From contig NC_006177.1 of the NCBI RefSeq assembly GCF_000009905.1, positions 2,480,001 through 2,544,000 of the forward strand: DNA of 64,000 nt, given 5' to 3'. Both the position numbers and the translations under genes were made by a program. This stretch comes from Symbiobacterium thermophilum IAM 14863 (lineage in GTDB: Bacteria; Bacillota; Sulfobacillia; Symbiobacteriales; Symbiobacteriaceae). Positions 1 through 64,000 of the stretch are shown piece after piece (positions within the stretch are counted from its first letter, which is position 1; each line of letters begins with the position of its first letter). The notes beneath the pieces are model-generated. The model saw only the letters and a list, made by a program, of their open reading frames with translations. It was not told the origin of the DNA and ran no database searches.

Positions 1-1022
1 TGCTGGATCACGGCCGCCGGCCCATGGCCAAGCGCATCGACTCCACCCTGCGCGGCAACCTGGGCCCCGAGGTGGAGGCGGTGCTGGAGGCCCTCGGCCC
101 CGGCTCCGTCGCCGTCCTCACCGGCGCCTTCCCTGCCAGCGGCCGGACCGCCCGGGACGGCATCCACTACGTCCACGGCGTGCCGCTGGCCGAAACGGAG
201 GTCCGGCATGACCCGCTCTGCCCCGTCACCCAGTCCCACGTGCCCACCCTGGTCGGCAGCCAGACCGGCCTTCCGGTGGCGCACCTGCCGCTGGCCGCGG
301 TGCGGGCGGGGGCGGAGGCGGTCGCCCGGGCGATTGCTGAACAGGCCCGGCAGGGCGTGCGGATCCTCTGTGCGGACGCCGAGACCGACGCAGACATCCA
401 GGCGCTGGGGCAGGGCATGGCCCTGAGCGGCGTCACCTGCGTCGCCGCCGACCCCGGGCCGCTCACCGCCGCCTTCGTCGCCGCCTCCGTCCCGCCGGTG
501 CGGGGCCGGGTGCTGGTGGTGGCCGGCAGCGTCACCGACCTCACCCGGACCCAGCTGGATCACCTGCAGGCCGAGACCGGCGCCCGGCTGATCCAGGTGG
601 ACGCCGGCAGCCTGGGCCGGGGCGGCGAGGATGCCGAGGCCGAGGTGCGCCGGGCCGTGGATGCGCTGGCCGCCATCCCCGCCGGCGAGCCGGTGATCGG
701 CGTCCGCAGCTCCGAGGTGCTGTCGGTGGATCCGGACGCGGCCGGCCGCATCGCCGCCGGGTTTGCCGAGATCGCCGCCCGGGCGCTGGACCGGCTGGAG
801 GGCGTCAAGGGCCTCTACACCAGCGGCGGGGACATCACCGTGGCCGTCTGCCGCCGGCTGCAGGCCGGCGCGATCCAGCTGGACGCCGAGGTGCTGCCGC
901 TGGCCGTCCAGGGGCGGCTGGTGGGCGGCCTGCGCCCCGGGCTGGCCATCGTCACCAAGGGCGGCCTGGTGGGCGACCGGACCGCGGCCGTCACCTGTGT
1001 GCGCCACCTTATCAAGCTGTAA
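1..1022 (+). CDS. Four-carbon acid sugar kinase (DUF1537 family), 5' end missing
   Basis: The reading frame is open from position 3, so the N-terminus lies outside the window; about 340 residues are visible. The segment KRIDSTLRGN near the left edge is the conserved active-site stretch of the DUF1537 sugar-acid kinases (DtnK, OtnK, DenK), which phosphorylate D-threonate or erythronate at C4 using ATP. The C-terminal part has TSGGDI and a glycine-rich TKGGLVGD stretch typical of the nucleotide-binding half. It heads an operon with a PdxA2-type dehydrogenase and a GntP permease, which together form the known route from threonate or erythronate to dihydroxyacetone phosphate. The family assignment is firm. 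The exact sugar acid cannot be read from the sequence. Confidence 0.88.
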   Translation, partial: LDHGRRPMAKRIDSTLRGNLGPEVEAVLEALGPGSVAVLTGAFPASGRTARDGIHYVHGVPLAETEVRHDPLCPVTQSHVPTLVGSQTGLPVAHLPLAAVRAGAEAVARAIAEQARQGVRILCADAETDADIQALGQGMALSGVTCVAADPGPLTAAFVAASVPPVRGRVLVVAGSVTDLTRTQLDHLQAETGARLIQVDAGSLGRGGEDAEAEVRRAVDALAAIPAGEPVIGVRSSEVLSVDPDAAGRIAAGFAEIAARALDRLEGVKGLYTSGGDITVAVCRRLQAGAIQLDAEVLPLAVQGRLVGGLRPGLAIVTKGGLVGDRTAAVTCVRHLIKL

Positions 1023-1131
1023 GTTGTGCACCGGCGGCGGGCCGCCGGACCGCCTGTCCCGCCGCGCCTCGCCGCCCGCCGCCGGACTCCGCTTGTGACC
1101 GAACCCACCTGAGATAGAGGAGGACACCCGG

Positions 1132-2139
1132 ATGGATACCCGACCCCTGATCGGCATCACCATGGGCGACCCCGCATCCATCGGACCGGAGATCGCCGCC
1201 AAGGCCCTCGCAAACCCCGAGATCTACGCGCTCTGCCGGCCGCTGCTCATCGGCGACAGCCGGGTGATGGCCCGGGCGTTCGAAACCACGGGGGTGAAGC
1301 TGAACCTCAACCCGGTGGCGACCCCGGCGGAGGGCAAGTATGCGCACGGCACCGTCGACCTCATCGACCTGCCCGTGGTGGACATGGGCACCCTGCAGTG
1401 GGGTCAGGTCCAGGCCCAGGCCGGCGCGGCCGCCTTCGCCTACATCAAGCGGTCCATCGAGCTGGCCCTGGAAGGAGCCGTCGACGCCGTGACCACCGGC
1501 CCCATCAACAAGGAAGCGCTGAAGGCCGCCCGGATCGATTTCATCGGCCACACCGAGATCTTCGGCGAGCTCACCGGCTCCCACGACCCGCTGACCATGT
1601 TCGAGACCAAGGGGCTGCGGATCTTCTTCCTCACCCGCCACGTCTCCCTGGCCCAGGCCTGCCGGATGATCACCCGGGACCGGGTGCTGGACTACATCCG
1701 CCGGTGCACGGCGGCGCTGGAGCAGCTGGGCCTCGTGCGGCCGAAGCTGGCGGTGGCCGGGCTGAACCCGCACTGCGGCGAGCACGGCCTCTTCGGCGAC
1801 GAGGAGGTCCGGGAGATCGAGCCGGCGGTCCAGCAGGCGCAGGCAGAAGGATACAACGTCAGCGGCCCCCATCCGGCCGACTCGGTCTTCTGGCACGCCG
1901 CCCAGGGCCGGTTCGACGCGGTGCTCAGCCTCTACCACGACCAGGGGCACATCGCCGCCAAGATGTACGACTTCGAGCGCACCGTCTCCATCACCGCCGG
2001 ACTGCCCTTCCTGCGCTCCTCGGTCGACCACGGGACGGCGTTCGACATCGCCGGCACCGGCCGGGCCAGCGCCGTCAGCCTGGAGGAGGCCATCCGGGTC
2101 GGGGCCAAGTACGCCGCGGCGTTCCGCCGCACGAGGTGA
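1132..2139 (+). CDS. pdxA2: 4-phospho-D-threonate/erythronate dehydrogenase (PdxA2 family)
   Basis: This 335-residue protein starts ATG after the Shine-Dalgarno GAGGAGG. It opens with the PdxA signature [14 protein letters not shown] and carries TGPINKEAL, the metal-binding GHTE segment and the C-terminal LYHDQGH motif, all in family order. PdxA proteins are NAD-dependent dehydrogenase-decarboxylases acting on 4-phosphorylated four-carbon acids. PdxA2 members next to DUF1537 kinases oxidise 4-phospho-D-threonate or D-erythronate to yield dihydroxyacetone phosphate and CO2, rather than making pyridoxal phosphate. The kinase upstream and the GntP permease downstream support the catabolic role. 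Length is normal for the family. A role in vitamin B6 synthesis is less likely given this context. Confidence 0.9.
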
Positions 2140-2203
2140 GATCGGCCGGGTCTTGCCTCCCGTGCGGCCTGACCATCATCCATTCTGAGGGAGGTCTCCT
2201 GGT

Positions 2204-3580
2204 ATGGCGTCAGCAGTCTCGGGCTCCCAGATGCTCCTGGCCCTGCTGATCGGCATCGTCGTCCTCGTCTTCCTGATCCTGAAGACCAAGATCCACGCCT
2301 TCCCGGCCCTGATCATCGCCGCCGCCCTGATCGGCCTCGTCGGCGGCATGGACCCGGTGGACGTCAGCTCCGCGATCACGACCGGATTCGGCAACACCCT
2401 CGCCAGCATCGGCATCGTCATCGGCTTCGGCGTGATGATGGGGCGCATCCTGGAGATCTCCGGCGCCGCGGAGCGCATGGCCACCTTCTTCCTGAAGCAC
2501 CTGAGCCGCCGGCGCCCGGAGTGGGCCCTGGCCATCACCGGCTACTTCACCTCGATCCCCATCTTCTGTGACTCCGGCTACGTCATCCTGGCCCCGCTGG
2601 CCAAGGCGCTCTCCCGGCAGAGCGGCAAGTCCGTGGTGACCCTGGGCATCTCCCTGGCCGTGGGCCTCGTCTCCACCCACCACCTGGTGCCGCCGACCCC
2701 GGGCCCGCTGGGCACCGCCGGCATCTTCGGGGCGGACATCGGCAAGATGATCCTCTGGGGCATCCTCTTCGCCGTTCCGGTCACCATCGTCGGCGTCCTC
2801 TACGCCGTCTGGCTGGGCCGGAGGATCTACCAGGTGCCCGCCGCCGACGGCGAGGGCTGGGAGCGCAAGGAGTGGAAGGCGGAGCTGGAGCAGGCCATCG
2901 AGATCGTCGAGCGGAAGGACCTGCCCGGCACCGCGCTCTCCTTCGCGCCGATCCTGGTGCCCATCCTGCTGATCCTGCTCAACACCACCCTGTCTGCCGT
3001 CGGCGCCGGCGGCGCCTGGGCCCGGTTCCTGATCTTCCTGGGCCAGCCCATCATCGCCGTGCTGGTCGGCCTGCTGATCGCCATCTACGGCCTGGGCGCC
3101 AAGATGACCCGGCCGGAGGTCTTGAAGGAGATGGAGAAGGGCGTCCAGTCCGCGGGCATCATCATGCTGGTCACCGGCGCCGGCGGCGCCCTGGGCCAGG
3201 TGATCCGGGCCAGCGGCGCGGGCGACTACGTGGCCCAGGCCCTGGCGAACAGCGCCCTGCCGGCGATCCTGCTGCCCTTCGTGATCGCCACCGGCCTGCG
3301 GCTGATCCAGGGCTCCGGCACCACCGCCATGCTGACCGCCGCGTCCATCACCGCCCCGATCCTGGCCCCGCTGGGCATCGACCCGGTCTTCGCGGCCATG
3401 TCCGCCTCCATGGGCGCCTTCGTCTTCAGCTACTTCAACGACTCCTTCTACTGGGTCGTCAACCGTTTCATCGGCATCGAGGACGTGAAGGAGCAGATCC
3501 AGGTCTGGTCGGTGCCCACGACCCTGGCCTGGCTCACCCCGGGCATCTGCCTGGTGATCGCCAACACCCTGTTCGGATAG
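2204..3580 (+). CDS. GntP family sugar-acid permease
   Basis: This 458-residue integral membrane protein starts ATG after GGGAGGT. Many hydrophobic helices are visible, beginning with a helix near residues 5-22, as expected for GntP proton symporters that import gluconate-like acids. Conserved-looking loops include FCDSGYVILAPLAKAL and PPTPGPLGTAGIFGAD, both characteristic of GntP. It is the third gene of the kinase/PdxA2 operon and is followed by a strong terminator. By context it probably imports the four-carbon acid (threonate or erythronate) that the two upstream enzymes degrade; the substrate is inference. Confidence 0.9.
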   Translation: MASAVSGSQMLLALLIGIVVLVFLILKTKIHAFPALIIAAALIGLVGGMDPVDVSSAITTGFGNTLASIGIVIGFGVMMGRILEISGAAERMATFFLKHLSRRRPEWALAITGYFTSIPIFCDSGYVILAPLAKALSRQSGKSVVTLGISLAVGLVSTHHLVPPTPGPLGTAGIFGADIGKMILWGILFAVPVTIVGVLYAVWLGRRIYQVPAADGEGWERKEWKAELEQAIEIVERKDLPGTALSFAPILVPILLILLNTTLSAVGAGGAWARFLIFLGQPIIAVLVGLLIAIYGLGAKMTRPEVLKEMEKGVQSAGIIMLVTGAGGALGQVIRASGAGDYVAQALANSALPAILLPFVIATGLRLIQGSGTTAMLTAASITAPILAPLGIDPVFAAMSASMGAFVFSYFNDSFYWVVNRFIGIEDVKEQIQVWSVPTTLAWLTPGICLVIANTLFG

Positions 3581-3592
3581 CCTGCCGCGCTT

Positions 3593-3646
3593 CGGCCCGG
3601 GACGCCGGTTACTCCGGCATCCCGGGCCGATTTCGCGTGGCTTTTT
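3593..3646 (+). terminator. Rho-independent terminator after the sugar-acid operon
   Basis: A 16-bp inverted repeat (3593-3608 with 3614-3629, one mismatch, arms CGGCCCGGGACGCCGG) is followed by TTTCG and then CTTTTTG. It lies 12 bp after the GntP stop codon and closes the operon. Confidence 0.8.
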
Positions 3647-3707
3647 GTGCATCCGGCTCCGCCCCCGCCACCGGACCCCACAGCAGGGCGTTGTGGCCGG
3701 ACTCGTG

Positions 3708-4238
3708 TCACCGCAGGACGGCGGGCCGATCCAACTCCACCGTCACGCAGAGCTCGCCGCAGCCGCTGTCCCAGGTGCGCCGGAAGGGCAGCCCGCGGAT
3801 GATCCGCCGCATGGCCTGGTTCTCCGCCAGCATGTAGGCCACAAGCCGGGTGAACCCCCGCTCCCGGGCCGCTTCCACCAGTTCCTGGCCCAGGGCGGTG
3901 CCGATGCCCTCACCCTGGCAGTCGTCCCGCACCAGCAGGGCGATCTCGGCGCACTCCTCATCGACCTGCCCCAGCTCGCCGACGGCCACGACCTCCCCCT
4001 CGCTCAGCGCCAGCAGGACCACACCCGCATCGGGATCGCCGCCGCAGAGGCGCGCGGCCTCCTCCTCCTCGTGGATGTGCAGGCCCGAACAGTAGCGGAA
4101 CCGCATGCTGCGGGGCGACAGCCGCTGGTACATGGCCGCGATGAGGGGCGCGTCCGCGGGCGTGCAGGGCCGGATGGTGACCAGGCGGCCGGTCCGGGTG
4201 ACGATCAGGACGGGCTTGTCCTGCACAGCGGCCGACAT
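3708..4238 (-). CDS. GNAT family N-acetyltransferase
   Basis: This single-domain acetyltransferase has 176 residues. The acetyl-CoA pyrophosphate-binding motif reads DDCQGEGIGTAL, matching the Q/RxxGxG/A signature of GNAT motif A. The beta strand before it (AEIALLVRD) and a C-terminal strand are as expected. The first 60 residues (RPCTPADAPLIAAMYQRLSP and following) resemble the N-terminal regions of GNAT proteins fused to acyl-CoA synthetases, but here the domain stands alone. The ATG at 4238 is chosen because AAGGGGGTGA lies 6 bases upstream; a GTG at 4247 is also in frame. Its acetyl acceptor is unknown and its neighbours are unrelated. Confidence 0.8.
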   Translation of the reverse strand: MSAAVQDKPVLIVTRTGRLVTIRPCTPADAPLIAAMYQRLSPRSMRFRYCSGLHIHEEEEAARLCGGDPDAGVVLLALSEGEVVAVGELGQVDEECAEIALLVRDDCQGEGIGTALGQELVEAARERGFTRLVAYMLAENQAMRRIIRGLPFRRTWDSGCGELCVTVELDRPAVLR

Positions 4239-4444
4239 GGGGCTCACCCCCTTGGCAATCCAGCCGCCTATATTGTTACCATTTTCACTTATAGTCTATC
4301 CCGGCCGGCGCCTGGCATACAATGACACTTCCGGCTCTACCGCATCCCCCGATCGGAGGTATTCCACCGTGCACCAGCAGGCGGCCCCGGCAGCCTCGCC
4401 GCCGGGCACGCGTGGGGCGGGGTCCGGCGCCGCCGTGCAGGCCA

Positions 4445-5209
4445 TCAGAACCCGTAGACAGACATGCCCCCGTCCACCATCAGCACCTGCCCGGTGACGT
4501 AGCTGGACGCGTCCGACGCGAGGAACACCACCGGCCCCACCAGCTCCGCCAGGTCGCCGATGCGCCGCATCGGCGTGCGGGCCAGAATCTCCGCCACGTA
4601 CTGTTCGTCCTGCAGCAGCTTCTCCGTCAGCGGCGTGCGGAAGTACCAGGGGCCGATGCCGTTCACCGTCACCCCGTACCGGGCCCACTCCATGGCCAGG
4701 ATACGGGTCATGTGCATCAGCCCCGCCTTGCTGGCGCCGTAGGCAACCCCGGTGCGCAGCGCCACCGCTCCGCCTACCGATGCGACGTTGATGATCCGGC
4801 CGTAGCCCCGCTCGCACATGTGCCGGCCCACCGTCTGGGCGACCAGGAAGGGACCCTTCAGATTGGTCTGCACCACCCGGTCCCAGTCCGCCTCCGCCAC
4901 CTCCAGCGCCGGCTTGCGGATGTTGATGCCCGCGTTGTTCACCAGGATGTCGATCTTGCCGAACCGGTCCAGGGCCGCCTCGACGGCCTCCGTCACCTGC
5001 GCCTGGCTCGTCACGTCTGCGGTCACCGCCAGCGCCCGGCGGCCCCTGGCCCGGACCTCCTCCGCCGCGGCCTCCACCTCGGAGCCGGTCCTGGCCAGGC
5101 AAACCACGTCCGCCCCGGCGTCCGCCAGGCCCAGCGCCAGGGCCCGGCCGATCCCCCGCCCAGCCCCGGTCACCAGGGCGACCCGGCCTTCCAGCGAGAA
5201 GAGCTGCAT
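4445..5209 (-). CDS. Short-chain dehydrogenase/reductase, gluconate 5-dehydrogenase-like
   Basis: This 254-residue classical SDR has the Rossmann motif TGAGRGIG at residues 14-21, NNAG at 91-94 and the catalytic Ser144, Tyr157 and Lys161 (YGASK). The C-terminus ends with the usual TGQVLMVDGG strand. It starts ATG after AAGGAAGG. Overall it resembles gluconate 5-dehydrogenase or 3-oxoacyl-ACP reductase-like SDRs, which interconvert hydroxyl and keto groups with NAD(P)(H). It is divergent from a second SDR of identical length across a 207-bp gap, so the two may act in one pathway. The substrate cannot be told from the sequence. Confidence 0.85.
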   Translation of the reverse strand: MQLFSLEGRVALVTGAGRGIGRALALGLADAGADVVCLARTGSEVEAAAEEVRARGRRALAVTADVTSQAQVTEAVEAALDRFGKIDILVNNAGINIRKPALEVAEADWDRVVQTNLKGPFLVAQTVGRHMCERGYGRIINVASVGGAVALRTGVAYGASKAGLMHMTRILAMEWARYGVTVNGIGPWYFRTPLTEKLLQDEQYVAEILARTPMRRIGDLAELVGPVVFLASDASSYVTGQVLMVDGGMSVYGF

Positions 5210-5416
5210 GGTGCGTTCCTTCCTTTCGTGATCTGGGTCTCTTGCCCATCTTTCGCCCTGCTACCCCGGCTCCCCCTGCTGCGGGGTGGCCCCCAGGGCC
5301 CGGCGGGGCCTGCAGCCCGGGCGGCGCCCGGGGCACTTGCCCGCGCCGTCCCTGCGGGTGTGTGCATCCCCCCGCCCGGATCCGGGGCACGCTACCCGCG
5401 AGGAGGGACCTGACTC

Positions 5417-6181
5417 ATGGGCATGTTGGACGGAAAGGTGGCCATCATCACCGGCGCGGCGATGGGCATGGGCGCGGCCACGGCGGAGCTCTTCGCCCGG
5501 GAGGGCGCCAGGGTGGTCATCGCCGACCTGAACGAGGAGCTGGGAAGGGCCCAGGCCCGGAAGATCCAGGATGCCGGCGGCGCCGCCGCCTTCGTCCGGG
5601 CGGACGTCTCCCGGGCCGGGGACGTGGAAGCGATGGTGCAGTTCGCCGTGGACACCTTCGGCCGGCTGGACGTCGCGGTGAACAACGCGGCCCACTCGCC
5701 CGACACCAGGCCCCTGGCCGACCTGGACGAGGCGGTGTGGGACGCGGTCATCGGGGTGGACCTGAAGGGCGTCGCGCTCTGCCTGAAGTACGAGCTGCGG
5801 CAGATGTTGAAGCAAGGGGGCGGCGGATCCATCATCAACATCTCGTCGGTCAGCGGCATCCGGCCCCAGCCGGGAACCCCGGCATACGTCGCCGCCAAAC
5901 ACGGCGTGATCGGCCTCACCAAGCAGGCTGCCATGGACTACTCGCCCCACGGCATCCGGGTGAACGCGGTCGCGCCCGGCGCGGTGGACACCCCGATGCT
6001 GCAGAAGGCCCTGGTGGAGTTCAACCTGGAGCCGGTCTCCTACGCAAAGCAGCTCAGCCTGCTCGGCCGGTTCGCGCAGGCCAGCGAGGTGGCCGAGGTG
6101 AACCTGTGGCTCGCCTCGGACCGCTCCTCCTACGTCACCGGCGCCGTCTACACCGTGGACGGCGGCTACACCGCCATGTAG
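5417..6181 (+). CDS. Short-chain dehydrogenase/reductase
   Basis: This is a second 254-residue SDR, with TGAAMGMG at residues 12-19, NNAA at 89-92 in place of NNAG, and catalytic Ser144, Tyr157 and Lys161 (YVAAK). It starts ATG after GAGGAGGG. The C-terminal segment TGAVYTVDGGYTAM is typical of the large FabG-like oxidoreductase group. It is divergent from the SDR at 4445-5209 and they probably share the 207-bp control region. The protein is distinct enough from its neighbour not to be a recent duplicate. Substrate and pathway are unknown. Confidence 0.85.
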   Translation: MGMLDGKVAIITGAAMGMGAATAELFAREGARVVIADLNEELGRAQARKIQDAGGAAAFVRADVSRAGDVEAMVQFAVDTFGRLDVAVNNAAHSPDTRPLADLDEAVWDAVIGVDLKGVALCLKYELRQMLKQGGGGSIINISSVSGIRPQPGTPAYVAAKHGVIGLTKQAAMDYSPHGIRVNAVAPGAVDTPMLQKALVEFNLEPVSYAKQLSLLGRFAQASEVAEVNLWLASDRSSYVTGAVYTVDGGYTAM

Positions 6182-6205
6182 TGCGGCCGCCTGACAAAAC
6201 CCATC

Positions 6206-6233
6206 GGGGCTCGGGGAACTCACCCCGGAGCCC
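6206..6233 (+). terminator. Possible terminator hairpin after the SDR gene
   Basis: GGGCTCGGGG pairs with CCCCGGAGCCC around a six-base loop, with one bulged base, 25 bp after the stop codon. The following tract is not U-rich, so termination is only plausible. The rest of 6234-6500 holds no gene I can support. Confidence 0.4.
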
Positions 6234-6503
6234 TGTCTGCCGTCGCCGGGCCGGCCTTGCTCGCTGCAGCCCGCCCGGCCGGAGGTCCCAGCCGGGTACC
6301 CACCGCCCGCGCCTCCGCCTCACAGTATCCCCCTTCGCGTACCGCGTCCCGTGGGCGTGGATCGTCTCGGTGGCACTGGCTTCCGGTCCCTGTCTCGTCC
6401 CCGCAGACAGCCGCGCCGGCGTCAAACCCCCGCCCACAGGTGGTACGAACAGCGCGCGTGATCACGGTGCACCATGCTCCCACCGACCGAAACACCGAAA
6501 CAT

Positions 6504-6533
6504 TTGAGCGTGCCAGGCCTTACGGTCTATAAT
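6504..6533 (+). promoter_or_regulatory. Sigma-A type promoter for the P-loop kinase gene
   Basis: TTGAGC at 6504-6509 and a perfect TATAAT at 6528-6533 are separated by 18 bp. They sit 85 bp before the ATG at 6618, in an otherwise gene-free 436-bp stretch (6182-6617). A perfect -10 box is conspicuous in such GC-rich DNA. Confidence 0.7.
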
Positions 6534-6617
6534 TAGGCCTGCCGCACGTGCCGCACCGGAGAACACTCCCGGTGTTACAGCCGTCCGGCGCGATTTCGCG
6601 CACACGGGGGAGTACGC

Positions 6618-7208
6618 ATGGCAGACACCCGGGTCCCAGGCAGGCGCATCGTCGTGATCGGGTCTTCGGGCTCGGGCAAGACCACGCTGGCGCGGGAACT
6701 GGCCATGCGCCTGGGGGTCCCCCACATCGAGGCGGACGCGCTGTACTGGGGCCCTAACTGGACGCCTGCGCAGCCGGACGAGTTCCACCGCCGCGTTGAC
6801 CAGGCCACGGCGGGGGACCGCTGGGCGTTTGATGGCAACTACAGCGTTGTACACCGTCTCGTATGGAGCCGGGCCGATACCGTGATCTGGCTCGATTACC
6901 CGCTGGGCATCATTCTGTGGCGCCTCCTCCGGCGAAGCGTCCGGCGGTCCGTGCTGGGAGAGGAGCTCTGGAACGGCAATCGGGAAAGCCTCTGGAAGCA
7001 CCTTCTCCCCCGCGACTCGCTCTTCTACTGGGTCCTGACCACCCACCGACGCCGCCGACAGCGTTATGAGGCGACGCTGCAGCAACCGGAGTACGCGCAC
7101 CTCCGCTTCATCCGTCTCCGCTCACCCCGCGATACGGCGAAGTGGCTGGCCTCGGTCCCCACCACCGCCACCTTGCGGGAGGATGCCGGTGCCAGTACGT
7201 CATCATAA
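6618..7208 (+). CDS. P-loop NTPase, adenylate kinase/FlaR-like (topology modulation family)
   Basis: This 196-residue protein has Walker A GSSGSGKTT at residues 15-23, close to the N-terminus. After it come the ALYWGPNW segment, a WAFDGNYS stretch and an arginine-rich LRRSVRRS lid-like segment, which are hallmarks of the small nucleotide-kinase-like proteins annotated as DNA topology modulation protein or FlaR. The true reaction of this family is not established; phosphorylation of a small substrate is likely. A good promoter lies upstream and a hairpin follows the stop, so it is probably monocistronic. It begins ATG; the Shine-Dalgarno is weak (GGGGGAG, 9 bases upstream). Confidence 0.8.
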   Translation: MADTRVPGRRIVVIGSSGSGKTTLARELAMRLGVPHIEADALYWGPNWTPAQPDEFHRRVDQATAGDRWAFDGNYSVVHRLVWSRADTVIWLDYPLGIILWRLLRRSVRRSVLGEELWNGNRESLWKHLLPRDSLFYWVLTTHRRRRQRYEATLQQPEYAHLRFIRLRSPRDTAKWLASVPTTATLREDAGASTSS

Positions 7209-7214
7209 GTAAGG

Positions 7215-7240
7215 CGGGCGCCCACACATGGGGGCGCCCG
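7215..7240 (+). terminator. Hairpin terminator after the P-loop kinase gene
   Basis: CGGGCGCCC (7215-7223) pairs exactly with GGGCGCCCG (7232-7240) across an eight-base loop, starting 7 bp after the stop and followed by TTGTGCTT. It could also act on transcripts arriving from the opposite strand. Confidence 0.6.
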
Positions 7241-7407
7241 TTGTGCTTGCGGGATCGGAGACCAGTGACCATATCCCGCCGCCTCGGCCTGGACCGTTCG
7301 ACACCGGCTCCCCCCAGAAGGGCGGCCGACCACGCCCTTCACGACGGTCCGGCTCTACCCCACGGCGAGCACCTCTGCCGACCACGGGAGACCTGCCGGC
7401 GGCGGGA

Positions 7408-10400
7408 TCAACGCCGTGTGACGGGCGTCCCCCACGCGGCGAAGTCGGCCCGGTGGCTGAGGAGAAGCACCTGCCGCTCCCCGGCAAGCCTGTCCAAGGC
7501 CGCCCGGATGTGCGAGAGCCGGTCCTCGTCGCAGTTCAGGAACGGGTCGTCGAACACGAAGGGCAGCCGGACCTCCTCGGCGATCAGGTCCCCGATGGCC
7601 AGCCGGAGGGCGAGGTAGAGCTGGTCCTGCGCGCCCTGGCTCAGCTGCGCCGGCGAGAGCACCGCCCCGTCCGGCTCCACCACGCTGACCTCGAAACCGT
7701 CGCTCAGCCGCACCCGCCGCCCGGCACGCCCGGTGAGGCCGGTCCAGTACTCGGTGGCGGCGGCCTCCAGCCGCTCCCGGTGGGTCGCCCGGTAGACGCG
7801 CACCGCCTCCCGCAGCTCCTGGTAGGCGATGCCCAGGGCCCGGACCTCCCGGACCAGCCGCCGCTCCCGCTCCCGCAGCTCGGCCAGTTGGGTCTCTGCC
7901 CCGGCCAGGTTGAGGGTGTCGCGGCCCAGGTCCTGGAGCCGGTCCCGCAGGGCACGCCGCTCCTCCTCCAGCTGACTCAGCCTGACCTGCAGGCTCCGGT
8001 GCTCCTCCCGGAGCGCCTGGATGCGGCCGTGCACGGCCAGGGGGTCATCGGCCTCGTCCACGGGGGGCAGCCCGGGATGCGCCCGCACCAGCGCCTCCAG
8101 GCTGTCCGCCGCACGCCGCCACTCCAGCTGTGCCGCGGTGAGCCGGCCTTCCAGCTCCTCCAGACCGGCCGCGCCCGAGGCGGTGAGGATGCCGCTCAGT
8201 TCCTTCTCCAGCGCCTGGGCCTGGCGGAGCGCCTCTTCCCGTGCCCGCCAGCGTTCCAGCGCAGCCCGGGCGTCGCTGCCCGCCGCCCCCAGGGCAGGAG
8301 CCACGAGGTCCCGAAGGGCGTCCGCCTGTGCGGCCGCGGCGTCCTGCCGTGCGGCCAGCGTGCGCTCCCGCTCCCGAAGGGTCTCCGCCGCCGCCCGCTG
8401 CCGGTCGGCCTCCGCCTGCAGCTGGGCCGCGACGGCCAGGCGGGACTCCAGCTCATCGGGGTCGGTCCGCTCGTCGAAGGGGGCCACCCGGCTGCGCAGC
8501 GCCTCGACCTCCTGCCGCAGCCGCTCGCGCCGCGAGCCCCCGTCCGGCCCGACCTCGGCAAGGCGCAGCCGCTCCGCCCGGACCTCAGCCAGCCGCCGGT
8601 CGGCGGCCGACCAGTCGGCCGCTGCGGCCGTCACCTGCTCCCACCGGGACGGATCGGCAGCCCGGAGCCACCGGACCAGGTCCCCCACCGTCTCCGGAGC
8701 GCCGGGGAAGTCCCCGACGACATCAGACAAGGCGACCAGCTGCGCCAGCTGCCCGAGCTCGGACCAGCGGCCGTGGGCGGCGGCCAGGGGCAGCCGCTCC
8801 ACCTCCCCGGCGGGAACCCCCCACTCCGCCTGGCAGAGCTCCGCCAGGTCCTCCCGATCCCGGTCCAGTTCCCGCTTCAGGTGCTCCCATTCCACCAGCG
8901 CGGCCGCGGGGTCGGCGAACCGCGCCGTGAAGGGCCGGAGCTGTGCCTGAAGCGCGTCCAGCTCCTGCTGGGCGCGCCGGTACGCCTCCCGCTGCGCCGC
9001 CGTCTCGGGGGAGCCGGCGAGGGCCAGCCGTTCCGCCTCCAGTTCGGCCGTGCGCCGGCGCCACTCCTCCCACTGCTGCACCAGGAGGGGAAGCCTCAGC
9101 GGGGGTTCCGCGGCCAGCGGTCCCAGATCCAGGGCCCCGATCCGGTCGGTCAGGTCCCGCACGCGCCGCGCCAGGGTCCGCACCCGCCCGGCCGCCTCGC
9201 CGCCTGCCAGACGACCTCCCGCGAACCAGCCCACGAGAGCCGCCGTTACCGCTGCGGCCGCCGCCGGAGCCATCGCCCACGCCGGACCGCCGCCAGGCAG
9301 GAGTACGCGTCCGGCCAGCCACCCGAGGGCGCCGCCCAGCAGCAGGCCGGCCGCGCCCGCCAGGATCCGGGCGCGGGTCCGGGCGGCGCCGGCCTCCTTC
9401 TCTGCCCGTGCGAGTTCCGCCTGCACCTGTTCCCGCTGTTCCAGGAGGGCTGCCTTTTCCCTGGCAGCAGCCACCACCCGCTCGTCCAGCCCGGCCACCG
9501 CCGCGTACTCCTGCCGGAGCCGCTCCGCCTGGGCGTCGAGCCTTCGCAGCTGACGGTCCAGGTCCCCGGCCCGGGTGGCCGCGACCTCGGCCCGCCGCTG
9601 CAGATCGGCCGTCAGCGCGTGGCAGCGGCGCACCTGCTCCAGCACCTCCGGGGGCTGACCCTCGAAGAGCGCGTACCGCTGCAGGGCCGCCTCCGTGTGC
9701 TGCAGCTTCGCCAGCAGCCGCTCGTACCGGTCCCATCGCTGCATCGCCTCGCCCGCCGCGGCTTGCAGGCGCCACACCGCCTCATCCGCCGGCCGGCCGA
9801 GCCGGCCCCAGTCCGGCAGTGTGGCCAGCTTGGCCGCCAGACGCTCCTCCTCAGCAGCCAGGGCCGCCAGTTCCGCCTCCAGCCGGTTCAGTTCAGCTAG
9901 CTTCGCCTGGAGCTCCCGCACGTCCCGGGGCAGCGCCGCCCGCCCGGCCAGGTCGCCGAACTGGGACTGCATCCGGGCCTCCGCCTCCCGGGCGGCCTGC
10001 TCGTTCGCGGCCCGCTGCCGGGCGAGAGCAGCGGCGTCCTGGGCAAGCTGGGCCAGAGCCTCCTCCAGCCCGATGAGCTCCTGCAGCCGCTCCCCCGTCT
10101 CGGCGGGCAGATCGGCCAGATCGGGCCAGTCGCGGGCCAGCCGCTGCCTCACTTCCTCCAGCCGGTCGGCCACCCGGCGGGCGCCGTCCAGGGCTCGCTG
10201 CAGGACGCTCACCTGCCGCAGGTGCTGCTGCCGCCGCTCCGCCAGCCGCTGCCAGTCCTGCAGCGCATCCAGAGCCTGCCGTCGCCGTTCGGCCTCCTGC
10301 TGCGCCTCCCGGTGCTCGTCGTCCACCTGCCGGAGCCTTCCCTCGGCCTTGTGATAGCCGTCCACGGCGGAACGGGCGTGCTCGATCCCGGCCTCCAGCT

Positions 10401-11061
10401 GCCGGATCTGGGCCTGCAGCGTCTCCAGCTCCCGGTCCTTGCGGAGGTTGGTCTCGAACCCGTAATCGGCGGGATAGCGGGTGCGCCGGCGCGCCTCCTC
10501 CTCCAGCCACGCCAGGGCCGGCTCCGGCCGCCCGCCGCCGGCGCCGGCCAGCAGTTCCTGCACCGACTGGTCCACCTGGTTCGTCTCCGGCAATGGCTGC
10601 GTCACGCAGAAGGTGGCCGCCAGCAGCTCCCGGGAGGGGAGGCCGATCAGCCGCGCGATCAGTTGCTCGTACTCCTGGTTGCCCCGCCGGGCCCCGGGGT
10701 TGTGGACGCCCTGGTGAATGCGCTCGGGCCCCTCGGGCCCGTGGCGGGTCACGACGACCCGGTGGCTCTCGAAGTCGCGCCAGACGTGGTACCGCAGGCC
10801 GTCCGGCCCGGTGAACTCCACGTCGCCCTCGAAGCCCGGAGCCCTCCCCTGGTGGCGGTAGCGCGCCTGCCCGAAGTCGTCGGGGGAACTGCTGGCGGGC
10901 AGGCCGTAGAGGACGGCCATCAGCCCGGCCACCAGGGTCGACTTGCCGGATTCGTTGGGCGCCACCAGCACCCCCAGGCCGGCGGGGAAGGTATAGGTCA
11001 CCTTGCGGGCGTACGGGCCGAAGCCGGTCAGCGACACCGAATGCCAGATCACGCCGGCCAC
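7408..11061 (-). CDS. SMC/SbcC-like ATPase (YhaN family)
   Basis: This very large protein (about 1,217 residues) starts with an ABC/SMC-type nucleotide-binding head containing Walker A APNESGKSTL. Long Leu/Glu/Arg-rich coiled coils follow, with a pair of hydrophobic segments in the middle (AGLLLGGALGWLAGRVLL and the next stretch). The C-terminal head has the signature LSQGAQDQL and Walker B LPFVFDDPFLNCDE. The membrane pair inside the coiled coil is typical of YhaN rather than SbcC. The family partners a YhaO/SbcD-like nuclease in DNA end processing or repair. The upstream nuclease stop overlaps an in-frame GTG at 11070, but the full-strength site GAGGAGGTGA is best placed for the GTG at 11061, which I use. 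Confidence 0.88.
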   Translation of the reverse strand: MAGVIWHSVSLTGFGPYARKVTYTFPAGLGVLVAPNESGKSTLVAGLMAVLYGLPASSSPDDFGQARYRHQGRAPGFEGDVEFTGPDGLRYHVWRDFESHRVVVTRHGPEGPERIHQGVHNPGARRGNQEYEQLIARLIGLPSRELLAATFCVTQPLPETNQVDQSVQELLAGAGGGRPEPALAWLEEEARRRTRYPADYGFETNLRKDRELETLQAQIRQLEAGIEHARSAVDGYHKAEGRLRQVDDEHREAQQEAERRRQALDALQDWQRLAERRQQHLRQVSVLQRALDGARRVADRLEEVRQRLARDWPDLADLPAETGERLQELIGLEEALAQLAQDAAALARQRAANEQAAREAEARMQSQFGDLAGRAALPRDVRELQAKLAELNRLEAELAALAAEEERLAAKLATLPDWGRLGRPADEAVWRLQAAAGEAMQRWDRYERLLAKLQHTEAALQRYALFEGQPPEVLEQVRRCHALTADLQRRAEVAATRAGDLDRQLRRLDAQAERLRQEYAAVAGLDERVVAAAREKAALLEQREQVQAELARAEKEAGAARTRARILAGAAGLLLGGALGWLAGRVLLPGGGPAWAMAPAAAAAVTAALVGWFAGGRLAGGEAAGRVRTLARRVRDLTDRIGALDLGPLAAEPPLRLPLLVQQWEEWRRRTAELEAERLALAGSPETAAQREAYRRAQQELDALQAQLRPFTARFADPAAALVEWEHLKRELDRDREDLAELCQAEWGVPAGEVERLPLAAAHGRWSELGQLAQLVALSDVVGDFPGAPETVGDLVRWLRAADPSRWEQVTAAAADWSAADRRLAEVRAERLRLAEVGPDGGSRRERLRQEVEALRSRVAPFDERTDPDELESRLAVAAQLQAEADRQRAAAETLRERERTLAARQDAAAAQADALRDLVAPALGAAGSDARAALERWRAREEALRQAQALEKELSGILTASGAAGLEELEGRLTAAQLEWRRAADSLEALVRAHPGLPPVDEADDPLAVHGRIQALREEHRSLQVRLSQLEEERRALRDRLQDLGRDTLNLAGAETQLAELRERERRLVREVRALGIAYQELREAVRVYRATHRERLEAAATEYWTGLTGRAGRRVRLSDGFEVSVVEPDGAVLSPAQLSQGAQDQLYLALRLAIGDLIAEEVRLPFVFDDPFLNCDEDRLSHIRAALDRLAGERQVLLLSHRADFAAWGTPVTRR

Positions 11062-11066
11062 CGCCC

Positions 11067-12191
11067 TCACCTCCTCCGCATGGCCTGCACCCCGCGGCGC
11101 AGCGCCTCCTCCAGGACGGCCCGCTCGTCCTCGTCCTGCTCCTCTTCCATCCGCCTCCGCATGCGCCGGATGAACTCGCCCAGGATGGTCCGCTCCGCCG
11201 CCCAGCGGTCCAGGAGCGCCGGGGAGAGCGCGTCGGTCTCGTCCACCACCTCCAGGTGGAAGAACCGGTGCGCGCAGGCAGCTTCGATGGCCTCGGCGTC
11301 CAGCAGTTCCGGCGCCGTGCCGGTGAGCCGTACCCGGACGATGGCCTCGGGATCCGCCAGGGCCGCCACGGCCGCCTCCACCCGGGCGGCCCCCGGCAGC
11401 GGGGAGACGTCCAGGTCGTGCACCGCCACCTTCTGCGCGGCGGGGTCAGGGACCCGCTCCAGCGTCACGCCCCCCGGCTCCACGGAGGCGATGGTGAACT
11501 GACGGGTGCCAGGGTCGTCAAACCCCTTGCCCTCGACCGTGCCGGGGTATACCGCGAGTCCGCGGCCCAGCCGCACCTCGGACGGCTTGTGGATGTGGCC
11601 CAGGGCGATGTAATCGTAGCCGGCCCGCCCGAGGGCGTCCGGATCCAGCGGCAGGGACCGGTCGCCCAGCCCCTCGCCGAGGGTGCCGTGGAAGATCGCC
11701 ACGTGCAGGCCCGGCTGGTCGAGGCGGGGGAACTGACGGATGGCGGGCCGGGTCTGGGTGACGCCGCCGGTGTAGGCCAGGCTGTACAGGTGCACGGTCT
11801 CGCCCTGCGCCTCGATGGTGGCCACGTGGGCCGGGTGCGGGTTGGTCACCAGCAGCCCCGGCCAGCCGTCCCGGCGCCTCTGGTAGACCGAGTTGGGATA
11901 GGTGATCTCGTCGTGATTGCCCGGGACCGTCACCACGGGGATCCCGGCCTGCTCCAGCCGGCGGAGCTGGGCGACGGCCGCGGCGACCAGGGGCTCCTCG
12001 GGGCAGTGGGTCTCGAACAGGTCGCCGGCGATGACCACGAGCCCGATCCGCCGGCCGGGGTCCAGGGCGAGGTCCACGGCCCGGGCCAGCAGGCCGTCCC
12101 GCCGCCGGCGCCGCTCCTCCGCCTGTTCCCGGGCCATGAAGGCCGGCCTCCATCCCAGATGCAGGTCGGCCAGGTGCAGGATGCGCACCAC
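11067..12191 (-). CDS. Metallophosphoesterase DNA repair exonuclease (SbcD/YhaO-like)
   Basis: This 374-residue protein begins VVRILHLADLHLGWR, the first metal-binding block (Asp and His) of the calcineurin-like phosphoesterase fold. GDLFE, PGNHDE and ALGHIHKP supply the remaining metal ligands in the order seen in SbcD, Mre11 and YhaO. Its stop overlaps the start region of the YhaN-like ATPase, so the two are translationally coupled and probably form one nuclease-ATPase complex. Start: consecutive GTGs at 12191 and 12188 follow AAAGGGGGG, and the frame open further upstream (to 12386) lacks family similarity. The C-terminal 40 residues are rich in Glu and Arg. Confidence 0.87.
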   Translation of the reverse strand: MVRILHLADLHLGWRPAFMAREQAEERRRRRDGLLARAVDLALDPGRRIGLVVIAGDLFETHCPEEPLVAAAVAQLRRLEQAGIPVVTVPGNHDEITYPNSVYQRRRDGWPGLLVTNPHPAHVATIEAQGETVHLYSLAYTGGVTQTRPAIRQFPRLDQPGLHVAIFHGTLGEGLGDRSLPLDPDALGRAGYDYIALGHIHKPSEVRLGRGLAVYPGTVEGKGFDDPGTRQFTIASVEPGGVTLERVPDPAAQKVAVHDLDVSPLPGAARVEAAVAALADPEAIVRVRLTGTAPELLDAEAIEAACAHRFFHLEVVDETDALSPALLDRWAAERTILGEFIRRMRRRMEEEQDEDERAVLEEALRRGVQAMRRR

Positions 12192-12338
12192 GGGACGCGG
12201 CCCCCCTTTCGCGAACGTGTCGGCGGCCCGCAACCGGACCGCCCAGATGGTCTGCTGCACCAATTGGCCGGTGGGCCAACGAATTCCTCTTCCGGCCGCC
12301 GACGGCCCGTGCCCCGGACCACACCCTGGACACGCGCC

Positions 12339-12367
12339 GCACCGCCCCGGATCCACCGGGGCGGTGC
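12339..12367 (-). terminator. Hairpin terminator downstream of the PTS operon
   Basis: A perfect 12-bp inverted repeat (arms GCACCGCCCCGG and CCGGGGCGGTGC, five-base loop) lies 55 bp beyond the PTS IIC stop on the minus strand. No U-tract follows. It also lies upstream of the YhaO-like gene, so it would insulate the two units. Confidence 0.55.
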
Positions 12368-12421
12368 GGATGCGGGCGGATCCCACAGCGAGCCGTCTGC
12401 CGGACGGGGACGCCGTTCGCG

Positions 12422-13792
12422 TTAGGCCGCCTTCTGCCCGGCCCTGGAGCCCTTGTGCGTCACCGTGCCGACGATGAGGATCGCGGCCAGGATGGCCAGC
12501 AGCACGGCGGCGATGACGTACGGCGAGCCCTTGAACAGGTTGCCGATCCCGCCGACCAGGATGCCCACCAGCTGGAAGTCGGCATCGCCGAAGGTGGTGT
12601 TGGCGAAGCCCAGCGCACCCAGGGTCGGCAGCAGGAAGGCCGCGCCGAAGCTGATGAGGATGCCATTGACGAAGGCGCCGGCGATGGCGCCCCGCCGGCC
12701 GCCGGTGGCGTTGCCGAACACGCCGGCCGTGCCGCCCACGAAGAAGTGCGGCACCAGGCCCGGCACGATCACCGGCAGCCCCACGAGGCCCATGATGAAC
12801 ATGGAGACCAGGCCGCCCAGGAAGCTGACGATGAAGCCCACCAGCACCGACGTGGGCGCGTACGGGAAGGTGATCGGGCAGTCCAGCGCCGGCTTGGAGT
12901 CCGGGACCACGATGTCCGCGAACCCCTTGAACGCCGGCACGATCTCGTTGATGATCATCCGCACGCCGTAGAGCACGACGGCCACGCCGCCGGCGAAGGT
13001 CACGGCCTGCATGAGCGAGAAGACCAGCATGTTCTGCCCGCCGGAGAGCCGCAGGGTCTCCGCGTTGCCCGCCGCCAGGGAGGCGATGAGGAACATGATG
13101 AACATCACCAGCGAGGTGGCGATCACCGACTCCCGGAAGAACTGGAGCCCCTTGGGGAACTGGTACTTCTCCAGCGAGTCTTCCCGGTTGCCCACCAGCT
13201 TGCCGATCGTCCCCGACAGCCAGTAGCCGACCGTGCCGAAGTGACCCAGGGCCACCCCGGCCCCGCCGGTCACCTGGTCCATGTAGGGGCTGGCGAGGGC
13301 GGGCATCAGCACCATCAGCCCGCCGAGGATCAGGGACCCGGTCAGCACCAGCAGCCAGCCGTCCAGCCCGGCGGTCCCGAGGACGGCCGAGAGCAGCGCC
13401 GCCATGAAGAAGGTGTGGTGGCCGGTGAGGAAGATGTACTTGAACGGAGTGACGCGGGCGAAGACCAGGTTGGCGATCAGGCCGAAGACCATGATGAGGG
13501 CCGTCTGCGTGCCCAGGGTCTGCTGCGCGATGGCGACGATGGCCTCGTTGTTGGGCACCACGCCCCGGATGCCGAACCCGATCTCCAGGAGCGGGCCCAT
13601 GTAGTCGAGGGCGCCCTGCAGCATGGTCGCGCCGCCGCTGAGGATGACGAAGCCCAGGATCGACTTCAGCGTGCCGCTGATGACGTCACTGGCGGGCTTC
13701 TTCTGGAACAGCAGGCCCAGAAGCGCCACGAGACCCACGAGTACAGCCGGAACCGAGAGGACGTCGGACACAAAACCCATCAAGAATTCCAT
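12422..13792 (-). CDS. PTS ascorbate-type transporter subunit IIC (UlaA family)
   Basis: This membrane permease of 456 residues has about ten hydrophobic segments. Family-typical stretches include GFVILSGGATMLQGALDY, TPFKYIFLTGHHTFFMA and DCPITFPYAPTSVLVGF, which match UlaA-like EIIC of the ascorbate/galactitol PTS class. It translocates and phosphorylates its substrate together with the IIB subunit encoded upstream. The ATG at 13792 is preferred because GGGGGG lies 8-10 bases before it; the ATG at 13798 would be too close. It is the last gene of the operon regulator, transketolase N, transketolase C, IIB, IIC. The substrate may be L-ascorbate or another pentose-like compound, which the split transketolase could help metabolise. 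Confidence 0.88.
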   Translation of the reverse strand: MEFLMGFVSDVLSVPAVLVGLVALLGLLFQKKPASDVISGTLKSILGFVILSGGATMLQGALDYMGPLLEIGFGIRGVVPNNEAIVAIAQQTLGTQTALIMVFGLIANLVFARVTPFKYIFLTGHHTFFMAALLSAVLGTAGLDGWLLVLTGSLILGGLMVLMPALASPYMDQVTGGAGVALGHFGTVGYWLSGTIGKLVGNREDSLEKYQFPKGLQFFRESVIATSLVMFIMFLIASLAAGNAETLRLSGGQNMLVFSLMQAVTFAGGVAVVLYGVRMIINEIVPAFKGFADIVVPDSKPALDCPITFPYAPTSVLVGFIVSFLGGLVSMFIMGLVGLPVIVPGLVPHFFVGGTAGVFGNATGGRRGAIAGAFVNGILISFGAAFLLPTLGALGFANTTFGDADFQLVGILVGGIGNLFKGSPYVIAAVLLAILAAILIVGTVTHKGSRAGQKAA

Positions 13793-13834
13793 GTGCATAT
13801 CCCCCCATGTATCCGCCGAAGTGCTTCCGGGTGG

Positions 13835-14110
13835 TTACGGCAGGTCCAGGGCCGTCTTGATCTTCTGGGTCACCTCCTTCCTGTCCATGTAGTTCTGGAT
13901 GGCCACCACCTTGGCGGCGGCGTTGGTCAGCATCGGGGCGAACTGCGGCGACGTGACGATGATGTCCGCGCCGGCGCCGCCCGCGGTGCCCACGTCGGCC
14001 ACCTCCACCGAGACCCCCGTCACCCCCAGCTCCTTCAGGGCGCTTTCCACCTGCATGCGCAGCATCAGGCTGCTTCCCAGTCCCATCCCGCACACGGCCA
14101 GGATCTTCAT
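13835..14110 (-). CDS. PTS ascorbate-type IIB subunit
   Basis: This small cytoplasmic phosphocarrier has 91 residues. It begins MKILAVCGMGLGSSLML, where Cys7 is the residue phosphorylated in lactose/ascorbate-type IIB proteins and the following glycine/serine loop is the phosphate-binding P-loop. The ATG at 14110 is chosen because GGAGGTG lies 7 bases upstream; the frame extends to 14164 without homology. It lies between transketolase C and IIC. No separate IIA gene is present in this cluster, so the IIA domain of the PRD regulator is the only local candidate to phosphorylate it. Confidence 0.88.
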   Translation of the reverse strand: MKILAVCGMGLGSSLMLRMQVESALKELGVTGVSVEVADVGTAGGAGADIIVTSPQFAPMLTNAAAKVVAIQNYMDRKEVTQKIKTALDLP

Positions 14111-14185
14111 CCCCTGCACCTCCGAAAGGTGTATGCCTTCTGCCATCAGGCTTCCGAACTTCACCCCATGCGGCAGCCGCCTCCG

Positions 14186-15124
14186 TCAGCCCCCGCCCTC
14201 CCCCAGAGCGGCCAGGACCCGCCGCTCGATCGCCGCTTCGTCCACGCCCAGGTGGGCCAGCAGCTCGTCGTCGGGGCCGGACTCGCCGAAGCGGTCCGGC
14301 ACGCCGACCCGGTGGACGGGCATCGGGTGCCGCTCGCCGAGACACTCGGCCACCGCGGCCCCGAGGCCGCCGATGACGCTGTGCTCCTCGGCCGTCACCA
14401 CCGCCCGGCAGCGGGCGGCGACGTCCACCACGGCCTCCTCGTCCAGCGGCTTGACCGTCGGCACGTGGAGCACCGCGGCGCCCACGCCCCGCCCGGCCAG
14501 CCGACCGGCAGCCTCCAGCGCCCGGGCCGTCATCGTGCCGGTGCTGACGATGGCCACGTCAGTCCCCGGCCGGAGCAGGACCGCCTTCCCGGGCCGGAAC
14601 CGGTACCCCGCGGGGACCACCGGCGGCACGGCGTTCCGGTAGAGCCGCAGGTACACGGGGCCGGGGATGTCCGGCAGCATGCGGGTGACCTGGGCGGCCT
14701 CCTCCGCATCCCCCGGCACGATCACGGTCATGCCCGGCAGCGCCCGCATGACGGCGATGTCCTCCACCGAGGCGTGGGTACTGCCCCCCTTGGAGACCGC
14801 GAGCCCGCTGTAGGAACCGACCACCTTCACCGGCAGGCCGGTCTGGCAGACGGAGACCCGGATCTGGTCCAGGGCCCGGCAGACGGCGAAGGCGGCGAAG
14901 CTGTTGACCACCGGCACCAGGCCGCAGGCCGCCAGCCCCGCGGCGACGCCCACCATGTTCTGCTCGGCGATGCCCACCTGGATGTACCGATCGGAATAGA
15001 GCCGGCCGAAGCCGTCGCACCGGACCGAGTTGCCCAGGTCCGCGTCCAGCACCACCACGTCGGGCCGCAGCCCGCCCAGTTGCGCCAGAGCCTCGCCGTA
15101 CGCGTCCCGCATCGCCACCGTCAC
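14186..15124 (-). CDS. Transketolase, C-terminal subunit
   Basis: This 312-residue protein matches the pyrimidine-binding and C-terminal domains of transketolase. It has the catalytic-glutamate segment VGIAEQNMVGVAAGLA and then GSYSGLAVSKGGSTHASVEDIAVMR. It starts GTG, overlapping the stop of the N-terminal subunit gene (GTGA), so the two halves are made in a fixed ratio. Split transketolases of this type occur in many Firmicutes and archaea and transfer two-carbon units between sugar phosphates with thiamine diphosphate. Its place in a PTS operon suggests a dedicated role in using the imported sugar rather than housekeeping pentose metabolism. Confidence 0.9.
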   Translation of the reverse strand: MTVAMRDAYGEALAQLGGLRPDVVVLDADLGNSVRCDGFGRLYSDRYIQVGIAEQNMVGVAAGLAACGLVPVVNSFAAFAVCRALDQIRVSVCQTGLPVKVVGSYSGLAVSKGGSTHASVEDIAVMRALPGMTVIVPGDAEEAAQVTRMLPDIPGPVYLRLYRNAVPPVVPAGYRFRPGKAVLLRPGTDVAIVSTGTMTARALEAAGRLAGRGVGAAVLHVPTVKPLDEEAVVDVAARCRAVVTAEEHSVIGGLGAAVAECLGERHPMPVHRVGVPDRFGESGPDDELLAHLGVDEAAIERRVLAALGEGGG

Positions 15125-15942
15125 GGTCTCACCCCCAGTTCCGCGAGGGCCTGCTCAGCCTGCTCCCGGGTCAGCGGGTGCGAGTGCCACTCCGGCCGCC
15201 CCTCCATGAAGGAGACCCCGCGCCCCTTCACGGTGTGGGCCACCACCAGCAGAGGCCGCCCGTCCGCCGGCCGGTCCAGGGCGGCCGCGAGGGCGGAGAC
15301 GTCGTGTCCGTCCACCTCCCGCACCTCCCAGCCGAACCCCCGCCAGCGGCCGGGCAGCAGGTCGGGCGGGTGTGCACCGGTGGTGGAGCGGGTCTGGGAC
15401 AGCCGGTTGAAGTCCAGGATCGCCGTCAGCCCGGTCAGGCGCAGCTCGCCGGCCAGCATCGCCGCCTCCCACACCTGGCCCTCCTGGATCTCGCCGTCCC
15501 CCAGCAGGACGTACGTCCGCCAGCCCTCCCCCCGGATGCGGGCGGCCAGGGCCATGCCTACGCCGGCCGAGAGCCCCTGGCCCAGGGATCCGGTGGACAT
15601 GTCGACCCCGGGCGTCCGGCGCATGTCGGGGTGTCCCTGCAGCCGCGACCCCAGGGCGCCGAAGCCGGCCAGCTCGTCCGGCGGGAAGTAACCCCGCTCC
15701 GCCAGGGCGGCGTAGTAGGCCAGCGCAGCGTGGCCCTTGGACAGGATGAACCGGTCGCGCCCAGGCCAGTCCGGCTCCTCCGGCCGGATGCGCAGCGTGT
15801 GGAAATAGAGTACGCTGAGGATTTCGGCCGCAGACAGCGACCCGCCCAGGTGGCCGCTCCCCAGGCGCAGGACGGTGCGGATCACGTGGACGCGGATGCG
15901 CTTCGCGATCTCGGTGAGCAGCGGAACGTCCGGCGCAGTCAC
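15121..15942 (-). CDS. Transketolase, N-terminal (TPP-binding) subunit
   Basis: This 273-residue half-transketolase binds the thiamine diphosphate pyrophosphate. GHLGGSLSAAEIL near residue 30 and LLGDGEIQEGQVWEA (the GDG...N-type TPP/Mg site, with Gln here) are clear. It starts GTG with GGGGAGGTGA 4 bases upstream; that site overlaps the end of the regulator gene, so the three genes are tightly coupled. It works with the downstream C-terminal subunit as a heteromer. Confidence 0.9.
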   Translation of the reverse strand: MTAPDVPLLTEIAKRIRVHVIRTVLRLGSGHLGGSLSAAEILSVLYFHTLRIRPEEPDWPGRDRFILSKGHAALAYYAALAERGYFPPDELAGFGALGSRLQGHPDMRRTPGVDMSTGSLGQGLSAGVGMALAARIRGEGWRTYVLLGDGEIQEGQVWEAAMLAGELRLTGLTAILDFNRLSQTRSTTGAHPPDLLPGRWRGFGWEVREVDGHDVSALAAALDRPADGRPLLVVAHTVKGRGVSFMEGRPEWHSHPLTREQAEQALAELGVRP

Positions 15943-17931
15943 CTAGGTCACCTCCCCTTCGCCGGGTTCCGACGGGGGCGCCGAGACCGACCGGATCAGC
16001 CGGAGCACTTCCGCCACGTCGGCGGCGGTGTGCAGCGCCTCCACCGACTGCGGGTTCGCGAGCAGTTCGGACAGCTCCATCAGGGCCTTCAGGTGGGTCT
16101 CGTTGTCGATCGCCCCGAGGCAGACCACCAGCCGGACCGGATCGTTGTCGGGGTGGCCGAAGGGCACCGGCTTCCGCAGCCGGACCAGCGACATGCCCAG
16201 CCGGAGCACGCCGTCGCCCGGCCGGGCGTGGGGCAGGGCGAAGCCCGGACCCAGCACGATGTAGGGACCATACTCCCGGGCCGTCCGGACCATGGCGTCC
16301 ACGTAGCGCGGCTCGGCCAGGCCGGCCCTCACCAGCAGGTCGCCCCCCGCCCGGATGGCCTCCTCCCAGTTCTGCGCGTCCACGTCCAGGGCGATCGTCT
16401 CCGCGGTCAGCAACTCACTCAACACGGGCTGTCTACCTCTCCATGCCTCAGATTGCAGCGCCATGACCGTGCGGCGGACCCTGGCGACGTCGTCCTCCCC
16501 CAGAAGCGGCGAGACCCGCACCACCGGCAGCCCGCAGGGGGGCACCTGGCAGGTGGCGACGACCAGGTCGTGGGGATCCTCCGCCAGCACCTCCCGCACC
16601 CGGAAGGCCGAGACGACGCGGCCCGGCTGAATCTCCGGCAGCAGCGACCGGATCCGGGTCACCAGCAGGGCGGAGGTGCCGACGCCCGAGCTGCACACGA
16701 TGAGCGCGCGGGGAACGGTCCGGCGGCGCAGCTTCTCCCGCTCCAGGGCGGCGGCGATGTGGATGGCCAGGTAGCCGATCTCCGGCTCGGGCACCGTCAG
16801 CCCCCAGATGGCGGAGAGCGCGCGCCCCACGTCCTGCGCGGCCAGGCACGCGGCCGGGTACTTGGCCTGCACCTCGTCCAGCAGCGGGTTCTCCACCGCC
16901 TCGCCCCGTCGCAGCCGCTCGGCGATGGGCCGGAGGTGCAGCGCCAGCCCCATCAGGAACTCCCGGTCCTGCCGCAGGCCGATGCCCAGCCGGGTCTCCA
17001 CCAGGACGGCCATCTGCTCCGCCAGCTCCAGGTCCGCCGGGTGCACGATGTCCCTGCCCGGCGCCGGGTTCACTGCCCGGGTCGCCTCCAGCTGCAGGGC
17101 AAGCCAGGCCGCCTCGGTGTTGGGGATGCGGACGCCGAAGCGGGACTCCAGCGCCCGGCAGATGGCCTGGGCCTCCCGCCCCCAGGGCGACGACAGCCCC
17201 CGGGAGACCTGGTCCGGGCTGTAGGACAGCGTATGCCCGGCCTGCAGGCGGCTGAGCATCACCGCCACGCAGATGGACAGCTCCGGCGCGCCCAACTCCC
17301 GCAGCAGGTCGCCCAGCCGCCCCCACGACACACGGGGCACCAGCGGCCGCAGGAGCGCCTGCAGCGGTGCGGCGTCGGGATGCTCTTCCAGCAGCATGGC
17401 CAGCTGGGCCTCGTCGGCCAGCTCACCGACCAGGTCCACGATGGCCCGGCGCCAGTGGGGCTCGGCCCCCCGCAGGCAGATGCCCGCGTGGCCGCGCGCC
17501 AGCGCCAGCCCGCGGCGGGAGGCCCAGGACTCCGCGGTGGCCAGGTCGGTGTGCACCGTGGACTTGCCGACCCCCAGCCGGTCCGCGAGCACGCTCAGCC
17601 GCCGCGGCGCGTCGTCGCTGAGCAGCATGAGGAGGAGCCGGCGGATTCGCTCCCGCGGCGAGGGGATGTACTCGCTGGGCGGCGGCCCGCCGGTCATGAG
17701 CCGGTCCAGGTGCCGGCGGACCCGGTCGGTGTCCCCCTCCAGGTGGTAGCCGACGCCGGCCGTGCTGACCAGGCGCGCGCCGTGGGCCGCCACCCAGTCG
17801 CAGAGCAGCTCCAGGTCGTAACGGACGGAGCGCGCGGGGTAACCCAACAGCCGGCCGATCTCCGCGGCCGGAAGCGGTCCGTTGGCCGCCAGGAGCAGCC
17901 GCAGCAACCGCTCGCGCCGGTCGTTGAGCAC
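15943..17931 (-). CDS. PRD-containing transcriptional regulator with PTS IIB and IIA domains (LicR/MtlR type)
   Basis: About 662 residues. An HTH (DRRERLLRLLLAANGPL...SVRYDL, residues 4-45) and a second HTH (around 95-140) are followed by two PTS regulation domains; PRD2 keeps His332 and His391. Then comes a IIB-like domain with IVCSSGVGTSALL (Cys413) and a C-terminal IIA domain with GFALPHARPG (His568). PTS phosphorylation of PRD and IIB residues controls DNA binding in this family. It heads the transketolase/PTS operon and no separate IIA gene is seen, so its IIA may also feed the transporter. The GTG at 17931 follows GGGAGG; an upstream TTG at 17967 is less likely. Confidence 0.88.
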   Translation of the reverse strand: MLNDRRERLLRLLLAANGPLPAAEIGRLLGYPARSVRYDLELLCDWVAAHGARLVSTAGVGYHLEGDTDRVRRHLDRLMTGGPPPSEYIPSPRERIRRLLLMLLSDDAPRRLSVLADRLGVGKSTVHTDLATAESWASRRGLALARGHAGICLRGAEPHWRRAIVDLVGELADEAQLAMLLEEHPDAAPLQALLRPLVPRVSWGRLGDLLRELGAPELSICVAVMLSRLQAGHTLSYSPDQVSRGLSSPWGREAQAICRALESRFGVRIPNTEAAWLALQLEATRAVNPAPGRDIVHPADLELAEQMAVLVETRLGIGLRQDREFLMGLALHLRPIAERLRRGEAVENPLLDEVQAKYPAACLAAQDVGRALSAIWGLTVPEPEIGYLAIHIAAALEREKLRRRTVPRALIVCSSGVGTSALLVTRIRSLLPEIQPGRVVSAFRVREVLAEDPHDLVVATCQVPPCGLPVVRVSPLLGEDDVARVRRTVMALQSEAWRGRQPVLSELLTAETIALDVDAQNWEEAIRAGGDLLVRAGLAEPRYVDAMVRTAREYGPYIVLGPGFALPHARPGDGVLRLGMSLVRLRKPVPFGHPDNDPVRLVVCLGAIDNETHLKALMELSELLANPQSVEALHTAADVAEVLRLIRSVSAPPSEPGEGEVT

Positions 17932-18040
17932 GGGCCCTCGCCTCCCTTCCCGCCTTTCGCGCGACAAATATTCGGAGTTGACGCACCAGCCCCCTGCCCT
18001 TCCGCCGTACCGCTTTTGTCATCTTCGCCGTGCCAAAACG

Positions 18041-18067
18041 CGAACGCCGCGGCTCAGGCGGCGTTCG
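18041..18067 (-). terminator. Terminator after the peptide ABC transporter operon
   Basis: A perfect 10-bp stem (CGAACGCCGC with GCGGCGTTCG, seven-base loop) lies 8 bp beyond the permease stop. On the minus strand it is followed by CGTTTTGG. Confidence 0.65.
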
Positions 18068-18074
18068 TTTCCGT

Positions 18075-19121
18075 TCACCGCCTGAGCCGCGGGTCCAGCA
18101 CGTCCCGCAGCCCGTCGCCGAGGAGGTTGAAGCCCAGCACCGCCAGCATGATCGCCAGCCCCGGGAAGGTGACGACCCACGGCGCCAGCTGGATGTAGAC
18201 CTGCGCCCCCGAGAGCATCGCCCCCCACTCCGGCGCCGGCGGCTGGGCCCCGAGCCCCAGGAAGGAGAGGCCGGCGGCGTCCAGCATCGCCGTGCCGATC
18301 GAGAGCGTGGACTGGACGATGAGCGGGGCCAGGGCGTTGGGGAGGATGTGCCGCCAGAGGATGCGCCCGTGGCCGCCGCCGGCCGCCCGGGCGGCCTGGA
18401 CGAAGTCCTGCTCCTTCAGCGAAAGCACCGACGCCCGCACCAGCCGGGCGTAGACCGGCATGCCCACGATGCCCACGGCGACCATCGCGTTGGTCAGGCT
18501 CGGCCCCAGGATCGCGGTGATGGCGATGGCCAGCAGGATCGAAGGGAAGGCGAGCAGGATGTCGATGACCCGCATGATCAGCAGGTCGAGCCAGCCGCCG
18601 AAGTAGGCGGACACGGCGCCGATGATCGTACCCGTCGTCAGCGAGATGCCCACCGCCACCAGCCCCACCTGGAGCGAGATGCGGCTGCCGTGGATGATGC
18701 GGCTGAGGATGTCCCGCCCCTGCTCGTCGGTGCCCATCCAGTGCGCCCGGGACGGCGGCTGGAGCATGTCGGAGAGCCTGCCCCGGATCGGGTCGTAGGG
18801 GGCGATGACGTCGGCCAGCAGCGCCATGAGCACGATGAGCAGCACGATCGTGCCGCCGAGCACCGCCGCCCGGTGGCGGAGCAGCCGGCGGAGGATCCCC
18901 GGCGACCGCCCGCTCATGACGGGATCGCCCCCCGGAGGCGGCAACACGCCCCGTCCCGGGTGGCCCGCAGCCGGCGGTGGCTGCGCCCCTTCCAGCGGCC
19001 CCACCTGGGCCGGATGCGCCTGGGCCCCCTGCATCATGACGCCTGGAGCCACAGGCGGCGCGCCCTGCGCCGGGCTCGGCGGGCCGCCTACGGCTGGCGT
19101 GCGCGGATCGATGACGGCCAT
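18075..19121 (-). CDS. Peptide/nickel-type ABC transporter permease (DppC/OppC family)
   Basis: This 348-residue permease has a DppC-type core from about residue 75 onward. It contains the first helix (AVLGGTIVLLIVLMALLADVI), the periplasmic DEQGRDILSRIIHGSR segment and the EAA-type coupling loop (QAARAAGGGHGRILWRHILPNA region) that contacts the ATPase. The first 68 residues are an unusual Pro/Gly/Ala-rich stretch with no membrane segment. The start at 19121 is supported by GGGAGGGGG 7 bases upstream, immediately after the DppB stop, so the extension is probably real; an internal ATG at 18917 would give a standard-length protein. No ATP-binding subunits are encoded nearby. Confidence 0.87.
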   Translation of the reverse strand: MAVIDPRTPAVGGPPSPAQGAPPVAPGVMMQGAQAHPAQVGPLEGAQPPPAAGHPGRGVLPPPGGDPVMSGRSPGILRRLLRHRAAVLGGTIVLLIVLMALLADVIAPYDPIRGRLSDMLQPPSRAHWMGTDEQGRDILSRIIHGSRISLQVGLVAVGISLTTGTIIGAVSAYFGGWLDLLIMRVIDILLAFPSILLAIAITAILGPSLTNAMVAVGIVGMPVYARLVRASVLSLKEQDFVQAARAAGGGHGRILWRHILPNALAPLIVQSTLSIGTAMLDAAGLSFLGLGAQPPAPEWGAMLSGAQVYIQLAPWVVTFPGLAIMLAVLGFNLLGDGLRDVLDPRLRR

Positions 19122-19136
19122 CTCGTCGCCCCCTCC

Positions 19137-20141
19137 CTACTGGTAGCGGATGCGCGGGTCGATCAGCGTGTAGATGACGTCGACCAGCAGGTTGACCAGA
19201 ATCATCGCCAGGGTGATCAGCAGGATGCCTCCCTGCACCACCGGGTAGTCCCGGGCGCTGATGGCCATCACGATGTAGCGGCCGATGCCGGGCCAGGAGA
19301 AGATGGTCTCCGTCAGCACGGCGCCGCCCAGGAGCAGCCCCACCTGCAGGCCGATGATGGTGACCACCGGCAGCAGGGCATTCTTCAGCGCGTGCCGGAA
19401 GTTCACCCGCCAGTTGGGCAACCCCTTTGCCCTGGCGGTGCGGATGTAGTCCAGGTTCAGCACCTCCAGCATGGAGGAGCGGGTGATCCGGGCGATGATG
19501 GACAGCGGGATGGTGGCCAGGGCGATCCCCGGCAGGATCAGGTGGCGCAGACCGGTGACGAAGACCGTCCAGTGCCCCCGCACGAGGCTCTCCAGGACCA
19601 CGAACTGGGTGGCGCCGTCCCAGATCATCCGGGCGTCGAGCCGTCCCCCGGCGGGCAGCCAGTGCAGCCGCACGGAGAACAACATCATGAGGACCAGGCC
19701 CAGCCAGAAGATCGGCATGGAGACCCCCACCAGGGCCGCGGCCATCACGCCGTAATCCAGCAGCGAATTGCGCCACACGGCGGAGACCACGCCGGCCAGG
19801 ATGCCCAGGACCGAGGCCAGCAGCATGGCGAAAATGGCCAGCTCCACCGTGGCGGGGTAGCGGGCCATGAGCTCCGCCGTCACCGGCTGGCGGCTCTGCA
19901 GCGACACGCCCAGGTCGCCCCGCAGCACGTCGCCCAGGAAGGTGAAGAACTGCACGTAGAGCGGATCGTTGAGCCCCATCTGCTCACGCAGGGCGGCGAC
20001 CGCCTCCGGCGAGGCCCGCTCGCCCAGCATCAGCCGGGCGGGGTCGCCGGGGATGGCGCGCATGAGCACGAAGATGACCACCAGCACCCCCAGGGCGGTG
20101 GGGATGGCCAGGCCGATCCGCTTGGCCAGATAGCGGACGAT
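19137..20141 (-). CDS. Peptide/nickel-type ABC transporter permease (DppB family), probable ATC start
   Basis: This DppB-like permease has a classic N-terminus reading VRYLAKRIGLAIPTALGVL before the first helix and the conserved RAIPGDPARLML. It also has the EAA loop YIRTARAKGLPNWR. The only ordinary start in frame, GTG at 20087, falls inside the first transmembrane helix. The strong Shine-Dalgarno AGGGAGGG (20148-20155) is instead 6 bases before an ATC at 20141 that would give the full N-terminus. I therefore place the start at the non-standard ATC; a sequencing error is the alternative. It forms the membrane channel with the DppC protein downstream. Confidence 0.82.
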   Translation of the reverse strand: MVRYLAKRIGLAIPTALGVLVVIFVLMRAIPGDPARLMLGERASPEAVAALREQMGLNDPLYVQFFTFLGDVLRGDLGVSLQSRQPVTAELMARYPATVELAIFAMLLASVLGILAGVVSAVWRNSLLDYGVMAAALVGVSMPIFWLGLVLMMLFSVRLHWLPAGGRLDARMIWDGATQFVVLESLVRGHWTVFVTGLRHLILPGIALATIPLSIIARITRSSMLEVLNLDYIRTARAKGLPNWRVNFRHALKNALLPVVTIIGLQVGLLLGGAVLTETIFSWPGIGRYIVMAISARDYPVVQGGILLITLAMILVNLLVDVIYTLIDPRIRYQ

Positions 20142-20166
20142 AGCGATCCCTCCCTGTGTGCCCGGA

Positions 20167-20190
20167 GGGGGGCGGCAGACGCCGCCCCCC
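20167..20190 (-). other. Intercistronic stem-loop between binding protein and permease genes
   Basis: A perfect 10-bp GC stem (GGGGGGCGGC and GCCGCCCCCC) with an AGAC loop lies in the 72-bp gap. There is no U-tract. Such hairpins commonly protect the upstream mRNA or attenuate read-through so that more binding protein than permease is made. Confidence 0.55.
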
Positions 20191-20213
20191 TGCGGACTGC
20201 TGCGACATTCCCG

Positions 20214-21917
20214 TTACGGCAAGGAGACCTTGGCCAGCGACTCGGAGCCGGTCGGGTTGGGCACGTACCCGGTGATGCCCTTGCGGACGGCGATGGGCAC
20301 GCGGGTGTGCATGAGCGGGACCCACGGCGCGTCCTCCATGATCTTCACCTGGGCCTCCTCGTACAGCCGGGTGCGCTCCGCCTGGTCGGTGGTCTGGCGG
20401 GCCCGGATAAGGAGGTCGTGCACCTCGTCGTTGACGTAGAAGGCGATGTTGCCGGCGTCAGGCGTGACGGCGTTGTCCTTGTCCAGTAGCACGTAGAGGA
20501 AGTTGTCCGGGTCGCCGTTGTCGCCCGTCCAGCCCAGCAGGGCCATGGTGTGCTCGCCCATGCCGGTCTTCTCGAGGTAGGTGCCCCACTCGTAGGTCAC
20601 GATCTCCGCCTCGATGCCCACCTCGCGCAGGTAGTTCTGGATGGCGACGCCGATGCGCTCCGGCTGCGGCATGTACGGCCGCGGCACCGGCATGGCCCAG
20701 AGCTCGGTCTTCAGCGGGTTGTCCGGCCCGTAGCCGGCCTGGGCCAGCAGCTCCTTCGCCTTCTCGGGATCGTACTCGTACTTGGGCACGTTCGGGTTGT
20801 GGCCCCAGACCGAGGGGGGCAGCGGCGAGACGGCCGGGATGCCCATGCCGCCGTAGAAGGCGGTGTTCAGCTCCTCCTTGTTGATGGCGTGGTTGATCGC
20901 CCGGCGGATCAACACGTTGTCAAACGGCGGCTTCTGGGTGTTGAAGGCCAGGTAACCGATGTTCATCGGCGGCCGCTCGATGATGTCAAACTGGCCCGTG
21001 GCCTGGATCGTGGGCAGGAAGGCGGGCTCCACGCCGTCCATCACGTCCAGCTCGCCGGCCTGCAGGGCGACCAGGCGGGCGTTGTTGTCCGGGATCGACC
21101 GGTAGATCAGCCGGTCGATGGCCGGCTTGCCGCCCCAGTAATCCGGGTTGGCCTCCAGCACGATGCGGTCGCCCTTGGTCCAGGAGACGAACCTGAAGGG
21201 ACCGGTGCCCACCGGATGATCATTGAGCCGCTCGGGGTTCTCCTGCAGCGCCTTCGGGCTGGCAATCGCGAAGGGCACCATGGCGATGTCCTGCAGGAAC
21301 GAGGCCTGTATGTTCTTCAGGACAAACTTGACCGTGTAGTCATCGACCACGATCACGTCCTGGATGTTCGAGGCCTCGTCGAAGCCGCCGAACATGTAGC
21401 TGTAGTACGGGAACTCGCCACCCACGTGCAGCGGGTCGGAGGTGTTGCGCCACCGGTCGAAGTTGATCTTCACGGCCTCCGCGTTGAAGTCCGTGCCGTC
21501 GTGGAACTTGACGCCCTGGCGGAGCTTGAAGGTCCACTCCAGGCCGTCGGGGCTGGCCTCCCATTCGGTGGCCAGCACGGGAACGACCTCCGTGCTGCCC
21601 GGCGCGTAATCCAGCAGGCCCTCGTAGATCTGGTGCGTCACCTTGAGCGACTCACCGTCGGTCACCTGAATCGGGTCCAGCGAGACCGAGTCGCCGCCGC
21701 GGCCCCAGACGAGCACCTTCTCCTGGGCGGCGGGCTGCTGGGGCGCAGGCGTCGTCGAACCGCCGTCCTGCGTGCTGGGCGTCGTGTCGGTCTGGCCCCC
21801 GCTCTGCGAGCCGCCGTCAGTGCCGCTGGGCGAGGAGCTGCCGCACGCGGAAAGCACCAACGCCGCCGCGAGGAACAGGCCGACCGCCCACCGGAACCGC
21901 TTGGTGCGAACCCCCAT
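20214..21917 (-). CDS. Extracellular solute-binding lipoprotein, peptide/nickel ABC family 5
   Basis: This 567-residue lipoprotein precursor has a lysine/arginine start, a hydrophobic core and the lipobox LSAC with the modified cysteine at residue 25. A Ser/Gly/Thr/Gln-rich linker follows, then the family-5 binding domain with LEWTFKLRQGVKFHDGTDF and YLAFNTQKPPFDNVLIRRAINHAI. The ATG at 21917 is chosen for its GAGGGAGGG site; the upstream open frame is unrelated. It delivers oligopeptides, or another ligand of this broad family, to the two permeases encoded downstream in the same operon. The ligand cannot be read from the sequence. Confidence 0.88.
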   Translation of the reverse strand: MGVRTKRFRWAVGLFLAAALVLSACGSSSPSGTDGGSQSGGQTDTTPSTQDGGSTTPAPQQPAAQEKVLVWGRGGDSVSLDPIQVTDGESLKVTHQIYEGLLDYAPGSTEVVPVLATEWEASPDGLEWTFKLRQGVKFHDGTDFNAEAVKINFDRWRNTSDPLHVGGEFPYYSYMFGGFDEASNIQDVIVVDDYTVKFVLKNIQASFLQDIAMVPFAIASPKALQENPERLNDHPVGTGPFRFVSWTKGDRIVLEANPDYWGGKPAIDRLIYRSIPDNNARLVALQAGELDVMDGVEPAFLPTIQATGQFDIIERPPMNIGYLAFNTQKPPFDNVLIRRAINHAINKEELNTAFYGGMGIPAVSPLPPSVWGHNPNVPKYEYDPEKAKELLAQAGYGPDNPLKTELWAMPVPRPYMPQPERIGVAIQNYLREVGIEAEIVTYEWGTYLEKTGMGEHTMALLGWTGDNGDPDNFLYVLLDKDNAVTPDAGNIAFYVNDEVHDLLIRARQTTDQAERTRLYEEAQVKIMEDAPWVPLMHTRVPIAVRKGITGYVPNPTGSESLAKVSLP

Positions 21918-22158
21918 GAGCCGAATCCCTCCCTCTGTGTGTGCCGGGCCCGGTGCCCGGGATTGACTCATTGAAATTGGACGCGGGGGCCTGCTCCTCC
22001 TCTTTGACAACTCTCTCTATATGGAATCTTCAATGAACCCAGAGCGTTGTGCCGATACGCGCAGGGCCAGGTCCGGCGCATCGTGCCGCCGAACCTGGCC
22101 CCGGTCCTGTTCCTGCGCCTGGCAGGGCCCGCCCCGCACCAGCGCCGCCGAGGATCGC

Positions 22159-23127
22159 TTACGCCCCGCCGTAGCGCCTCACGATGCCCTGCCCCAGCTC
22201 GAGTACGGCCTGCCGCAGCTCCGGCGGCTCCAACACCTCCGCCCGGCCGCCGAAACCGGCCAGCCAGCGGGCGAGTTCGCCCGTGCCCCGTGCTTCCATG
22301 CGGAGAATCACCGCCCCGCCTTCCTCCTCCTCCAGCCGCTGGGAAGGATGCCAGATCGTCTCCCGCACCAGCCTGGCCACCTCCCGGTCGAACCGGACCC
22401 GCACGTGCATCAGCGGCCCGAACTCGATGCCCCAGACGTCGCTCAGGAACCGCTCCAGGTCGAAGTCCGGGGGCCGCTCGAAGGTGGTGCTGAGCACCTG
22501 CGCCTCCAGGATGCGATTCGCCCGGAAGATCCGGACCTCCCGGCGCAGTTCGCAAAAGCCGATGAGGTAGAGCGCCGTGCCCCGGTAAGCCATCCCGTAG
22601 GGACGGACGACCCGCTCGACGGGCGCATCGGCGTGGAGGGACTGGTACAGGATCCGGAGGGGGTGCGGCCCCTCGACCGCGGCGCGGCAGGCGGCCTCCA
22701 CGTCCGGGGACGGCGGGAGGGAGTAGGCCTGGATGGGATCCACCACCAGCGTCCGGTCGAGGCCGGTGGCCAGCTCCTGCTGCGCCGCCGGCAACACCGC
22801 CAGCAGCTTCTCCCAGGCGCTGCGGGCGGCCGTCCCCCCCACCGGACGCTTCCGCTGTCCGAAGTCCAGCGCGGCCATGAGCGCCAGGACCTCCTCCGGC
22901 TGGAACTGGATCGGCCGGACCTTGAAGGTGTCGAGGACCGCGTAGCGGCCGCCGTCCCGCACGATGGGCACGCCCATGCGCTCCAGAAACTCCAGGTCCC
23001 GGAAGACGGACCGGCGCGTCACACCGAAGCGCCGGGCCAGCTCATCCACCCGGGGCCTGCCGCCTCCCATCAGGACCGTGAGGAGCTGGAAGCGGCGCTC
23101 TGCGGCTCTTGCGGATCCGGTGGCCAT
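22159..23127 (-). CDS. WYL-domain transcriptional regulator (YafY-like)
   Basis: This 322-residue protein has an N-terminal winged HTH (RPRVDELARRFGVTRRSVFRDLEFLERMG, about residues 24-52), a WYL domain around YRGTALYLIGFCELRREVR, and a C-terminal WCX region. WYL regulators sense ligands, in some cases nucleic-acid related, and can activate or repress. It lies upstream of the peptide-transporter operon on the same strand, separated by a gap of about 240 bp, and is divergent from the tiny gene at 23272. Its target is unknown. The start ATG at 23127 follows a GGAGGGATGAGCC site. Confidence 0.85.
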   Translation of the reverse strand: MATGSARAAERRFQLLTVLMGGGRPRVDELARRFGVTRRSVFRDLEFLERMGVPIVRDGGRYAVLDTFKVRPIQFQPEEVLALMAALDFGQRKRPVGGTAARSAWEKLLAVLPAAQQELATGLDRTLVVDPIQAYSLPPSPDVEAACRAAVEGPHPLRILYQSLHADAPVERVVRPYGMAYRGTALYLIGFCELRREVRIFRANRILEAQVLSTTFERPPDFDLERFLSDVWGIEFGPLMHVRVRFDREVARLVRETIWHPSQRLEEEEGGAVILRMEARGTGELARWLAGFGGRAEVLEPPELRQAVLELGQGIVRRYGGA

Positions 23128-23227
23128 GGCTCATCCCTCCAACCTAAGGCAATGCTGCACCCGGTGACCTGCGCGAGTCCCGTCCCATGACGCCGCCGAT
23201 CTATCTGCGCCTGCCGGGCGTTATGTA

Positions 23228-23253
23228 ACCCGGGCCCCACCGACGCATACGCT
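23228..23253 (+). promoter_or_regulatory. Possible sigma-K-like promoter for the small Trp/Arg-rich gene
   Basis: AC at 23228-23229, 16 bp, then CATACGCT at 23246-23253 match the mother-cell sigma-K pattern AC-N16-CATAnnnT. The predicted start of transcription would fall very near the Shine-Dalgarno of the small gene, which is tight. The motif is short and could be chance, so this is weak evidence. Confidence 0.22.
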
Positions 23254-23271
23254 GTGGTGGAGGGATCCATC

Positions 23272-23466
23272 ATGACGATGCCTTTCGGCTGGGGCCGGGA
23301 CGACGACTGGTGGGACGACGACTGGGACGGCATGGGCCGGGGCAACCCCTGGCGGCGGCGCCGCCGTCGCCGGCGCTTCCCGTCCTTCGGCAAGTTCCCG
23401 TTCCAGAAGTTCAACAAGTTCCCGTGGGGCAAGTCCCCCTGGGGGAAGTGGGGCAAGCGCTGGTAG
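23272..23466 (+). CDS. Small Trp/Asp/Arg-rich protein of unknown function
   Basis: I do not recognise this 64-residue protein. It divides into three blocks. An acidic, tryptophan-rich block has DDDWWDDDWDG. A run of eight consecutive arginines preceded by NPW comes next. A C-terminal basic aromatic block repeats the pattern F/W-x-K (FGKFPFQKFNKFPWGK, then SPWGKWGKRW). There is no signal peptide or membrane helix. The ATG at 23272 has GGAGGG 7 bases upstream. Opposite charges at the two ends suggest self-association or binding to a polyanion or surface. A spore-coat-like structural role is a guess. The good ribosome site and following hairpin argue that it is expressed. Confidence 0.6.
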   Translation: MTMPFGWGRDDDWWDDDWDGMGRGNPWRRRRRRRRFPSFGKFPFQKFNKFPWGKSPWGKWGKRW

Positions 23467-23498
23467 TCCGGGCGAGCCCGGACAGATACCGTTGCGCG

Positions 23499-23527
23499 CA
23501 GGGGCCTGCGGCAGACGCGGGCCCCTG
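23499..23527. terminator. Bidirectional hairpin between convergent genes
   Basis: CAGGGGCC pairs with GGCCCCTG across a 13-base spacer between the small gene (plus) and the VWA gene (minus). A second short stem, TCCGGGC/GCCCGGA, directly follows the small gene stop (23467-23482). Neither has a U-tract. Confidence 0.4.
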
Positions 23528-23539
23528 TGGCGCGCCCCC

Positions 23540-24784
23540 CTACCGTCCCCGGCGCCGGCGCAAGCCTTCCTGGCGCATGCGCTTGCGCACGTCGGTGTCG
23601 TACGGGGCGGCGGCGATGGCCTCCGCCTGGGCCCGCAGGGCCCTGGCCTGCTCCAGCGCATGGCTGTCGCCCCCGGCAGCCTCCGCCTCCAGGGCCTCTG
23701 CGGCCGCGAAGAGCCGCATAGCCGCCCCCTGCAGGTCACCGCCGTCGGCCAGTTCCACCGCCTCGTCCCAGGCCGCACCGGCCTGGCTGAGCCGCAACTG
23801 GCGCATCACCGTCTCGTCCGGCGGCTCGCCGAGGCGCGCGGGGTCGTCCGTGACCTCCAGCGACACGTCAGCCTCCAGCGTGCCGGGCCGGCCCCCGGCA
23901 GCCGCGGGCAGGTAGTGGAGCGCCACCCGCCCCAGCTTCCCGCCGGCCGGCGGCGCGGCCACCGACAGCCGCACCAGGACGTGCTTCACCTCGCCGGCGT
24001 ACAGGTCGGGGAGCGAAAGCGCCGCCCGGAGCGGGGTTCCCTGCGACCGATACCCCAGCACCCCGCTCACCGCCACGCCGGATTCCGTCTCGATGATCAG
24101 GTGCAGCCCCTGGACGGCCACCTGCAGCAGCCCGTGCAGCTCCTCCTGAAAGATGCGGGGGATCTGGTCGGGGTTCGCGATGTAGTGGAAGTTGCCGCCG
24201 CCCGCCTCCGCCAGGGCCACCAGCAGGTCCTCGCTGAAGTGCGGGCCAACCCCCATCGTGCTGACGGCGAGCCCCTTCTCCCGCCATGCCCTGGCCCATC
24301 CCGCCAGCACGTCGGGATCGGTCACGCCGACGTTGGCCAGCCCGTCGGTCATGAGCAGCACGCGGCTGACCCGCCCCGGCCCCGCGTGCGGCCGGATCTG
24401 CTGCATACCCGTCGCCAGGCCGCCGCTCAGGTTGGTGGTGCCGCCCGCGGTGATGCCGTCCACCAGGAGCCTCACGGCGTCCTTCTGGACGACTGGCTGG
24501 CTGGGGAACGGCACGTGGACCTGGTCGTCGTAGGTGACGATCGCCAGCCGGTCCTCCTCGGCCATCTGGTCGACCAGGAAGCGCAGGGCCTGTTTGGTGA
24601 AGTAGAGCGCAGCCCCGGCCATGGAACCGGAGCGGTCCACCACCGCCGCGAGGTTGAGCGGCGGCCGGCCCTCCGGCGCCGGCATCCGCGGCGCCTTCAC
24701 GGTGACGAGCAGGTAGACTTCCCCGCCGGACGGGCTGATGCAGGTGCGGTCCAGCTGGGTGCAGAGCGTAAGCGCCTGGGTCAT
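23540..24784 (-). CDS. von Willebrand factor type A domain protein
   Basis: This 414-residue soluble protein has a VWA domain at about residues 40-215. The metal-ion-dependent adhesion site is complete: D50-R-S52-G-S54 (VVDRSGSMAG), the threonine of TAGGTTNLSGG and the aspartate of LLMTDGLAN. A beta-rich region and a C-terminal helical, Ala/Glu-rich tail follow. There is no signal peptide, so it acts inside the cell, probably as a scaffold in a protein complex. The start ATG at 24784 has GGAGG 8 bases upstream; the long open frame further upstream is a shadow of the next gene. It lies 56 bp downstream of the YcaQ-like glycosylase, probably in one operon. Confidence 0.83.
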   Translation of the reverse strand: MTQALTLCTQLDRTCISPSGGEVYLLVTVKAPRMPAPEGRPPLNLAAVVDRSGSMAGAALYFTKQALRFLVDQMAEEDRLAIVTYDDQVHVPFPSQPVVQKDAVRLLVDGITAGGTTNLSGGLATGMQQIRPHAGPGRVSRVLLMTDGLANVGVTDPDVLAGWARAWREKGLAVSTMGVGPHFSEDLLVALAEAGGGNFHYIANPDQIPRIFQEELHGLLQVAVQGLHLIIETESGVAVSGVLGYRSQGTPLRAALSLPDLYAGEVKHVLVRLSVAAPPAGGKLGRVALHYLPAAAGGRPGTLEADVSLEVTDDPARLGEPPDETVMRQLRLSQAGAAWDEAVELADGGDLQGAAMRLFAAAEALEAEAAGGDSHALEQARALRAQAEAIAAAPYDTDVRKRMRQEGLRRRRGR

Positions 24785-24840
24785 GCGATCGACCTCCCTC
24801 CGCACCCAGGGTCGCGCAGGGGGGTGACAGCGTGATGTCA

Positions 24841-26265
24841 CTACCCGCGCTGCAGAATGCGCACGTCCTCCGCACCGTGCCAGCGGGCGAACGCGTACAG
24901 GGCCTTCTCCAGCGAAGTCTCCAGCCCCCGGCGGTCGACCCCGTCCAGTTCCAGCTGCAGCCGGTTCACCACCAGCACCCCGTTCTCCCGGTCCAGCTTC
25001 GGGTCCAGCCGTCCAATCAGCCTGTCGCCGTAGAGAATCGGCATGGCGTAGTAGCCGAACCGGCGCTTCGCGGCCGGGGTGTAGACCTCCCACGTGTAGT
25101 CGAAGTCGAAGAGGTCCTGCAGCCGCTCGCGCCGCCACAACAGGTTGTCCAGCGGCGCCAGGAAGCGGACGGTCCGCCGCGGCTCCCAGTCCCCGGCCAC
25201 CTCGAGGCAGGGCCGATCCTCCGCGAGGGCGAAGTAGCGCCGCCGCACGCCGTCGACCTCCACCTCGACCCACTCGCCCTTCGCCACCTTCTCCGCCGCC
25301 AGGGCCCGCCGCCGGGCCGAGGGGTAGCTCTGCCAGCCGAACCGGAAATCGCCCAGATCGACCAGGCGGTAGGCCCGCATGTACTTGTCCAGCAGGAACC
25401 GCTGCCATTCGGCCTCGCCCGCGCCCACGTCCGGAGTGGACCAGGGACGGGAGACGTCGACCCCGGTGAGGACGGGGCTGTCGCCAGGGAGTGCGCGGCG
25501 CTCGCCTTCCCCGCCGCCGCCCTCCCCGCGCGCGCCTGCGCCATGAGCGGAATCGCCGGCGCGTTCGGGGCCGGTTTCCTGGCCTTCCGCGCCAACTCCG
25601 GCGTGGGCCCGCAGCATCGGCGACCGGAGGTTCGAGAAGTCGCCAGGCAGGTCCGCTGCCACGTTGCGGGGAATCACCCGTTCGGCCAGGTCGTACCACT
25701 TCTCGTTGCCCTCCCGGCGGGCCACGAAGACCTCGCCGCCCAGCCACAGGAGGTCGATCGCCCGGCCCGACGCCTTGGACGCCTTGTCCGGCGGGTTGTA
25801 GCCCAGCCCCAGCAGCCGCGGCCCGTCGTTCCCCAAGGCGCGGGGCGGCAGCGGCCCCTCCCGGTACAGGCGGCGCAGCACGTCGGTCATGACGTCGGCC
25901 AGCGCCGCCCGGGCGGGAAGCTGCCGCGCAGCCAGCATGATCGGCCAGAAGTCCGGCAGGTCCCGCATGGGCAGCACGCAGCGGGCGTTGGCCAGGTATT
26001 CGAACACCTGCCCGGCGGCGAACAGCCCGTCCAGGTGTTCCGGCCGGTAGCCGCCGACCCGGTTGCGCAGGACCAGGTGGTGGTTGCGCTCCACCACGGC
26101 GATGGGGTCCAGCTGGACCGCCTCCAGCCGCTCCAGCGCCCGCAGGAGGCCGCTCCGGCCCCTGAGCTCCTTCGCCCAGGGCTGAATGACCCCGGGCACC
26201 TCCAGCAACCCCTGCGCATACAGCAGGAACCGGCGGGCGGCCGCCTTGGAGACCCGAACGCGCAC
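24841..26265 (-). CDS. Winged-helix DNA glycosylase, YcaQ/AlkX-like (HTH_42 family)
   Basis: This 474-residue protein of the HTH_42 family unhooks interstrand crosslinks and removes bulky alkylated bases. The catalytic motif QxD is seen as Q51-L-D53 in LEAVQLDPI, followed by ERNHHLVLRNRV. The C-terminal half has FLAPLDNLLWRRERLQDLFDFDYTWEVY and GYYAMPILYGDRLIGRLDPK, both strongly typical. Residues about 218-285 are a Gly/Ala/Glu-rich low-complexity insertion not expected in the family. It starts GTG after GGGAGGAAGG. A LexA-like box lies 68 bp upstream of the start, which fits DNA-damage control. The VWA gene follows. Confidence 0.86.
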   Translation of the reverse strand: MRVRVSKAAARRFLLYAQGLLEVPGVIQPWAKELRGRSGLLRALERLEAVQLDPIAVVERNHHLVLRNRVGGYRPEHLDGLFAAGQVFEYLANARCVLPMRDLPDFWPIMLAARQLPARAALADVMTDVLRRLYREGPLPPRALGNDGPRLLGLGYNPPDKASKASGRAIDLLWLGGEVFVARREGNEKWYDLAERVIPRNVAADLPGDFSNLRSPMLRAHAGVGAEGQETGPERAGDSAHGAGARGEGGGGEGERRALPGDSPVLTGVDVSRPWSTPDVGAGEAEWQRFLLDKYMRAYRLVDLGDFRFGWQSYPSARRRALAAEKVAKGEWVEVEVDGVRRRYFALAEDRPCLEVAGDWEPRRTVRFLAPLDNLLWRRERLQDLFDFDYTWEVYTPAAKRRFGYYAMPILYGDRLIGRLDPKLDRENGVLVVNRLQLELDGVDRRGLETSLEKALYAFARWHGAEDVRILQRG

Positions 26266-26332
26266 GAGCCTTCCTCCCTTCGCCGATGTCCGGTGTAACC
26301 CTCGGCATGCTTCTCCAATCTGTTCGCCTTAT

Positions 26333-26346
26333 CGAACAGCCGTTCC
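26333..26346. promoter_or_regulatory. LexA/SOS-box-like operator
   Basis: CGAACAGCCGTTCC matches the Bacillus-type LexA consensus CGAACRNRYGTTYC at 13 of 14 positions. It lies upstream of the YcaQ-like repair gene (minus strand) and of the divergent DUF2087/GIY-YIG gene. It overlaps a second inverted repeat, CTGTTCG-N6-CGAACAG (26320-26339). Confidence 0.5.
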
Positions 26347-26468
26347 TGCTTTCCGCGGACTGTTTGCCCCCTCCCGCCGGGCCCCTGGTGCCGCCGCGGA
26401 GCCCCTCTGCGGCGACGCACGCCGGTCCGGTGCTCGCCCCGGACTGACGCCTCCTGATGCGCCCGGCC

Positions 26469-26497
26469 TTGACGACTCCTGGTCAATGCGATATGCT
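26469..26497 (+). promoter_or_regulatory. Sigma-A type promoter for the DUF2087/GIY-YIG gene
   Basis: TTGACG at 26469-26474 and TATGCT at 26492-26497, spaced by 17 bp, lie 36 bp before the GTG start. The inverted repeat over the start codon begins 12 bp after the -10 box. Confidence 0.6.
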
Positions 26498-26509
26498 GTC
26501 GATGTATTT

Positions 26510-26534
26510 CTAGACGAAACGAGGTCATGTCTAG
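26510..26534. promoter_or_regulatory. Inverted repeat overlapping the start codon
   Basis: CTAGAC at 26510-26515 and GTCTAG at 26529-26534 are perfect inverted arms separated by 13 bp that include the Shine-Dalgarno GAGGT. The last base of the right arm is the first base of the GTG start codon. It could be an operator or an RNA hairpin hiding the ribosome site. Confidence 0.45.
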
Positions 26535-27685
26535 TGAGTCCGGAGGCCCTGCTGAACGCTGCCACCCTCGCTGACCTGAAGCGCGGGTACCTGGAGTCGA
26601 CCGACGCATACACGTGCCTCTGCTGCGGCGAGCGCGTCGAGAAGGGCGTGGTCTACCCGGTGGGCGACCGGCTGTTGGAGGCCGGCCGCTACATCCAGCA
26701 GCACATCGCCGAGGCGCACGGGTCGGTGTTCGCCCATCTGGTCGCGCTGGACAAGCAGGCCCACGGCCTGTCCGACCTGCAGCGCCGGCTGCTCACCCTC
26801 TTCTACGAGGGCAAGAGCGACGAGGAAATCAAGGCGCTCTTGGGCGCCGGGTCGCTCTCCACGATCCGGAACCACCGTTTCATCCTGCGGGAAAAGGAGC
26901 GGCAGGCCCGGATCTTCCTGGCCATCATGGAACTCTTGCACGAACGCCAGTCCACAGGCGGTGCGACCGGCGCGCACGGAGGGAAGCGGTCCCGCTCTGG
27001 CAAGGCCCCCGCCGATCAGAGATCTGCCGACGACGCCATCCTGGCCCGGTACTTCCCCTACGGCCCCGAGGGGCCCGTGCAGCACTTCAGCACCGCCCCC
27101 CTGAAGCACAAGCGCATGATCGCCGCCGTGGTGGCGCAGCGCTTCACCCCCGGCCGCACGTACAGCGAACGGGAGGTCAACGCGGTGCTGGAGCCGATCG
27201 TCGAGGACTATGTGCTGCTCCGCCGGTGCCTTGTGGAGTTCGGCTACCTGAAGCGGCTGCCGGACGGCAGCCAGTACTGGCGCGGCGACGTCGATGAAGA
27301 AGGGATGAAACAGGTGGACCGCAGGAAGGAGTTGAAGCGGCTCGCCCGAGAGGCCAAGACCGAGGGCGGGGTCTATCAGGTGCGCAACACTCGGAACGGG
27401 ATGGTCTGGATCGGGGTGACGCCCAACTTCCGCACCCTGAACGGGCAGCGGTTCCAGCTGGAGATGGGCTCGCACCGGAGCCGGGAACTGCAGCAGGCCT
27501 GGAACGAGTACGGCCCGGACGCTTTCGTCTTCGAGCCGCTGGAGGCGTTGGAGGTGCCGGAGACCGGCCCCTTCGACCGGGATGCGGCGCTGAGGAAGCT
27601 GAAGCAGAAGTGGCTGCGAGAGCTGCAGCCCTTCGGCAGCCGCGGGTACAACCTGCCCAGCGAGCTGGAGGAGGAGACCCCGTAG
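26534..27685 (+). CDS. DUF2087 and GIY-YIG domain protein with N-terminal Cys/His motif
   Basis: 383 residues. Residues 20-75 hold a Cys/His module (C28, C30, C31, H57, H62: CLCCGERVEKG and QHIAEAHGS). Residues 80-135 look like a LuxR-type HTH (LQRRLLTLFYEGKSDEEIKALLG). DUF2087 lies at about 165-250 (KRMIAAVVAQRF, YSEREVNAVLEPIVEDYVLL). A GIY-YIG-like domain lies at about 277-345 (GGVYQVRNTRNGMVWIGV), with Arg300 the candidate catalytic arginine. DUF2087 is normally found in small regulators and GIY-YIG in nucleases, so this may be a DNA-binding nuclease or sensor. The GTG at 26534 has GAGGT 8 bases upstream. A degraded relative lies at 31958-32246. Confidence 0.75.
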   Translation: MSPEALLNAATLADLKRGYLESTDAYTCLCCGERVEKGVVYPVGDRLLEAGRYIQQHIAEAHGSVFAHLVALDKQAHGLSDLQRRLLTLFYEGKSDEEIKALLGAGSLSTIRNHRFILREKERQARIFLAIMELLHERQSTGGATGAHGGKRSRSGKAPADQRSADDAILARYFPYGPEGPVQHFSTAPLKHKRMIAAVVAQRFTPGRTYSEREVNAVLEPIVEDYVLLRRCLVEFGYLKRLPDGSQYWRGDVDEEGMKQVDRRKELKRLAREAKTEGGVYQVRNTRNGMVWIGVTPNFRTLNGQRFQLEMGSHRSRELQQAWNEYGPDAFVFEPLEALEVPETGPFDRDAALRKLKQKWLRELQPFGSRGYNLPSELEEETP

Positions 27686-27698
27686 CCCTGCGGGGTCG

Positions 27699-27740
27699 CG
27701 CAGACGGGCCGGTGCTTCCCCACGCACCGGTCCGTCTGCG
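27699..27740. terminator. Bidirectional terminator between convergent genes
   Basis: A 17-bp stem with one mismatch (CGCAGACGGGCCGGTGC at 27699-27715 with 27724-27740) separates the DUF2087/GIY-YIG gene from acs. A smaller stem, CCCCG/CGGGG, sits at the stop codon. Confidence 0.65.
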
Positions 27741-27798
27741 TGCTCTCCGGCCATCTTGTGGCCGACAGCGCCGTTCCGCCTGGCCGCGCGGACCGGCG

Positions 27799-29697
27799 CT
27801 ACTCCTCGATCGTCGTCAGATCCCCCGGATCCAGCCCCAGCTCCTGCGCCTTCAGCACCCGGCGCATGATCTTGCCCGATCGGGTCTTGGGGAGCGACGC
27901 AACGAAGGCGATCTCCGCCGGCGCGGCAATCGCCCCCAGCTGGTGGCGCACGTGGCCGATGAGGGCCTGGGCCAGTTGCTCGCTGGGCTCGTACCCCCTG
28001 CGGAGGATGACGAACGCCTTGATCGCCTCCCCCTTCACCGGATCAGGCTTGCCGATCACGGCCGCCTCACCCACCGCCGGATGGCTCACCAGGGCCGACT
28101 CCACGTCGGCGGTGCCGATCCGGTGGCCGGCTACATTCAGCACGTCATCCGCCCGGCCCAGGACGGCGATGTACCCCTCCTCGTCCACGGTGGCCACGTC
28201 GCCGGAGGTGTACACACCGGGGACCGTCTGCCAGTACGCCTCGTACCGGGACCGGTCGCCCCAGATGGTGCGGAACATGTGGGGCCAGGCCCCCCGCAGG
28301 CAGAGCAGCCCGCCCTTTCCGGGAGCCACGGGCTTTCCGTCGGAGTCCAGCACCTCCGCCCGGATGCCGGGGAAGGGCCTCCCCGCCCGTCCCGGCTTCA
28401 CGTCCATGCAGGGCAGCGTGCCGATGGTGGGCGCCGCCGTCTCGGTCTGCCACCAGTTGTCCAGCACCGGGCCCCGCCGCTGCATGATGTGCTCGTAGGC
28501 CCAGAGCTGGGCCTCGGGGTTGAGCGGCTCGCCGGCGCAGACCATCAGCTTCAGGCTGGAGAGGTCATAGCGCCGGGGGTGCTCCTCGCCCATCCGCATG
28601 AACATGCGCACCGCCGTGGGCGCGGTGTAGAGCTTGTTCACCTGGTACCGCTCCACGATCTCCCAGACGATGCCCGGGTGCGGGTAGTCCGGCGCCCCCT
28701 CCCGCACCAGGATGGTGGAGCCGTTCACCAGCGGGCCGTAGACCATGATCGAGTGGCCCACGATCCAGCCGATGTCCGACGTGCACCAGTAGATGTCGTT
28801 CTCCCGGATGTCGCAGGCGATGCGCCACAGGTGCGTGGTGCCCACCATGTAGCCGCCGTGGGTGTAGGCGGCGCCCTTGGGCTTGCCGGTGGAGCCCGAG
28901 GTGTAGAGGATGAACAGCCAGTCCTCGCTGTCCATCACCTCGCAGGGGGTGTCCGCCGAGCCCCGGGTGAGCAGCTCGGCGAAGTCGGTCTCGCCCTCCT
29001 GCAGCTCCAGGGCCGGGGTCGCCCGGCGGTGGACCACCACGTGCTCCACCTGCGGGTTCCCCTCCACCGCCTCATCGACGATGGCCTTCAGGTCGATCCG
29101 CCTCCCCCGGCGGTAGCCCGCGTCCGCGCAGAGCACCACCTTCGCGCCGGCGTCCTCGATGCGCTGCCGCAGCGCCCCGGCCCCGAGCCCGGCATAGACC
29201 ACGCTGTGGATCGCCCCGATGCGGGCGCAGGCCAGCATCGCCATGATCCCCTCCGGGGTCAGCGGCATGTAGATGATCACCCGGTCGCCCTTGCCGACCC
29301 CCAGTTGCTGCAGGCCCCCCGCCAGCCGGGCTACCTGGCGGCGGAGCATCGCGTAGGTGAAGACCCGCTCCCGGCCGTCCTCCGACAGCCAGATCAGGGC
29401 CGCCTTATTGCGCCGCTCGTCGTCCGCGTGCCGGTCCACGGCGTTGTAACAGATGTTGGTCTGCCCGCCCAGGAACCAGCGGGCATCCGGCCCGTCCCCC
29501 TCCACCACCCGGTCAAAGGGCCGGAACCAGTGCACCTCCTCCCGGGCCACCCGGCCCCAGTAGGCCGCGGGATCCGCCATCACGGCCTCGTAATATGCCT
29601 CGTAGTCGGTCACGTGGGCAGACCGGGCCAGCTCCGGGGGAGGGGCGATGCGCCCCTTCCCCTGGAGCAGCTGGGCAAACTGCGCTTCCATAGACAT
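27799..29697 (-). CDS. acs: Acetyl-CoA synthetase (AMP-forming)
   Basis: This 632-residue enzyme activates acetate to acetyl-CoA through acetyl-AMP. It has the AMP-binding P-loop LYTSGSTGKPKGAAYTHGG, the WWQTET motif that shapes the carboxylate pocket, and the C-terminal lysine segment PKTRSGKIMRR, whose lysine is the usual acetylation-controlled residue. Length is slightly below the usual 650. ATGs at 29697 and 29691 are both possible; the second is better spaced from GGGGG. It is the third gene of an operon with DUF4212 and a sodium:solute symporter, so imported acetate is activated at once. Propionate use cannot be excluded. Confidence 0.92.
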   Translation of the reverse strand: MSMEAQFAQLLQGKGRIAPPPELARSAHVTDYEAYYEAVMADPAAYWGRVAREEVHWFRPFDRVVEGDGPDARWFLGGQTNICYNAVDRHADDERRNKAALIWLSEDGRERVFTYAMLRRQVARLAGGLQQLGVGKGDRVIIYMPLTPEGIMAMLACARIGAIHSVVYAGLGAGALRQRIEDAGAKVVLCADAGYRRGRRIDLKAIVDEAVEGNPQVEHVVVHRRATPALELQEGETDFAELLTRGSADTPCEVMDSEDWLFILYTSGSTGKPKGAAYTHGGYMVGTTHLWRIACDIRENDIYWCTSDIGWIVGHSIMVYGPLVNGSTILVREGAPDYPHPGIVWEIVERYQVNKLYTAPTAVRMFMRMGEEHPRRYDLSSLKLMVCAGEPLNPEAQLWAYEHIMQRRGPVLDNWWQTETAAPTIGTLPCMDVKPGRAGRPFPGIRAEVLDSDGKPVAPGKGGLLCLRGAWPHMFRTIWGDRSRYEAYWQTVPGVYTSGDVATVDEEGYIAVLGRADDVLNVAGHRIGTADVESALVSHPAVGEAAVIGKPDPVKGEAIKAFVILRRGYEPSEQLAQALIGHVRHQLGAIAAPAEIAFVASLPKTRSGKIMRRVLKAQELGLDPGDLTTIEE

Positions 29698-29706
29698 GCA
29701 CCCCCG

Positions 29707-31458
29707 CTAGTCGCCGGTGGCCGGAGCCGCCGCGTCGTGCAGGTGCTTTGGGAAGCGCAGCCGGTCCACCAGGGCCTGGATCTCCTGCCTGGGCGGTGCG
29801 GTTGCGAGCGAGATGGCGATGGTGAGCAGGAAGTTGAGCGGCATGCCGAAGATGCCCGCGGCGTTGGGCAGGATGCCGCCGATGGACTGGCCGGTGTTGT
29901 AGGACCAGATGATGTAGCCCAGGGTGGTCACCAGGCCGGCGATCATGCCGGTGATGGCGCCGGCGGTGTTGATGCGCTTCCAGAAGATGCCCAGCACCAG
30001 GATCGGGAAGAAGGACGCGGCCGCCAGCGAGAAGGCCCAGGCGACGATGTCGGAGATGATGCTGAGCCGCAGGCTGGCGATGTAGGCGGCGATCGCCGCC
30101 ACCGTCACCAGCATCACCCGGGAGATGGTCAGCCGGGTCCGATCGCTGGCGCTGCGGTTGATCAGCTTGAAGTAGATGTCGTGGGAGATGGCGGTGGCCA
30201 CCACCATCAGCAGGCCGTCGGCGGTGGAGAGGGCCGCCGCCAGGCCGCCGGCCGCAACCAGGCCCGCCACCACGTAGGGCAGGCCGGCGATCTCCGGCAT
30301 GGCCAGCACCACCAGGTCGGAGTTGAGCCCGAACTCGGCGTACTCCACCAGGCCGTTGCCGTTGGCGTCGTCAATGGTGAGCAGACCGGTCTTCGTCCAC
30401 GCCTCGACCCAGCCGGGCAGCGCGTCGATGGGCTGGCCGACGACGTTATGCAGGACCTCCCAGCGGGCGAACGCCGCGTACGCCGGGATGGTGATGTACA
30501 TCAGACCGATGAAGAAGAGCGCCCAGCCCACCGAGAAGCGGGTCTCCCGCACGTTGGGGGTGGTGTAGAAGCGCACGATCACGTGGGGCAGCCCAGCGGT
30601 GCCGCACATCAGGCAGGTGATGAGCGCCAGGAACTGCGCCCGGGTCCAGTCGTTGAACGGCGTGAGGTAGTCCTTGGCGATGCCCAGGGCCGCCTCGGTC
30701 GCGGCCACGTCGGTGAGGGCCTTTCCGTACATCAGCTGCGGGAACGGGATGCCCGTGATCTTCTGCGAGACGAAGACGGTCGGCACGATGAAGGCGATGA
30801 TCAGGATGATGTACTGGGCCACCTGGGTCCAGGTGACGGCCTTCATGCCGCCCAGCATGGAACAGACCAGGATGCCCAGCAGGCCGACGAAGCAGGCGAC
30901 CCGGAAGTCGATGCCCAGGAACCGGGACATGATGATGCCGACGCCCGACACCTGCGCGATGAGGTACGTACCGGACACGATGATGGCGGCGATCACCGCG
31001 ACCACCCGCGGGAAGGCGCCCGGATACCGCACGCCGACGAAGTCGGGGATGGTGTAGGCGCCCAGCTTGCGGATGTACGGCGCCAGGAACATGGCCAGCA
31101 GCACGTAGCCCCCGGTCCAGCCGACGGTGTAGGAGAGCCCCTCCTGCCCGAGCACGTAGAGCGTGCCGGCCAGGGAGATGTAGGAGGCGGCGCTCATCCA
31201 GTCGGACGCGGTGGCCATGCCGTTGAAGATGCCCGGGACGGTGCGCCCGGCCACGTAGTACTCGTCCAGGTTGCCGGTGCGGGACAGGATGCCGATGGTG
31301 GCGTAGATGCCGATCGTGAGCACCATGAAGGTCCAGCCGATGGCGCGGCTTCCGATCAGGCCGGCGGACTCCATCAGCCAGAGGACGACGACGAAGACCC
31401 CGAAGGCCAGGGTGTACATGCCCCAGATCCGGCCGAGCCGGTCAATTTGACTGAACAC
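29707..31458 (-). CDS. Sodium:solute symporter, large subunit (ActP/VC_2705-like)
   Basis: This 583-residue membrane protein has about thirteen helices and the SSS-family stretches EYYVAGRTVPGIFNGMATASDWMSAASYI and VFVSQKITGIPFPQLMYG. It starts GTG after GGGGGTGA, 10 bp downstream of the DUF4212 stop. SSS proteins of this subfamily work with a DUF4212 small subunit and import acetate or related monocarboxylates with sodium. The adjacent acs gene strongly supports acetate. The central EF-hand-like stretch (DDANGNGLVEYAEFG), inserted in a loop, resembles a calcium-binding loop and is seen in some members. Confidence 0.9.
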   Translation of the reverse strand: MFSQIDRLGRIWGMYTLAFGVFVVVLWLMESAGLIGSRAIGWTFMVLTIGIYATIGILSRTGNLDEYYVAGRTVPGIFNGMATASDWMSAASYISLAGTLYVLGQEGLSYTVGWTGGYVLLAMFLAPYIRKLGAYTIPDFVGVRYPGAFPRVVAVIAAIIVSGTYLIAQVSGVGIIMSRFLGIDFRVACFVGLLGILVCSMLGGMKAVTWTQVAQYIILIIAFIVPTVFVSQKITGIPFPQLMYGKALTDVAATEAALGIAKDYLTPFNDWTRAQFLALITCLMCGTAGLPHVIVRFYTTPNVRETRFSVGWALFFIGLMYITIPAYAAFARWEVLHNVVGQPIDALPGWVEAWTKTGLLTIDDANGNGLVEYAEFGLNSDLVVLAMPEIAGLPYVVAGLVAAGGLAAALSTADGLLMVVATAISHDIYFKLINRSASDRTRLTISRVMLVTVAAIAAYIASLRLSIISDIVAWAFSLAAASFFPILVLGIFWKRINTAGAITGMIAGLVTTLGYIIWSYNTGQSIGGILPNAAGIFGMPLNFLLTIAISLATAPPRQEIQALVDRLRFPKHLHDAAAPATGD

Positions 31459-31471
31459 GCGCGCTCACCCC

Positions 31472-31735
31472 CTACTCGTCCACGCCGTACTTCTGGTCGA
31501 TGGCCCGCATGCGAAAGGCGTAGATGAAGATCAGGATCACGAAGGTGATCTGCGCCCCCTGGGCCCCCATGTAATACCCCAGGGGGAAGCCGGTGAGAAT
31601 GCGGAACTGGTCCAGCCACTCCGTCACCGCGCCGGCCCCGATCGAGACCAGGAACCAGACCAGCAACAGCTTCACCGCCAGGCCGAGGTTCGCCCGGAAG
31701 TGTTGCTCATACCGCTCCGCATCCTTGGGACTCAT
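31472..31735 (-). CDS. DUF4212 small symporter subunit
   Basis: This 87-residue protein has two transmembrane helices (LAVKLLLVWFLVSIGAGAV and QITFVILIFIYAFRM) separated by the DUF4212 segment FRILTGFPLGYYMGAQGA. It is the expected small partner of the downstream symporter. The ATG at 31735 is preferred, with AAAGGGGAG 7 bases upstream; an in-frame GTG at 31741 overlaps that site. It leads the acetate uptake and activation operon. Confidence 0.9.
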   Translation of the reverse strand: MSPKDAERYEQHFRANLGLAVKLLLVWFLVSIGAGAVTEWLDQFRILTGFPLGYYMGAQGAQITFVILIFIYAFRMRAIDQKYGVDE

Positions 31736-31757
31736 ATCCACTCTCCCCTTTGCCGGT

Positions 31758-31785
31758 TTTCCGGTTGCGAAGCCGCAACCGGAAA
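31758..31785 (-). promoter_or_regulatory. Leader hairpin before the acetate operon
   Basis: A perfect 12-bp stem (TTTCCGGTTGCG and CGCAACCGGAAA, loop AAGC) lies 23-50 bp upstream of the DUF4212 start, inside the likely leader. Just upstream (31786-31860) the DNA is strikingly AT-rich for this window and should hold the promoter, but I could not fix -35 and -10 boxes. Confidence 0.5.
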
Positions 31786-31957
31786 GAATATTTACTCGGA
31801 ATTCTCATTATTTCCTCTAGTCATGCATCTATGTATACAAGTTCATTATGGAACTTGGGAATGTCTGGCGCCCCCGGCGGCGCCGATGCCCCGCTGGCCA
31901 CGCCTCTACCCGGGTTCGGGCCCTCCGGGCGCGGGCGCGGCAGAAAGCCGCTCCCGA

Positions 31958-32246
31958 TTGACCAGCGAGGTCACCGATGCCTCCCTCGATGAGATCAAGC
32001 GGGGGTACACGGAGAGCGCGCAAACCTAACACCTTCCGCTGCTGCGGGCACCAGGTGGAGAAAGGCGTCATCGACCCGGTCGGCGACCGGCTGTACTATG
32101 CCGGGCGGTACATGCGCCACCATGTCGCCGAGGCCCACGGGTCCGTCTTCGCCTACCTGATCGGGCTGGACAAGCTGCAGACTTCCGGCGAGCGGGGCGA
32201 CAACCTGCCCCGGGAGCTGGAGGACGACGATGATGGCGGCCAGTGA
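31958..32246 (+). pseudogene. Frameshifted, internally deleted remnant of the DUF2087/GIY-YIG gene
   Basis: From the TTG at 31958 the frame reads LTSEVTDASLDEIKRGYTES and stops at 32027-32029. The next frame then gives TFRCCGHQVEKGVIDPVGDR and HHVAEAHGSVFAYLIGLDK. Both align with the N-terminus of the gene at 26534 (LADLKRGYLES, CLCCGERVEKGVVYPVGDR, QHIAEAHGSVFAHLVALDK). Dropping one A in CCTAACACC would restore a single frame. After the Cys/His module it jumps to SGERGDNLPRELEDD, matching the extreme C-terminus of the full gene (GSRGYNLPSELEE), so HTH, DUF2087 and GIY-YIG domains are all missing. A short expressed derivative is possible if the frameshift is a sequencing error. Confidence 0.72.
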
Positions 32247-32322
32247 AGCTGAACCCGGGCCCGGGTCCCGGCCAGGCGGCTGACCCCGCGCACTATCTGA
32301 ACCCCAAGCGCCGCGGTCATCC

Positions 32323-32518
32323 CAGATTTTGCGCGCAACCAGCGCCACTCCGACCCCGACCATACCCCCCAGGGGTACTTCGGGCGCCGCTCTGCCGTCC
32401 TCACCCGGGCCATCACGCGCCGAATCCGGCTTGTCACCCGGACCTCGCGGCGTGCACGCGGGGGCGAACGCGCAAAATCTGCACCTACTGCTGACACGCA
32501 GGTGCAGATTCTGCGCGC
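32323..32518. repeat. Dispersed palindromic repeat element (core CAGATTYTGCGCGC)
   Basis: The core CAGATTTTGCGCGC (32323-32336) recurs as CAGATTCTGCGCGC at 32505-32518. The latter is the right arm of an 18-bp inverted repeat with one mismatch (32469-32486 with 32500-32517). Downstream of each core the sequences stay similar, including GCCACTGGCCCCTCCG, which is nearly the GCCACCGGCCCCTCAG of the array at 61.1-61.8 kb. The gene-free stretch 31742-32752 otherwise holds only the acetate-operon leader, the pseudogene and GC-rich DNA without a convincing reading frame. Confidence 0.7.
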
Positions 32519-32752
32519 CACTGGCCCCTCCGAAGCCGCAACAATACCCGCCGGGGTGCCCTCGTCCACCCATACCCCCCAAGAGCGGCAGCGTGCTGCG
32601 GACACCGGGCCGGGAAAGCCGCACGCAGCCTCCTCCGCCTGGCCCTGCACAGGCCGCTCACGGCCCGGCAAACGAGGGGGCACACGCCCCGCGTCTGTGC
32701 TACAGTAAGGGCAACTCCATCGTTCCAGTTCCCCATTCGGGAGGGATTGCCG

Positions 32753-33487
32753 ATGCTGGTCACCGTGCTGGGCCGGTACTCCCCCTACGCCCCGGTCGGC
32801 GGGGCATGCCCCGGCCTGCTGGTGCAGGCCCGCGGCGTCGCGCTCATGCTGGACGGCGGTCCCGGCACCGTCGCCCGGCTGCAGATGCAGGTGCCCGCGG
32901 CCCACCTGACCGCCGTGCTCGTCTCGCACCTGCACCACGACCACATCGCCGACCTGCACTGCCTCCAGTACCTGATGGCCGACCAGGCCCCCGGGCGGGA
33001 GCCCCTGCCGATCTACGCGCCCGGCGGCGACAACCCCGACCGCCGCTGGCTGGAGCCCTCCAGCTTTGGCGCCAGGTGGGTGCGGCTTCTGCCCCTGCCG
33101 GTGGATGAAGGGCTCGCCGTCGGCCCGCTCCGGGTGACCTTCGCCCGGACCGACCATCCGGAACCGTGCTGGGCCATGCGCATCACCGACGGGTGCCGCA
33201 CGCTGGTCTACACCGCCGACACCGGCGCCGGCGTCGACCTCGCCCCCTTCGCCCGGGGGGCCGACCTGCTCATCGCCGAGTCCACCTTCGTCGCGGCCAA
33301 CGGGCAGAACCGGCGGGGCCACCTGACCGCGGCCGAAGCCGCCGATCTGGCCCTCCGGGCCGGCGTCGGCCGGCTCCTGCTGACCCACTTCCTGCCGTCC
33401 ACCCCTGCGGCCGAGGCCGAGGCGGAGGCCCGGGCGATCTTCCCGCCGGCGGAAGCGGCAGTGGAGATGCGGACGTACCCGGTCTGA
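32753..33487 (+). CDS. MBL-fold metal-dependent hydrolase (RNase Z-like subgroup)
   Basis: This 244-residue beta-lactamase-fold protein has the metal motif HLHHDH (H59, H61, D63, H64), a conserved aspartate in YTADTGAGVDL and a later histidine in LLLTHFLPS. The N-terminal strand pair MLVTVLGRYSPY...GLLVQARGV is that of the RNase Z/phosphonate-hydrolase-like subgroup. The ATG at 32753 follows GGGAGGG by 7-8 bases; a TTG two codons earlier is less likely. It is alone on its strand between the repeat element and the amidotransferase-like gene. Substrate unknown; hydrolysis of a phosphodiester or cyclic ester is likely. Confidence 0.82.
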   Translation: MLVTVLGRYSPYAPVGGACPGLLVQARGVALMLDGGPGTVARLQMQVPAAHLTAVLVSHLHHDHIADLHCLQYLMADQAPGREPLPIYAPGGDNPDRRWLEPSSFGARWVRLLPLPVDEGLAVGPLRVTFARTDHPEPCWAMRITDGCRTLVYTADTGAGVDLAPFARGADLLIAESTFVAANGQNRRGHLTAAEAADLALRAGVGRLLLTHFLPSTPAAEAEAEARAIFPPAEAAVEMRTYPV

Positions 33488-33558
33488 TTGTCGCGGGGCG
33501 GGCACCCGCCGCCGGGGATGCATCTTTGGGCCGGGTGCGGCATTCCATGATACCAACC

Positions 33559-33579
33559 GGTTACAACCAGTGGTGACCT
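33559..33579 (+). promoter_or_regulatory. Leader motif shared with the DUF1446 operon
   Basis: GGTTACAACCAGTGGTGACC and the next T match positions 54530-54550 at 20 of 21 bases. The motif contains the dyad GGTT-AC-AACC. It ends 20 bp before the TTG start here, and 22 bp before the GTG start of the DUF1446 gene. A TACCA also precedes it in both places. It is probably an operator for one regulator. Confidence 0.6.
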
Positions 33580-33599
33580 CTGCCTTGGAGGTGGCACCC

Positions 33600-34397
33600 T
33601 TGACGGCGAGCCTCCGTGCGGCGGGTCCCGCGGACCGCCGCCCGGCCCGCAAGCCCATCATCGGCATCACGCCCAGCTTCGACCGGGAGTGCGACCGGCC
33701 CCTGATCAGCGGCAGGCCCCTGCTGTACGTGACCCAGGAGAACGTGCGGGCCATCCGGGCTGCCGGGGGGCACGCGGTCATCCTGCCCACGTGCCTCGAC
33801 GATGAGGACGACCTGTTGGACCAGTTGGACGGCCTCCTGGTCACCGGCACGGAGACGCCCCTCCCCCGGCGGCTGCGCCAGCGCGAGCAGCTCCCCGGCC
33901 TCCGGGAGCAGAACCCGGAGCGATACGACTCGGACAGCCGCTGGCTTCGGGGCGCCCTGGCCCGACGGATGCCCGTGCTCGCCATCTGCCACGGCATGCA
34001 GATGCTCAACGACATCCTGGGCGGGTCGCTCTGGCCCCGGATCTTCCCGAAGAACGAAAGCGAGCGGCACGCCCAGACCGCGCCGCCGGACCAGCCATGG
34101 CACCCGCTGCACGTACTCCCCGGCTCTCTGCTGGCGGCTTCCCTGGGTGTCACGGAGACCATGGTCAACAGCTTCCACGTCCAGGCCGTGAGGCGACCAG
34201 GCGACGGCGTGCAGGTCACCGGGTTCTCGGCGGACGGCGTCGTCGAGGCGATCGAGTGCCCCGGCTACCCCTTCGTGATCGGCGTGCAGTTCCACCCGGA
34301 ACGGCTGGTGCGCAGCAACCCCCACATGCTGAATCTGTTCCGGGCGTTTGTCTCCGCCGCCGCCGCGTACGCCGGGGAACGGTGCGCCGTCTTCTGA
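33600..34397 (+). CDS. Class I glutamine-amidotransferase-like peptidase C26 (PuuD-like)
   Basis: About 265 residues. The nucleophile lies in LAICHGMQ (Cys130), and the His-Glu pair in GVQFHPERL (His232, Glu234), completing the class I amidotransferase triad. The N-terminal PIIGITPSFDRE and the YVTQENVRAIRAAGGHAVILP region match gamma-glutamyl-GABA hydrolases of the PuuD type, which cut gamma-glutamyl amides. The TTG at 33600 has GGAGGTG 6 bases upstream; GTGs at 33570 and 33573 precede the ribosome site. The cysteine is followed by His rather than the common Arg. The substrate is unknown, but it may be co-regulated with the DUF1446 operon. Confidence 0.83.
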   Translation: MTASLRAAGPADRRPARKPIIGITPSFDRECDRPLISGRPLLYVTQENVRAIRAAGGHAVILPTCLDDEDDLLDQLDGLLVTGTETPLPRRLRQREQLPGLREQNPERYDSDSRWLRGALARRMPVLAICHGMQMLNDILGGSLWPRIFPKNESERHAQTAPPDQPWHPLHVLPGSLLAASLGVTETMVNSFHVQAVRRPGDGVQVTGFSADGVVEAIECPGYPFVIGVQFHPERLVRSNPHMLNLFRAFVSAAAAYAGERCAVF

Positions 34398-34486
34398 GCC
34401 GCACCGCAGGGCCCGTGCATCCCCGCGGCCGGCCCCCCGCCAGGGGCGCCGGCCGTTCCCGCGCCGTCGGTGCCATTCCCTCCGCC

Positions 34487-34516
34487 TTGACAGTGACGCA
34501 CGAGAGCAATCATAAT
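34487..34516 (+). promoter_or_regulatory. Sigma-A promoter of the NifX-like/PadR operon
   Basis: A perfect TTGACA at 34487-34492 and CATAAT at 34511-34516 are spaced by 18 bp. Transcription would start inside the adjacent inverted repeat at 34518-34536. The mRNA leader to the ATG at 34686 would be about 160 bases. Confidence 0.75.
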
Positions 34517-34517
34517 G

Positions 34518-34536
34518 TAGGTGATACATTCACCTA
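34518..34536. promoter_or_regulatory. Operator palindrome at the NifX-like/PadR promoter
   Basis: TAGGTGA-TACAT-TCACCTA is a perfect inverted repeat immediately downstream of the -10 box. Overlapping it, ATGT-N7-ACAT (34515-34529) resembles the ATGT/ACAT dyads bound by PadR regulators. The PadR gene of this operon is the obvious candidate, acting as an autorepressor. Confidence 0.65.
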
Positions 34537-34685
34537 GATGATTGACTCCTCTACCAGGGTACGCCCCGTCACGACACCCCCGGCTCTGCGCCGGCGTACG
34601 GGCCGGACAGCCGGGGCAGGGCCCGGGTGGGACCCGTCGCGGCCCGGCCGGGGAGTCAGGAAGGACCTTTGAGAGGGGTGTGACC

Positions 34686-35069
34686 ATGCGCATCGCCGTA
34701 CCGGTGCAGGAGGACCGCCTGAACCCGCACTTCGGCCGCTCGCCGGCCTTCGCGTTCTTCGACGTCGATCCCGGAACCCGGCAGATCACCGGCCCGCAGA
34801 TCCTCCCGGCGCCCCCGCACGACCACGGCGCCCTCGCGGCATTCATCAAGGAGAACGGGGCGGCCGTCGTGATCGCCGGGGGCATGGGCCCGGGCATGCG
34901 GCACGCCCTGGACCGGGAAGGGATCACCGTCGTCCTGGGTGCGCCCGGCATCGACCCTGAAGAGGTGGTCAGGCAGTACCTGGACGGCACCCTGGTCACC
35001 GCCGATCCGGGCCGTGGGCACGACCATGGGCAGGGCTGCTGCCACCGTCACGCAGGGGAAGGGCGGTGA
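34686..35069 (+). CDS. NifX/NifB-type dinitrogenase cofactor-binding domain protein
   Basis: This 127-residue single-domain protein of the NifX/NifB family binds iron-sulfur or iron-molybdenum clusters in nitrogenase and in unrelated contexts. It opens MRIAVPVQEDRLNPHFGRSPAFAFFD, the family N-terminus, and has VVIAGGMGPGMRHALDREG in the core. The C-terminus is His/Cys-rich (GHDHGQGCCHRH), a likely metal-binding tail. No nif genes are near, so a general metal or cluster-handling role is more likely. It is followed after 7 bp by the PadR regulator in one operon. Confidence 0.85.
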   Translation: MRIAVPVQEDRLNPHFGRSPAFAFFDVDPGTRQITGPQILPAPPHDHGALAAFIKENGAAVVIAGGMGPGMRHALDREGITVVLGAPGIDPEEVVRQYLDGTLVTADPGRGHDHGQGCCHRHAGEGR

Positions 35070-35076
35070 GCGGGCG

Positions 35077-35472
35077 ATGCGCCGGGCACACCACCACCAT
35101 CCCCGGTGCCGGGAGCGCCGCTCGGGCATGGGCCACATGTACCGCTTCGTCGAGCCCGTCGTGCTGTTCGCCCTGAAGCGGAAGGGAGAGAGCCACGGTT
35201 ACGACCTGGCCGGCGTCGTCCGGGAGTGCGCCCTGACCGAGTCCGAGATCGAGCGGGCCTCCCTCTACCGGACCCTGAAGCACCTGGAGGCCGCCGGGCA
35301 CGTGACGTCCCGCTGGGAGGCCGACCAGAGCGGCCCCGCCCGCCGGCTCTACCGGCTGACCGAGAGCGGCGAACAGTACCTGGGGGAGTGGGTGGAGACG
35401 CTGGACAGGCTGTCTCAGGCCATGGCCCGGTTCGTGGCGGAGGCGCGCAGCCTCGGGGAGGACAGCCGGTAG
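35077..35472 (+). CDS. PadR family transcriptional regulator
   Basis: This 131-residue protein has a PadR winged helix at about residues 25-100: VLFALKRKGESHGYDLAGVVRE, IERASLYRTLKHLEAAGHVTSRW and RRLYRLTESGEQYL. The N-terminus is His/Arg-rich (MRRAHHHHPRCRERR) and could bind metal, echoing the His/Cys tail of the NifX-like protein. The ATG at 35077 is used; homology excludes the longer frame. It probably binds the palindrome at 34518-34536 and represses its own operon, perhaps in response to metal or redox state; the signal is a guess. Confidence 0.85.
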   Translation: MRRAHHHHPRCRERRSGMGHMYRFVEPVVLFALKRKGESHGYDLAGVVRECALTESEIERASLYRTLKHLEAAGHVTSRWEADQSGPARRLYRLTESGEQYLGEWVETLDRLSQAMARFVAEARSLGEDSR

Positions 35473-35485
35473 CAGACGAAAAGCG

Positions 35486-35519
35486 CGGCCCCTGTGCCCG
35501 GGACCGGGCACAGGGGCCG
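35486..35519. terminator. Bidirectional terminator between padR and rubrerythrin
   Basis: A perfect 15-bp stem (arms CGGCCCCTGTGCCCG and CGGGCACAGGGGCCG) with a GGAC loop lies between convergent genes, 13 and 19 bp from the two stops. Confidence 0.8.
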
Positions 35520-35538
35520 TCGCGCGCCTTCCTTAAAC

Positions 35539-36129
35539 TTAGTAGTTCTCCACGAAGATCTCAAAGTACGCCTGCGGGTACTGGCATGCCGGGCAGAACT
35601 TCGGCGCGGCCGTGCCCTCGTGGATGTACCCGCAGTTGCGGCACTTCCAGAAGTACTTGCCGTCGCGCTGGAAGACGACGCCCTTCTCCAGGTTCTCCAC
35701 CAGCTTGCGGTAGCGGGTCTCGTGCGCGGTCTCCGCCTTGGCGATCATCCGGAACGCCGTGGCGATCTCCTTGAACCCCTCCGCCTCCGCGATGTCCGCG
35801 AACTCGGGGTACATCTCGGCCCACTCGTGGTGCTCGCCGGCGGCGGCGGCCTTCAGGTTCTCCACGGTGTTGCCGATCGCGATCGGGTACGCGGCCTGGA
35901 TCTCCACGTCGGCCGGCATCTCACCCTCCAGCCCGGCTGCGGCCAGGCTGAAGAACCGCTTCCCGTGCTCCGCCTCGTTCAGGGCTGTCTCCTCGAAGAT
36001 CGCGGCGATCTGCTCCAGCCCCTCGTCCCGGGCGACCTTGGCGTACATCATGTACCGGGCCTGGGCCTGGCTCTCCCCCGCAAACGCCTTCAGCAGGTTC
36101 TCCAGCGTCCTGGTGCCTTTCAGGTTCAT
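35539..36129 (-). CDS. rbr: Rubrerythrin
   Basis: This 196-residue protein has a ferritin-like diiron domain (residues 5-145) with the Glu-rich helices FAGESQAQARY, EETALNEAEHGKRF, GEHHEWAEMYPEFA and KAETAHETRYRKL. A C-terminal rubredoxin domain follows, with two CxxC knuckles (CRNCGYIHEG and CPACQYPQAYF). Rubrerythrin reduces hydrogen peroxide using electrons passed through the rubredoxin iron, protecting anaerobes. The ATG at 36129 follows AAAGGAG. It is monocistronic. Its presence supports an anaerobic or microaerobic lifestyle. Confidence 0.95.
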   Translation of the reverse strand: MNLKGTRTLENLLKAFAGESQAQARYMMYAKVARDEGLEQIAAIFEETALNEAEHGKRFFSLAAAGLEGEMPADVEIQAAYPIAIGNTVENLKAAAAGEHHEWAEMYPEFADIAEAEGFKEIATAFRMIAKAETAHETRYRKLVENLEKGVVFQRDGKYFWKCRNCGYIHEGTAAPKFCPACQYPQAYFEIFVENY

Positions 36130-36336
36130 ACGGATTCTCCTTTCCCCAGCGAGGGGTCCGCGGTCGCTGGTGTACATCCCCATTCTACCCGAGTTTGTTC
36201 TCGGTTTCACTTGTCCAAAGGACCCATGCCCCCTGGTCCGGACGGCCTGCCCCGACCGAATCCCCCGGGCCCCCGGCATAGTCCCATCGACCACCGCCTG
36301 CCCCCGGCCGACGCGTCTCCGGCCGTCCGGGCGCGA

Positions 36337-36377
36337 CGCGGCCCCAGCCCGCCCCGTCGGGGGGAGCCGGGGCCGCG
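36337..36377 (-). terminator. Probable terminator after the DMSO-reductase-type operon
   Basis: CGCGGCCCC (36337-36345) and GGGGCCGCG (36369-36377) form a perfect outer stem, with further GC pairing inside. It lies 63 bp beyond the membrane-subunit stop on the minus strand. No U-tract is present. The 311-bp gap 36130-36440 otherwise carries the rubrerythrin upstream region. Confidence 0.45.
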
Positions 36378-36440
36378 TTCCCGGTTCGCCCGTCCATGGG
36401 CGGACCGGGGCAGCGAGCTTTCAGCGCAGCGGCGGAGGCG

Positions 36441-37295
36441 CTACAGCCCGATCTTGACCCGCGTGGCGTAGAACACCACCCGGCCGGCCAGCTCGCCCAG
36501 GGCCACCAGCGCCACCAGGGCGCCGGCGAACTGCGGCATGTTCGCCAGCTTCTTCTGGGCCACCCGCCGCCAGACCAGCGGCATCATGATCCCCGTCCCG
36601 GCGGCGATGCACACGATCTGGCTCCAGTACAGCGCCGACCACTCCCCCGCGATCAGGGCGGCGGTGGCCTGCGCCTCGGGACCGGCCGTGCCCAGGTACA
36701 CCCCGTGCAGCGCCAGCGCCATCACCTGCAGGGCCAGCATCGCCATGGCGCCCACCACCAGACCCATCAGGCCCCGGGGTTCCTCCCCACCGGTCCGGCA
36801 GCACAGCCCGGCGAACACCGCCGACGTGCCGATCAGCCCCGCAGTGGCGTAGAACACCAGCGTCGTCGACACGTGCGTCCAGGCGGGGAAGGCCGTGGTG
36901 CGGTAGATCATCGACATGACGTAGATCAGCGCAAGGCCCGCCAGGCTCGTCAGCACCGCCCAGCCGTTTCTCGTCTCGCGGCTGCCCACCTCCTGCCGCT
37001 CCAGCACCACGCTCGCGATGCCGGTCACGCCGAACAGCAGCGTCAGCAGGATCTCACGGCTCAGCCACGACGTGCCCAGGTTCCCCATCGTCTTCAGCGC
37101 GTTGAGCGGGTACCCCAGGTGCGTCAGCGAGGCCAGCACGCCCGCGATGCCCAGGCCCAGGGCCAGGTACAGGAAGCGCATCCGCGCCTCCTTCGATTCC
37201 GCATTCCACAGCACCAGCCGGCTCGCCACGTAGATGCCCACGGACGACTGCAGGCAGAGCGTGTAGAGAATCAACGACCAGTCGTGCATGTTCAC
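36441..37295 (-). CDS. DMSO reductase family membrane anchor subunit (DmsC-like)
   Basis: This 284-residue protein has about eight hydrophobic helices, beginning MNMHDWSLILYTLCLQSSVG and including SREILLTLLFGVTGI and ALIYVMSMIYRTTAFPAWTH, which resemble DmsC. It anchors the catalytic and iron-sulfur subunits and oxidises menaquinol. Start: GTG at 37295 overlaps the stop of the FeS subunit gene by four bases (GTGA) and has GGAGGG 8 bases upstream; the ATG at 37289 is two codons later. Last gene of the operon. Confidence 0.85.
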   Translation of the reverse strand: MNMHDWSLILYTLCLQSSVGIYVASRLVLWNAESKEARMRFLYLALGLGIAGVLASLTHLGYPLNALKTMGNLGTSWLSREILLTLLFGVTGIASVVLERQEVGSRETRNGWAVLTSLAGLALIYVMSMIYRTTAFPAWTHVSTTLVFYATAGLIGTSAVFAGLCCRTGGEEPRGLMGLVVGAMAMLALQVMALALHGVYLGTAGPEAQATAALIAGEWSALYWSQIVCIAAGTGIMMPLVWRRVAQKKLANMPQFAGALVALVALGELAGRVVFYATRVKIGL

Positions 37296-37888
37296 TTGCG
37301 GCTCCCTCCAATCGGCGAGCTGATGGCCCCGGTCGGCGGGTTGACCAGGAGGGACGGGCGGGTACGGGACGGATCGGCCAGCCCCTGCACCCAGGCCGTG
37401 CCGCCGTGCTTGGCCCGCAGTTCCTCGATGTCGCCGAAGTCGATCAGCTGGTACGGGCAGGCGTCCACGCAGACCGGCCGCTGCCCGGCCTCCACCCGGT
37501 CGATGCAGCCGTCGCACTTGTGCACCCTGCCCACCTCAGGGTTGTACTGGGGGGCGTCGTACGGGCAGGCCCAGACGCAGCTCTGGCACCCCACGCAGTC
37601 GTCCTGGTTCACGAGCACGAGGCCGTTGTCGGACCGCTTGTACATCGCCCCGGTGGGGCAGACGTACACGCAGGCCGGATCGGCGCAGTGGTTGCAGCTG
37701 ATGGAGAACCAGTACGAGGTGACGTTGTGGACCCAGCCTTCACCGCGCTGCACCCAGCCGCCGTCCTCGTAGTTCACCACCTTGCGGAACAGCTGGCCAA
37801 CCTCGAGGCTCGCCCGGTCCTTACAGGCGATCTGGCAGGTCTTGCATCCGGCGCAGTACTTGGCATCGATGAAGAACCCGTATTGCAT
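37292..37888 (-). CDS. Four-cluster ferredoxin subunit (DmsB-like)
   Basis: This 198-residue electron-transfer protein starts MQYGFFIDAKYCAGCKTCQ. It has four cysteine clusters (CAGCKTCQIAC, CNHCADPACVYVC, CVGCQSCVWAC and CDGCIDRVEAG...CVDAC) that bind four [4Fe-4S] centres, as in DmsB, PsrB and related subunits. It carries electrons from the membrane anchor to the molybdopterin subunit. It lies 14 bp after the catalytic gene and overlaps the anchor gene. Confidence 0.93.
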   Translation of the reverse strand: MQYGFFIDAKYCAGCKTCQIACKDRASLEVGQLFRKVVNYEDGGWVQRGEGWVHNVTSYWFSISCNHCADPACVYVCPTGAMYKRSDNGLVLVNQDDCVGCQSCVWACPYDAPQYNPEVGRVHKCDGCIDRVEAGQRPVCVDACPYQLIDFGDIEELRAKHGGTAWVQGLADPSRTRPSLLVNPPTGAISSPIGGSRK

Positions 37889-37902
37889 TCCTGCTCACCT
37901 CC

Positions 37903-40281
37903 TCAGAGCTTGGCCACCTGGACCAGGTTGGTGTGCTGGGGGTTGCCCTTGGCGCCCGGGGTCGGATGGTACTTGGTCAGCACGTTGATGCAGCCGCGGG
38001 TGTCGATGCCGTTCGCGTTCGGCGTGTACCAGGCACCCTGCGGCAGGTCGACGACGCCGGGCATGATGGCCTTGGAGACCCGGCACCGCACGTGGACCTC
38101 GCCCCGGTCGTTCCAGACCCGCACCATGTCGCCGTCCCTGATGCCCCGCTCGGCCGCGTCGATCTCGTTGATGGTGAGCATCTGCGGCTCCACTTCCTCC
38201 AGCCACGGGTTGTTGTCGTGGGTGGAGTGGACCCGCCGCTTGGTGTGGTGGCCGACCAGCTGCAGGGGGTACTTCTCCCGCAGCTCGGCGGGGGCGTTGG
38301 GACCCTCCCAGGCGGGAACATACTTCGGGATGGGCGGGAGCTCATCCGCGTTGCCCCGCTCCGCGCCCAGCCTGGCCAGCTGCTCGGAGTAGATCTCGAT
38401 CTTGCCCGAGGGCGTCTTGAGCGGATTGCTCTCGGGATCCGCGATGAAGCTGGCGAAGGCGATCACCGGCTTCTCCTGCGTGCCGCGCACGATCGGATCC
38501 TCCAGCAACTTCTCCCAGGTGGGGAAGCCCGGGTTCTTCTCGCCCAGCGCCGCAATGGCCTCCCGGCACCAGTCCTCCCAGGTCTTGCCCTCGGTGAACT
38601 GGTCGTAGATGCCCAGCTTCGCGGCGACGCCGGCGCAGACCTCGTAATTGGTCTTGGCATCGAAGAGCGGCGTGATGGCCGGGACGCCGAGGTAGAAGCG
38701 GTCGCCCATCACGTTGGTGCTGCCCCGGCCCAGGTGGAGCCGCTCGTAGCTGGTCCGGTCGGGCAGCAGGAGGTCGGCGTACCGGGCCGACGGGGTCATC
38801 ATGACGTCGTGGACCACGATAAACTCGCAGAGGGACTCATCCTGCAGGATGCGGTGCGTGGCGCCCGCGTCGGAGTGCTGGTTGATCAGGGTGTTGCCGC
38901 CGTAGTTCCAGATGAACTTGATGTTCGCGTCCAGCTTGTCCGCCCCGAGCACGCCGTCCTTGGCCGTTAGTTCCTTGCCCCGCACGATGGCCTCGGTCCA
39001 CATGAAGACCGGGATCTGCGCTTTCACCGGATTGGTACCGGTGGGGATGCTCGGGCTCGGCGCGCCCTTGCGGGAGGGGGTCAGCCCGGTGCCGCCTCCG
39101 CTCCGGCCGATGTTCCCGGTCATGGCCATCAGCACGGGCAGGCCCCGCACCGGTTGCTCGCCGTAGGCGTTCCGCTGCCAGCCGTAGTGCTGGAGCAGCG
39201 CGCAGGGCTTTGTGATGGCGATCTCCCGGGCCAGGCGGACGATGGTCTGCCGCGGCACGCCGGTGATCGCCTCCGCCCACTCCGGGGTCTTGGGCACCCC
39301 GTCGGCCTCACCCAGCACGTAGCTCTTGTAGCTGGACTTGGGCGGGGCGCCTGCCGGCAGGTGCGCGTCATCGAAGCCCACGCAGTACTTGTCCAGGAAG
39401 GCCTGGTCGTGGAGATTCTCGGTGATCATGACGTAGGCCATCGCGTCGATCAGCGCGTTGTCCGTGGTCGGGCGGATGGGGATCCACTCGTCCGCCAGGG
39501 CCTTCGCCGTGTCGGAGAGGCGCGGATCGACCACGATGATCTTGACGCCGGCCCGCTTGGCCTGCATCAGCCAGTGGAACTCGTTGCCGCCGCCCGGCTG
39601 GGTCTCACCTGGGTTGCTGGCAAACAGCACGATGAGACGGGAGTTGACCAGGTCATCGGCCGAGTTGCAGCCCGCGCTGCCGTACGTGTACGGCGCCGCC
39701 CACGTATAACAAGCGGAGGAGTAAGTCCCGTAGTAGCCCAGGTAACCGCCGAGCATGTTGAGCAGGCGCGGAATGGGGGTGCGGCTCGTGCCGTCCGTGC
39801 CGGAGGCGTAGTGGTTGAACACGGCCTGATTGCCGTACGTCTTGATGATCCGGTCCAGGTTCTCCGCGATCAGCGTGTAGGCCTCGTCCCAGGTGATGGG
39901 TTCGAACTTGCCCTCGCCCCGCTTGCCTACCCGCTTCATGGGCTGCTTCAGCCGGTCAGGGTTGTACACGAACTTCCGGGTGGCCCGGCCGCGCAGGCAG
40001 GCGCGCATCGCCGGGAAACCGGACCGGTCCAGCTGGTCCGTGTCGACGCGGACGATGACGTCGTCCTTCACGTGCAGCCGCAGGGCGCACGAGTAGCCGC
40101 CACAGTTGACGGTACACTGCTGCCACACCATCTTGTCCGGCACGGGGGTTCCGGTCGCTTCCGCCGTGCGCGCCAGCGGTTTCAGGCCCGTATCCAGCGC
40201 CGCCGCCCCGCCGAGGGCAGCGCCGGCACCGACCACCGCCGACCACTTGAGGAAGCTCCTGCGGGAAATCTCCGGCAGCAT
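37903..40281 (-). CDS. Molybdopterin oxidoreductase, DMSO reductase family catalytic subunit (DmsA-like)
   Basis: This 792-residue catalytic subunit has a Tat signal (ISRRSFLKWSAVVGAGAALGG) that sends the folded protein across the membrane. A [4Fe-4S] motif follows (CTVNCGGYSC ... ACLRGRA). Core segments include YTLIAENLDRI, VDPRLSDTAKALADEW and LLPDRTSYERLHLG, and the C-terminal cofactor-binding domain has MVRVWNDRGEVHVRCRVS. The stretch YYGTYSSACYTW probably supplies the serine ligand of molybdenum. The set of chaperone, FeS and DmsC-like subunits supports a respiratory reductase. The acceptor (DMSO, TMAO or another S/N-oxide) cannot be decided from the sequence. Confidence 0.9.
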   Translation of the reverse strand: MLPEISRRSFLKWSAVVGAGAALGGAAALDTGLKPLARTAEATGTPVPDKMVWQQCTVNCGGYSCALRLHVKDDVIVRVDTDQLDRSGFPAMRACLRGRATRKFVYNPDRLKQPMKRVGKRGEGKFEPITWDEAYTLIAENLDRIIKTYGNQAVFNHYASGTDGTSRTPIPRLLNMLGGYLGYYGTYSSACYTWAAPYTYGSAGCNSADDLVNSRLIVLFASNPGETQPGGGNEFHWLMQAKRAGVKIIVVDPRLSDTAKALADEWIPIRPTTDNALIDAMAYVMITENLHDQAFLDKYCVGFDDAHLPAGAPPKSSYKSYVLGEADGVPKTPEWAEAITGVPRQTIVRLAREIAITKPCALLQHYGWQRNAYGEQPVRGLPVLMAMTGNIGRSGGGTGLTPSRKGAPSPSIPTGTNPVKAQIPVFMWTEAIVRGKELTAKDGVLGADKLDANIKFIWNYGGNTLINQHSDAGATHRILQDESLCEFIVVHDVMMTPSARYADLLLPDRTSYERLHLGRGSTNVMGDRFYLGVPAITPLFDAKTNYEVCAGVAAKLGIYDQFTEGKTWEDWCREAIAALGEKNPGFPTWEKLLEDPIVRGTQEKPVIAFASFIADPESNPLKTPSGKIEIYSEQLARLGAERGNADELPPIPKYVPAWEGPNAPAELREKYPLQLVGHHTKRRVHSTHDNNPWLEEVEPQMLTINEIDAAERGIRDGDMVRVWNDRGEVHVRCRVSKAIMPGVVDLPQGAWYTPNANGIDTRGCINVLTKYHPTPGAKGNPQHTNLVQVAKL

Positions 40282-40300
40282 CTTGTTACCTCCTTCGGTG

Positions 40301-40969
40301 TCAGGTGCGAACAGGTTCCGCGGCTACCTCTTCCAGGAACTTGCAGTCCACCCGGAGCAGACCCAGGGTCAGCCGGGCCAGGCCGGCATAGAAGCCCGTT
40401 CCCCCGGCGGCCTCCACCTTCGTCGCGAAACGGTCCGCCCAGCGGAGCAAGTGTTCCGCGAGGCACTCGCGCTGCCCCGCCAGCAGATCCCGGGCGCCCG
40501 CGACATCCCCCGTCCTCAGCCGCTCCGCCGCCCGGCGGGAGAGCTCGCTGACAAACGCCAGCTGAACGGCGATGTGGTCGTCCGTCACGGCAACCGCCAG
40601 TTCCGCCTCCAGTCCGAACCTGGCGTAGAGCGCCCTGACCCGGAGGGTCTCCTCGCCCATCAGGGCCCCCTCCCGGTCCAGGTACACGGACTGCCACGGT
40701 GGCGCGGCGGCCGGGCCCAGGGTTCCGAAAAGGTGCCAGAACTCGTGTCGGAGCGCGTCCGGGTCCACGGCCGGCAAAGCGGCGGCCAGCCGCTCCAGGC
40801 CACGGTCGACATCCGGCTGTCCCCGACCCACCGGCCATTCCCGGACGAAATCGGGGTGACGGATCACCGCCAGCAGCCGCTCGTCGGGCGGATCGCGAAA
40901 CAACCTGGCCAGAAGCCCGTACACCTCGGCCCGAACCTCGCAGTACCACGCCAGGTCCGGCAAATCCAC
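40301..40969 (-). CDS. TorD/DmsD-like molybdoenzyme maturation chaperone
   Basis: This 222-residue, all-helical protein is of the TorD family. VRAEVYGLLARLFRDPPDE, ALRHEFWHLFGTLGPAAAPPWQSVYLD and DDHIAVQLAFVSEL match the conserved blocks, including the E-x2-x2-F...P-x2-SVY pattern. It binds the Tat signal of the catalytic subunit and helps cofactor insertion. The GTG at 40969 follows AAGGAGGG by 8 bases; the longer open frame to 41140 is unrelated. It is the first gene of the operon. Confidence 0.87.
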   Translation of the reverse strand: MDLPDLAWYCEVRAEVYGLLARLFRDPPDERLLAVIRHPDFVREWPVGRGQPDVDRGLERLAAALPAVDPDALRHEFWHLFGTLGPAAAPPWQSVYLDREGALMGEETLRVRALYARFGLEAELAVAVTDDHIAVQLAFVSELSRRAAERLRTGDVAGARDLLAGQRECLAEHLLRWADRFATKVEAAGGTGFYAGLARLTLGLLRVDCKFLEEVAAEPVRT

Positions 40970-41292
40970 GGCCAACTCCCTCCTTCCGCGGGGGACCGCC
41001 AGCACGGTGACGGCCCTCACGAGCTTTGTCCCCATTGTGCCGCACAGTGCGGAAAGGCCGGTATCGCCGTCGGGACAACGATTTCTGCTCAAAACTGAGG
41101 AGTACTCCTCTGCAGGACCTAGGATAGAAACCGGATGCATACCGGGGGTCTACGGACTATGCGCGGGGAGCGCGGGCAGACCTGCGCGACCGGGCATCGG
41201 CAGGCTCGGCCGGGCCGACACAAAAGAACCGGGCTCCGCTGAGGGAGACCCGGCTCTTCCATAATTCTAAGCGTCAGGGGTCCGCCGACCGC
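40970..41292. other. Control region of the molybdoenzyme operon, with two palindromes
   Basis: This 323-bp gene-free stretch holds GAGGAGTACTCCTC (41097-41110, a perfect 14-bp palindrome) and CCGCAC-A-GTGCGG (41040-41052). Both lie upstream of the chaperone gene and are candidate operators for an oxygen or substrate regulator. The terminator of the next gene occupies 41226-41256. I could not place a convincing -35/-10 pair. Confidence 0.45.
41226..41256 (-). terminator. Rho-independent terminator after the coiled-coil gene
   Basis: GAACCGGGCTCC pairs with GGAGACCCGGCTC (one bulge and one mismatch), and the minus-strand product continues into TTTTG. It lies 36 bp beyond the stop at 41293. Confidence 0.75.
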
Positions 41293-42372
41293 TCATCTCA
41301 GGCCGGCCCGGACGGTCATCCGCCCGTCGGTCAGCTCGACCCCGGTGAGCGTAAGCGGCGCCACCAGGGAGCTCACGTCGATGTCCAGCAGACCCTGGGA
41401 CACGATCTCGGCGATGACGCCTTCAGGCACCCGGAACTCGCGCACCTGCATCAACGAGGGCTCGAACCGCAGCCTGCCGTCGGGCAGCACCAGGAAGCCG
41501 CCGCTGATCTCCACCGGTACGTCCGCGAACGTCCCGGAGAGCACGAAGGCCTCCTCCTCCCCCACCAGGTCCACACGCAGGCCGGCGAGCGCGTCGTAGC
41601 CGCCGATGTAGGCGTTGAGCTGCTCCTCGGTGATGGTGGCCACCGCGCTCGGCGGGAACAGGGAGAAGCGGAGGTCGTCGGGCTGGAGACCCGCGGTGCC
41701 CAACTGCTGCAGAGCCTGCCCGAGGGCGTCCAGGACAGGCATGGCGCTCTGCTGCCAGTCGGCCTCCACCGCCGCCAGGGCTTCCTCCACCTCGGCACGC
41801 TCGTCGCCGAGGCCCGCCAGGATCGCCTCACGGTCTGCGATGGCCGCCTCCAGCTCCGCCACCCGGGCGAGCTGCTCGTCCCGCAGCCGGTCGGCCTCGG
41901 CCCGGGCCTGCGCCAGCCGCTCCGCCTGGGCCGCCACCGCCGCCTGCGTCTCCATGAGCACCCGGGCCAGGCGGGCGTCGTAGTCCATGATCTGCTTCAG
42001 CGCGTCCAGCCGCCAGAGGAAATCCGCCAGCGACCCGGCGGTAAGCAGCAGCACCCACGGGCCCCGGTTGCCCTGCTCCCGATAGTACCGGAGCCGACGG
42101 CCGTACTGCTCCCTGCGGGCGGCCAGCTCCTCCTGCAGGCGGGCCAGGTCGGCGAGGGCCGCCTCCTCCTGGGACGAGACCGCGCGCAGGCGCGCCTCCA
42201 CGTCGGCGAGGGCGGCGCGCGCCTCCTCCAGCCGGCGGTTGAGGACGAATAGCTCCTGCAGCACCGCCGCGCGGTCCTGGCCGGCGGCGCCCGCGACCTG
42301 CGCCCGGGGCGCCGGCACCGCCAGAAGCAGGGCCATGAGGCAGAGCAGACCCACAAGACGCGCTCCCCTCAT
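41293..42372 (-). CDS. Secreted coiled-coil protein of unknown function
   Basis: 359 residues. A signal peptide (MRGARLVGLLCLMALLLAVPAPRAQVAG) is followed by coiled coils to about residue 185, rich in Glu/Arg/Ala heptads (RRLEEARAALADVEARLRAV, AQAERLAQARAEADRLRDEQ). A globular C-terminal half follows (from ITEEQLNAYIGGYDALAG to VELTDGRMTVRAGLR). The coiled-coil part, with RYYREQGNRGPWVLLLTAGSLADFLWR, resembles the N-terminal regions of PcsB/CwlO-type or EnvC-like cell-wall hydrolase regulators, but no peptidase domain is present. The C-terminal domain recalls DUF2993/LmeA-like lipid-binding folds weakly. The ATG at 42372 follows GAGGAGGGG. Confidence 0.65.
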   Translation of the reverse strand: MRGARLVGLLCLMALLLAVPAPRAQVAGAAGQDRAAVLQELFVLNRRLEEARAALADVEARLRAVSSQEEAALADLARLQEELAARREQYGRRLRYYREQGNRGPWVLLLTAGSLADFLWRLDALKQIMDYDARLARVLMETQAAVAAQAERLAQARAEADRLRDEQLARVAELEAAIADREAILAGLGDERAEVEEALAAVEADWQQSAMPVLDALGQALQQLGTAGLQPDDLRFSLFPPSAVATITEEQLNAYIGGYDALAGLRVDLVGEEEAFVLSGTFADVPVEISGGFLVLPDGRLRFEPSLMQVREFRVPEGVIAEIVSQGLLDIDVSSLVAPLTLTGVELTDGRMTVRAGLR

Positions 42373-42458
42373 ACACGCCCCTCCTCTCGCCGTGCGCTCT
42401 CTTGTCATTACTACGGCGGGCGATCCCTCTCCTGCCCTGTGCGGGCCGCGCCGCCGGG

Positions 42459-42481
42459 CGTCCGGCCCCCGAGGCCGGACG
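42459..42481 (-). terminator. Probable terminator after the radical SAM gene
   Basis: CGTCCGGCC and GGCCGGACG form a perfect 9-bp stem with a CCCGA loop, about 95 bp beyond the radical SAM stop. No U-tract is present. Confidence 0.4.
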
Positions 42482-42576
42482 GCGCTCCGCACGGCGCTCC
42501 GGACGGCGGCGCGCAGCGGGGCGCCGCATCAGAGGTGCAGCGCCCCACACTCGCCCGTCAGGTTGACCTTCCCGGC

Positions 42577-43956
42577 TCAGTCGTTGCCCCCGTCCATGCC
42601 TGCGGGAGCGCCGGCCAGCCTCTTCTCCCAGATCTCGTCGGCCAGTTCGCCCCAGGCCGCCGCGTAGCCCGCCAGCTTCTCGGCGAACTCGTCCACCGTC
42701 TCGTTGTCGCTCTTCTGCGTGTAGTACGCCCCCGACTCCTTGACCATGTCGCGGAGCACATACGGATGGTCGATGATCGGGCACGGTCGGCGCAGGTTCC
42801 CGGAGAAGGGCTGCCGCTTCTGGTAGGCCTTGAACAGCGGGTTCTGCAGGGCCTCCGCGACCGAGACCTCGTGGATGTTGCAGGTGGCGTAGTGGGCGAA
42901 GGCGCACGGCTCCACGTCGCCGGCGGAGTTGATGTGGAAGTACTTGCGCCCGCCGGCGATGCAGCCGACGGCCGCCTCGCCGTCGTTCCAGAAGTCCACC
43001 AGGAAGATCGGCTTGGTGCGGCGGAACGCGGTGATGCGGTCGAACATGTACGCCCGCTGCTCCGGGGTCGCCATGAGCTCCAGGTCCACGTCCCGACCGA
43101 TGGGGATGTAGGTGAAGAACCAGCCGAAGGCGGCCCCCTTCTCCACCATCCTGTCGATGAACGCCTCGCTGCCCAGCTCCTCGGTGTTCTTGCGGGTGTA
43201 GGTGGCCGAGAAGCCGTAGATGACCCCCGCCTCCCGCAGGATGTCCATGGCGTCCATCACCTTCTGGAAGACGCCCTTGCCCCGCCGGGCATCGGTGGAC
43301 GCCTCCAGCCCCTCCAGGCTGAGGGCGAAAACCATGTTGCCCCGCTCCGCCGCCTCCCGGGCGAACTCCCGGGTGATCAGCGTGCCGTTGGAGTAGATGT
43401 GGAACATCTTGTCCGGATGGCGCCTGGCCAGCTCCAGCAGGTCATTCTGGCGGACCATGGGCTCGCCGCCCGAGATGACGTAGAAATGAATGCCCAGCTC
43501 TCCGCCCTCCCGGCAGATGCGGTCCATGGTCTCGAGGCTGAGCTCGGGCCGCAGCTCGTAGTCGCCCGCCCAGCAGCCGATGCAGCGCAGGTTGCACTTG
43601 GCGGTGGGATCCATCAGGACGGCCCACGGCACCTTGACGCCCAGCCGCTTCTCCGCCTCCCGCTGCTTGGGGATGCCGACCAGGCTGGCGTTGATGAAGA
43701 AGTTGACCGCCGTGCGCTTGCGCACGTTGGGGTGCGTCTCGGTGAGCATCCGCATGCCCAGCTGGTGCCAGTTGCTGCTCTCGTCGTCGAGGTAGGTCTT
43801 CACCTTGGCGGCGATCTCGCGATGGCTCTCCAGGGGAGCGTTGTGGACCACCCAGTCGACCAGACGCGGAAGGTTCTCCTCCGGGTTGCGCATGACCATC
43901 CCGATCAGGTATTCCAACACCTGGCGGCCCAGATAGGTCTCAGCGAGATTCATCAA
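42577..43956 (-). CDS. Radical SAM protein with SPASM-like C-terminus
   Basis: 459 residues. The [4Fe-4S] radical SAM motif is C121-NLR-C125-IG-C128, followed by the GGEP motif in VISGGEPMVRQ. An N-terminal helical extension of about 105 residues precedes it. The C-terminal region has further cysteines (GCIAGGRKYFHINSAGDVEPCAFAHYATC and RRPCPIIDHP), as in SPASM/twitch auxiliary-cluster proteins. The GCxxGGxxxFHINxxGDVEPC pattern is shared with peptide- or heme-modifying enzymes. The substrate is unknown and no precursor peptide gene is evident nearby. The TetR regulator upstream is 51 bp away and probably in the same operon. Confidence 0.85.
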   Translation of the reverse strand: MMNLAETYLGRQVLEYLIGMVMRNPEENLPRLVDWVVHNAPLESHREIAAKVKTYLDDESSNWHQLGMRMLTETHPNVRKRTAVNFFINASLVGIPKQREAEKRLGVKVPWAVLMDPTAKCNLRCIGCWAGDYELRPELSLETMDRICREGGELGIHFYVISGGEPMVRQNDLLELARRHPDKMFHIYSNGTLITREFAREAAERGNMVFALSLEGLEASTDARRGKGVFQKVMDAMDILREAGVIYGFSATYTRKNTEELGSEAFIDRMVEKGAAFGWFFTYIPIGRDVDLELMATPEQRAYMFDRITAFRRTKPIFLVDFWNDGEAAVGCIAGGRKYFHINSAGDVEPCAFAHYATCNIHEVSVAEALQNPLFKAYQKRQPFSGNLRRPCPIIDHPYVLRDMVKESGAYYTQKSDNETVDEFAEKLAGYAAAWGELADEIWEKRLAGAPAGMDGGND

Positions 43957-44007
43957 CCTTCCCTCCTTCGGATGCTGCGGTGCGCCAACTGCCCCCTGCG
44001 GGGCCGA

Positions 44008-44826
44008 TCACGCCAACTCCGCCTGGAACGCAGCCTCCTCCCGGGCAACCAGCTCCTCCAGGTGCCTCAGCACGTCCTCCGCCGCTTCCGCCTCCTCCCG
44101 GGGCGTCGCCTGTCCGTCCAGGTGCAGCGCCGCCACCACGGTGTCCGCCATGAGGCCGGCGACCTGCTCGTCGCTCATCTCCGCCTGGTCGGGTACCCAG
44201 GAGACCATGAGGAAGAACCCGAGAAAGATCGCGCTCACCAGGAACGCCTGGGCCTGGGGTGTGAGGTCGCGCCGCATCAGGTTGGACCGGCCGAGGAAGT
44301 CCAACAGCAGGTGGAACAGCTCCTTCTGCTCGGGGTGATCGCGCTGCTCGCGCCGGAGCAGGTTGCCGACCACCTCCACGTCGCGGGTGAAGACCGCCCG
44401 CACCAGCGGGCGCTCGAGCAGCCCCAGCGCCGCCTGCTTGAAGAGGGCGTGCACCGTGAGCGGCTGCTTCTGGGCCCGCATGCGGTCGAGGAAGCTGCGC
44501 GTGAGCAGGATCTGCTCCCGGCGCAGAACCGCGCCGAACAGCTCCTCGCGCGTGTTCCAGTGCAGGTAGAGCGTCCCCTTGGCCACCCCGGCCTCCCGCG
44601 CCACATCGTCCATGGTGGTCTTGCTGTAACCGTACCGCTCCACCAGCGACGCGGCCGCGTCGAGGATGCGCAGGGCCCGCTCCGTCCGCCGGGACTGCCG
44701 GCCCCGTCTTTCGATCCGGCCGGCAGCTCCTCCGCCTGCCACGTCGCCTGCGGTGCGCGCATCACCTGCCCTTCCCGCACTCCCCACCCGGCCTTCGTTG
44801 CGCTCGCCTCTCCCCCTGAGCACCAT
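44008..44826 (-). CDS. TetR family transcriptional regulator
   Basis: 272 residues. The TetR HTH is at about residues 50-95 (ILDAAASLVERYGYSKTTMDDVAREAGVAKGTLYLHWNTREELF), followed by an all-helical ligand domain. The first 40 residues are Gly/Arg/Ala-rich and unlikely to be conserved; a start nearer RTERALRIL is possible, but no clear ribosome site identifies it. It is transcribed with the radical SAM gene and probably controls both through the palindrome at 44860-44871. Confidence 0.85.
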   Translation of the reverse strand: MVLRGRGERNEGRVGSAGRAGDARTAGDVAGGGAAGRIERRGRQSRRTERALRILDAAASLVERYGYSKTTMDDVAREAGVAKGTLYLHWNTREELFGAVLRREQILLTRSFLDRMRAQKQPLTVHALFKQAALGLLERPLVRAVFTRDVEVVGNLLRREQRDHPEQKELFHLLLDFLGRSNLMRRDLTPQAQAFLVSAIFLGFFLMVSWVPDQAEMSDEQVAGLMADTVVAALHLDGQATPREEAEAAEDVLRHLEELVAREEAAFQAELA

Positions 44827-44859
44827 CCCCTGCCGACCCCCGTTTCAGGAGTTTGACCA

Positions 44860-44871
44860 GATATGCATATC
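44860..44871. promoter_or_regulatory. Candidate TetR operator upstream of the TetR/radical SAM operon
   Basis: GATATGCATATC is a perfect 12-bp palindrome, flanked by ACCA on the left and CAGT on the right, giving an imperfect 20-bp dyad. It lies 34 bp before the TetR start, in a locally AT-rich stretch likely to contain the promoter. Confidence 0.55.
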
Positions 44872-44978
44872 CAGTCATAGATTCACCATTAGCGTACCCC
44901 ATGGGTCCCCGCCGCACAAGAAGCCCAATAGGCCTCTTCTGCCCACGCCCCGCTGCACTTTCGGGGTACGCCGAAAGC

Positions 44979-45020
44979 GCAAGACCCAGCCCGTTCGGTC
45001 ACGAACAGGCTGGGTCTTGC
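44979..45020 (-). terminator. Terminator after the sugar operon (rpiB end)
   Basis: A 19-bp stem with one G-T mismatch (44979-44997 with 45002-45020; arms start GCAAGACCCAGCC) closes with a GTCA loop, 28 bp beyond the RpiB stop. A second short stem, CTTTCGG/CCGAAAG, follows it. Confidence 0.75.
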
Positions 45021-45047
45021 TGCGTTTCCGTGCCGGGGGTGCGGCGT

Positions 45048-45512
45048 TCAGCACCCCTCCGGCCCGCACTCCTCCCGGCGCTCGATGTCGGCGATCATGT
45101 CGACCCGGCGCTGGTGGCGGCCCCCTTCGAACGAGGCGTTCAGCCACTCGTCGACAATCATCTTGGCCAGGTCCACGCCCACCACCCGGGCGCCGAAGGC
45201 CAGGATGTTGGTGTTGTTGTGCTGCTTCGACAGGCGGGCCGTGTACGGCTCGCTGCACACCACGGCCCGGATGCCCCTGACCTTATTCGCAGCCAGCGAG
45301 ATGCCCACCCCGGTGCCGCAGATGAGAATCCCGCAGTCGACCTCCCCTGCGGCCACCGCGCGGGCCACCCTTTCCCCGTAGATCGGATAGTCCGTCCGTT
45401 CGGTGCTGTCCGTGCCGAAGTTGACCACCTCGTGGCCCAGGCTTTCCAGGTGGGCCGCGATGGCCCGCTTCATCTCCGTACCCACGTGATCATTGCCGAT
45501 GGCAATCCTCAT
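45048..45512 (-). CDS. rpiB: Ribose/allose 6-phosphate isomerase (RpiB)
   Basis: This 154-residue protein of the RpiB/LacAB family starts MRIAIGNDHVGTEMKRAI (substrate-binding Asp8 and His9) and has the catalytic cysteine in ILICGTGVGISLAANK. RpiB interconverts ribose 5-phosphate and ribulose 5-phosphate and often also isomerises allose 6-phosphate to allulose 6-phosphate. With the epimerase and ROK kinase upstream, the allose route is likely. The ATG at 45512 has GGAGGAG about 10 bases upstream. Last gene of the operon. Confidence 0.92.
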   Translation of the reverse strand: MRIAIGNDHVGTEMKRAIAAHLESLGHEVVNFGTDSTERTDYPIYGERVARAVAAGEVDCGILICGTGVGISLAANKVRGIRAVVCSEPYTARLSKQHNNTNILAFGARVVGVDLAKMIVDEWLNASFEGGRHQRRVDMIADIERREECGPEGC

Positions 45513-45547
45513 CCGCTTCCCGCTCCTCCGTCTTGGCTCGTCCAGCG

Positions 45548-46216
45548 TCAACGCCGGCAGTCGCCGCTCCGGCTGCGCAGTTCCGCGATCACCTCGCCGT
45601 AGGGCTTGCCCCTGCCGAAGAGTCCCTTGGTCCCGAGCACGAACCCGTCCACGCCGCGCGGGGCCAGACGCTCGACCACGGCTGCCGTGCACGCACCGTC
45701 GATCACGATGCGGTAACCGTAGCGCTCCTTCAACTCCGCCAGGCGGTCGACCTTCTCGTCAACGAACGACAGGTATGGCTGCCCGGCGAACCCGGGATTC
45801 ACGGTCATGACCAGGACGTACTGGGCCAGATGGAGCAGCGGCTCGATGGCCTCCACCGGCGTCCCGGGGTTGATCGCGATCCCCGGGGCGGCGCCGGCGT
45901 CGGCGATCTTCAGCAAGGTCCGCGCCGGATGGTAGTCCGCCTCCGGATGGGTGTAGATGACCTTGATGCCCAGTTTCGCGAACTTCTCCACGTAGTTCCC
46001 CGGGTCCTCGATCATCAGGTGGACGTCCGCCGGCTTGGTGGCGTGGGCGGCAATGAACTCGATGTCCTGCAGCCCCATGCCAAAGTTCGGCACGAACCGA
46101 CCATCCATCACATCCAGGTGAAACATGTCGATCCCGGCGGCCTCCAGTTCGGCCACCTCATGGGCGAGGTTGCCGAAATGGGCGCACATCATCGACGGGC
46201 ACAGCAACACCGACAA
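45548..46216 (-). CDS. Ribulose-phosphate 3-epimerase family (AlsE-like allulose-6-phosphate epimerase)
   Basis: This 222-residue TIM-barrel protein begins SVLLCPSMMCAHFGNLAHEV and has the metal-binding FHLDVMDGRFVPNFG, VHLMIEDP and VNPGFAGQPY blocks, plus the aspartate of VIDGACTAA. RPE members epimerise ketose phosphates at C3. In this operon the AlsE activity (allulose 6-phosphate to fructose 6-phosphate) is more likely than the pentose one. The start is TTG at 46216 with AAAGGAG 9 bases upstream; the longer open frame has no homology. CPSMMCAHFG in place of the usual SPSILSADF resembles AlsE. Confidence 0.85.
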   Translation of the reverse strand: MSVLLCPSMMCAHFGNLAHEVAELEAAGIDMFHLDVMDGRFVPNFGMGLQDIEFIAAHATKPADVHLMIEDPGNYVEKFAKLGIKVIYTHPEADYHPARTLLKIADAGAAPGIAINPGTPVEAIEPLLHLAQYVLVMTVNPGFAGQPYLSFVDEKVDRLAELKERYGYRIVIDGACTAAVVERLAPRGVDGFVLGTKGLFGRGKPYGEVIAELRSRSGDCRR

Positions 46217-46233
46217 GGCAGTTGTCTCCTTTC

Positions 46234-47154
46234 TCAGAGGTAACTCGGGTTCTGAAGTCGCTTGTAGGCGTAGATCCCCGCACCGATCACGCCGCTCTCC
46301 TGGTTGGGCGCCGCGTAGATGATGCGGAAGTCGAGTCCCGGGTAGGGTTTGCGCGCGTGCCGGTAGATGGCGGCTTCCAACTCGGCCCGGGGAAACCCTT
46401 CCATGTGCAGGATTCCGCCGCCCAGGATGATGCAGTCCGGATCGAAGATGTTGATCTCCGTGGCGATGGGCAGCGAGAGGTCCTCGACGAACTGCCGCAG
46501 CGCCGGATGGGACGCATGCCGGATGAACAGCTCCTCCAGCGGAACGTCCGGGAACTGCTCCTGTTGGATCCGTTCCAGCCGCAGGCCCGACGCGATGATC
46601 TCGGCGCACCCCGGGTTTCCGCATCCACAGCGGTCCTGCAGCCGGAACAGCGGCACGTGGCCCAGTTCAGCGGCCATGCCGTGCCTGCCCGTGAGCAGCC
46701 TGCCGTCCAGGAAGACGGCGTTCCCGAAACCGGTCCCCACATAAAAACCGAGCACGATGGGCAGCCCTTCGAGGTCGTGCGCCAGGAGGTCGTGCAGCAT
46801 CAGGAAGTTCACGTCCCGGTTGACGAACACGGGCACGCCTAGCGCCTGCTCCATCAGGTCGGCGACCGGCAGGTCATTCAACCCCGGAATGTTGGGGGTG
46901 GACATCACGACCCGCCTGGTCCGGTCCACCGTGGAGGGGAAGCCGACGGCGACGGCGGCCGGCAGCCGGTCGCCAAGGTGAGCGGCGATGTATGCGGACA
47001 CGGTGTCGATCAGCCGCTGCACGGGACGGTCGCCCTGGAGAATCTCCCTCGTCTTCCGAATCTCGAACTGCGATACTTGGTAGTTCCGGTCCACGAGCCC
47101 CAACCGCAGGTGAGTGCCACCCAGGTCGATGCCCAGGACGACGTCGTCGTACAA
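46234..47154 (-). CDS. ROK family sugar kinase (AlsK-like)
   Basis: 306 residues. VVLGIDLGGTHLRLG is the ATP phosphate-binding loop. The ROK zinc motif is CGCGNPGCAE, preceded by AAELGHVPLF. The catalytic aspartate lies in PVFVNRDVNFLML, where NRDVN takes the place of the usual NDAN. It phosphorylates an imported hexose, by context allose. The start is TTG at 47154, with GGAGGT 7 bases upstream; the GTG at 47199 would add 15 residues overlapping the permease gene end. Confidence 0.87.
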   Translation of the reverse strand: MYDDVVLGIDLGGTHLRLGLVDRNYQVSQFEIRKTREILQGDRPVQRLIDTVSAYIAAHLGDRLPAAVAVGFPSTVDRTRRVVMSTPNIPGLNDLPVADLMEQALGVPVFVNRDVNFLMLHDLLAHDLEGLPIVLGFYVGTGFGNAVFLDGRLLTGRHGMAAELGHVPLFRLQDRCGCGNPGCAEIIASGLRLERIQQEQFPDVPLEELFIRHASHPALRQFVEDLSLPIATEINIFDPDCIILGGGILHMEGFPRAELEAAIYRHARKPYPGLDFRIIYAAPNQESGVIGAGIYAYKRLQNPSYL

Positions 47155-47191
47155 GTCGATGACCTCCTCGTCGTGCGGGCCGGCCGCACGC

Positions 47192-48172
47192 TTATCCACG
47201 CTTGCGGCTCGCGCCGAAGAAGCGGTCCAGGGTGACGGCGACGATGATCAGGGCGCCCATGGCGATCTGCTGGTAGTAGGAGGAGACGCCCACCATGTTC
47301 AGGCCGTTGTTGATGACGCCGATGATCAGACCGCCGACCACCACCTTCGGCACGACGCCGACGCCGCCGAAGAAGCTGGTCCCGCCGATGATGGCAGCCG
47401 CGATGGCGAAGGTCTCATAGCCCGTGCCGGCGTTGGGCTCGGCCGCCCCGAGACGGGCGATGTTGACCATCCCCGCGAGGCCGGCGCAGATGCCGGCGAT
47501 GGTGAAGGCCAGCAGGGTGTGCCGCTTCACATTGATGCCGGCAAACCAGGCCGACTGAGCGTTGCCGCCGATGGCGTACAGGTTGCGCCCGGCCTGGGTC
47601 TTTTTCGTGAAGAATGTCAGCACCAGGGCGGTGATCAGTGCGATGAGGATCGGGGTCGGCACCACGCCGAACAGCTTGCCGCCCATCGCCTTGGTGAACG
47701 TGACCGGAACCCCCGATACGGCTCTGGCGGAGGAGACGGTCAGCGTGAGCCCCCGCAGGATGGCCTGGGTGCCGAGGGTGATGATGAAGGGGGGAAGGCC
47801 GGTGGCGTTGATCAGCCCGCCGTTGAGGGCGCCGATCAGCCCGCCCAGCAGGATGGCGCCCAGGACCACGGCCAGGAAGGGGTGCACGCCCGCAACCAGC
47901 AGCTTGGCGGTCACCACGCCGGTCAGGGCCATGGTCGAGCTGACCGACAGGTCGATGCCGGCCAGCAGGATGGCGAAGAACTCGCCGCAGGCCAGGAGGA
48001 TGGTGATCGCGCTCTGCTCCACGATCTTGATCAGATTGCTGCCCCCGAGGAAGGCCACGGGCTCCAGAGCGCCAAACACGAGGATCATGAGGATGAGAAT
48101 CAGGACAGTGCTGTACTTGTCCCATACATCGCTGAACGAAAGACGCTTCTTCACCGCGATGTCCTTGGCCAA
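47192..48172 (-). CDS. Ribose/allose-type ABC transporter permease
   Basis: This 326-residue permease of the RbsC/AlsC family has about ten helices. CGEFFAILLAGIDLSVSSTMAL, GTQAILRGLTL, GRNLYAIGGNAQSAWFAGINV and GGTSFFGGVGVVPKVVVGGLIIGVINNGLNMVGVSSYYQ are diagnostic. The TTG at 48172 begins one base after the ATPase stop and has GGAGGG 7 bases upstream, better than the GTG at 48187. It imports the sugar with the upstream ATPase and binding protein. Confidence 0.92.
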   Translation of the reverse strand: MAKDIAVKKRLSFSDVWDKYSTVLILILMILVFGALEPVAFLGGSNLIKIVEQSAITILLACGEFFAILLAGIDLSVSSTMALTGVVTAKLLVAGVHPFLAVVLGAILLGGLIGALNGGLINATGLPPFIITLGTQAILRGLTLTVSSARAVSGVPVTFTKAMGGKLFGVVPTPILIALITALVLTFFTKKTQAGRNLYAIGGNAQSAWFAGINVKRHTLLAFTIAGICAGLAGMVNIARLGAAEPNAGTGYETFAIAAAIIGGTSFFGGVGVVPKVVVGGLIIGVINNGLNMVGVSSYYQQIAMGALIIVAVTLDRFFGASRKRG

Positions 48173-48173
48173 T

Positions 48174-49709
48174 TCAGTTCCCTCCACTCGCTCCGGCGCC
48201 GACGGTGGCCGCCTTCACAATCTTTTCCTCGGTCGCTTCCGCGGCCGTGAACTCCGCGCTGATCCGGCCCTCGCTCATGACGATAATGCGGTCGCACACC
48301 GACAAGAGTTCCGGCAGCTCCGACGAGACGACGATGACCCCGATGCCGCTTTCGGCCAGCGACCGCATCAGCTTGTAGATCTCCGCCTTGGTGCCCACGT
48401 CAATGCCCCGGGTGGGCTCGTCGAAGATCAAGACTTTCACGCCCGCCGCCAGCCACTTGCCGAGGATCACCTTCTGCTGGTTGCCGCCCGAGAGCTCGGT
48501 GATGTTCTGCTCCAGCGAGGCGCACTTGATCTGCATGTCGGCCCGCGCCTTCTCGGCCGTCTTCTGCTCGTCCCGCTCGTTCACGAGCCCCCACAGGCCG
48601 CCCCAGCGGGCGAGCTTCAGCTGCCGGGCGATGGCCACGTTCCGCCGGATGCTGAAATTCGGGAAGAAGCCCGTCTCGCGGCGGTTTTCGGTGACCAGAC
48701 CGATGCCTTTCTTCAAGGCGTCGTAGGGCGAGCGGATCTCCATTCGTTCGCCGTGCAGCCAGATCTCGCCCGAGCGGATGGGGTCGGTGCCGTAGATGGC
48801 GCACATGGTCTCACTCCGTCCGGCGCCGACCAGCCCTGCGAATCCCAGCACCTCGCCCTCCCGGAGGGCGAAGGAGACGTCCTGCACGCGCCCGTCCCGG
48901 CGGGTCAGGTTCCGGACCTCGAAGATGACCTTTCCGGTCCGGTGGACGTCGGTGTTGGCCTGGTACTTGTCCTTCAGCTCCCGGCCCACCATCATCGTCA
49001 CCAGGCCGTCCATGGTGACGTCCTGCACGTCCCGCGTCCCCACGTAGGTCCCGTCCTTCAGGACGGTGATCCGGTCGCCGATGGCGAGGATCTCCTTCAG
49101 CTTGTGGGAGATGTAGACGATGCCCTTTCCCTCGCCCTTCAGCCGGCGGATGATCGCAAAGAGCTTCTCCACCTCGGCGTCGGTCAGCGACGAGGTCGGC
49201 TCGTCCATGATGATGACCCTGGCGTTGAACGCCACAGCCTTGGCGATCTCCACCATCTGCTTCTCCGAGATGCTCAGATCCCCGACGAGCGTCTCCGGCG
49301 ACCGGCGCAGGTCCAGGATGTCCAGCAGCTCCTGGGTCCGCTGCCGCATGAACGCGTAGTCGACGACCGGGACGCCCATCACCTTCCGCACCGGCAGGCG
49401 GCCGACGAAGATGTTCTCCTCGATGCTGAGCTCGTTGATCACGCTCAGTTCCTGATAGATGATGCTGATGCCCAGCTTGGCCGAGAGCGCCGGGGTGAGC
49501 CGCGGGTACGCGCGGCCATCGACGGTGATGGTCCCGCTGGTGGGTTCGTAAGCGCCGCTCAGGATCTTCATGAGCGTCGACTTGCCGGCGCCGTTTTCCC
49601 CCAGCAGCACGTGCACCTCGCCGGGACGGATGTCGAAGGTGATGTCGCTGAGGGCCCTGACCCCCGGAAACGTCTTGGTGATGTGATCCATCCGAACGAG
49701 CGGTTCCAT
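48174..49709 (-). CDS. Sugar ABC transporter ATP-binding protein, two ABC domains (AlsA/RbsA-like)
   Basis: 511 residues with two ABC cassettes. The first has Walker A GENGAGKST, signature-region LSISEKQMVEIAKA and Walker B VIIMDEPTSSLTDAE. The second has a degenerate Walker A (GLVGAGRSET) but an intact signature LSGGNQQKVILGKWLA and LIFDEPTRGIDVG. This asymmetry is normal for RbsA-type proteins. The ATG at 49709 follows AAGGGGTG; the frame upstream is unrelated. It drives the permease encoded downstream. Confidence 0.93.
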   Translation of the reverse strand: MEPLVRMDHITKTFPGVRALSDITFDIRPGEVHVLLGENGAGKSTLMKILSGAYEPTSGTITVDGRAYPRLTPALSAKLGISIIYQELSVINELSIEENIFVGRLPVRKVMGVPVVDYAFMRQRTQELLDILDLRRSPETLVGDLSISEKQMVEIAKAVAFNARVIIMDEPTSSLTDAEVEKLFAIIRRLKGEGKGIVYISHKLKEILAIGDRITVLKDGTYVGTRDVQDVTMDGLVTMMVGRELKDKYQANTDVHRTGKVIFEVRNLTRRDGRVQDVSFALREGEVLGFAGLVGAGRSETMCAIYGTDPIRSGEIWLHGERMEIRSPYDALKKGIGLVTENRRETGFFPNFSIRRNVAIARQLKLARWGGLWGLVNERDEQKTAEKARADMQIKCASLEQNITELSGGNQQKVILGKWLAAGVKVLIFDEPTRGIDVGTKAEIYKLMRSLAESGIGVIVVSSELPELLSVCDRIIVMSEGRISAEFTAAEATEEKIVKAATVGAGASGGN

Positions 49710-49785
49710 GGCGCACCCCTTCCCTCCCGCATCGTGATCGGCACCCGGCGGCAGCGCCGCCGGGTGCCGACCCGGGTCAGCCACC

Positions 49786-50778
49786 CTAGTTGGCGTCCTT
49801 GGTGATCAGGATCGCGTCGACCGATTCCATCGCAGGCGCCGCGTTGGGGTCAATCGCCTTGCCCGCCTTGACGGCCTCGATCATGAGCTGCACGCCTCGG
49901 CGGCCGATCTGCGCGGGATCCTGGGCCACGGTCGCAGCGAGCTCGCCGGCCTTCACCGAAGCCACCGCGTCCTCGTTGCCGTCGGTGCCGACCACCACGA
50001 TGTCCTTGCCGGCGTTCTTCACCGCCTCCAGGGCGCCCATGGCCATGGTGTCGTTGCAGGCGTAAATGCCCTTCAGGTCGGGATACTTGGCGATGTAGTT
50101 GGTGGCCAGGTCATAGGCCTTGGTGCGGTCCCAGTCCGCCGGCTGGCTCTCGACCAGTTCGACCCCCGCCTTCAGGAAGGCTTCGGTGGCGCCGGCCTTG
50201 CGATCCTCGCCCGAGGCCGCGCCGGCCTTGCCCTCGATGATGGCCACCTGGCCGGAACCGCCGATCCGGTCGATGATGTACTGCGCGCCCGTCCGCCCGA
50301 CGGCCTTGTTATCGGTGGACACGAAGGCCTGGACGGCGCCGCCGAGCCCCTTCAGGCTCTCCAGATTGAGCTTCTCATCGATGTTGATGACGTAGATGCC
50401 CTTCTTCGAAGCCTCGGCCACGGCCGGCACCAGGTTGTCCGCAGAGATGGGCGCCACGCCGATCGCCTTGTAGCCCTTGTTGATGGCGTTCTCGAGCAGG
50501 GTGACCTGCCCTTCCACGTCATCCTCCGAGTTGGCGGCGTAGATATCGACCTTGATGCCCTGCTTCTCGGCTTCCTCGAGGATGCCGTCGCGCATGCTCT
50601 GCCAGAACGGGCTGGAGAGCACCTTGAGAACGACGGCGTACTCGGCCTTCGTTTCGGTCTGCTGGCCGGGGGTCGACGAGCCGGGAGTCTGCGTCTGGGA
50701 GCTTCCACAGCCGGATACGGTGACAGCCAGCGCAGCGGTCAGCAACACGGAGGCAGCGATCCTGGACACTTTGGTCAC
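49786..50778 (-). CDS. Sugar ABC transporter substrate-binding lipoprotein (RbsB/AlsB-like)
   Basis: 330 residues. A lipoprotein signal peptide (VTKVSRIAASVLLTAALAVTVSGCGSS) with lipobox VSGC is followed by a Ser/Thr/Gln linker and a periplasmic-binding-protein type 1 domain. Segments include SSPFWQSMRDGILEEAEKQGIKVD, INIDEKLNLESLKGLGG and IYACNDTMAMGALEAVKNAG, close to allose/ribose binding proteins. The GTG at 50778 has GGAGGAGG 8 bases upstream. It is the first structural gene after the twin operators. Confidence 0.92.
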   Translation of the reverse strand: MTKVSRIAASVLLTAALAVTVSGCGSSQTQTPGSSTPGQQTETKAEYAVVLKVLSSPFWQSMRDGILEEAEKQGIKVDIYAANSEDDVEGQVTLLENAINKGYKAIGVAPISADNLVPAVAEASKKGIYVINIDEKLNLESLKGLGGAVQAFVSTDNKAVGRTGAQYIIDRIGGSGQVAIIEGKAGAASGEDRKAGATEAFLKAGVELVESQPADWDRTKAYDLATNYIAKYPDLKGIYACNDTMAMGALEAVKNAGKDIVVVGTDGNEDAVASVKAGELAATVAQDPAQIGRRGVQLMIEAVKAGKAIDPNAAPAMESVDAILITKDAN

Positions 50779-50849
50779 GGTGGTTTCCTCCTCCATCTGT
50801 GTGTATTCAAAACCCTTGCCGAGGCACGGGCTCTGAATCAGGCAGAAGC

Positions 50850-50882
50850 GTAAACGTTTACTCTTCGATGGTAAACGTTTAC
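50850..50882. promoter_or_regulatory. Twin LacI-family operators before the sugar operon
   Basis: GTAAACGTTTAC occurs twice, at 50850-50861 and 50871-50882, both perfect 12-bp palindromes with the central CG typical of LacI-family operators. Their centres are exactly 21 bp apart, two helical turns, so two dimers could bind the same DNA face. They lie between the regulator gene and the binding-protein gene. CcpA-type cre sites look similar and could be read by the same sequence. Confidence 0.8.
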
Positions 50883-50899
50883 TCACGCAAAAAGAAAGG

Positions 50900-51910
50900 T
50901 CACCGGGTCGTATTGCGGAGGACCAGTTCCACGGGAAGCCGATAGTGCTTGCGCTCCAGTGGCTTTCCTTCGATCATCTGCACCACGGCGTAGGCGCCCA
51001 GCCTGCCGAACTCCTCCACCGACTGCCGGACGCTGGAAAGGGAGAAGGCCTCGGTGCCCGAGAACGAAAGATCGTCAAACCCCACCAACCGGATGCGTCT
51101 GCCCGCTGCCATCCCGGCCGGACCGGACAGGCAGCTCAGCACGCCGTAGGCCAGCAGATCGGCCGTGCAGAAGAAGCCATCGATCTCGGGGTGAGCGCGC
51201 ATCAGCTGCAAGGCCGCCTCGAAGCCGCTGGACATGCTCACCCGGGAGACCTGCACCACCAGGTCCTGGTCGAAAGGCAGCCCCCGTTCTTCCAGGGCCT
51301 TCCGGTACCCGCGCAGGCGGTCACCGTGAGAGGAGATGTCCGGGCGGTACGTGATGAGACCGACACGCCGGCATCCGCTGTCCAGCAGGGACCGGGTGGC
51401 CAGGTACCCGCCCTCCTCGTTGGCGCTCTCGATGAACACGAGCTCGGCGGTTTCGCTGGTCCGGGGCGGCTTGCGGTCGATGTACACCGTCGGCACCAGG
51501 AGCGACGGCTGCCCTTCGGTGCGGAGACCGGAGATGTAGATCAGCCCGCTGACCTTCTGGGCCCGGAGCATGGCGAGGTAACGCTTTTCCTTCTCGTACT
51601 CCTCATTGGTGTTGCAGATGATGGTCGAGTAGCCGAGCGCAAACAGGTTGTTCTGCAGTTCCTGGGTGACCCGGGCGAAGAACTCGTTGGTGATGTCGGG
51701 CACGATCACCCCGACGACCTGGAGTTTCCGGGTGCGCAGCCCCCGCGCCACCAGATCGGGCTGATACCCGTATTCCTCTATGATCTGCAGGACTCGCTGC
51801 TCCGTCTCTTTGGAGTACCGGCCGTTCCGGTTGATGACCCTTGAAACCGTCGCCACCGAGACGCCGGCCAGTTCCGAGATCTCCTTGATGGAGACGCTCC
51901 GCTTCTTCAC
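50900..51910 (-). CDS. LacI family transcriptional regulator of the sugar operon
   Basis: This 336-residue regulator has a classical HTH (VSIKEISELAGVSVATVSRVIN, residues 6-27), the hinge helix PDLVARGLRTRK and a sugar-binding effector domain (VVGVIVPDITNEFFARVTQEL, GCRRVGLITYRP, RIRLVGFDDLSFSGTEAFSLSSVRQ). The GTG at 51910 follows GGAGGGG. It is directly upstream of the allose/ribose-type operon on the same strand, with its operators just after its stop. It probably represses both itself and the operon until the sugar phosphate or sugar is present. Confidence 0.92.
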   Translation of the reverse strand: MKKRSVSIKEISELAGVSVATVSRVINRNGRYSKETEQRVLQIIEEYGYQPDLVARGLRTRKLQVVGVIVPDITNEFFARVTQELQNNLFALGYSTIICNTNEEYEKEKRYLAMLRAQKVSGLIYISGLRTEGQPSLLVPTVYIDRKPPRTSETAELVFIESANEEGGYLATRSLLDSGCRRVGLITYRPDISSHGDRLRGYRKALEERGLPFDQDLVVQVSRVSMSSGFEAALQLMRAHPEIDGFFCTADLLAYGVLSCLSGPAGMAAGRRIRLVGFDDLSFSGTEAFSLSSVRQSVEEFGRLGAYAVVQMIEGKPLERKHYRLPVELVLRNTTR

Positions 51911-51944
51911 GGGTCACTCCCCTCCGATCGACCGACTGCGATGG

Positions 51945-52003
51945 GAAAAGGTTTACCCACACCATCCTTTCACATCGTATCCGCCAATCCTTCAACCTGT
52001 CAA
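51945..52003 (-). promoter_or_regulatory. Promoter of the LacI regulator gene with a weak operator copy
   Basis: On the minus strand TTGACA (52003-51998) and TACGAT (51979-51974) are spaced by 18 bp. Just downstream, GTAAACCTTTTC (51956-51945) matches the operon operators at 10 of 12 positions. This suggests autoregulation by a weaker site. Beyond it the gap to 52125 holds nothing I recognise. Confidence 0.6.
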
Positions 52004-52125
52004 TAGGCGATTCATCCTTTGGTATGAACGACCTCCTCCGGATGATCGACAGGTCCCTTTCTTGCAAAGCCGTGGTGGCCGGCGAGGCCCAGCGCACCGG
52101 CGGCCGGCGTGTCCCACAGGCGCGT

Positions 52126-52158
52126 GCGGGCCTGCGCCCATCAGGGGCGCAGGCCCGC
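52126..52158 (-). terminator. Terminator after the tartrate/malate-type dehydrogenase gene
   Basis: A perfect 14-bp stem (GCGGGCCTGCGCCC with GGGCGCAGGCCCGC) and an ATCAG loop lie 57 bp beyond the stop. There is no U-tract. Confidence 0.6.
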
Positions 52159-52214
52159 TCAACGCCGCATGCCGCGGCCTGGTGTCTGCACTGCCGCCGG
52201 TTGGCGGCTCTGCC

Positions 52215-53294
52215 CTAGCGGAGGCGCTGGGCGAGCCGGGCGATGACCGCGTCGGTCATCTCGTCGGTGGTGTTGCGGCCGCCCAGGTCCGGCGTGCGCA
52301 CCCGGCCCTCCTCGAGCACGTCCTCCACCGCGTCCAGCACCGCCTTACCCAGGTCAGCCCGGCCGAGGTGCTCCAGCATCAGGCTCACCGACCAGATCTG
52401 CCCGACGGGGTTGGCGATGCCCCTGCCGGCGATGTCCGGGGCGGAGCCGTGCACCGGCTCGAACATGGACGGGTACCTGCGCTCGGGGTTGATGTTGGCC
52501 GAGGCCGCCATGCCGATCGACCCCATAATCGCCCCGCCGAGGTCCGTCAGGATGTCGCCGAAGAGGTTGGAGGCCACCACCACATCGAACTCGTCCGGCT
52601 TCAGCACGAAGTTGGCCGCGAGGGCGTCGATGTGGCACAGCCAGCGGTTGACCTCGGGGAACTCCCGCTCGCCGATCTCGTTGAAGATCTCATCCCAGTA
52701 GGGCATCGTGTAGTTGATGCCATTGGACTTGGTGGCGCCGCACAGCCGCTTCCGGGGGGCGTTGGCGGCCAGCTGGTAGGCGTAGCGGATGATCCGCTCC
52801 GTGCCCACCCGGGTGAAGACGGTGTTCTGCACGACCACCTCATGGGGGAGCCCGGCGTGCAGCCGGCCACCCATGTTGGAGTACTCGCCCTCGGTGTTCT
52901 CCCGGATGCAGACGAAGTTGACGTCGCCGGGGTTGCGGCCCCGGAGCGGGCTGACCACGCCGCGCAGGATCCGCACCGGCCGCAGGTTCACGTACTGCTC
53001 GAAGCCGCGCCGGATGGGGAGCAGTAGCCCCCACAGGGAGACGTGGTCCGGAACGCCCGGGTAGCCCACCGCGCCGAGCAGGATGGTGTCGAAGTTGGCC
53101 AGGGTGTTCAGGAAGCCCTTCGGGGCCATCTCGCCGTGCCGCAGGTAGTAGGCGCAGCCCCACTCGAACTCGGTGTACTCGAACTTGATGCCGCCGTCCA
53201 GTTCCGCCGCCGCGTCCAGCACCCGGCGCCCCGCCCGTACCGTTTCGTTGCCGATTCCGTCACCGGGAATGACCGCAACCGATACGTTCTGCAC
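52215..53294 (-). CDS. Tartrate/D-malate dehydrogenase-type beta-decarboxylating dehydrogenase
   Basis: 359 residues of the isocitrate/isopropylmalate dehydrogenase superfamily. VAVIPGDGIGNETV is the N-terminal nucleotide-site loop. IRENTEGEYSNMGG, the KSNGINYTMPYWDEIFNEI block and the metal-binding aspartates in NLFGDILTDLGGAIMGSIG are present, as is EPVHGSAPDIAGRGIANPVGQIWS. The RENTEGEYS and PVHGSAPDIAG forms fit tartrate dehydrogenase/D-malate dehydrogenase (TtuC/DmlA). It would oxidatively decarboxylate D-malate or oxidise tartrate with NAD. The GTG at 53294 has GGAGGAG 7 bases upstream; the longer frame lacks homology. Confidence 0.87.
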   Translation of the reverse strand: MQNVSVAVIPGDGIGNETVRAGRRVLDAAAELDGGIKFEYTEFEWGCAYYLRHGEMAPKGFLNTLANFDTILLGAVGYPGVPDHVSLWGLLLPIRRGFEQYVNLRPVRILRGVVSPLRGRNPGDVNFVCIRENTEGEYSNMGGRLHAGLPHEVVVQNTVFTRVGTERIIRYAYQLAANAPRKRLCGATKSNGINYTMPYWDEIFNEIGEREFPEVNRWLCHIDALAANFVLKPDEFDVVVASNLFGDILTDLGGAIMGSIGMAASANINPERRYPSMFEPVHGSAPDIAGRGIANPVGQIWSVSLMLEHLGRADLGKAVLDAVEDVLEEGRVRTPDLGGRNTTDEMTDAVIARLAQRLR

Positions 53295-53432
53295 GATCGT
53301 CTCCTCCTCAGCCCTCTGCAGGGGGATGAGCTTCCATTTCCATTCAAACCGTACGGTTCGCCGCCTGCAACGGCCCGACGGATTGTTGCCCCGAAATGGC
53401 ACGTTGGTGCCAGCGGGCCGGCGTTCCTTGGC

Positions 53433-54410
53433 CTACCGCCTGGACCTCCTGTAGCCGGCGGCCTCCGCTTCTTCCGGCGTGGCGAAACAGGCCTCCGCGC
53501 GGGTCCGGTCGTAGAACTGCCCGCCGGGCACGTGGTAGATCAGCTCCCCGCTGGAGGAGACGTTGCCCTTGATCAGCCCGCCGCAGTCGCCGTTCACCGG
53601 CAGGACGGAGCCGCCCGCAGCGCCCCCGGAGGCCGTTCCGCCGGAGGCTGCGACGCCGGCCCCGGAGCCGGACGCCTCTTCCAACCCCCAGAGCCCGCGG
53701 CCGTGCTCCCGCGCCTCCCGCTGGAGGGCGACGAACCGGTCCGCATACTTCACGTTGGGAGGAACCGTCATCACCTGGGCGTAGCCTTCCCGGACCAGCG
53801 TCTCGTTGAACATCTCGTCACCGATCCAGACGTAGGCCAGCAGCCGGCCGTACCGGTCCCGCTCCTCCACGTCCAGCTCCAGCCGCACCTCCTGGCCGGT
53901 CAGCCGCTGCTTGGTGAAGGCGGAGGCCTCCGCGCCGTAGGCCTCGGCCTTCCCGTAGACCTCCGGCGTGTCCACGCCGATCAGCCGCACCCGCTCCTCC
54001 CGTCCGTCCACCAGGACGTCCACCGTGTCGCCGTCCACCACCCGCTGCACCGTAGCCTGCAGAGTCTGCGCGGGGGTCGGCGCCGGGCTCTGCGCCTCGC
54101 CCGCCGACGCGCCCTCCTCACGGCCCGCGGCTGCGCCGGCCGTCCCGTCCGAACTCGGTGCTCCCTGCCCCGCGTCCGCATGCGGCGCGCCCGACGCCGG
54201 CTCCGCCCCAACCGTCGCATCCGTCGTATCCGGCGCCTCCGTCCCCGTCCGTGTTCCGTCCTGCCCCGCCCCCGCCTGCACCGCGGAAGACGGCGCCTTC
54301 TGCCCTTCCCCGCTGTCGGGCCGGCCGCTCAGCGCGGCCGCGATCACGACGACCGCCGCCAGGGCGACCCAGCCCCGGGACCGGCGGCCTTTCTCTTTCG
54401 ACTTGGTCAT
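53433..54410 (-). CDS. Thermonuclease family protein, secreted or membrane-anchored
   Basis: 325 residues. An N-terminal helix (GWVALAAVVVIAAALSG) acts as signal or anchor. A long Ala/Gly/Ser/Glu-rich linker leads to a staphylococcal-nuclease domain: VQRVVDGDTVDVLVDGREERVRLIGVDTPE and ERDRYGRLLAYVWIGDEMFNE, with the catalytic Arg and Glu residues. After a second Gly/Ala/Ser linker comes a C-terminal module NGDCGGLIKGNVSS...YHVPGGQFYDRT...ACFATPEEAEAAGYR. That module occurs in other secreted nucleases and may bind metal or substrate. The ATG at 54410 has GGAGGG 6 bases upstream. It digests extracellular nucleic acids. Confidence 0.85.
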   Translation of the reverse strand: MTKSKEKGRRSRGWVALAAVVVIAAALSGRPDSGEGQKAPSSAVQAGAGQDGTRTGTEAPDTTDATVGAEPASGAPHADAGQGAPSSDGTAGAAAGREEGASAGEAQSPAPTPAQTLQATVQRVVDGDTVDVLVDGREERVRLIGVDTPEVYGKAEAYGAEASAFTKQRLTGQEVRLELDVEERDRYGRLLAYVWIGDEMFNETLVREGYAQVMTVPPNVKYADRFVALQREAREHGRGLWGLEEASGSGAGVAASGGTASGGAAGGSVLPVNGDCGGLIKGNVSSSGELIYHVPGGQFYDRTRAEACFATPEEAEAAGYRRSRR

Positions 54411-54529
54411 TCTGTACCCTCCGTGCTGCGTCGATGTGCTCATGGCTCAATGGTACGCAGACCGAACGTGTCCGTAAACCAGCAGGTGACAGGCATACTC
54501 AGGCCGGTGCGCTCATCCCCTGTACCACA

Positions 54530-54563
54530 GGTTACAACCAGTGATGACCTGTACAACCAGGAG
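54530..54563 (+). promoter_or_regulatory. Leader motif of the DUF1446 operon, with a partial second copy
   Basis: GGTTACAACCAGTGATGACC and the following T (54530-54550) match 33559-33579 with one difference. A second partial copy, TACAACCAG, follows at 54552-54560 and forms the dyad CCTG-N6-CAGG (54548-54561). The Shine-Dalgarno AGGAGGTG is directly adjacent. The HutC-type GntR regulator in this operon is the likely binder. Confidence 0.6.
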
Positions 54564-54572
54564 GTGGCGCCG

Positions 54573-55928
54573 GTGACAGAGATCCGTCTGCTCACTCCGA
54601 CCGGACATCTCGGCTTCACCATGCTGGAGCCGGAAAGCTTCCTGCGGGGGATGGCGCAGGGGCCCGACTTCGTGGTGGCCGACTCGGGCAGCTCGGACAT
54701 CGGCCCCTACCCGCTGGGGGCCGACGAACCGTGCAGCCCGGTGGAGTGGCAGACCCACGACCTCGAGATCATGCTGGTGGCCTGCCGGCGACAGGGGGTG
54801 CCGATGATCATCGGCAGCGCTGCGGACACCGGCACGGACCGGGGCGTCGACACCTACGTGCAGATCCTCCGCACGGTGGCCGAGCGCCACGGCCTCCCCC
54901 CCTTCCGTCTGGCGTACATCTACGCCCAGGTCAGCCCGGATGAGGTCCGGCGCAGGCTCCGGACCGGCGTGCGCATCGCGGGGCTGGACGGCCGGCCCGA
55001 TCTCACCGAGGCCGACCTGGACCGCACCGACCGCATCGTGGCGGTGATGGGTGCAGAACCGATCATCGCGGCCCTGGAGGCCGGCGCGGAGGTGGTCATC
55101 TGCGGCCGCTCCTCCGACCCGGCCATCTTCGCCGCCCCGCTGCTCTGGAAGGGGCTGGACCCGGCCACCGCCTACTACGCGGGGAAGGTGCTGGAGTGCG
55201 CCTCGTTCTGTGCGGAGCCCTTCATGGGGAAGGAGTCGGTGCTGGGAGTGGTGCGGCCCGGCGAGGTGATCGTGGAGCCGATGCACCCGGGCCAGCGGTG
55301 CACGCCGCTGTCGGTGGCCAGCCACGCCATGTACGAGCGGGCCACCCCATTTTTCGAACACCTGCCCGGCGGCGTGCTGGACATGCGGAACTGCCGCTAC
55401 GAGGCGGTAGATGAGCGCCGCTGTCGGGTCACCGGCTTCGCCTTCCAACCGGAGCCCACCGTCCGGGTGAAGCTGGAGGGGGCGGGAAAGCGGGGCGAGC
55501 GGTGCCTGGCCATCGTCGGCTTCCGGGACCCGGACACGGTCGCCCGCATCGACGCGGTGCTGGACTGGGCCCGGAACAAGGTCGAGGCCCGCTTCGGTCC
55601 CGGGGGGTACGAACTGCACTTCCACGTCTACGGTCGCAACGGCGTGATGGCCGACCTGGAGGTGGTCGACCGGCCGGCCCACGAGCTCTGCGTCGTGGTC
55701 GAAGGGGTGGCGCCGGACCGGCGAACCGCCGCGGAGCTCACCGCCATGGCCGCCCGGCAGATGTTCTACGCCCGCCTGCCCGGGACGAAGGGCACCGCCG
55801 GCACCGCGGCGCTGATGTCCGACGAGGTCCTGCCGGCCCGGCCGGCCTACGAGTGGACCGTCAACCACGTGATGCCGGTGCAGGATCCGCGCGAGCTGTT
55901 CCGGCTCCACCTGACCACCGTTCCCTAG
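54573..55928 (+). CDS. Acyclic terpene utilisation AtuA-like protein (DUF1446)
   Basis: This 451-residue DUF1446 protein has DFVVADSGSSDIGPYPLG near the N-terminus, then GVPMIIGSAADTGTDRGVD, EVVICGRSSDPAIFAAPLLWKG and the C-terminal ARLPGTKGTAGTAALMSDEV. Members of this family act in terpene and other branched-acid breakdown, but the reaction is not established. The GTG at 54573 is chosen because AGGAGGTG lies 6 bases upstream; the frame is open far upstream only because of base composition. The DUF4387 partner follows after 15 bp. Confidence 0.85.
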   Translation: MTEIRLLTPTGHLGFTMLEPESFLRGMAQGPDFVVADSGSSDIGPYPLGADEPCSPVEWQTHDLEIMLVACRRQGVPMIIGSAADTGTDRGVDTYVQILRTVAERHGLPPFRLAYIYAQVSPDEVRRRLRTGVRIAGLDGRPDLTEADLDRTDRIVAVMGAEPIIAALEAGAEVVICGRSSDPAIFAAPLLWKGLDPATAYYAGKVLECASFCAEPFMGKESVLGVVRPGEVIVEPMHPGQRCTPLSVASHAMYERATPFFEHLPGGVLDMRNCRYEAVDERRCRVTGFAFQPEPTVRVKLEGAGKRGERCLAIVGFRDPDTVARIDAVLDWARNKVEARFGPGGYELHFHVYGRNGVMADLEVVDRPAHELCVVVEGVAPDRRTAAELTAMAARQMFYARLPGTKGTAGTAALMSDEVLPARPAYEWTVNHVMPVQDPRELFRLHLTTVP

Positions 55929-55943
55929 GAAGGAGGATGCGCC

Positions 55944-56252
55944 ATGAGGCTGCGGGATCTGGCCAGCACCATCCGCAGCAAGAACGCGGGGGTCGACCTG
56001 ATCACCTTCGACATTCTCTTCAAGACCCGTGAGGCATATGAACGGGCCAAGGCCTGCCCGGCGCTCTCCCGGGAGGGCATCGCCCGGCTGTTCCGCATCC
56101 CCGGGGACCGGATCTACAGCTACGTCACCTTCGACCCTGCCCTGGCGATCAAGTTCACCCTGCGGCGGCAGCGGCCCAGCGGCAGCGCGGGCGAGCACGA
56201 CCTCTTCGGCGCGCAGCAGTACGCCCCGCTGTTGGACGTCGAGGTGTCCTGA
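55944..56252 (+). CDS. DUF4387 domain protein
   Basis: This 102-residue protein starts MRLRDLASTIRSKNAGVDLITFDILF, the DUF4387 signature, and ends with FGAQQYAPLLDVEVS. DUF4387 proteins are almost always encoded next to DUF1446 (AtuA-like) proteins, or fused to them, and probably form a complex with them. The ATG has AGGAGG 7 bases upstream. It is followed after 2 bp by the GntR regulator. Biochemical role unknown. Confidence 0.85.
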   Translation: MRLRDLASTIRSKNAGVDLITFDILFKTREAYERAKACPALSREGIARLFRIPGDRIYSYVTFDPALAIKFTLRRQRPSGSAGEHDLFGAQQYAPLLDVEVS

Positions 56253-56254
56253 CC

Positions 56255-57037
56255 ATGCCGGGGGGCGCAGCCATCCACCCGCGGCCGTTGCCGCTGTGGC
56301 AGCAGGTGGTCGACATGATCCAGCGCAACGTGGAGGAGGGCCACTGGCCCGTCGGCCACCGGATCCCGTCGGAGCGGGAGCTCTGCCAACAGCACGGCGT
56401 CAGCCGGACCACCGTGCGGCTTGCAATCGCCGAGGCCGTGAGCCGCGGGCTCCTCCACCGGGTGCACGGCAAGGGAACCTTCGTTGCGCGGCCGAAGATC
56501 CACCAGCCGCTGGTCCAGGTCACGCCCTTCGCCGCGGCCCTGCGGGCCCAGGGGCTCGTCCCCCGGACCCGGCTGCTGGCGGTGATGACCCAGCCCGCCG
56601 ACCCGGCGACGGCGCACATGCTGGGCCTGCCCACCGGACAGGAGATCATGCGCTTCCGGCTGCTGGGGTTGGGGAGCGGGGAGCCCGTGGCCGCCTACCA
56701 CAGCACGGTCCCCGCGGCGCTGGGGGAGGCGGTGCTGGAGCGACTGGAGGCCGACGCCGGCGCCGACCGGTTCCGGCTGGTGGTGGACGTGCTGGCCGAG
56801 ACCTTCGGCTGGTCCCACCTGACCGCGGAGCAGACCTTCGAAGCCGCCGGCGCCTCCGCCGAGGAGGCCAGGCTGCTCGGGCTCCCCCGGGGCGCGCCGG
56901 TGCTGGTGGTCACGTCGCTGGTGCGGAACCCGGCGGGCCGGACCGTGGAGTTCGCCCGGGCCGTTTACCGCGCCGACCAGTACCGCTTCCACCTCACCCG
57001 GCAGATCGAGGTGAGCGGCCAGGACCACGAGTCGTAG
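56255..57037 (+). CDS. GntR family regulator, HutC/UTRA subfamily
   Basis: 260 residues. The N-terminal GntR winged HTH (LPLWQQVVDMIQRNVEEGHWPVGHRIPSERELCQQHGVSRTTVRLAIAEAVSRGLL, about residues 10-65) is followed by a UTRA ligand domain with VTPFAAALRAQGLVPRTRLLAV, EIMRFRLLGLGSGEPVA and VEFARAVYRADQYRFHL. UTRA regulators are usually repressors released by a pathway metabolite. It is the last gene of the DUF1446/DUF4387 operon and probably acts on the repeated leader motif upstream of that operon and of the gene at 33600. Confidence 0.88.
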   Translation: MPGGAAIHPRPLPLWQQVVDMIQRNVEEGHWPVGHRIPSERELCQQHGVSRTTVRLAIAEAVSRGLLHRVHGKGTFVARPKIHQPLVQVTPFAAALRAQGLVPRTRLLAVMTQPADPATAHMLGLPTGQEIMRFRLLGLGSGEPVAAYHSTVPAALGEAVLERLEADAGADRFRLVVDVLAETFGWSHLTAEQTFEAAGASAEEARLLGLPRGAPVLVVTSLVRNPAGRTVEFARAVYRADQYRFHLTRQIEVSGQDHES

Positions 57038-57148
57038 GCCTTCCGCCGGCCCGCCGCCGGGCGCCCCGTCCCGTGTCTCCGCCCGTGTCGCCGCAGGTCC
57101 CTCCGACATAGGATGCTGGAGTGACAGCCTGCACAGGGGGACTTACCT

Positions 57149-57970
57149 ATGGCCAGACCACTCCGGGTGACGGCGGAACCGGGCCGGACCCGCCCCGTGT
57201 TGATCCGTCCGGGGCTGGCGGTGGGCGGCGGCACGCCGGTGGTGATCGCCGGGCCCTGTTCCGTGGAGACGCCCGAGCAGATCCGCGCCGCTGCGCAGGC
57301 CGTGCGCCGGGCGGGCGCACGGATGCTGCGCGGCGGCGCTTTCAAACCCCGCACCTCCCCTTACTCGTTCCAGGGACTGGGCGAGGAGGGGCTCAGGCTC
57401 CTGGCCCAGGCGGGCCAGCTCACCGGCCTGCCGGTGGTCACGGAGGTGATGGATCCCCGGGAGATCGATCTGGTCGCCCGGTACGCCGACCTGCTGCAGG
57501 TGGGCGCCCGCAACATGCAGAACTTCCGGCTGCTCACCGCACTCGGCGAGATCGACAAGCCGGTGCTGCTGAAGCGGGGACCGGGCGCGACGCTGGAGGA
57601 ATGGCTGAACGCCGCGGAGTACGTGGCCAGCCGGGGGAACGAGCGGATCATCCTCTGCGAGCGGGGCATCCGCACCTTCGAGACCTACACCCGCTACACC
57701 CTCGACCTGGCCTCCGCGGTGGCGGCCAAGCAGCTCACCCACCTGCCGGTCATCGCGGACCCCAGCCACGCCTGCGGGCGCAGGGAGCTGGTGCCGGCCA
57801 TGGCCCTGGCCGCCCTGGCCGCCGGACTCGACGGGGTGATGCTGGAGGTGCACCCGGACCCCGCCCGGGCCCTCAGCGACGGCGAACAGGCCCTGACGCC
57901 CGTCGACCTCGAGCGCTTCATGGCTGCGGCGGGCCTCCTGTCCGGGACGAGCGCAGCCGACAGCCCGTGA
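57149..57970 (+). CDS. aroF: 3-deoxy-7-phosphoheptulonate (DAHP) synthase, type I-beta
   Basis: This 273-residue enzyme catalyses the first step of the shikimate pathway, joining phosphoenolpyruvate and erythrose 4-phosphate. [48 protein letters not shown] and [11 protein letters not shown] are the canonical type I-beta blocks, including the metal-binding cysteine and histidine. The N-terminal ferredoxin-like regulatory domain of many I-beta enzymes is missing; only about 25 residues precede the barrel, so feedback control is probably absent. It stands alone, followed by a strong terminator. The closely related KDO 8-phosphate synthase is less likely given [11 protein letters not shown]. Confidence 0.93.
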
Positions 57971-58113
57971 CCCGCGTGCTGTCGGCTGCGCCTTGCCTGG
58001 GCGGCGCGGAAAGGTGCCCCGCGACCCACGGCGCCGAAGGGCTCGTCACAGGCGCGCTCCCGGGCCACGGCTTTCCGCCGCTTTCCGAGGCGTAATCCGG
58101 CAGAGGTGCGCTG

Positions 58114-58150
58114 CCCCCTGCCCGTCCGGAGGTTGTGGACGGGCAGGGGG
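58114..58150 (+). terminator. Rho-independent terminator after DAHP synthase
   Basis: A perfect 14-bp stem (CCCCCTGCCCGTCC with GGACGGGCAGGGGG) and a nine-base loop are followed by CGCTTTCG, 143 bp after the stop. Confidence 0.7.
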
Positions 58151-58368
58151 CGCTTTCGCGCTTCCCGTGGTGTTGTCTCGTTGCGAGTCCCCGGGACTTG
58201 CGGTATTTCCGGAACAGTTCGCACGGTGTTTCCGTCTACCCATTGGTTGGTTCGTGGCCACGGCGCTCGCCTGCCGCCTACCCCGTCGCCTCCCCCGCGC
58301 CGCAGACCGTCCCGGGAGACCTGTCCCGCCGTGGCAGGGCCAAGTGCAGAACGAGGGAGCGTGCTGTC

Positions 58369-59439
58369 TTGCCCAAGCCGCATACGCGCGTTGCCGCTGT
58401 GCTGTCGGCCGGCGTACTCATCCTGCTCACCATGTGGCTCTGGTCCGCATCCGTTCCCACCGGGGCGCCACTCGCCCCCGAAACCACAGAGAATCCCTCA
58501 CCCCCCAGGTCCCCGGCTCCTCCGTCCACCGGGCCCGGGATCATCCCTTCCGCCTCAGCCGGAGAGCCGACGGATCTGTCGGCTGACGAGCCGCCTCACG
58601 AACCCGGCACGGAGGACCGGGAGACGCCGGAAGAGCCGGACCCCGCTGACCCGGGTGCGGATGGCGGAACCGAGCCCGTACCTGGGGGCGGGAGCGGCGA
58701 ATCCGGTCCGGAGGGGTCGGAGCTCGCGGTCCGGGTGCCGGTGCTCCTCTACCACCACCTGGAGCCGGGGGCCGACGGCAGCAACGGCGCGATCATCAGC
58801 ACCGAGGAGTTTGCGGCGCAGATGGCCTGGCTGAAGGCCAACGGGTTCACCACCATCACCACCGCCCAGCTGCTGGCCTGGCTGGAGGACGGGGAGCCCC
58901 TGCCGGACCGGCCGGTGATGGTCACCTTTGACGACGGCTACCGGTCCAACTATCTCCACGCCTACCCCGTGCTGCAGCAGCACGGGTTCAGCGGCGTCAT
59001 CTTCATGGTCACCGGGCTCGCGGGCCAGAAGGTCGGCCGGCTGGAGTACTTGACGTGGGAGGACATGCACGCCATGACCGCATCGGGCGTGATCGAGATC
59101 CAGGCCCACTCCCACGACGGCCACCGGAACATCGACGGGCAGCCCGCCCTGGTCCACTGGTCGGAGGAGGAGATCCTGGCAGACTGGCAGCTGCTGTCTG
59201 AGGCCCTGGCTGCGGCAGAGCTTCCGCCGGCAACGGCGTACGCCTACCCCTTCGGCGCGCACGACCAGGAGTGCATCGACGCCCTGCGGAAGGCCGGGGT
59301 GAAGCTGGGCTTCACCGTCCACCACGGCCATGTGACACAGGACCACGACCCGCTGCGGCTGAACCGGCTGGTGGTGTACCCCGGCACGGACGAGTGCGCG
59401 TTCGCCCGGCTGGTCACCGGTCGCGCCGCCTGCGAGTAA
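58369..59439 (+). CDS. Secreted polysaccharide deacetylase (NodB family)
   Basis: 356 residues. An N-terminal helix (VAAVLSAGVLILLTMWLWSAS) serves as signal or anchor. A Pro/Glu/Gly-rich linker of about 90 residues follows, then a NodB carbohydrate esterase domain. VPVLLYHHLEPG, the motif-1 aspartates in VMVTFDDGYRSN, the zinc histidines in IEIQAHSHDGHRN, and AYAYPFGAHDQE are visible. Such enzymes deacetylate cell-wall glycans or exopolysaccharide. The TTG at 58369 has GAGGGAG 9 bases upstream. Its last 26 bp overlap the end of the convergent repeat-protein gene. The segment 58151-58368 showed no riboswitch or clear promoter. Confidence 0.85.
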   Translation: MPKPHTRVAAVLSAGVLILLTMWLWSASVPTGAPLAPETTENPSPPRSPAPPSTGPGIIPSASAGEPTDLSADEPPHEPGTEDRETPEEPDPADPGADGGTEPVPGGGSGESGPEGSELAVRVPVLLYHHLEPGADGSNGAIISTEEFAAQMAWLKANGFTTITTAQLLAWLEDGEPLPDRPVMVTFDDGYRSNYLHAYPVLQQHGFSGVIFMVTGLAGQKVGRLEYLTWEDMHAMTASGVIEIQAHSHDGHRNIDGQPALVHWSEEEILADWQLLSEALAAAELPPATAYAYPFGAHDQECIDALRKAGVKLGFTVHHGHVTQDHDPLRLNRLVVYPGTDECAFARLVTGRAACE

Positions 59440-60307
59440 CCGCAGGCGGCGCAGGCACGTCCGGGAGCCAGGCCACCTGCACCGTGCGCGCCGCGGGCAC
59501 CTCCGGGAGCCAGGCCACCTGTACCGTGCGCGCCGCGGGCACCTCCGGGAGCCAGGTCACCTGCACCGTGTGCGCCGCGGGCACCTCCGGGAGCCAGGTT
59601 ACCTGCACCGTGCGCGCCGCGGGCACCTCCGGGAGCCAGGTCACCTGCACCGTGCGCGCCGCGGGCACCTCCGGGAGCCAGGTCACCTGCACCGTGCGCG
59701 CCGCGGGCACCTCCGGGAACCAGGTGACCTGCACCGTGCGCGCCGCGGGCACCTCCGGGAGCCAGGTCACCTGCACCGTGCGCGCCGCGGGCAGCTCCGG
59801 GAGCCAGGTCACCTGCACCGTGCGCGCCGCTGGGGACGCCAGGGCGTAGGCAACGGCGGACGGGATCACCCCGGCTGAGACACCGGCCCTTCTCAGGGCC
59901 TGGTGCACGTCTGCGTCGCGGGGATTGGCCTGCAGGCCCGGCAGCGGCTCCGCCGTGAGGGCGAGCACGCGCGCCGGGCCTGCGTCCGCGATGCGGTAGC
60001 CCGGCGGCCCCTGCTCCTCCACCTCCAGGTACGCCGACAGGCCGTCGGGCGAGACCGCCACCCGGAACCCGCGCACCGGACAGGCCGGGCGGCGGGGCCG
60101 GACCTGCACGTCCTGCCACGAGAACACGGCGACCGGCAGGGTCACCCGCTGGCCTTCGATCATCAGGATGACGTCGTCCCCCGGGATGAGCACAGCCGGC
60201 CGCCCGTCACCCTGGGGGTCGGTGACGGCAATGCGGCCGTCACGGACGGCCGCACTCCCCTCGCGTGCAGCAGGCAGCTCCGGGGGACGGACCCCGGACC
60301 TGGACAT
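59414..60307 (-). CDS. DUF342 (FapA-like) N-terminal domain protein with nine 14-residue tandem repeats
   Basis: 297 residues. Residues about 78-160 match the N-terminal domain of FapA/DUF342 proteins (GFRVAVSPDGLSAYLEV, then VHQALRRAGVSAGVIPSAV). Residues 161-286 are nine tandem copies of ARTVQVTWLPEVPA, differing at only a few sites; the tail is PPAVTRRRRDR. In FapA a beta-strand ending in v-x-vA-x-G normally follows this domain, and the repeat looks like an expansion of that strand. The ATG at 60307 shares its A with the stop of the HD-GYP gene (TGATG), so translation is coupled. It may have a surface, scaffold or signalling role tied to the HD-GYP enzyme. Confidence 0.65.
   Translation of the reverse strand: MSRSGVRPPELPAAREGSAAVRDGRIAVTDPQGDGRPAVLIPGDDVILMIEGQRVTLPVAVFSWQDVQVRPRRPACPVRGFRVAVSPDGLSAYLEVEEQGPPGYRIADAGPARVLALTAEPLPGLQANPRDADVHQALRRAGVSAGVIPSAVAYALASPAARTVQVTWLPELPAARTVQVTWLPEVPAARTVQVTWFPEVPAARTVQVTWLPEVPAARTVQVTWLPEVPAARTVQVTWLPEVPAAHTVQVTWLPEVPAARTVQVAWLPEVPAARTVQVAWLPDVPAPPAVTRRRRDR
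59461..59838 (-). repeat. Nine tandem 42-bp repeats inside the DUF342-like gene
   Basis: Nine exact-length 42-bp units start at 59461, 59503, 59545, 59587, 59629, 59671, 59713, 59755 and 59797. They differ by one or two bases each and encode a 14-residue protein repeat on the minus strand. The near identity implies recent expansion or ongoing homogenisation. Confidence 0.95.
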
Positions 60308-60915
60308 CACCCACACTGGCCTCCCCGGCCGTCGGCAGCCCGGGAAAGGCCATCCTCGTCGGCCGTCACCCGTCGCAGCGCCGCCACGACGTCGGCATCC
60401 AGCCGCCCGCACCGGACCTCCTCGTCGAGCACCCCCAGGGCCTCCTCGGGGCTCAGGGCCCGGCGGTAGGGCCGGTCGTTGATCAGCGCATCGTAGACGT
60501 CGGCCACGGCGATGATCCGCACCGCCGGCGAGATGTCGCCGGCGCAGAGCCTGTCCGGGTAGCCGCTCCCGTCGAGCCGCTCGTGATGGTGGCGGACCAC
60601 GTCGACGATGTCCGGCGCCATTTCGGGGGCCAACTGAAGCACCATGGACTCCCCGGCAGCCGCGTGCGCCTCCACCAGCCGTCGTTCCTCCGGCAGAAGC
60701 CGACCGGGCTTGTGCAGCACCTCCGCGGGGACCACGCCCTTTCCGATGTCGTGCAGCAGGCCTCCGAGGTACAGCGTTCGGGTCATCTCCCGCGAAAGCC
60801 CCAGGGCCTCGCCCAGCGCCGCCGCCAGGTACGCGACCCGGCCGCTGTGGGCCAGGGTCTCGTCGTCCACGAGCCCGTGCAGGCGGCGCACCAGGGCCGT
60901 AAGTAAGTCTCGCAT
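60307..60915 (-). CDS. HD-GYP domain phosphodiesterase
   Basis: This 202-residue, stand-alone HD-GYP domain has all catalytic motifs: H25-x-GRV helix, H55-D56 in GLLHDIGKG, H84, the HH pair at 110-111 and D115-GSGYP120, and DVYDALINDRPYR. HD-GYP enzymes degrade cyclic di-GMP (some also cGAMP). No sensor domain is attached. The ATG at 60915 has GGAGG upstream. It is followed by the DUF342-like repeat gene, coupled through TGATG, which suggests a shared function. The next regulator gene upstream (61991) carries a degenerate HD-GYP domain. Confidence 0.9.
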   Translation of the reverse strand: MRDLLTALVRRLHGLVDDETLAHSGRVAYLAAALGEALGLSREMTRTLYLGGLLHDIGKGVVPAEVLHKPGRLLPEERRLVEAHAAAGESMVLQLAPEMAPDIVDVVRHHHERLDGSGYPDRLCAGDISPAVRIIAVADVYDALINDRPYRRALSPEEALGVLDEEVRCGRLDADVVAALRRVTADEDGLSRAADGRGGQCG

Positions 60916-61054
60916 CGACAGTCCTCCACGTCGAACGCCGAAACGCAAAGTCCGCCTTAGCCTAACAGGCGCGGCGCCCCCCTGACGTCCGACGGGAGGA
61001 TGATCATGCGGCGGATTCTGTCCGGGCGTATACAACTTTGGATGTACAGGAATG

Positions 61055-61085
61055 CTGCGGGCCCGGATAATGTCCGGGCCCGCAG
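61055..61085. terminator. Perfect hairpin between HD-GYP gene and repeat array
   Basis: CTGCGGGCCCGGA and TCCGGGCCCGCAG form a perfect 13-bp stem with a TAATG loop, 140 bp upstream of the HD-GYP start. It could terminate transcripts coming from the array or the LuxR-type gene. No U-tract. Confidence 0.5.
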
Positions 61086-61136
61086 TGCGCACACGGAGCC
61101 ACACCGCGCGTGACACCGTAGCCTGCGTACATCTTC

Positions 61137-61824
61137 CATTCTGCGCGTCCCACGCCCGGCCGGTGTCCTTGCCCGCGCAGAACCTGAACCGGGCCCTCAC
61201 CATGGAGTTCAGGTTATGCGCGCCACCGGCCCCTCAGCCCAGGGTTGCGCGCAGAATCTGAACCGCGGTCCCGGTCCCAAATGCGCATTCTGCGCGTCCC
61301 ACGCCCGGCCGTTGCCCTTGCCCGCGCAAAACCTGAACCGAGCCCTCACCATGGAGTTCAGGTTTTGCGCGCCACCGGCCCCCCAGCCCAGGGTTGCGCG
61401 CAAAATCTGAACCGCGGTCCCGGTCGCCAACACACATTCTGCGCGTCCCACGCCCGGCATGTGCCCCTGCCCGCGCAAAACCTGAACCGGGCCCTCACCA
61501 TGGAGTTCAGGTTTTGCGCGCCTCCGGCCCCCCAACCCAGGGTTGCGCGCAAAATCTGAACCGCGGTCCCGGTCCCCAACGCACATTCCGCGCGTCCCAC
61601 GCCCGGCCGTTGCCCTTGCCCGCGCAAAACCTGAGCCGAGCCCTCGCCGATGAGTTCAGGTTTTTCGCGCCACCGGCCCCTCAGCCCAGGGTTGCGCGCA
61701 GAATCTGAACCGCGGTCCCGGTCCCCAACGCACATTCTGCGCGTCCCACGCCCGGCCGTTGCCCTTGCCCGCGCAAAACCTGAACCGAGCCCTCACCATG
61801 GAGTTCAGGTTTTGCGCGCCACCA
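61137..61824. repeat. 149-bp tandem repeat array with nested palindromes, about 4.6 copies
   Basis: The anchor TCTGCGCGTCCCACGCCCGG recurs at 61140, 61289, 61438, 61587 (one change) and 61736, always exactly 149 bp apart. Each unit carries a 16-bp perfect inverted repeat (for example 61323-61338 with 61356-61371, arm CGCGCAAAACCTGAAC) around a 17-base loop. A second pair, CGCGCAGAAT/ATTCTGCGCG, is also present with some variation. It fills most of the gene-free stretch 60916-61990. The reading frames it creates are periodic artefacts. The same core occurs at 32323-32518. Confidence 0.93.
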
Positions 61825-61990
61825 GCTGCGCAGCCCCCGGAGTCCAAGTCCTGCGCGCCAGCCTCCTCACATCGGAGGAGCCACGCAGGATCACGCCGCC
61901 ACATGGCGGGCTGTGCGCAGAATCCACACTGGTGAACCGACGGCGCGCCTGTCGGCCCGAATCTCCAGGGCCGACAGGCGCGCCATCCGC

Positions 61991-63826
61991 TCAATCCTGT
62001 GTCGTCAGCATGAACACGGCCGCCTTGGTGCGGTCCGGCAGTCCCAGCTTCTGCAGGATGCGGCTCACGTGGGTCTTGACCGTCGCCTCGCTCAGGAAAA
62101 GGCGTGCGGCGATCTCCCGGTTGCTGAGCCCCTGCGCCACGTGGGCCAGGACCTCCCGCTCCCGCTGCGTGAGGACGGACAGATCCGGGTGAGGCGACGT
62201 GACGGAGGCAGCCGTCTCCTGTCTCGCCCTCTCCGCCGGCGGAACCGGTGAGGACACCTCCGGCCCGGCCCCCGCCTCCGGCGGCTGAGGGTCAACCACC
62301 GGCGGGGGCGGCGCGGACCCCGCGCCACCCCGGGGCTGCCCTCGCGCCGGGTCCGTTGCATCTGCCTGCCACGCCTCTCCGGAAGCGGCCGGCAGGAACG
62401 ACATGGCGCTCCAGACGTGGCTCTCCAGGGCGGCCACCACCAGCGGGTCGAACTGCGTGCCCTTCCCCGCTTTCACCCGCTCCAGCGCGGCGGCGGGCGA
62501 GGGCGTCCCGTCGGCGCTGCCGGCCTCCAGCGCCTCGGCAAAGGCCCGGGCCACGGCCAGGATGCGGGCGCTGAGCGGGATTCCGCCCTCCCGCAGGCCC
62601 AGCGGGCCGGTGCCGTCCCAGCGCTCGCCCAGCGCCTCCAGCACCCGGCGGACCCTGTTGAGCCGCGGCGAGTCCGCGCCGGCGAGGATGCTTCCCCCCG
62701 GCCGACCGGGCTCGGCGTACGCCAGCAGCGCGGCCAGGTAGAGGTCCCGAACCTCCTGCTCCGACAGCCCCATGTTGCCCGCCAGTACGGTGGCGTAGGC
62801 CGCAGAGGCGCGGATGGGCACCGTCCGCCGCCCCGCCTCCCGGCTCTCCAGCACGGCCACCAGGGCTTCCACCGTGTCCTGCTGGGCGGCCTCGACCTCC
62901 GCCATCCAGCGGCTGTTCTCGAGGGCGACGCCGGCCAGGCTCGCCCAGGTCGCCAGCGGAGACCGATCCGAGGCGTCCAGGGGGCTGGCGGCCCGGGTGC
63001 CGGCCGCGAGGTAGCCCAGCAACTGTCGGCTGCCGGGAACCCGGTGCAGCACCACCGAGACGTACCCCAGCGCCCGGAACCGCTCGGGATCGGGCGCCCT
63101 CCCGGCGGGGAAGACCAGGTGCGCGGCCTCCTGCGCCGACAGCCCGCGCGCGGCCCGCACGCGCAGGTGGCCGCGCCCGTCGTACATCAGCAGGCAGCAG
63201 AGGTCGAGGCGGAACACGCTCACCGCCGCGTCGATGATCAGCGTGAGCACCGCCTCGGTGTCAAACTCCGTGGTGAGCATCCGGGCGACCTGCCCCAGGG
63301 CGAGCAGTTGCCGCACCTGCTCCTCCGCGGACTCGTGCAGCCGCTCCTGCTCCAGGGCAAGGCCGAGCATGTCGGCCGCCGCCTGCAGGCCGGCCAGATC
63401 CGCGGCGGACAGCGCCTGCTGCCCCGGCCTTACCACCGCCAGGATGGCCCGGACCCCGCCTCCGCCCCGGACGGGCAGGGCGACCAGCGTGCCGGAGCCC
63501 AGCCCCCACCCCCGGAGCGGCGCCGCCCGGGCGTCGGCGGCCAGGTCCAGGATGATCCTCGGCTCACCCGACTGCATCAGCAGTTGCGGCAAGAGCAGGA
63601 GGTCGTCCGCGTTCCTTGACCGGATGTCCGCAGCCGGCGGCCCCTCGGCGGCCAGCAGGCGGACCGGCGCCCCGCCACCGCAGGAGAGCACAAAGGCACC
63701 CGACTCCGAAGGGACGATCGCCTCGACCACGGCCCGGGCCGCCTCACGGCCGTCCCGGCTCTCCCGCAGCCGCCCGGCCAGCGCGGCCAGCCGCTGCGTC
63801 CACTCCCGGTCGCTCGCCGCAGCCAT
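61991..63826 (-). CDS. GAF / degenerate HD-GYP / LuxR-HTH transcriptional regulator
   Basis: 611 residues. Two GAF-like domains lie at about 20-160 and 170-305. Residues about 310-470 follow the HD-GYP fold (DLYLAALLAYAEPGR, GERWDGTGPLGLREGGIPLSARILAVARAFAEAL, GTQFDPLVV). The catalytic HD, the HH pair and GYP are replaced (AYAE, LGE, GPLG), so it should be inactive. A Pro-rich linker (480-548) leads to a LuxR HTH at 549-609 (LTQREREVLAHVAQGLSNREIAARLFLSEATVKTHVSRILQKLG). The ATG at 63826 sits 5 bases after GGTGATC, 7 bp after the previous gene. It probably senses ligands by GAF and perhaps by the dead HD-GYP domain. Confidence 0.85.
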   Translation of the reverse strand: MAAASDREWTQRLAALAGRLRESRDGREAARAVVEAIVPSESGAFVLSCGGGAPVRLLAAEGPPAADIRSRNADDLLLLPQLLMQSGEPRIILDLAADARAAPLRGWGLGSGTLVALPVRGGGGVRAILAVVRPGQQALSAADLAGLQAAADMLGLALEQERLHESAEEQVRQLLALGQVARMLTTEFDTEAVLTLIIDAAVSVFRLDLCCLLMYDGRGHLRVRAARGLSAQEAAHLVFPAGRAPDPERFRALGYVSVVLHRVPGSRQLLGYLAAGTRAASPLDASDRSPLATWASLAGVALENSRWMAEVEAAQQDTVEALVAVLESREAGRRTVPIRASAAYATVLAGNMGLSEQEVRDLYLAALLAYAEPGRPGGSILAGADSPRLNRVRRVLEALGERWDGTGPLGLREGGIPLSARILAVARAFAEALEAGSADGTPSPAAALERVKAGKGTQFDPLVVAALESHVWSAMSFLPAASGEAWQADATDPARGQPRGGAGSAPPPPVVDPQPPEAGAGPEVSSPVPPAERARQETAASVTSPHPDLSVLTQREREVLAHVAQGLSNREIAARLFLSEATVKTHVSRILQKLGLPDRTKAAVFMLTTQD

Positions 63827-63833
63827 GGCCGGA

Positions 63834-64000
63834 TCACCTCGTCGACGGGGCCTCGTCCCAGGCCGGGGCGACATAGGGCCTGCAGTACCGGTAGAGCCGG
63901 CCCCGCCGCTCGAGCACCTGCAGCTCCACGAGCTGGCCCAGGGCGGGCTCCACCAGCGTCTCCGGGCGCCCCAGCCGCAGGGCCAGGCTCTCGGGCGTCT
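63834..64000 (-). CDS. C-terminal end of a probable winged-helix regulator (cut by window edge)
   Basis: The last 55 codons of a minus-strand gene end with TGA at 63834-63836, 7 bp before the LuxR-type gene. The residues ESLALRLGRPETLVEPALGQ followed by LVELQVLERRGRLYRYCRPY look like the recognition helix and wing of a winged-helix domain, followed by a short acidic tail. The rest lies outside the window. It is probably in one operon with the downstream LuxR-type regulator. Confidence 0.6.
   Translation of the reverse strand, partial: TPESLALRLGRPETLVEPALGQLVELQVLERRGRLYRYCRPYVAPAWDEAPSTR

Follow-up and report, generated by a model that had tools for sequence, protein, structure and literature searches.

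The closest described counterparts of the array analyzed here are the iteron arrays of RepE/Pi/TrfA-type initiators, the BIME-2/REPIN arrays with their RAYT, and the centromere arrays of plasmids (e.g., AspA/pNOB8, parC, parS clusters). Iteron arrays place many short sites upstream of a tandem winged-helix gene at a spacing near whole helical turns, and Rep proteins lose cooperativity when iterons are moved apart by half a turn (PMC4980987). BIME-2/REPIN arrays are intergenic and tandem, and their inverted repeats alternate, separated by linkers of a short and a long class. Plasmid centromere arrays are rows of protein sites bound by winged-helix or HTH proteins. The S. thermophilum arrays resemble each system in these arrangements, the winged-helix protein and its binding being predicted here, but differ from iterons in being chromosomal, ten in number and dispersed, with a 3- and 4-turn spacing and sites that alternate in orientation, whereas iterons are direct repeats; unlike Rep initiators, the candidate protein described below also carries a nuclease-like C-terminus. 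In contrast to BIME-2/REPIN arrays, they come without a Y1 transposase, a GTAG tag, a hairpin per element or covariation between arms, and isolated copies are almost absent. Their number and chromosomal location likewise set them apart from plasmid centromeres, as does the lack of clustering at the origin, and no ParA/NTPase partner was noticed beside the home gene, i.e., the gene of the candidate protein.

The window, a 64-kb stretch of the Symbiobacterium thermophilum chromosome, contains a tandem array whose TRF core spans positions 61137-61823 (period 149, 4.6 copies, 92% matches, TRF score 1183) and which, with its weak terminal sites, extends over about 61135-61857 (no strand assigned). 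The tandem array with a 149-bp period recorded in the initial annotation is thus present and far above chance, and the 149-bp spacing does recur between units; the basic unit proved to be shorter, since the 149-bp repeat is itself dimeric, with a period of 74.5 bp (149 = 2 x 74.5). The true unit is a 13-bp site, CGCGCARAAYCTG, in strictly alternating orientation, and 149 resolves into 75 + 74 because tail-to-tail centers lie 32 bp and head-to-head centers 42-43 bp apart. Allowing ≤2 mismatches, we counted 43 sites in the 64-kb window against ~8 expected from a first-order Markov model; a pattern control also placed the array far above chance.

Nine tail-to-tail pairs make up the array. The 16-bp arms are perfect in pairs 3 (61323-61371), 5 (61472-61520), and 9 (61770-61818), carry one mismatch in pair 1 (61174-61222; [+] site 61174-61186, [−] site 61210-61222) and two in pair 7 (61621-61669). 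In pairs 4 (61397-61445) and 8 (61695-61743), the (−) site is an AATGTG variant, while the (−) site of pair 2 (61248-61296; [+] site 61248-61260, [−] site 61284-61296) is degenerate (AATGCG), as is that of pair 6 (61546-61594; CGCGCGGAATGTG). A weak final (−) site (61845-61857) follows pair 9. Consequently, the 16-bp inverted repeat initially described as perfect in every unit is so in only 3 of 5, and the "second palindrome" is not a separate element: it corresponds to the following pair in the alternating series, which has an AATGTG variant on the (−) strand. The same site family recurs in the window (2512.3 kb of the chromosome, window 32287-32517) as a degenerate pair (32287-32335, no strand assigned) and an isolated perfect pair with identical spacing (32469-32517; CGCGCAAAATCTG / CGCGCAGAATCTG).

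The ORFs at the array are probably either spurious or overlap it only through a 5′ extension of the HD-domain gene that is unlikely to be real. The earlier view that the stretch is not a gene is right. Nor is it a CRISPR, as had also been stated: the linkers recur within an array, the sites alternate, and the neighboring genes are unrelated to such a system. The array is flanked by long GC-rich inverted repeats without T-runs (61058-61083 and 61942-61985), which are probably terminators of the adjoining genes. A separate 42-bp tandem repeat (9.2 copies, window 59446-59830) lies within the (−) strand ORF 59414-60412, where it encodes a 14-residue repeat, PAARTVQVTWLPEV.

Absence of the unit from other loci and from related genomes would, by the initial annotation, have refuted its reading; the array survives this check, as we found ten arrays on this chromosome and, in a relative, a form that has diverged. 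The ten arrays, all on a single contig of 3,566,135 bp (C1), hold about 196 strong sites in total and lie at ~676.6, 828.2, 1937.8, 2029.4, 2325.0, 2338.7, 2541.1 (the window array), 2848.8, 2927.2, and 2961.0 kb. Strong sites are almost confined to them. Every array is built of the one site, CGCGCARAAYCTG, whose tail, AA(C/G)Y, is looser, and the orientation switches strictly from each site to the next. Tail-to-tail spacing is identical in 99 of 101 neighbors (core starts 35 bp and centers 32 bp apart), and head-to-head centers are 42 or 43 bp apart, or 32 bp in the 2848.8-kb array. No shared function was found among the genes flanking the arrays. The arrays are not mentioned in the literature searched, which lacked the genome paper of the species, and an earlier notice is possible.

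Two of the arrays lie 116-228 bp away from the 5′ ends of nearly identical Group II intron copies (C1:829003-830888 and 1935789-1937674), and a 5′-truncated copy (C1:2925686-2927008) lies 184 bp from the array at 2927.2 kb. Class C introns have been reported to insert near terminators (PMC8919778), and we rejected these introns as part of the array system, reading them as independent insertions near terminators. A mobile origin of the arrays was also set aside: the tests run matched no array relative in phages, plasmids or IMG/VR, empty sites showed neither target-site duplications nor clean junctions, and no viral-contig relative of the candidate protein was found.

The architecture of the arrays is well supported. 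The site comprises 13-16 bp, CGCGCARAAYCTGAA(C/G)Y; its heart, CAnA-A-YnTG, is pseudo-palindromic, its flank is asymmetric, and the consensus holds no GTAG tag. Within arrays, variation is 0.107 in the core versus 0.369 in the linkers (eleven fixed core positions; Wilcoxon p=0.002), a comparison in which unit detection allowed ≤7 mismatches per pair and still favors core-like units; at core positions R6 and Y9, variation is as free as in the linkers. The linkers of different arrays are near-random in sequence relative to one another (mean 10.3 of 23 positions identical vs 8.3 expected from shuffles), despite which their length is 23 bp in all arrays. In every array, the centers (of CAnA-A-YnTG) fit a helical repeat of 10.65-10.70 bp per turn best, with 3 and 4 turns between sites, and the deviating 2848.8-kb array is shorter by about one helical turn. 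Since the centers fit a 10.65-bp repeat throughout, all sites are probably on the same helical face. A different reference point would alter the 32/42.5 split, though not the 74.5- and 64-bp periods, and the phasing is therefore suggestive rather than proof. Taken together, the conserved core, fixed spacing, diverged linkers and helical phasing point to a double-stranded DNA-binding protein in a regular complex, and a congener in which the motif has shifted but the geometry is kept (below) likewise favors the protein-binding array among the readings first offered.

Strict patterns found no arrays in two congeners (G001 and G002) and 38 further relatives. A profile model built from the 49-bp pair gave repeated matches in G002 (MAG JAMNXV01), the only record with several pairs in a broader GTDB scan; the single pattern sites in nearly all other GTDB records were read as chance. 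The G002 pairs, of the motif GGCARAATGTGCA, have 32 bp between centers in 7 of 7 cases (contigs C3, C102, C123, and C13), and one inter-pair spacing there (94-95 bp) fits the 10.65-bp repeat poorly. The AATGTG sites of the window array are intermediate toward this motif. On contig C123, a 115-bp tandem repeat of 2.5 copies (L104:1049-1336) lies beside the phased sites.

Where the loci of the S. thermophilum arrays could be aligned to the congeners, we found neither own-type nor G002-type arrays, except for one near-match in a 4.7-kb sbcC-addB stretch of G001. The intervals between aligned flanks in G002 are 9 bp at sbcC-addB (about 750 bp in our genome) and 2 bp at ligD. The lack of such arrays at the aligned loci implies that they were gained or lost there since the species parted. 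G001 instead has an unrelated, multi-branched palindromic repeat with the core GCTCCTCG...CGTGCTCGCTCCGCTGCGCTCGCGCC...GCGGAGC, single or in tandem arrays of 151 to 179 bp (L066:3932-4349; L070, L072-L077). Because this repeat occupies the sbcC-addB and dnaE positions, where S. thermophilum has phased arrays, insertion-prone spots exist, and they may explain part of the co-location. Remnants of the G001 repeat are also found in S. thermophilum (C1:2263060-2263129 and 676461-676513), one of them adjoining the 676.6-kb array.

The array at 2927.2 kb, hereafter the home array, adjoins a gene (C1:2927192-2928218) for a protein of 346 aa. The order ECF gene, array, tandem winged-helix/nuclease gene, response regulator is kept in all three genomes, where an array directly precedes the candidate gene each time and a short leader before the gene is conserved. 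In G002, an array forms the end of contig C3, ~117 bp upstream of the homologue (65% identical); the ECF-transporter gene is on contig C102, along with the opposite edge of an array. In G001, the homologue is 51% identical and a 181-bp-period array lies ~205 bp upstream; it consists of inverted pairs of AACTCCATGAGCCA, six in number and each exactly 29 bp apart, and its motif (AACTCCATGAGCC) is unrelated in sequence to that of S. thermophilum. Further tandem repeats occur near the G001 home locus (L157:104-495 and L157:5223-5454; periods 45/135 and 43/86 bp).

The N-terminus of the 346-aa protein is modeled by AF2 as two winged helices (residues 8-165 confident), and its C-terminus is modeled unreliably. 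Superposition of the N-terminus by VIA-align ranked RepE54 and R6K Pi as the nearest structures, with a Z of 8.5 for RepE54 (rmsd 4.0, 152 residues; a Z of ~8 being borderline) and of 7.8 for R6K Pi (155 residues), Foldseek matches were weak (E above 0.001; AspA among them), and no PDB sequence matched the protein below 0.02, so that the predicted likeness to RepE/Pi is modest. The C-terminus matches PHROGs of homing and intron-encoded nucleases (PHROG 9084 at 4e-7) and a Staphylococcus SPbeta-like phage protein (1e-6), and D222, E232-x-N-G-x-Q-H, R257-D, and K261 are kept in all three orthologues.

Identity to G002 and G001, respectively, is 58% and 39% in the DNA-binding half, 62% and 15% in recognition helix 1, 74% and 64% in the C-terminal part, and 92% and 90% in the neighboring response regulator. 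The DNA-binding half hence diverges far faster than the response regulator, and motif similarity ranks like protein identity, with G002 close and G001 unrelated. This fast divergence is not unique, because SbcC is also just 75% and 58% identical between the species. Within a single genome, the location of a DNA-binding gene next to one array out of ten is not significant alone and could be chance; the argument for a cognate protein rests on the three-genome conservation and the parallel divergence, which make the 346-aa protein a good candidate for the cognate protein of the arrays, not a proven one.

We consider it probable that the arrays are double-stranded DNA sites for one protein, most likely this tandem winged-helix/nuclease-like protein, with the home array autoregulatory and the dispersed arrays serving docking or titration. 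One tandem winged-helix monomer would occupy each site, its two wings reading both halves of the pseudo-palindrome, and the bound molecules, with centers 3 and ~4 helical turns apart, would align on one DNA face in a regular and presumably cooperative complex, comparable to that of Rep initiators on plasmid iterons. By binding the home array, the protein may control its own expression, autoregulation being the simplest mechanism because that array lies upstream of the gene in all three genomes. The dispersed arrays, including that of the window, which is a satellite of this array/protein system, would offer extra docking or titration sites. Such an arrangement would resemble the copy control of a plasmid, transferred to a chromosome. 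They may have been spread and homogenized by recombination, possibly aided by the nuclease: the nuclease-like domain suggests a route to array turnover through putative cutting. A more specific version, in which a chromosomal Rep-like tandem winged-helix protein fused to a homing-type nuclease co-evolves rapidly with its own phased arrays, retains a home array at its gene and seeds satellites elsewhere on the chromosome, is possible but doubtful; if true, it would be the equivalent in bacteria of a satellite DNA that evolves jointly with its protein.

The perfect 16-bp arms in three units and the alternation of orientation, as in BIME-2, could suggest structured RNAs or cruciform hairpins of the REP/BIME type, acting in RNA stability, termination or gyrase binding. 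A selected hairpin is expected to covary, whereas separate double-stranded sites need not. At variable positions, partner arms agree no more often than expected under independence, and a formal count of pairs found no covariation between them (174 of 500 shuffles reach the observed score). Because the arms do not covary, RNA hairpins, cruciforms and REP/BIME elements are unsupported, and the RNA hairpin or cruciform reading was rejected on these negative tests. Rfam gave no relevant match in window 58000-64000, on which a known structured RNA was rejected, and PF01797 (Y1/RAYT transposase) had no match in this genome, whereas its control gave matches in 5 of 14 genomes. REP/BIME was rejected for the missing RAYT, and the tag is absent and dispersed single elements are hardly found. 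The fixed linker lengths would be left unexplained as well. The structured-RNA and REP/BIME-like suggestions of the initial annotation were accordingly dropped, the hairpin explanation being disfavored as very improbable.

Also improbable, to a lesser degree, is a selfish tandem satellite, propagated by slippage, unequal exchange or nuclease cutting and copying and of no function to the host, with the core kept by the recognition of the mobilizing protein. Gain and loss between close species (as at sbcC-addB), homogeneity within and divergence between arrays, and the nuclease-like domain would all suit it, but the searches for junctions, target-site duplications and phage, plasmid or viral relatives described above were negative, and a passive satellite would not need fixed phasing. 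A binder other than the tandem winged-helix protein, such as a nucleoid organizer, a centromere-type protein or an insulator, with the candidate gene a mere neighbor, is unlikely but deserves more weight: all of the architecture fits any double-stranded DNA binder, the presence of a DNA-binding gene next to one array out of ten is not improbable, and repeat hot spots exist. Against this stand two findings: each of the three genomes keeps a home array in front of the same gene, with no such arrays in the congeners at the other array loci examined, and the DNA-binding half encoded by that gene diverges rapidly.

Satellite arrays in bacteria are usually classed as junk or as REP elements, and the present case warns that perfect inverted repeats may be protein sites rather than hairpins. 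Between close species, the motif shifts together with a candidate protein and the geometry is kept, which makes these arrays a testable case of protein/repeat co-evolution, possibly with plasmid-type iteron logic in chromosomal use.
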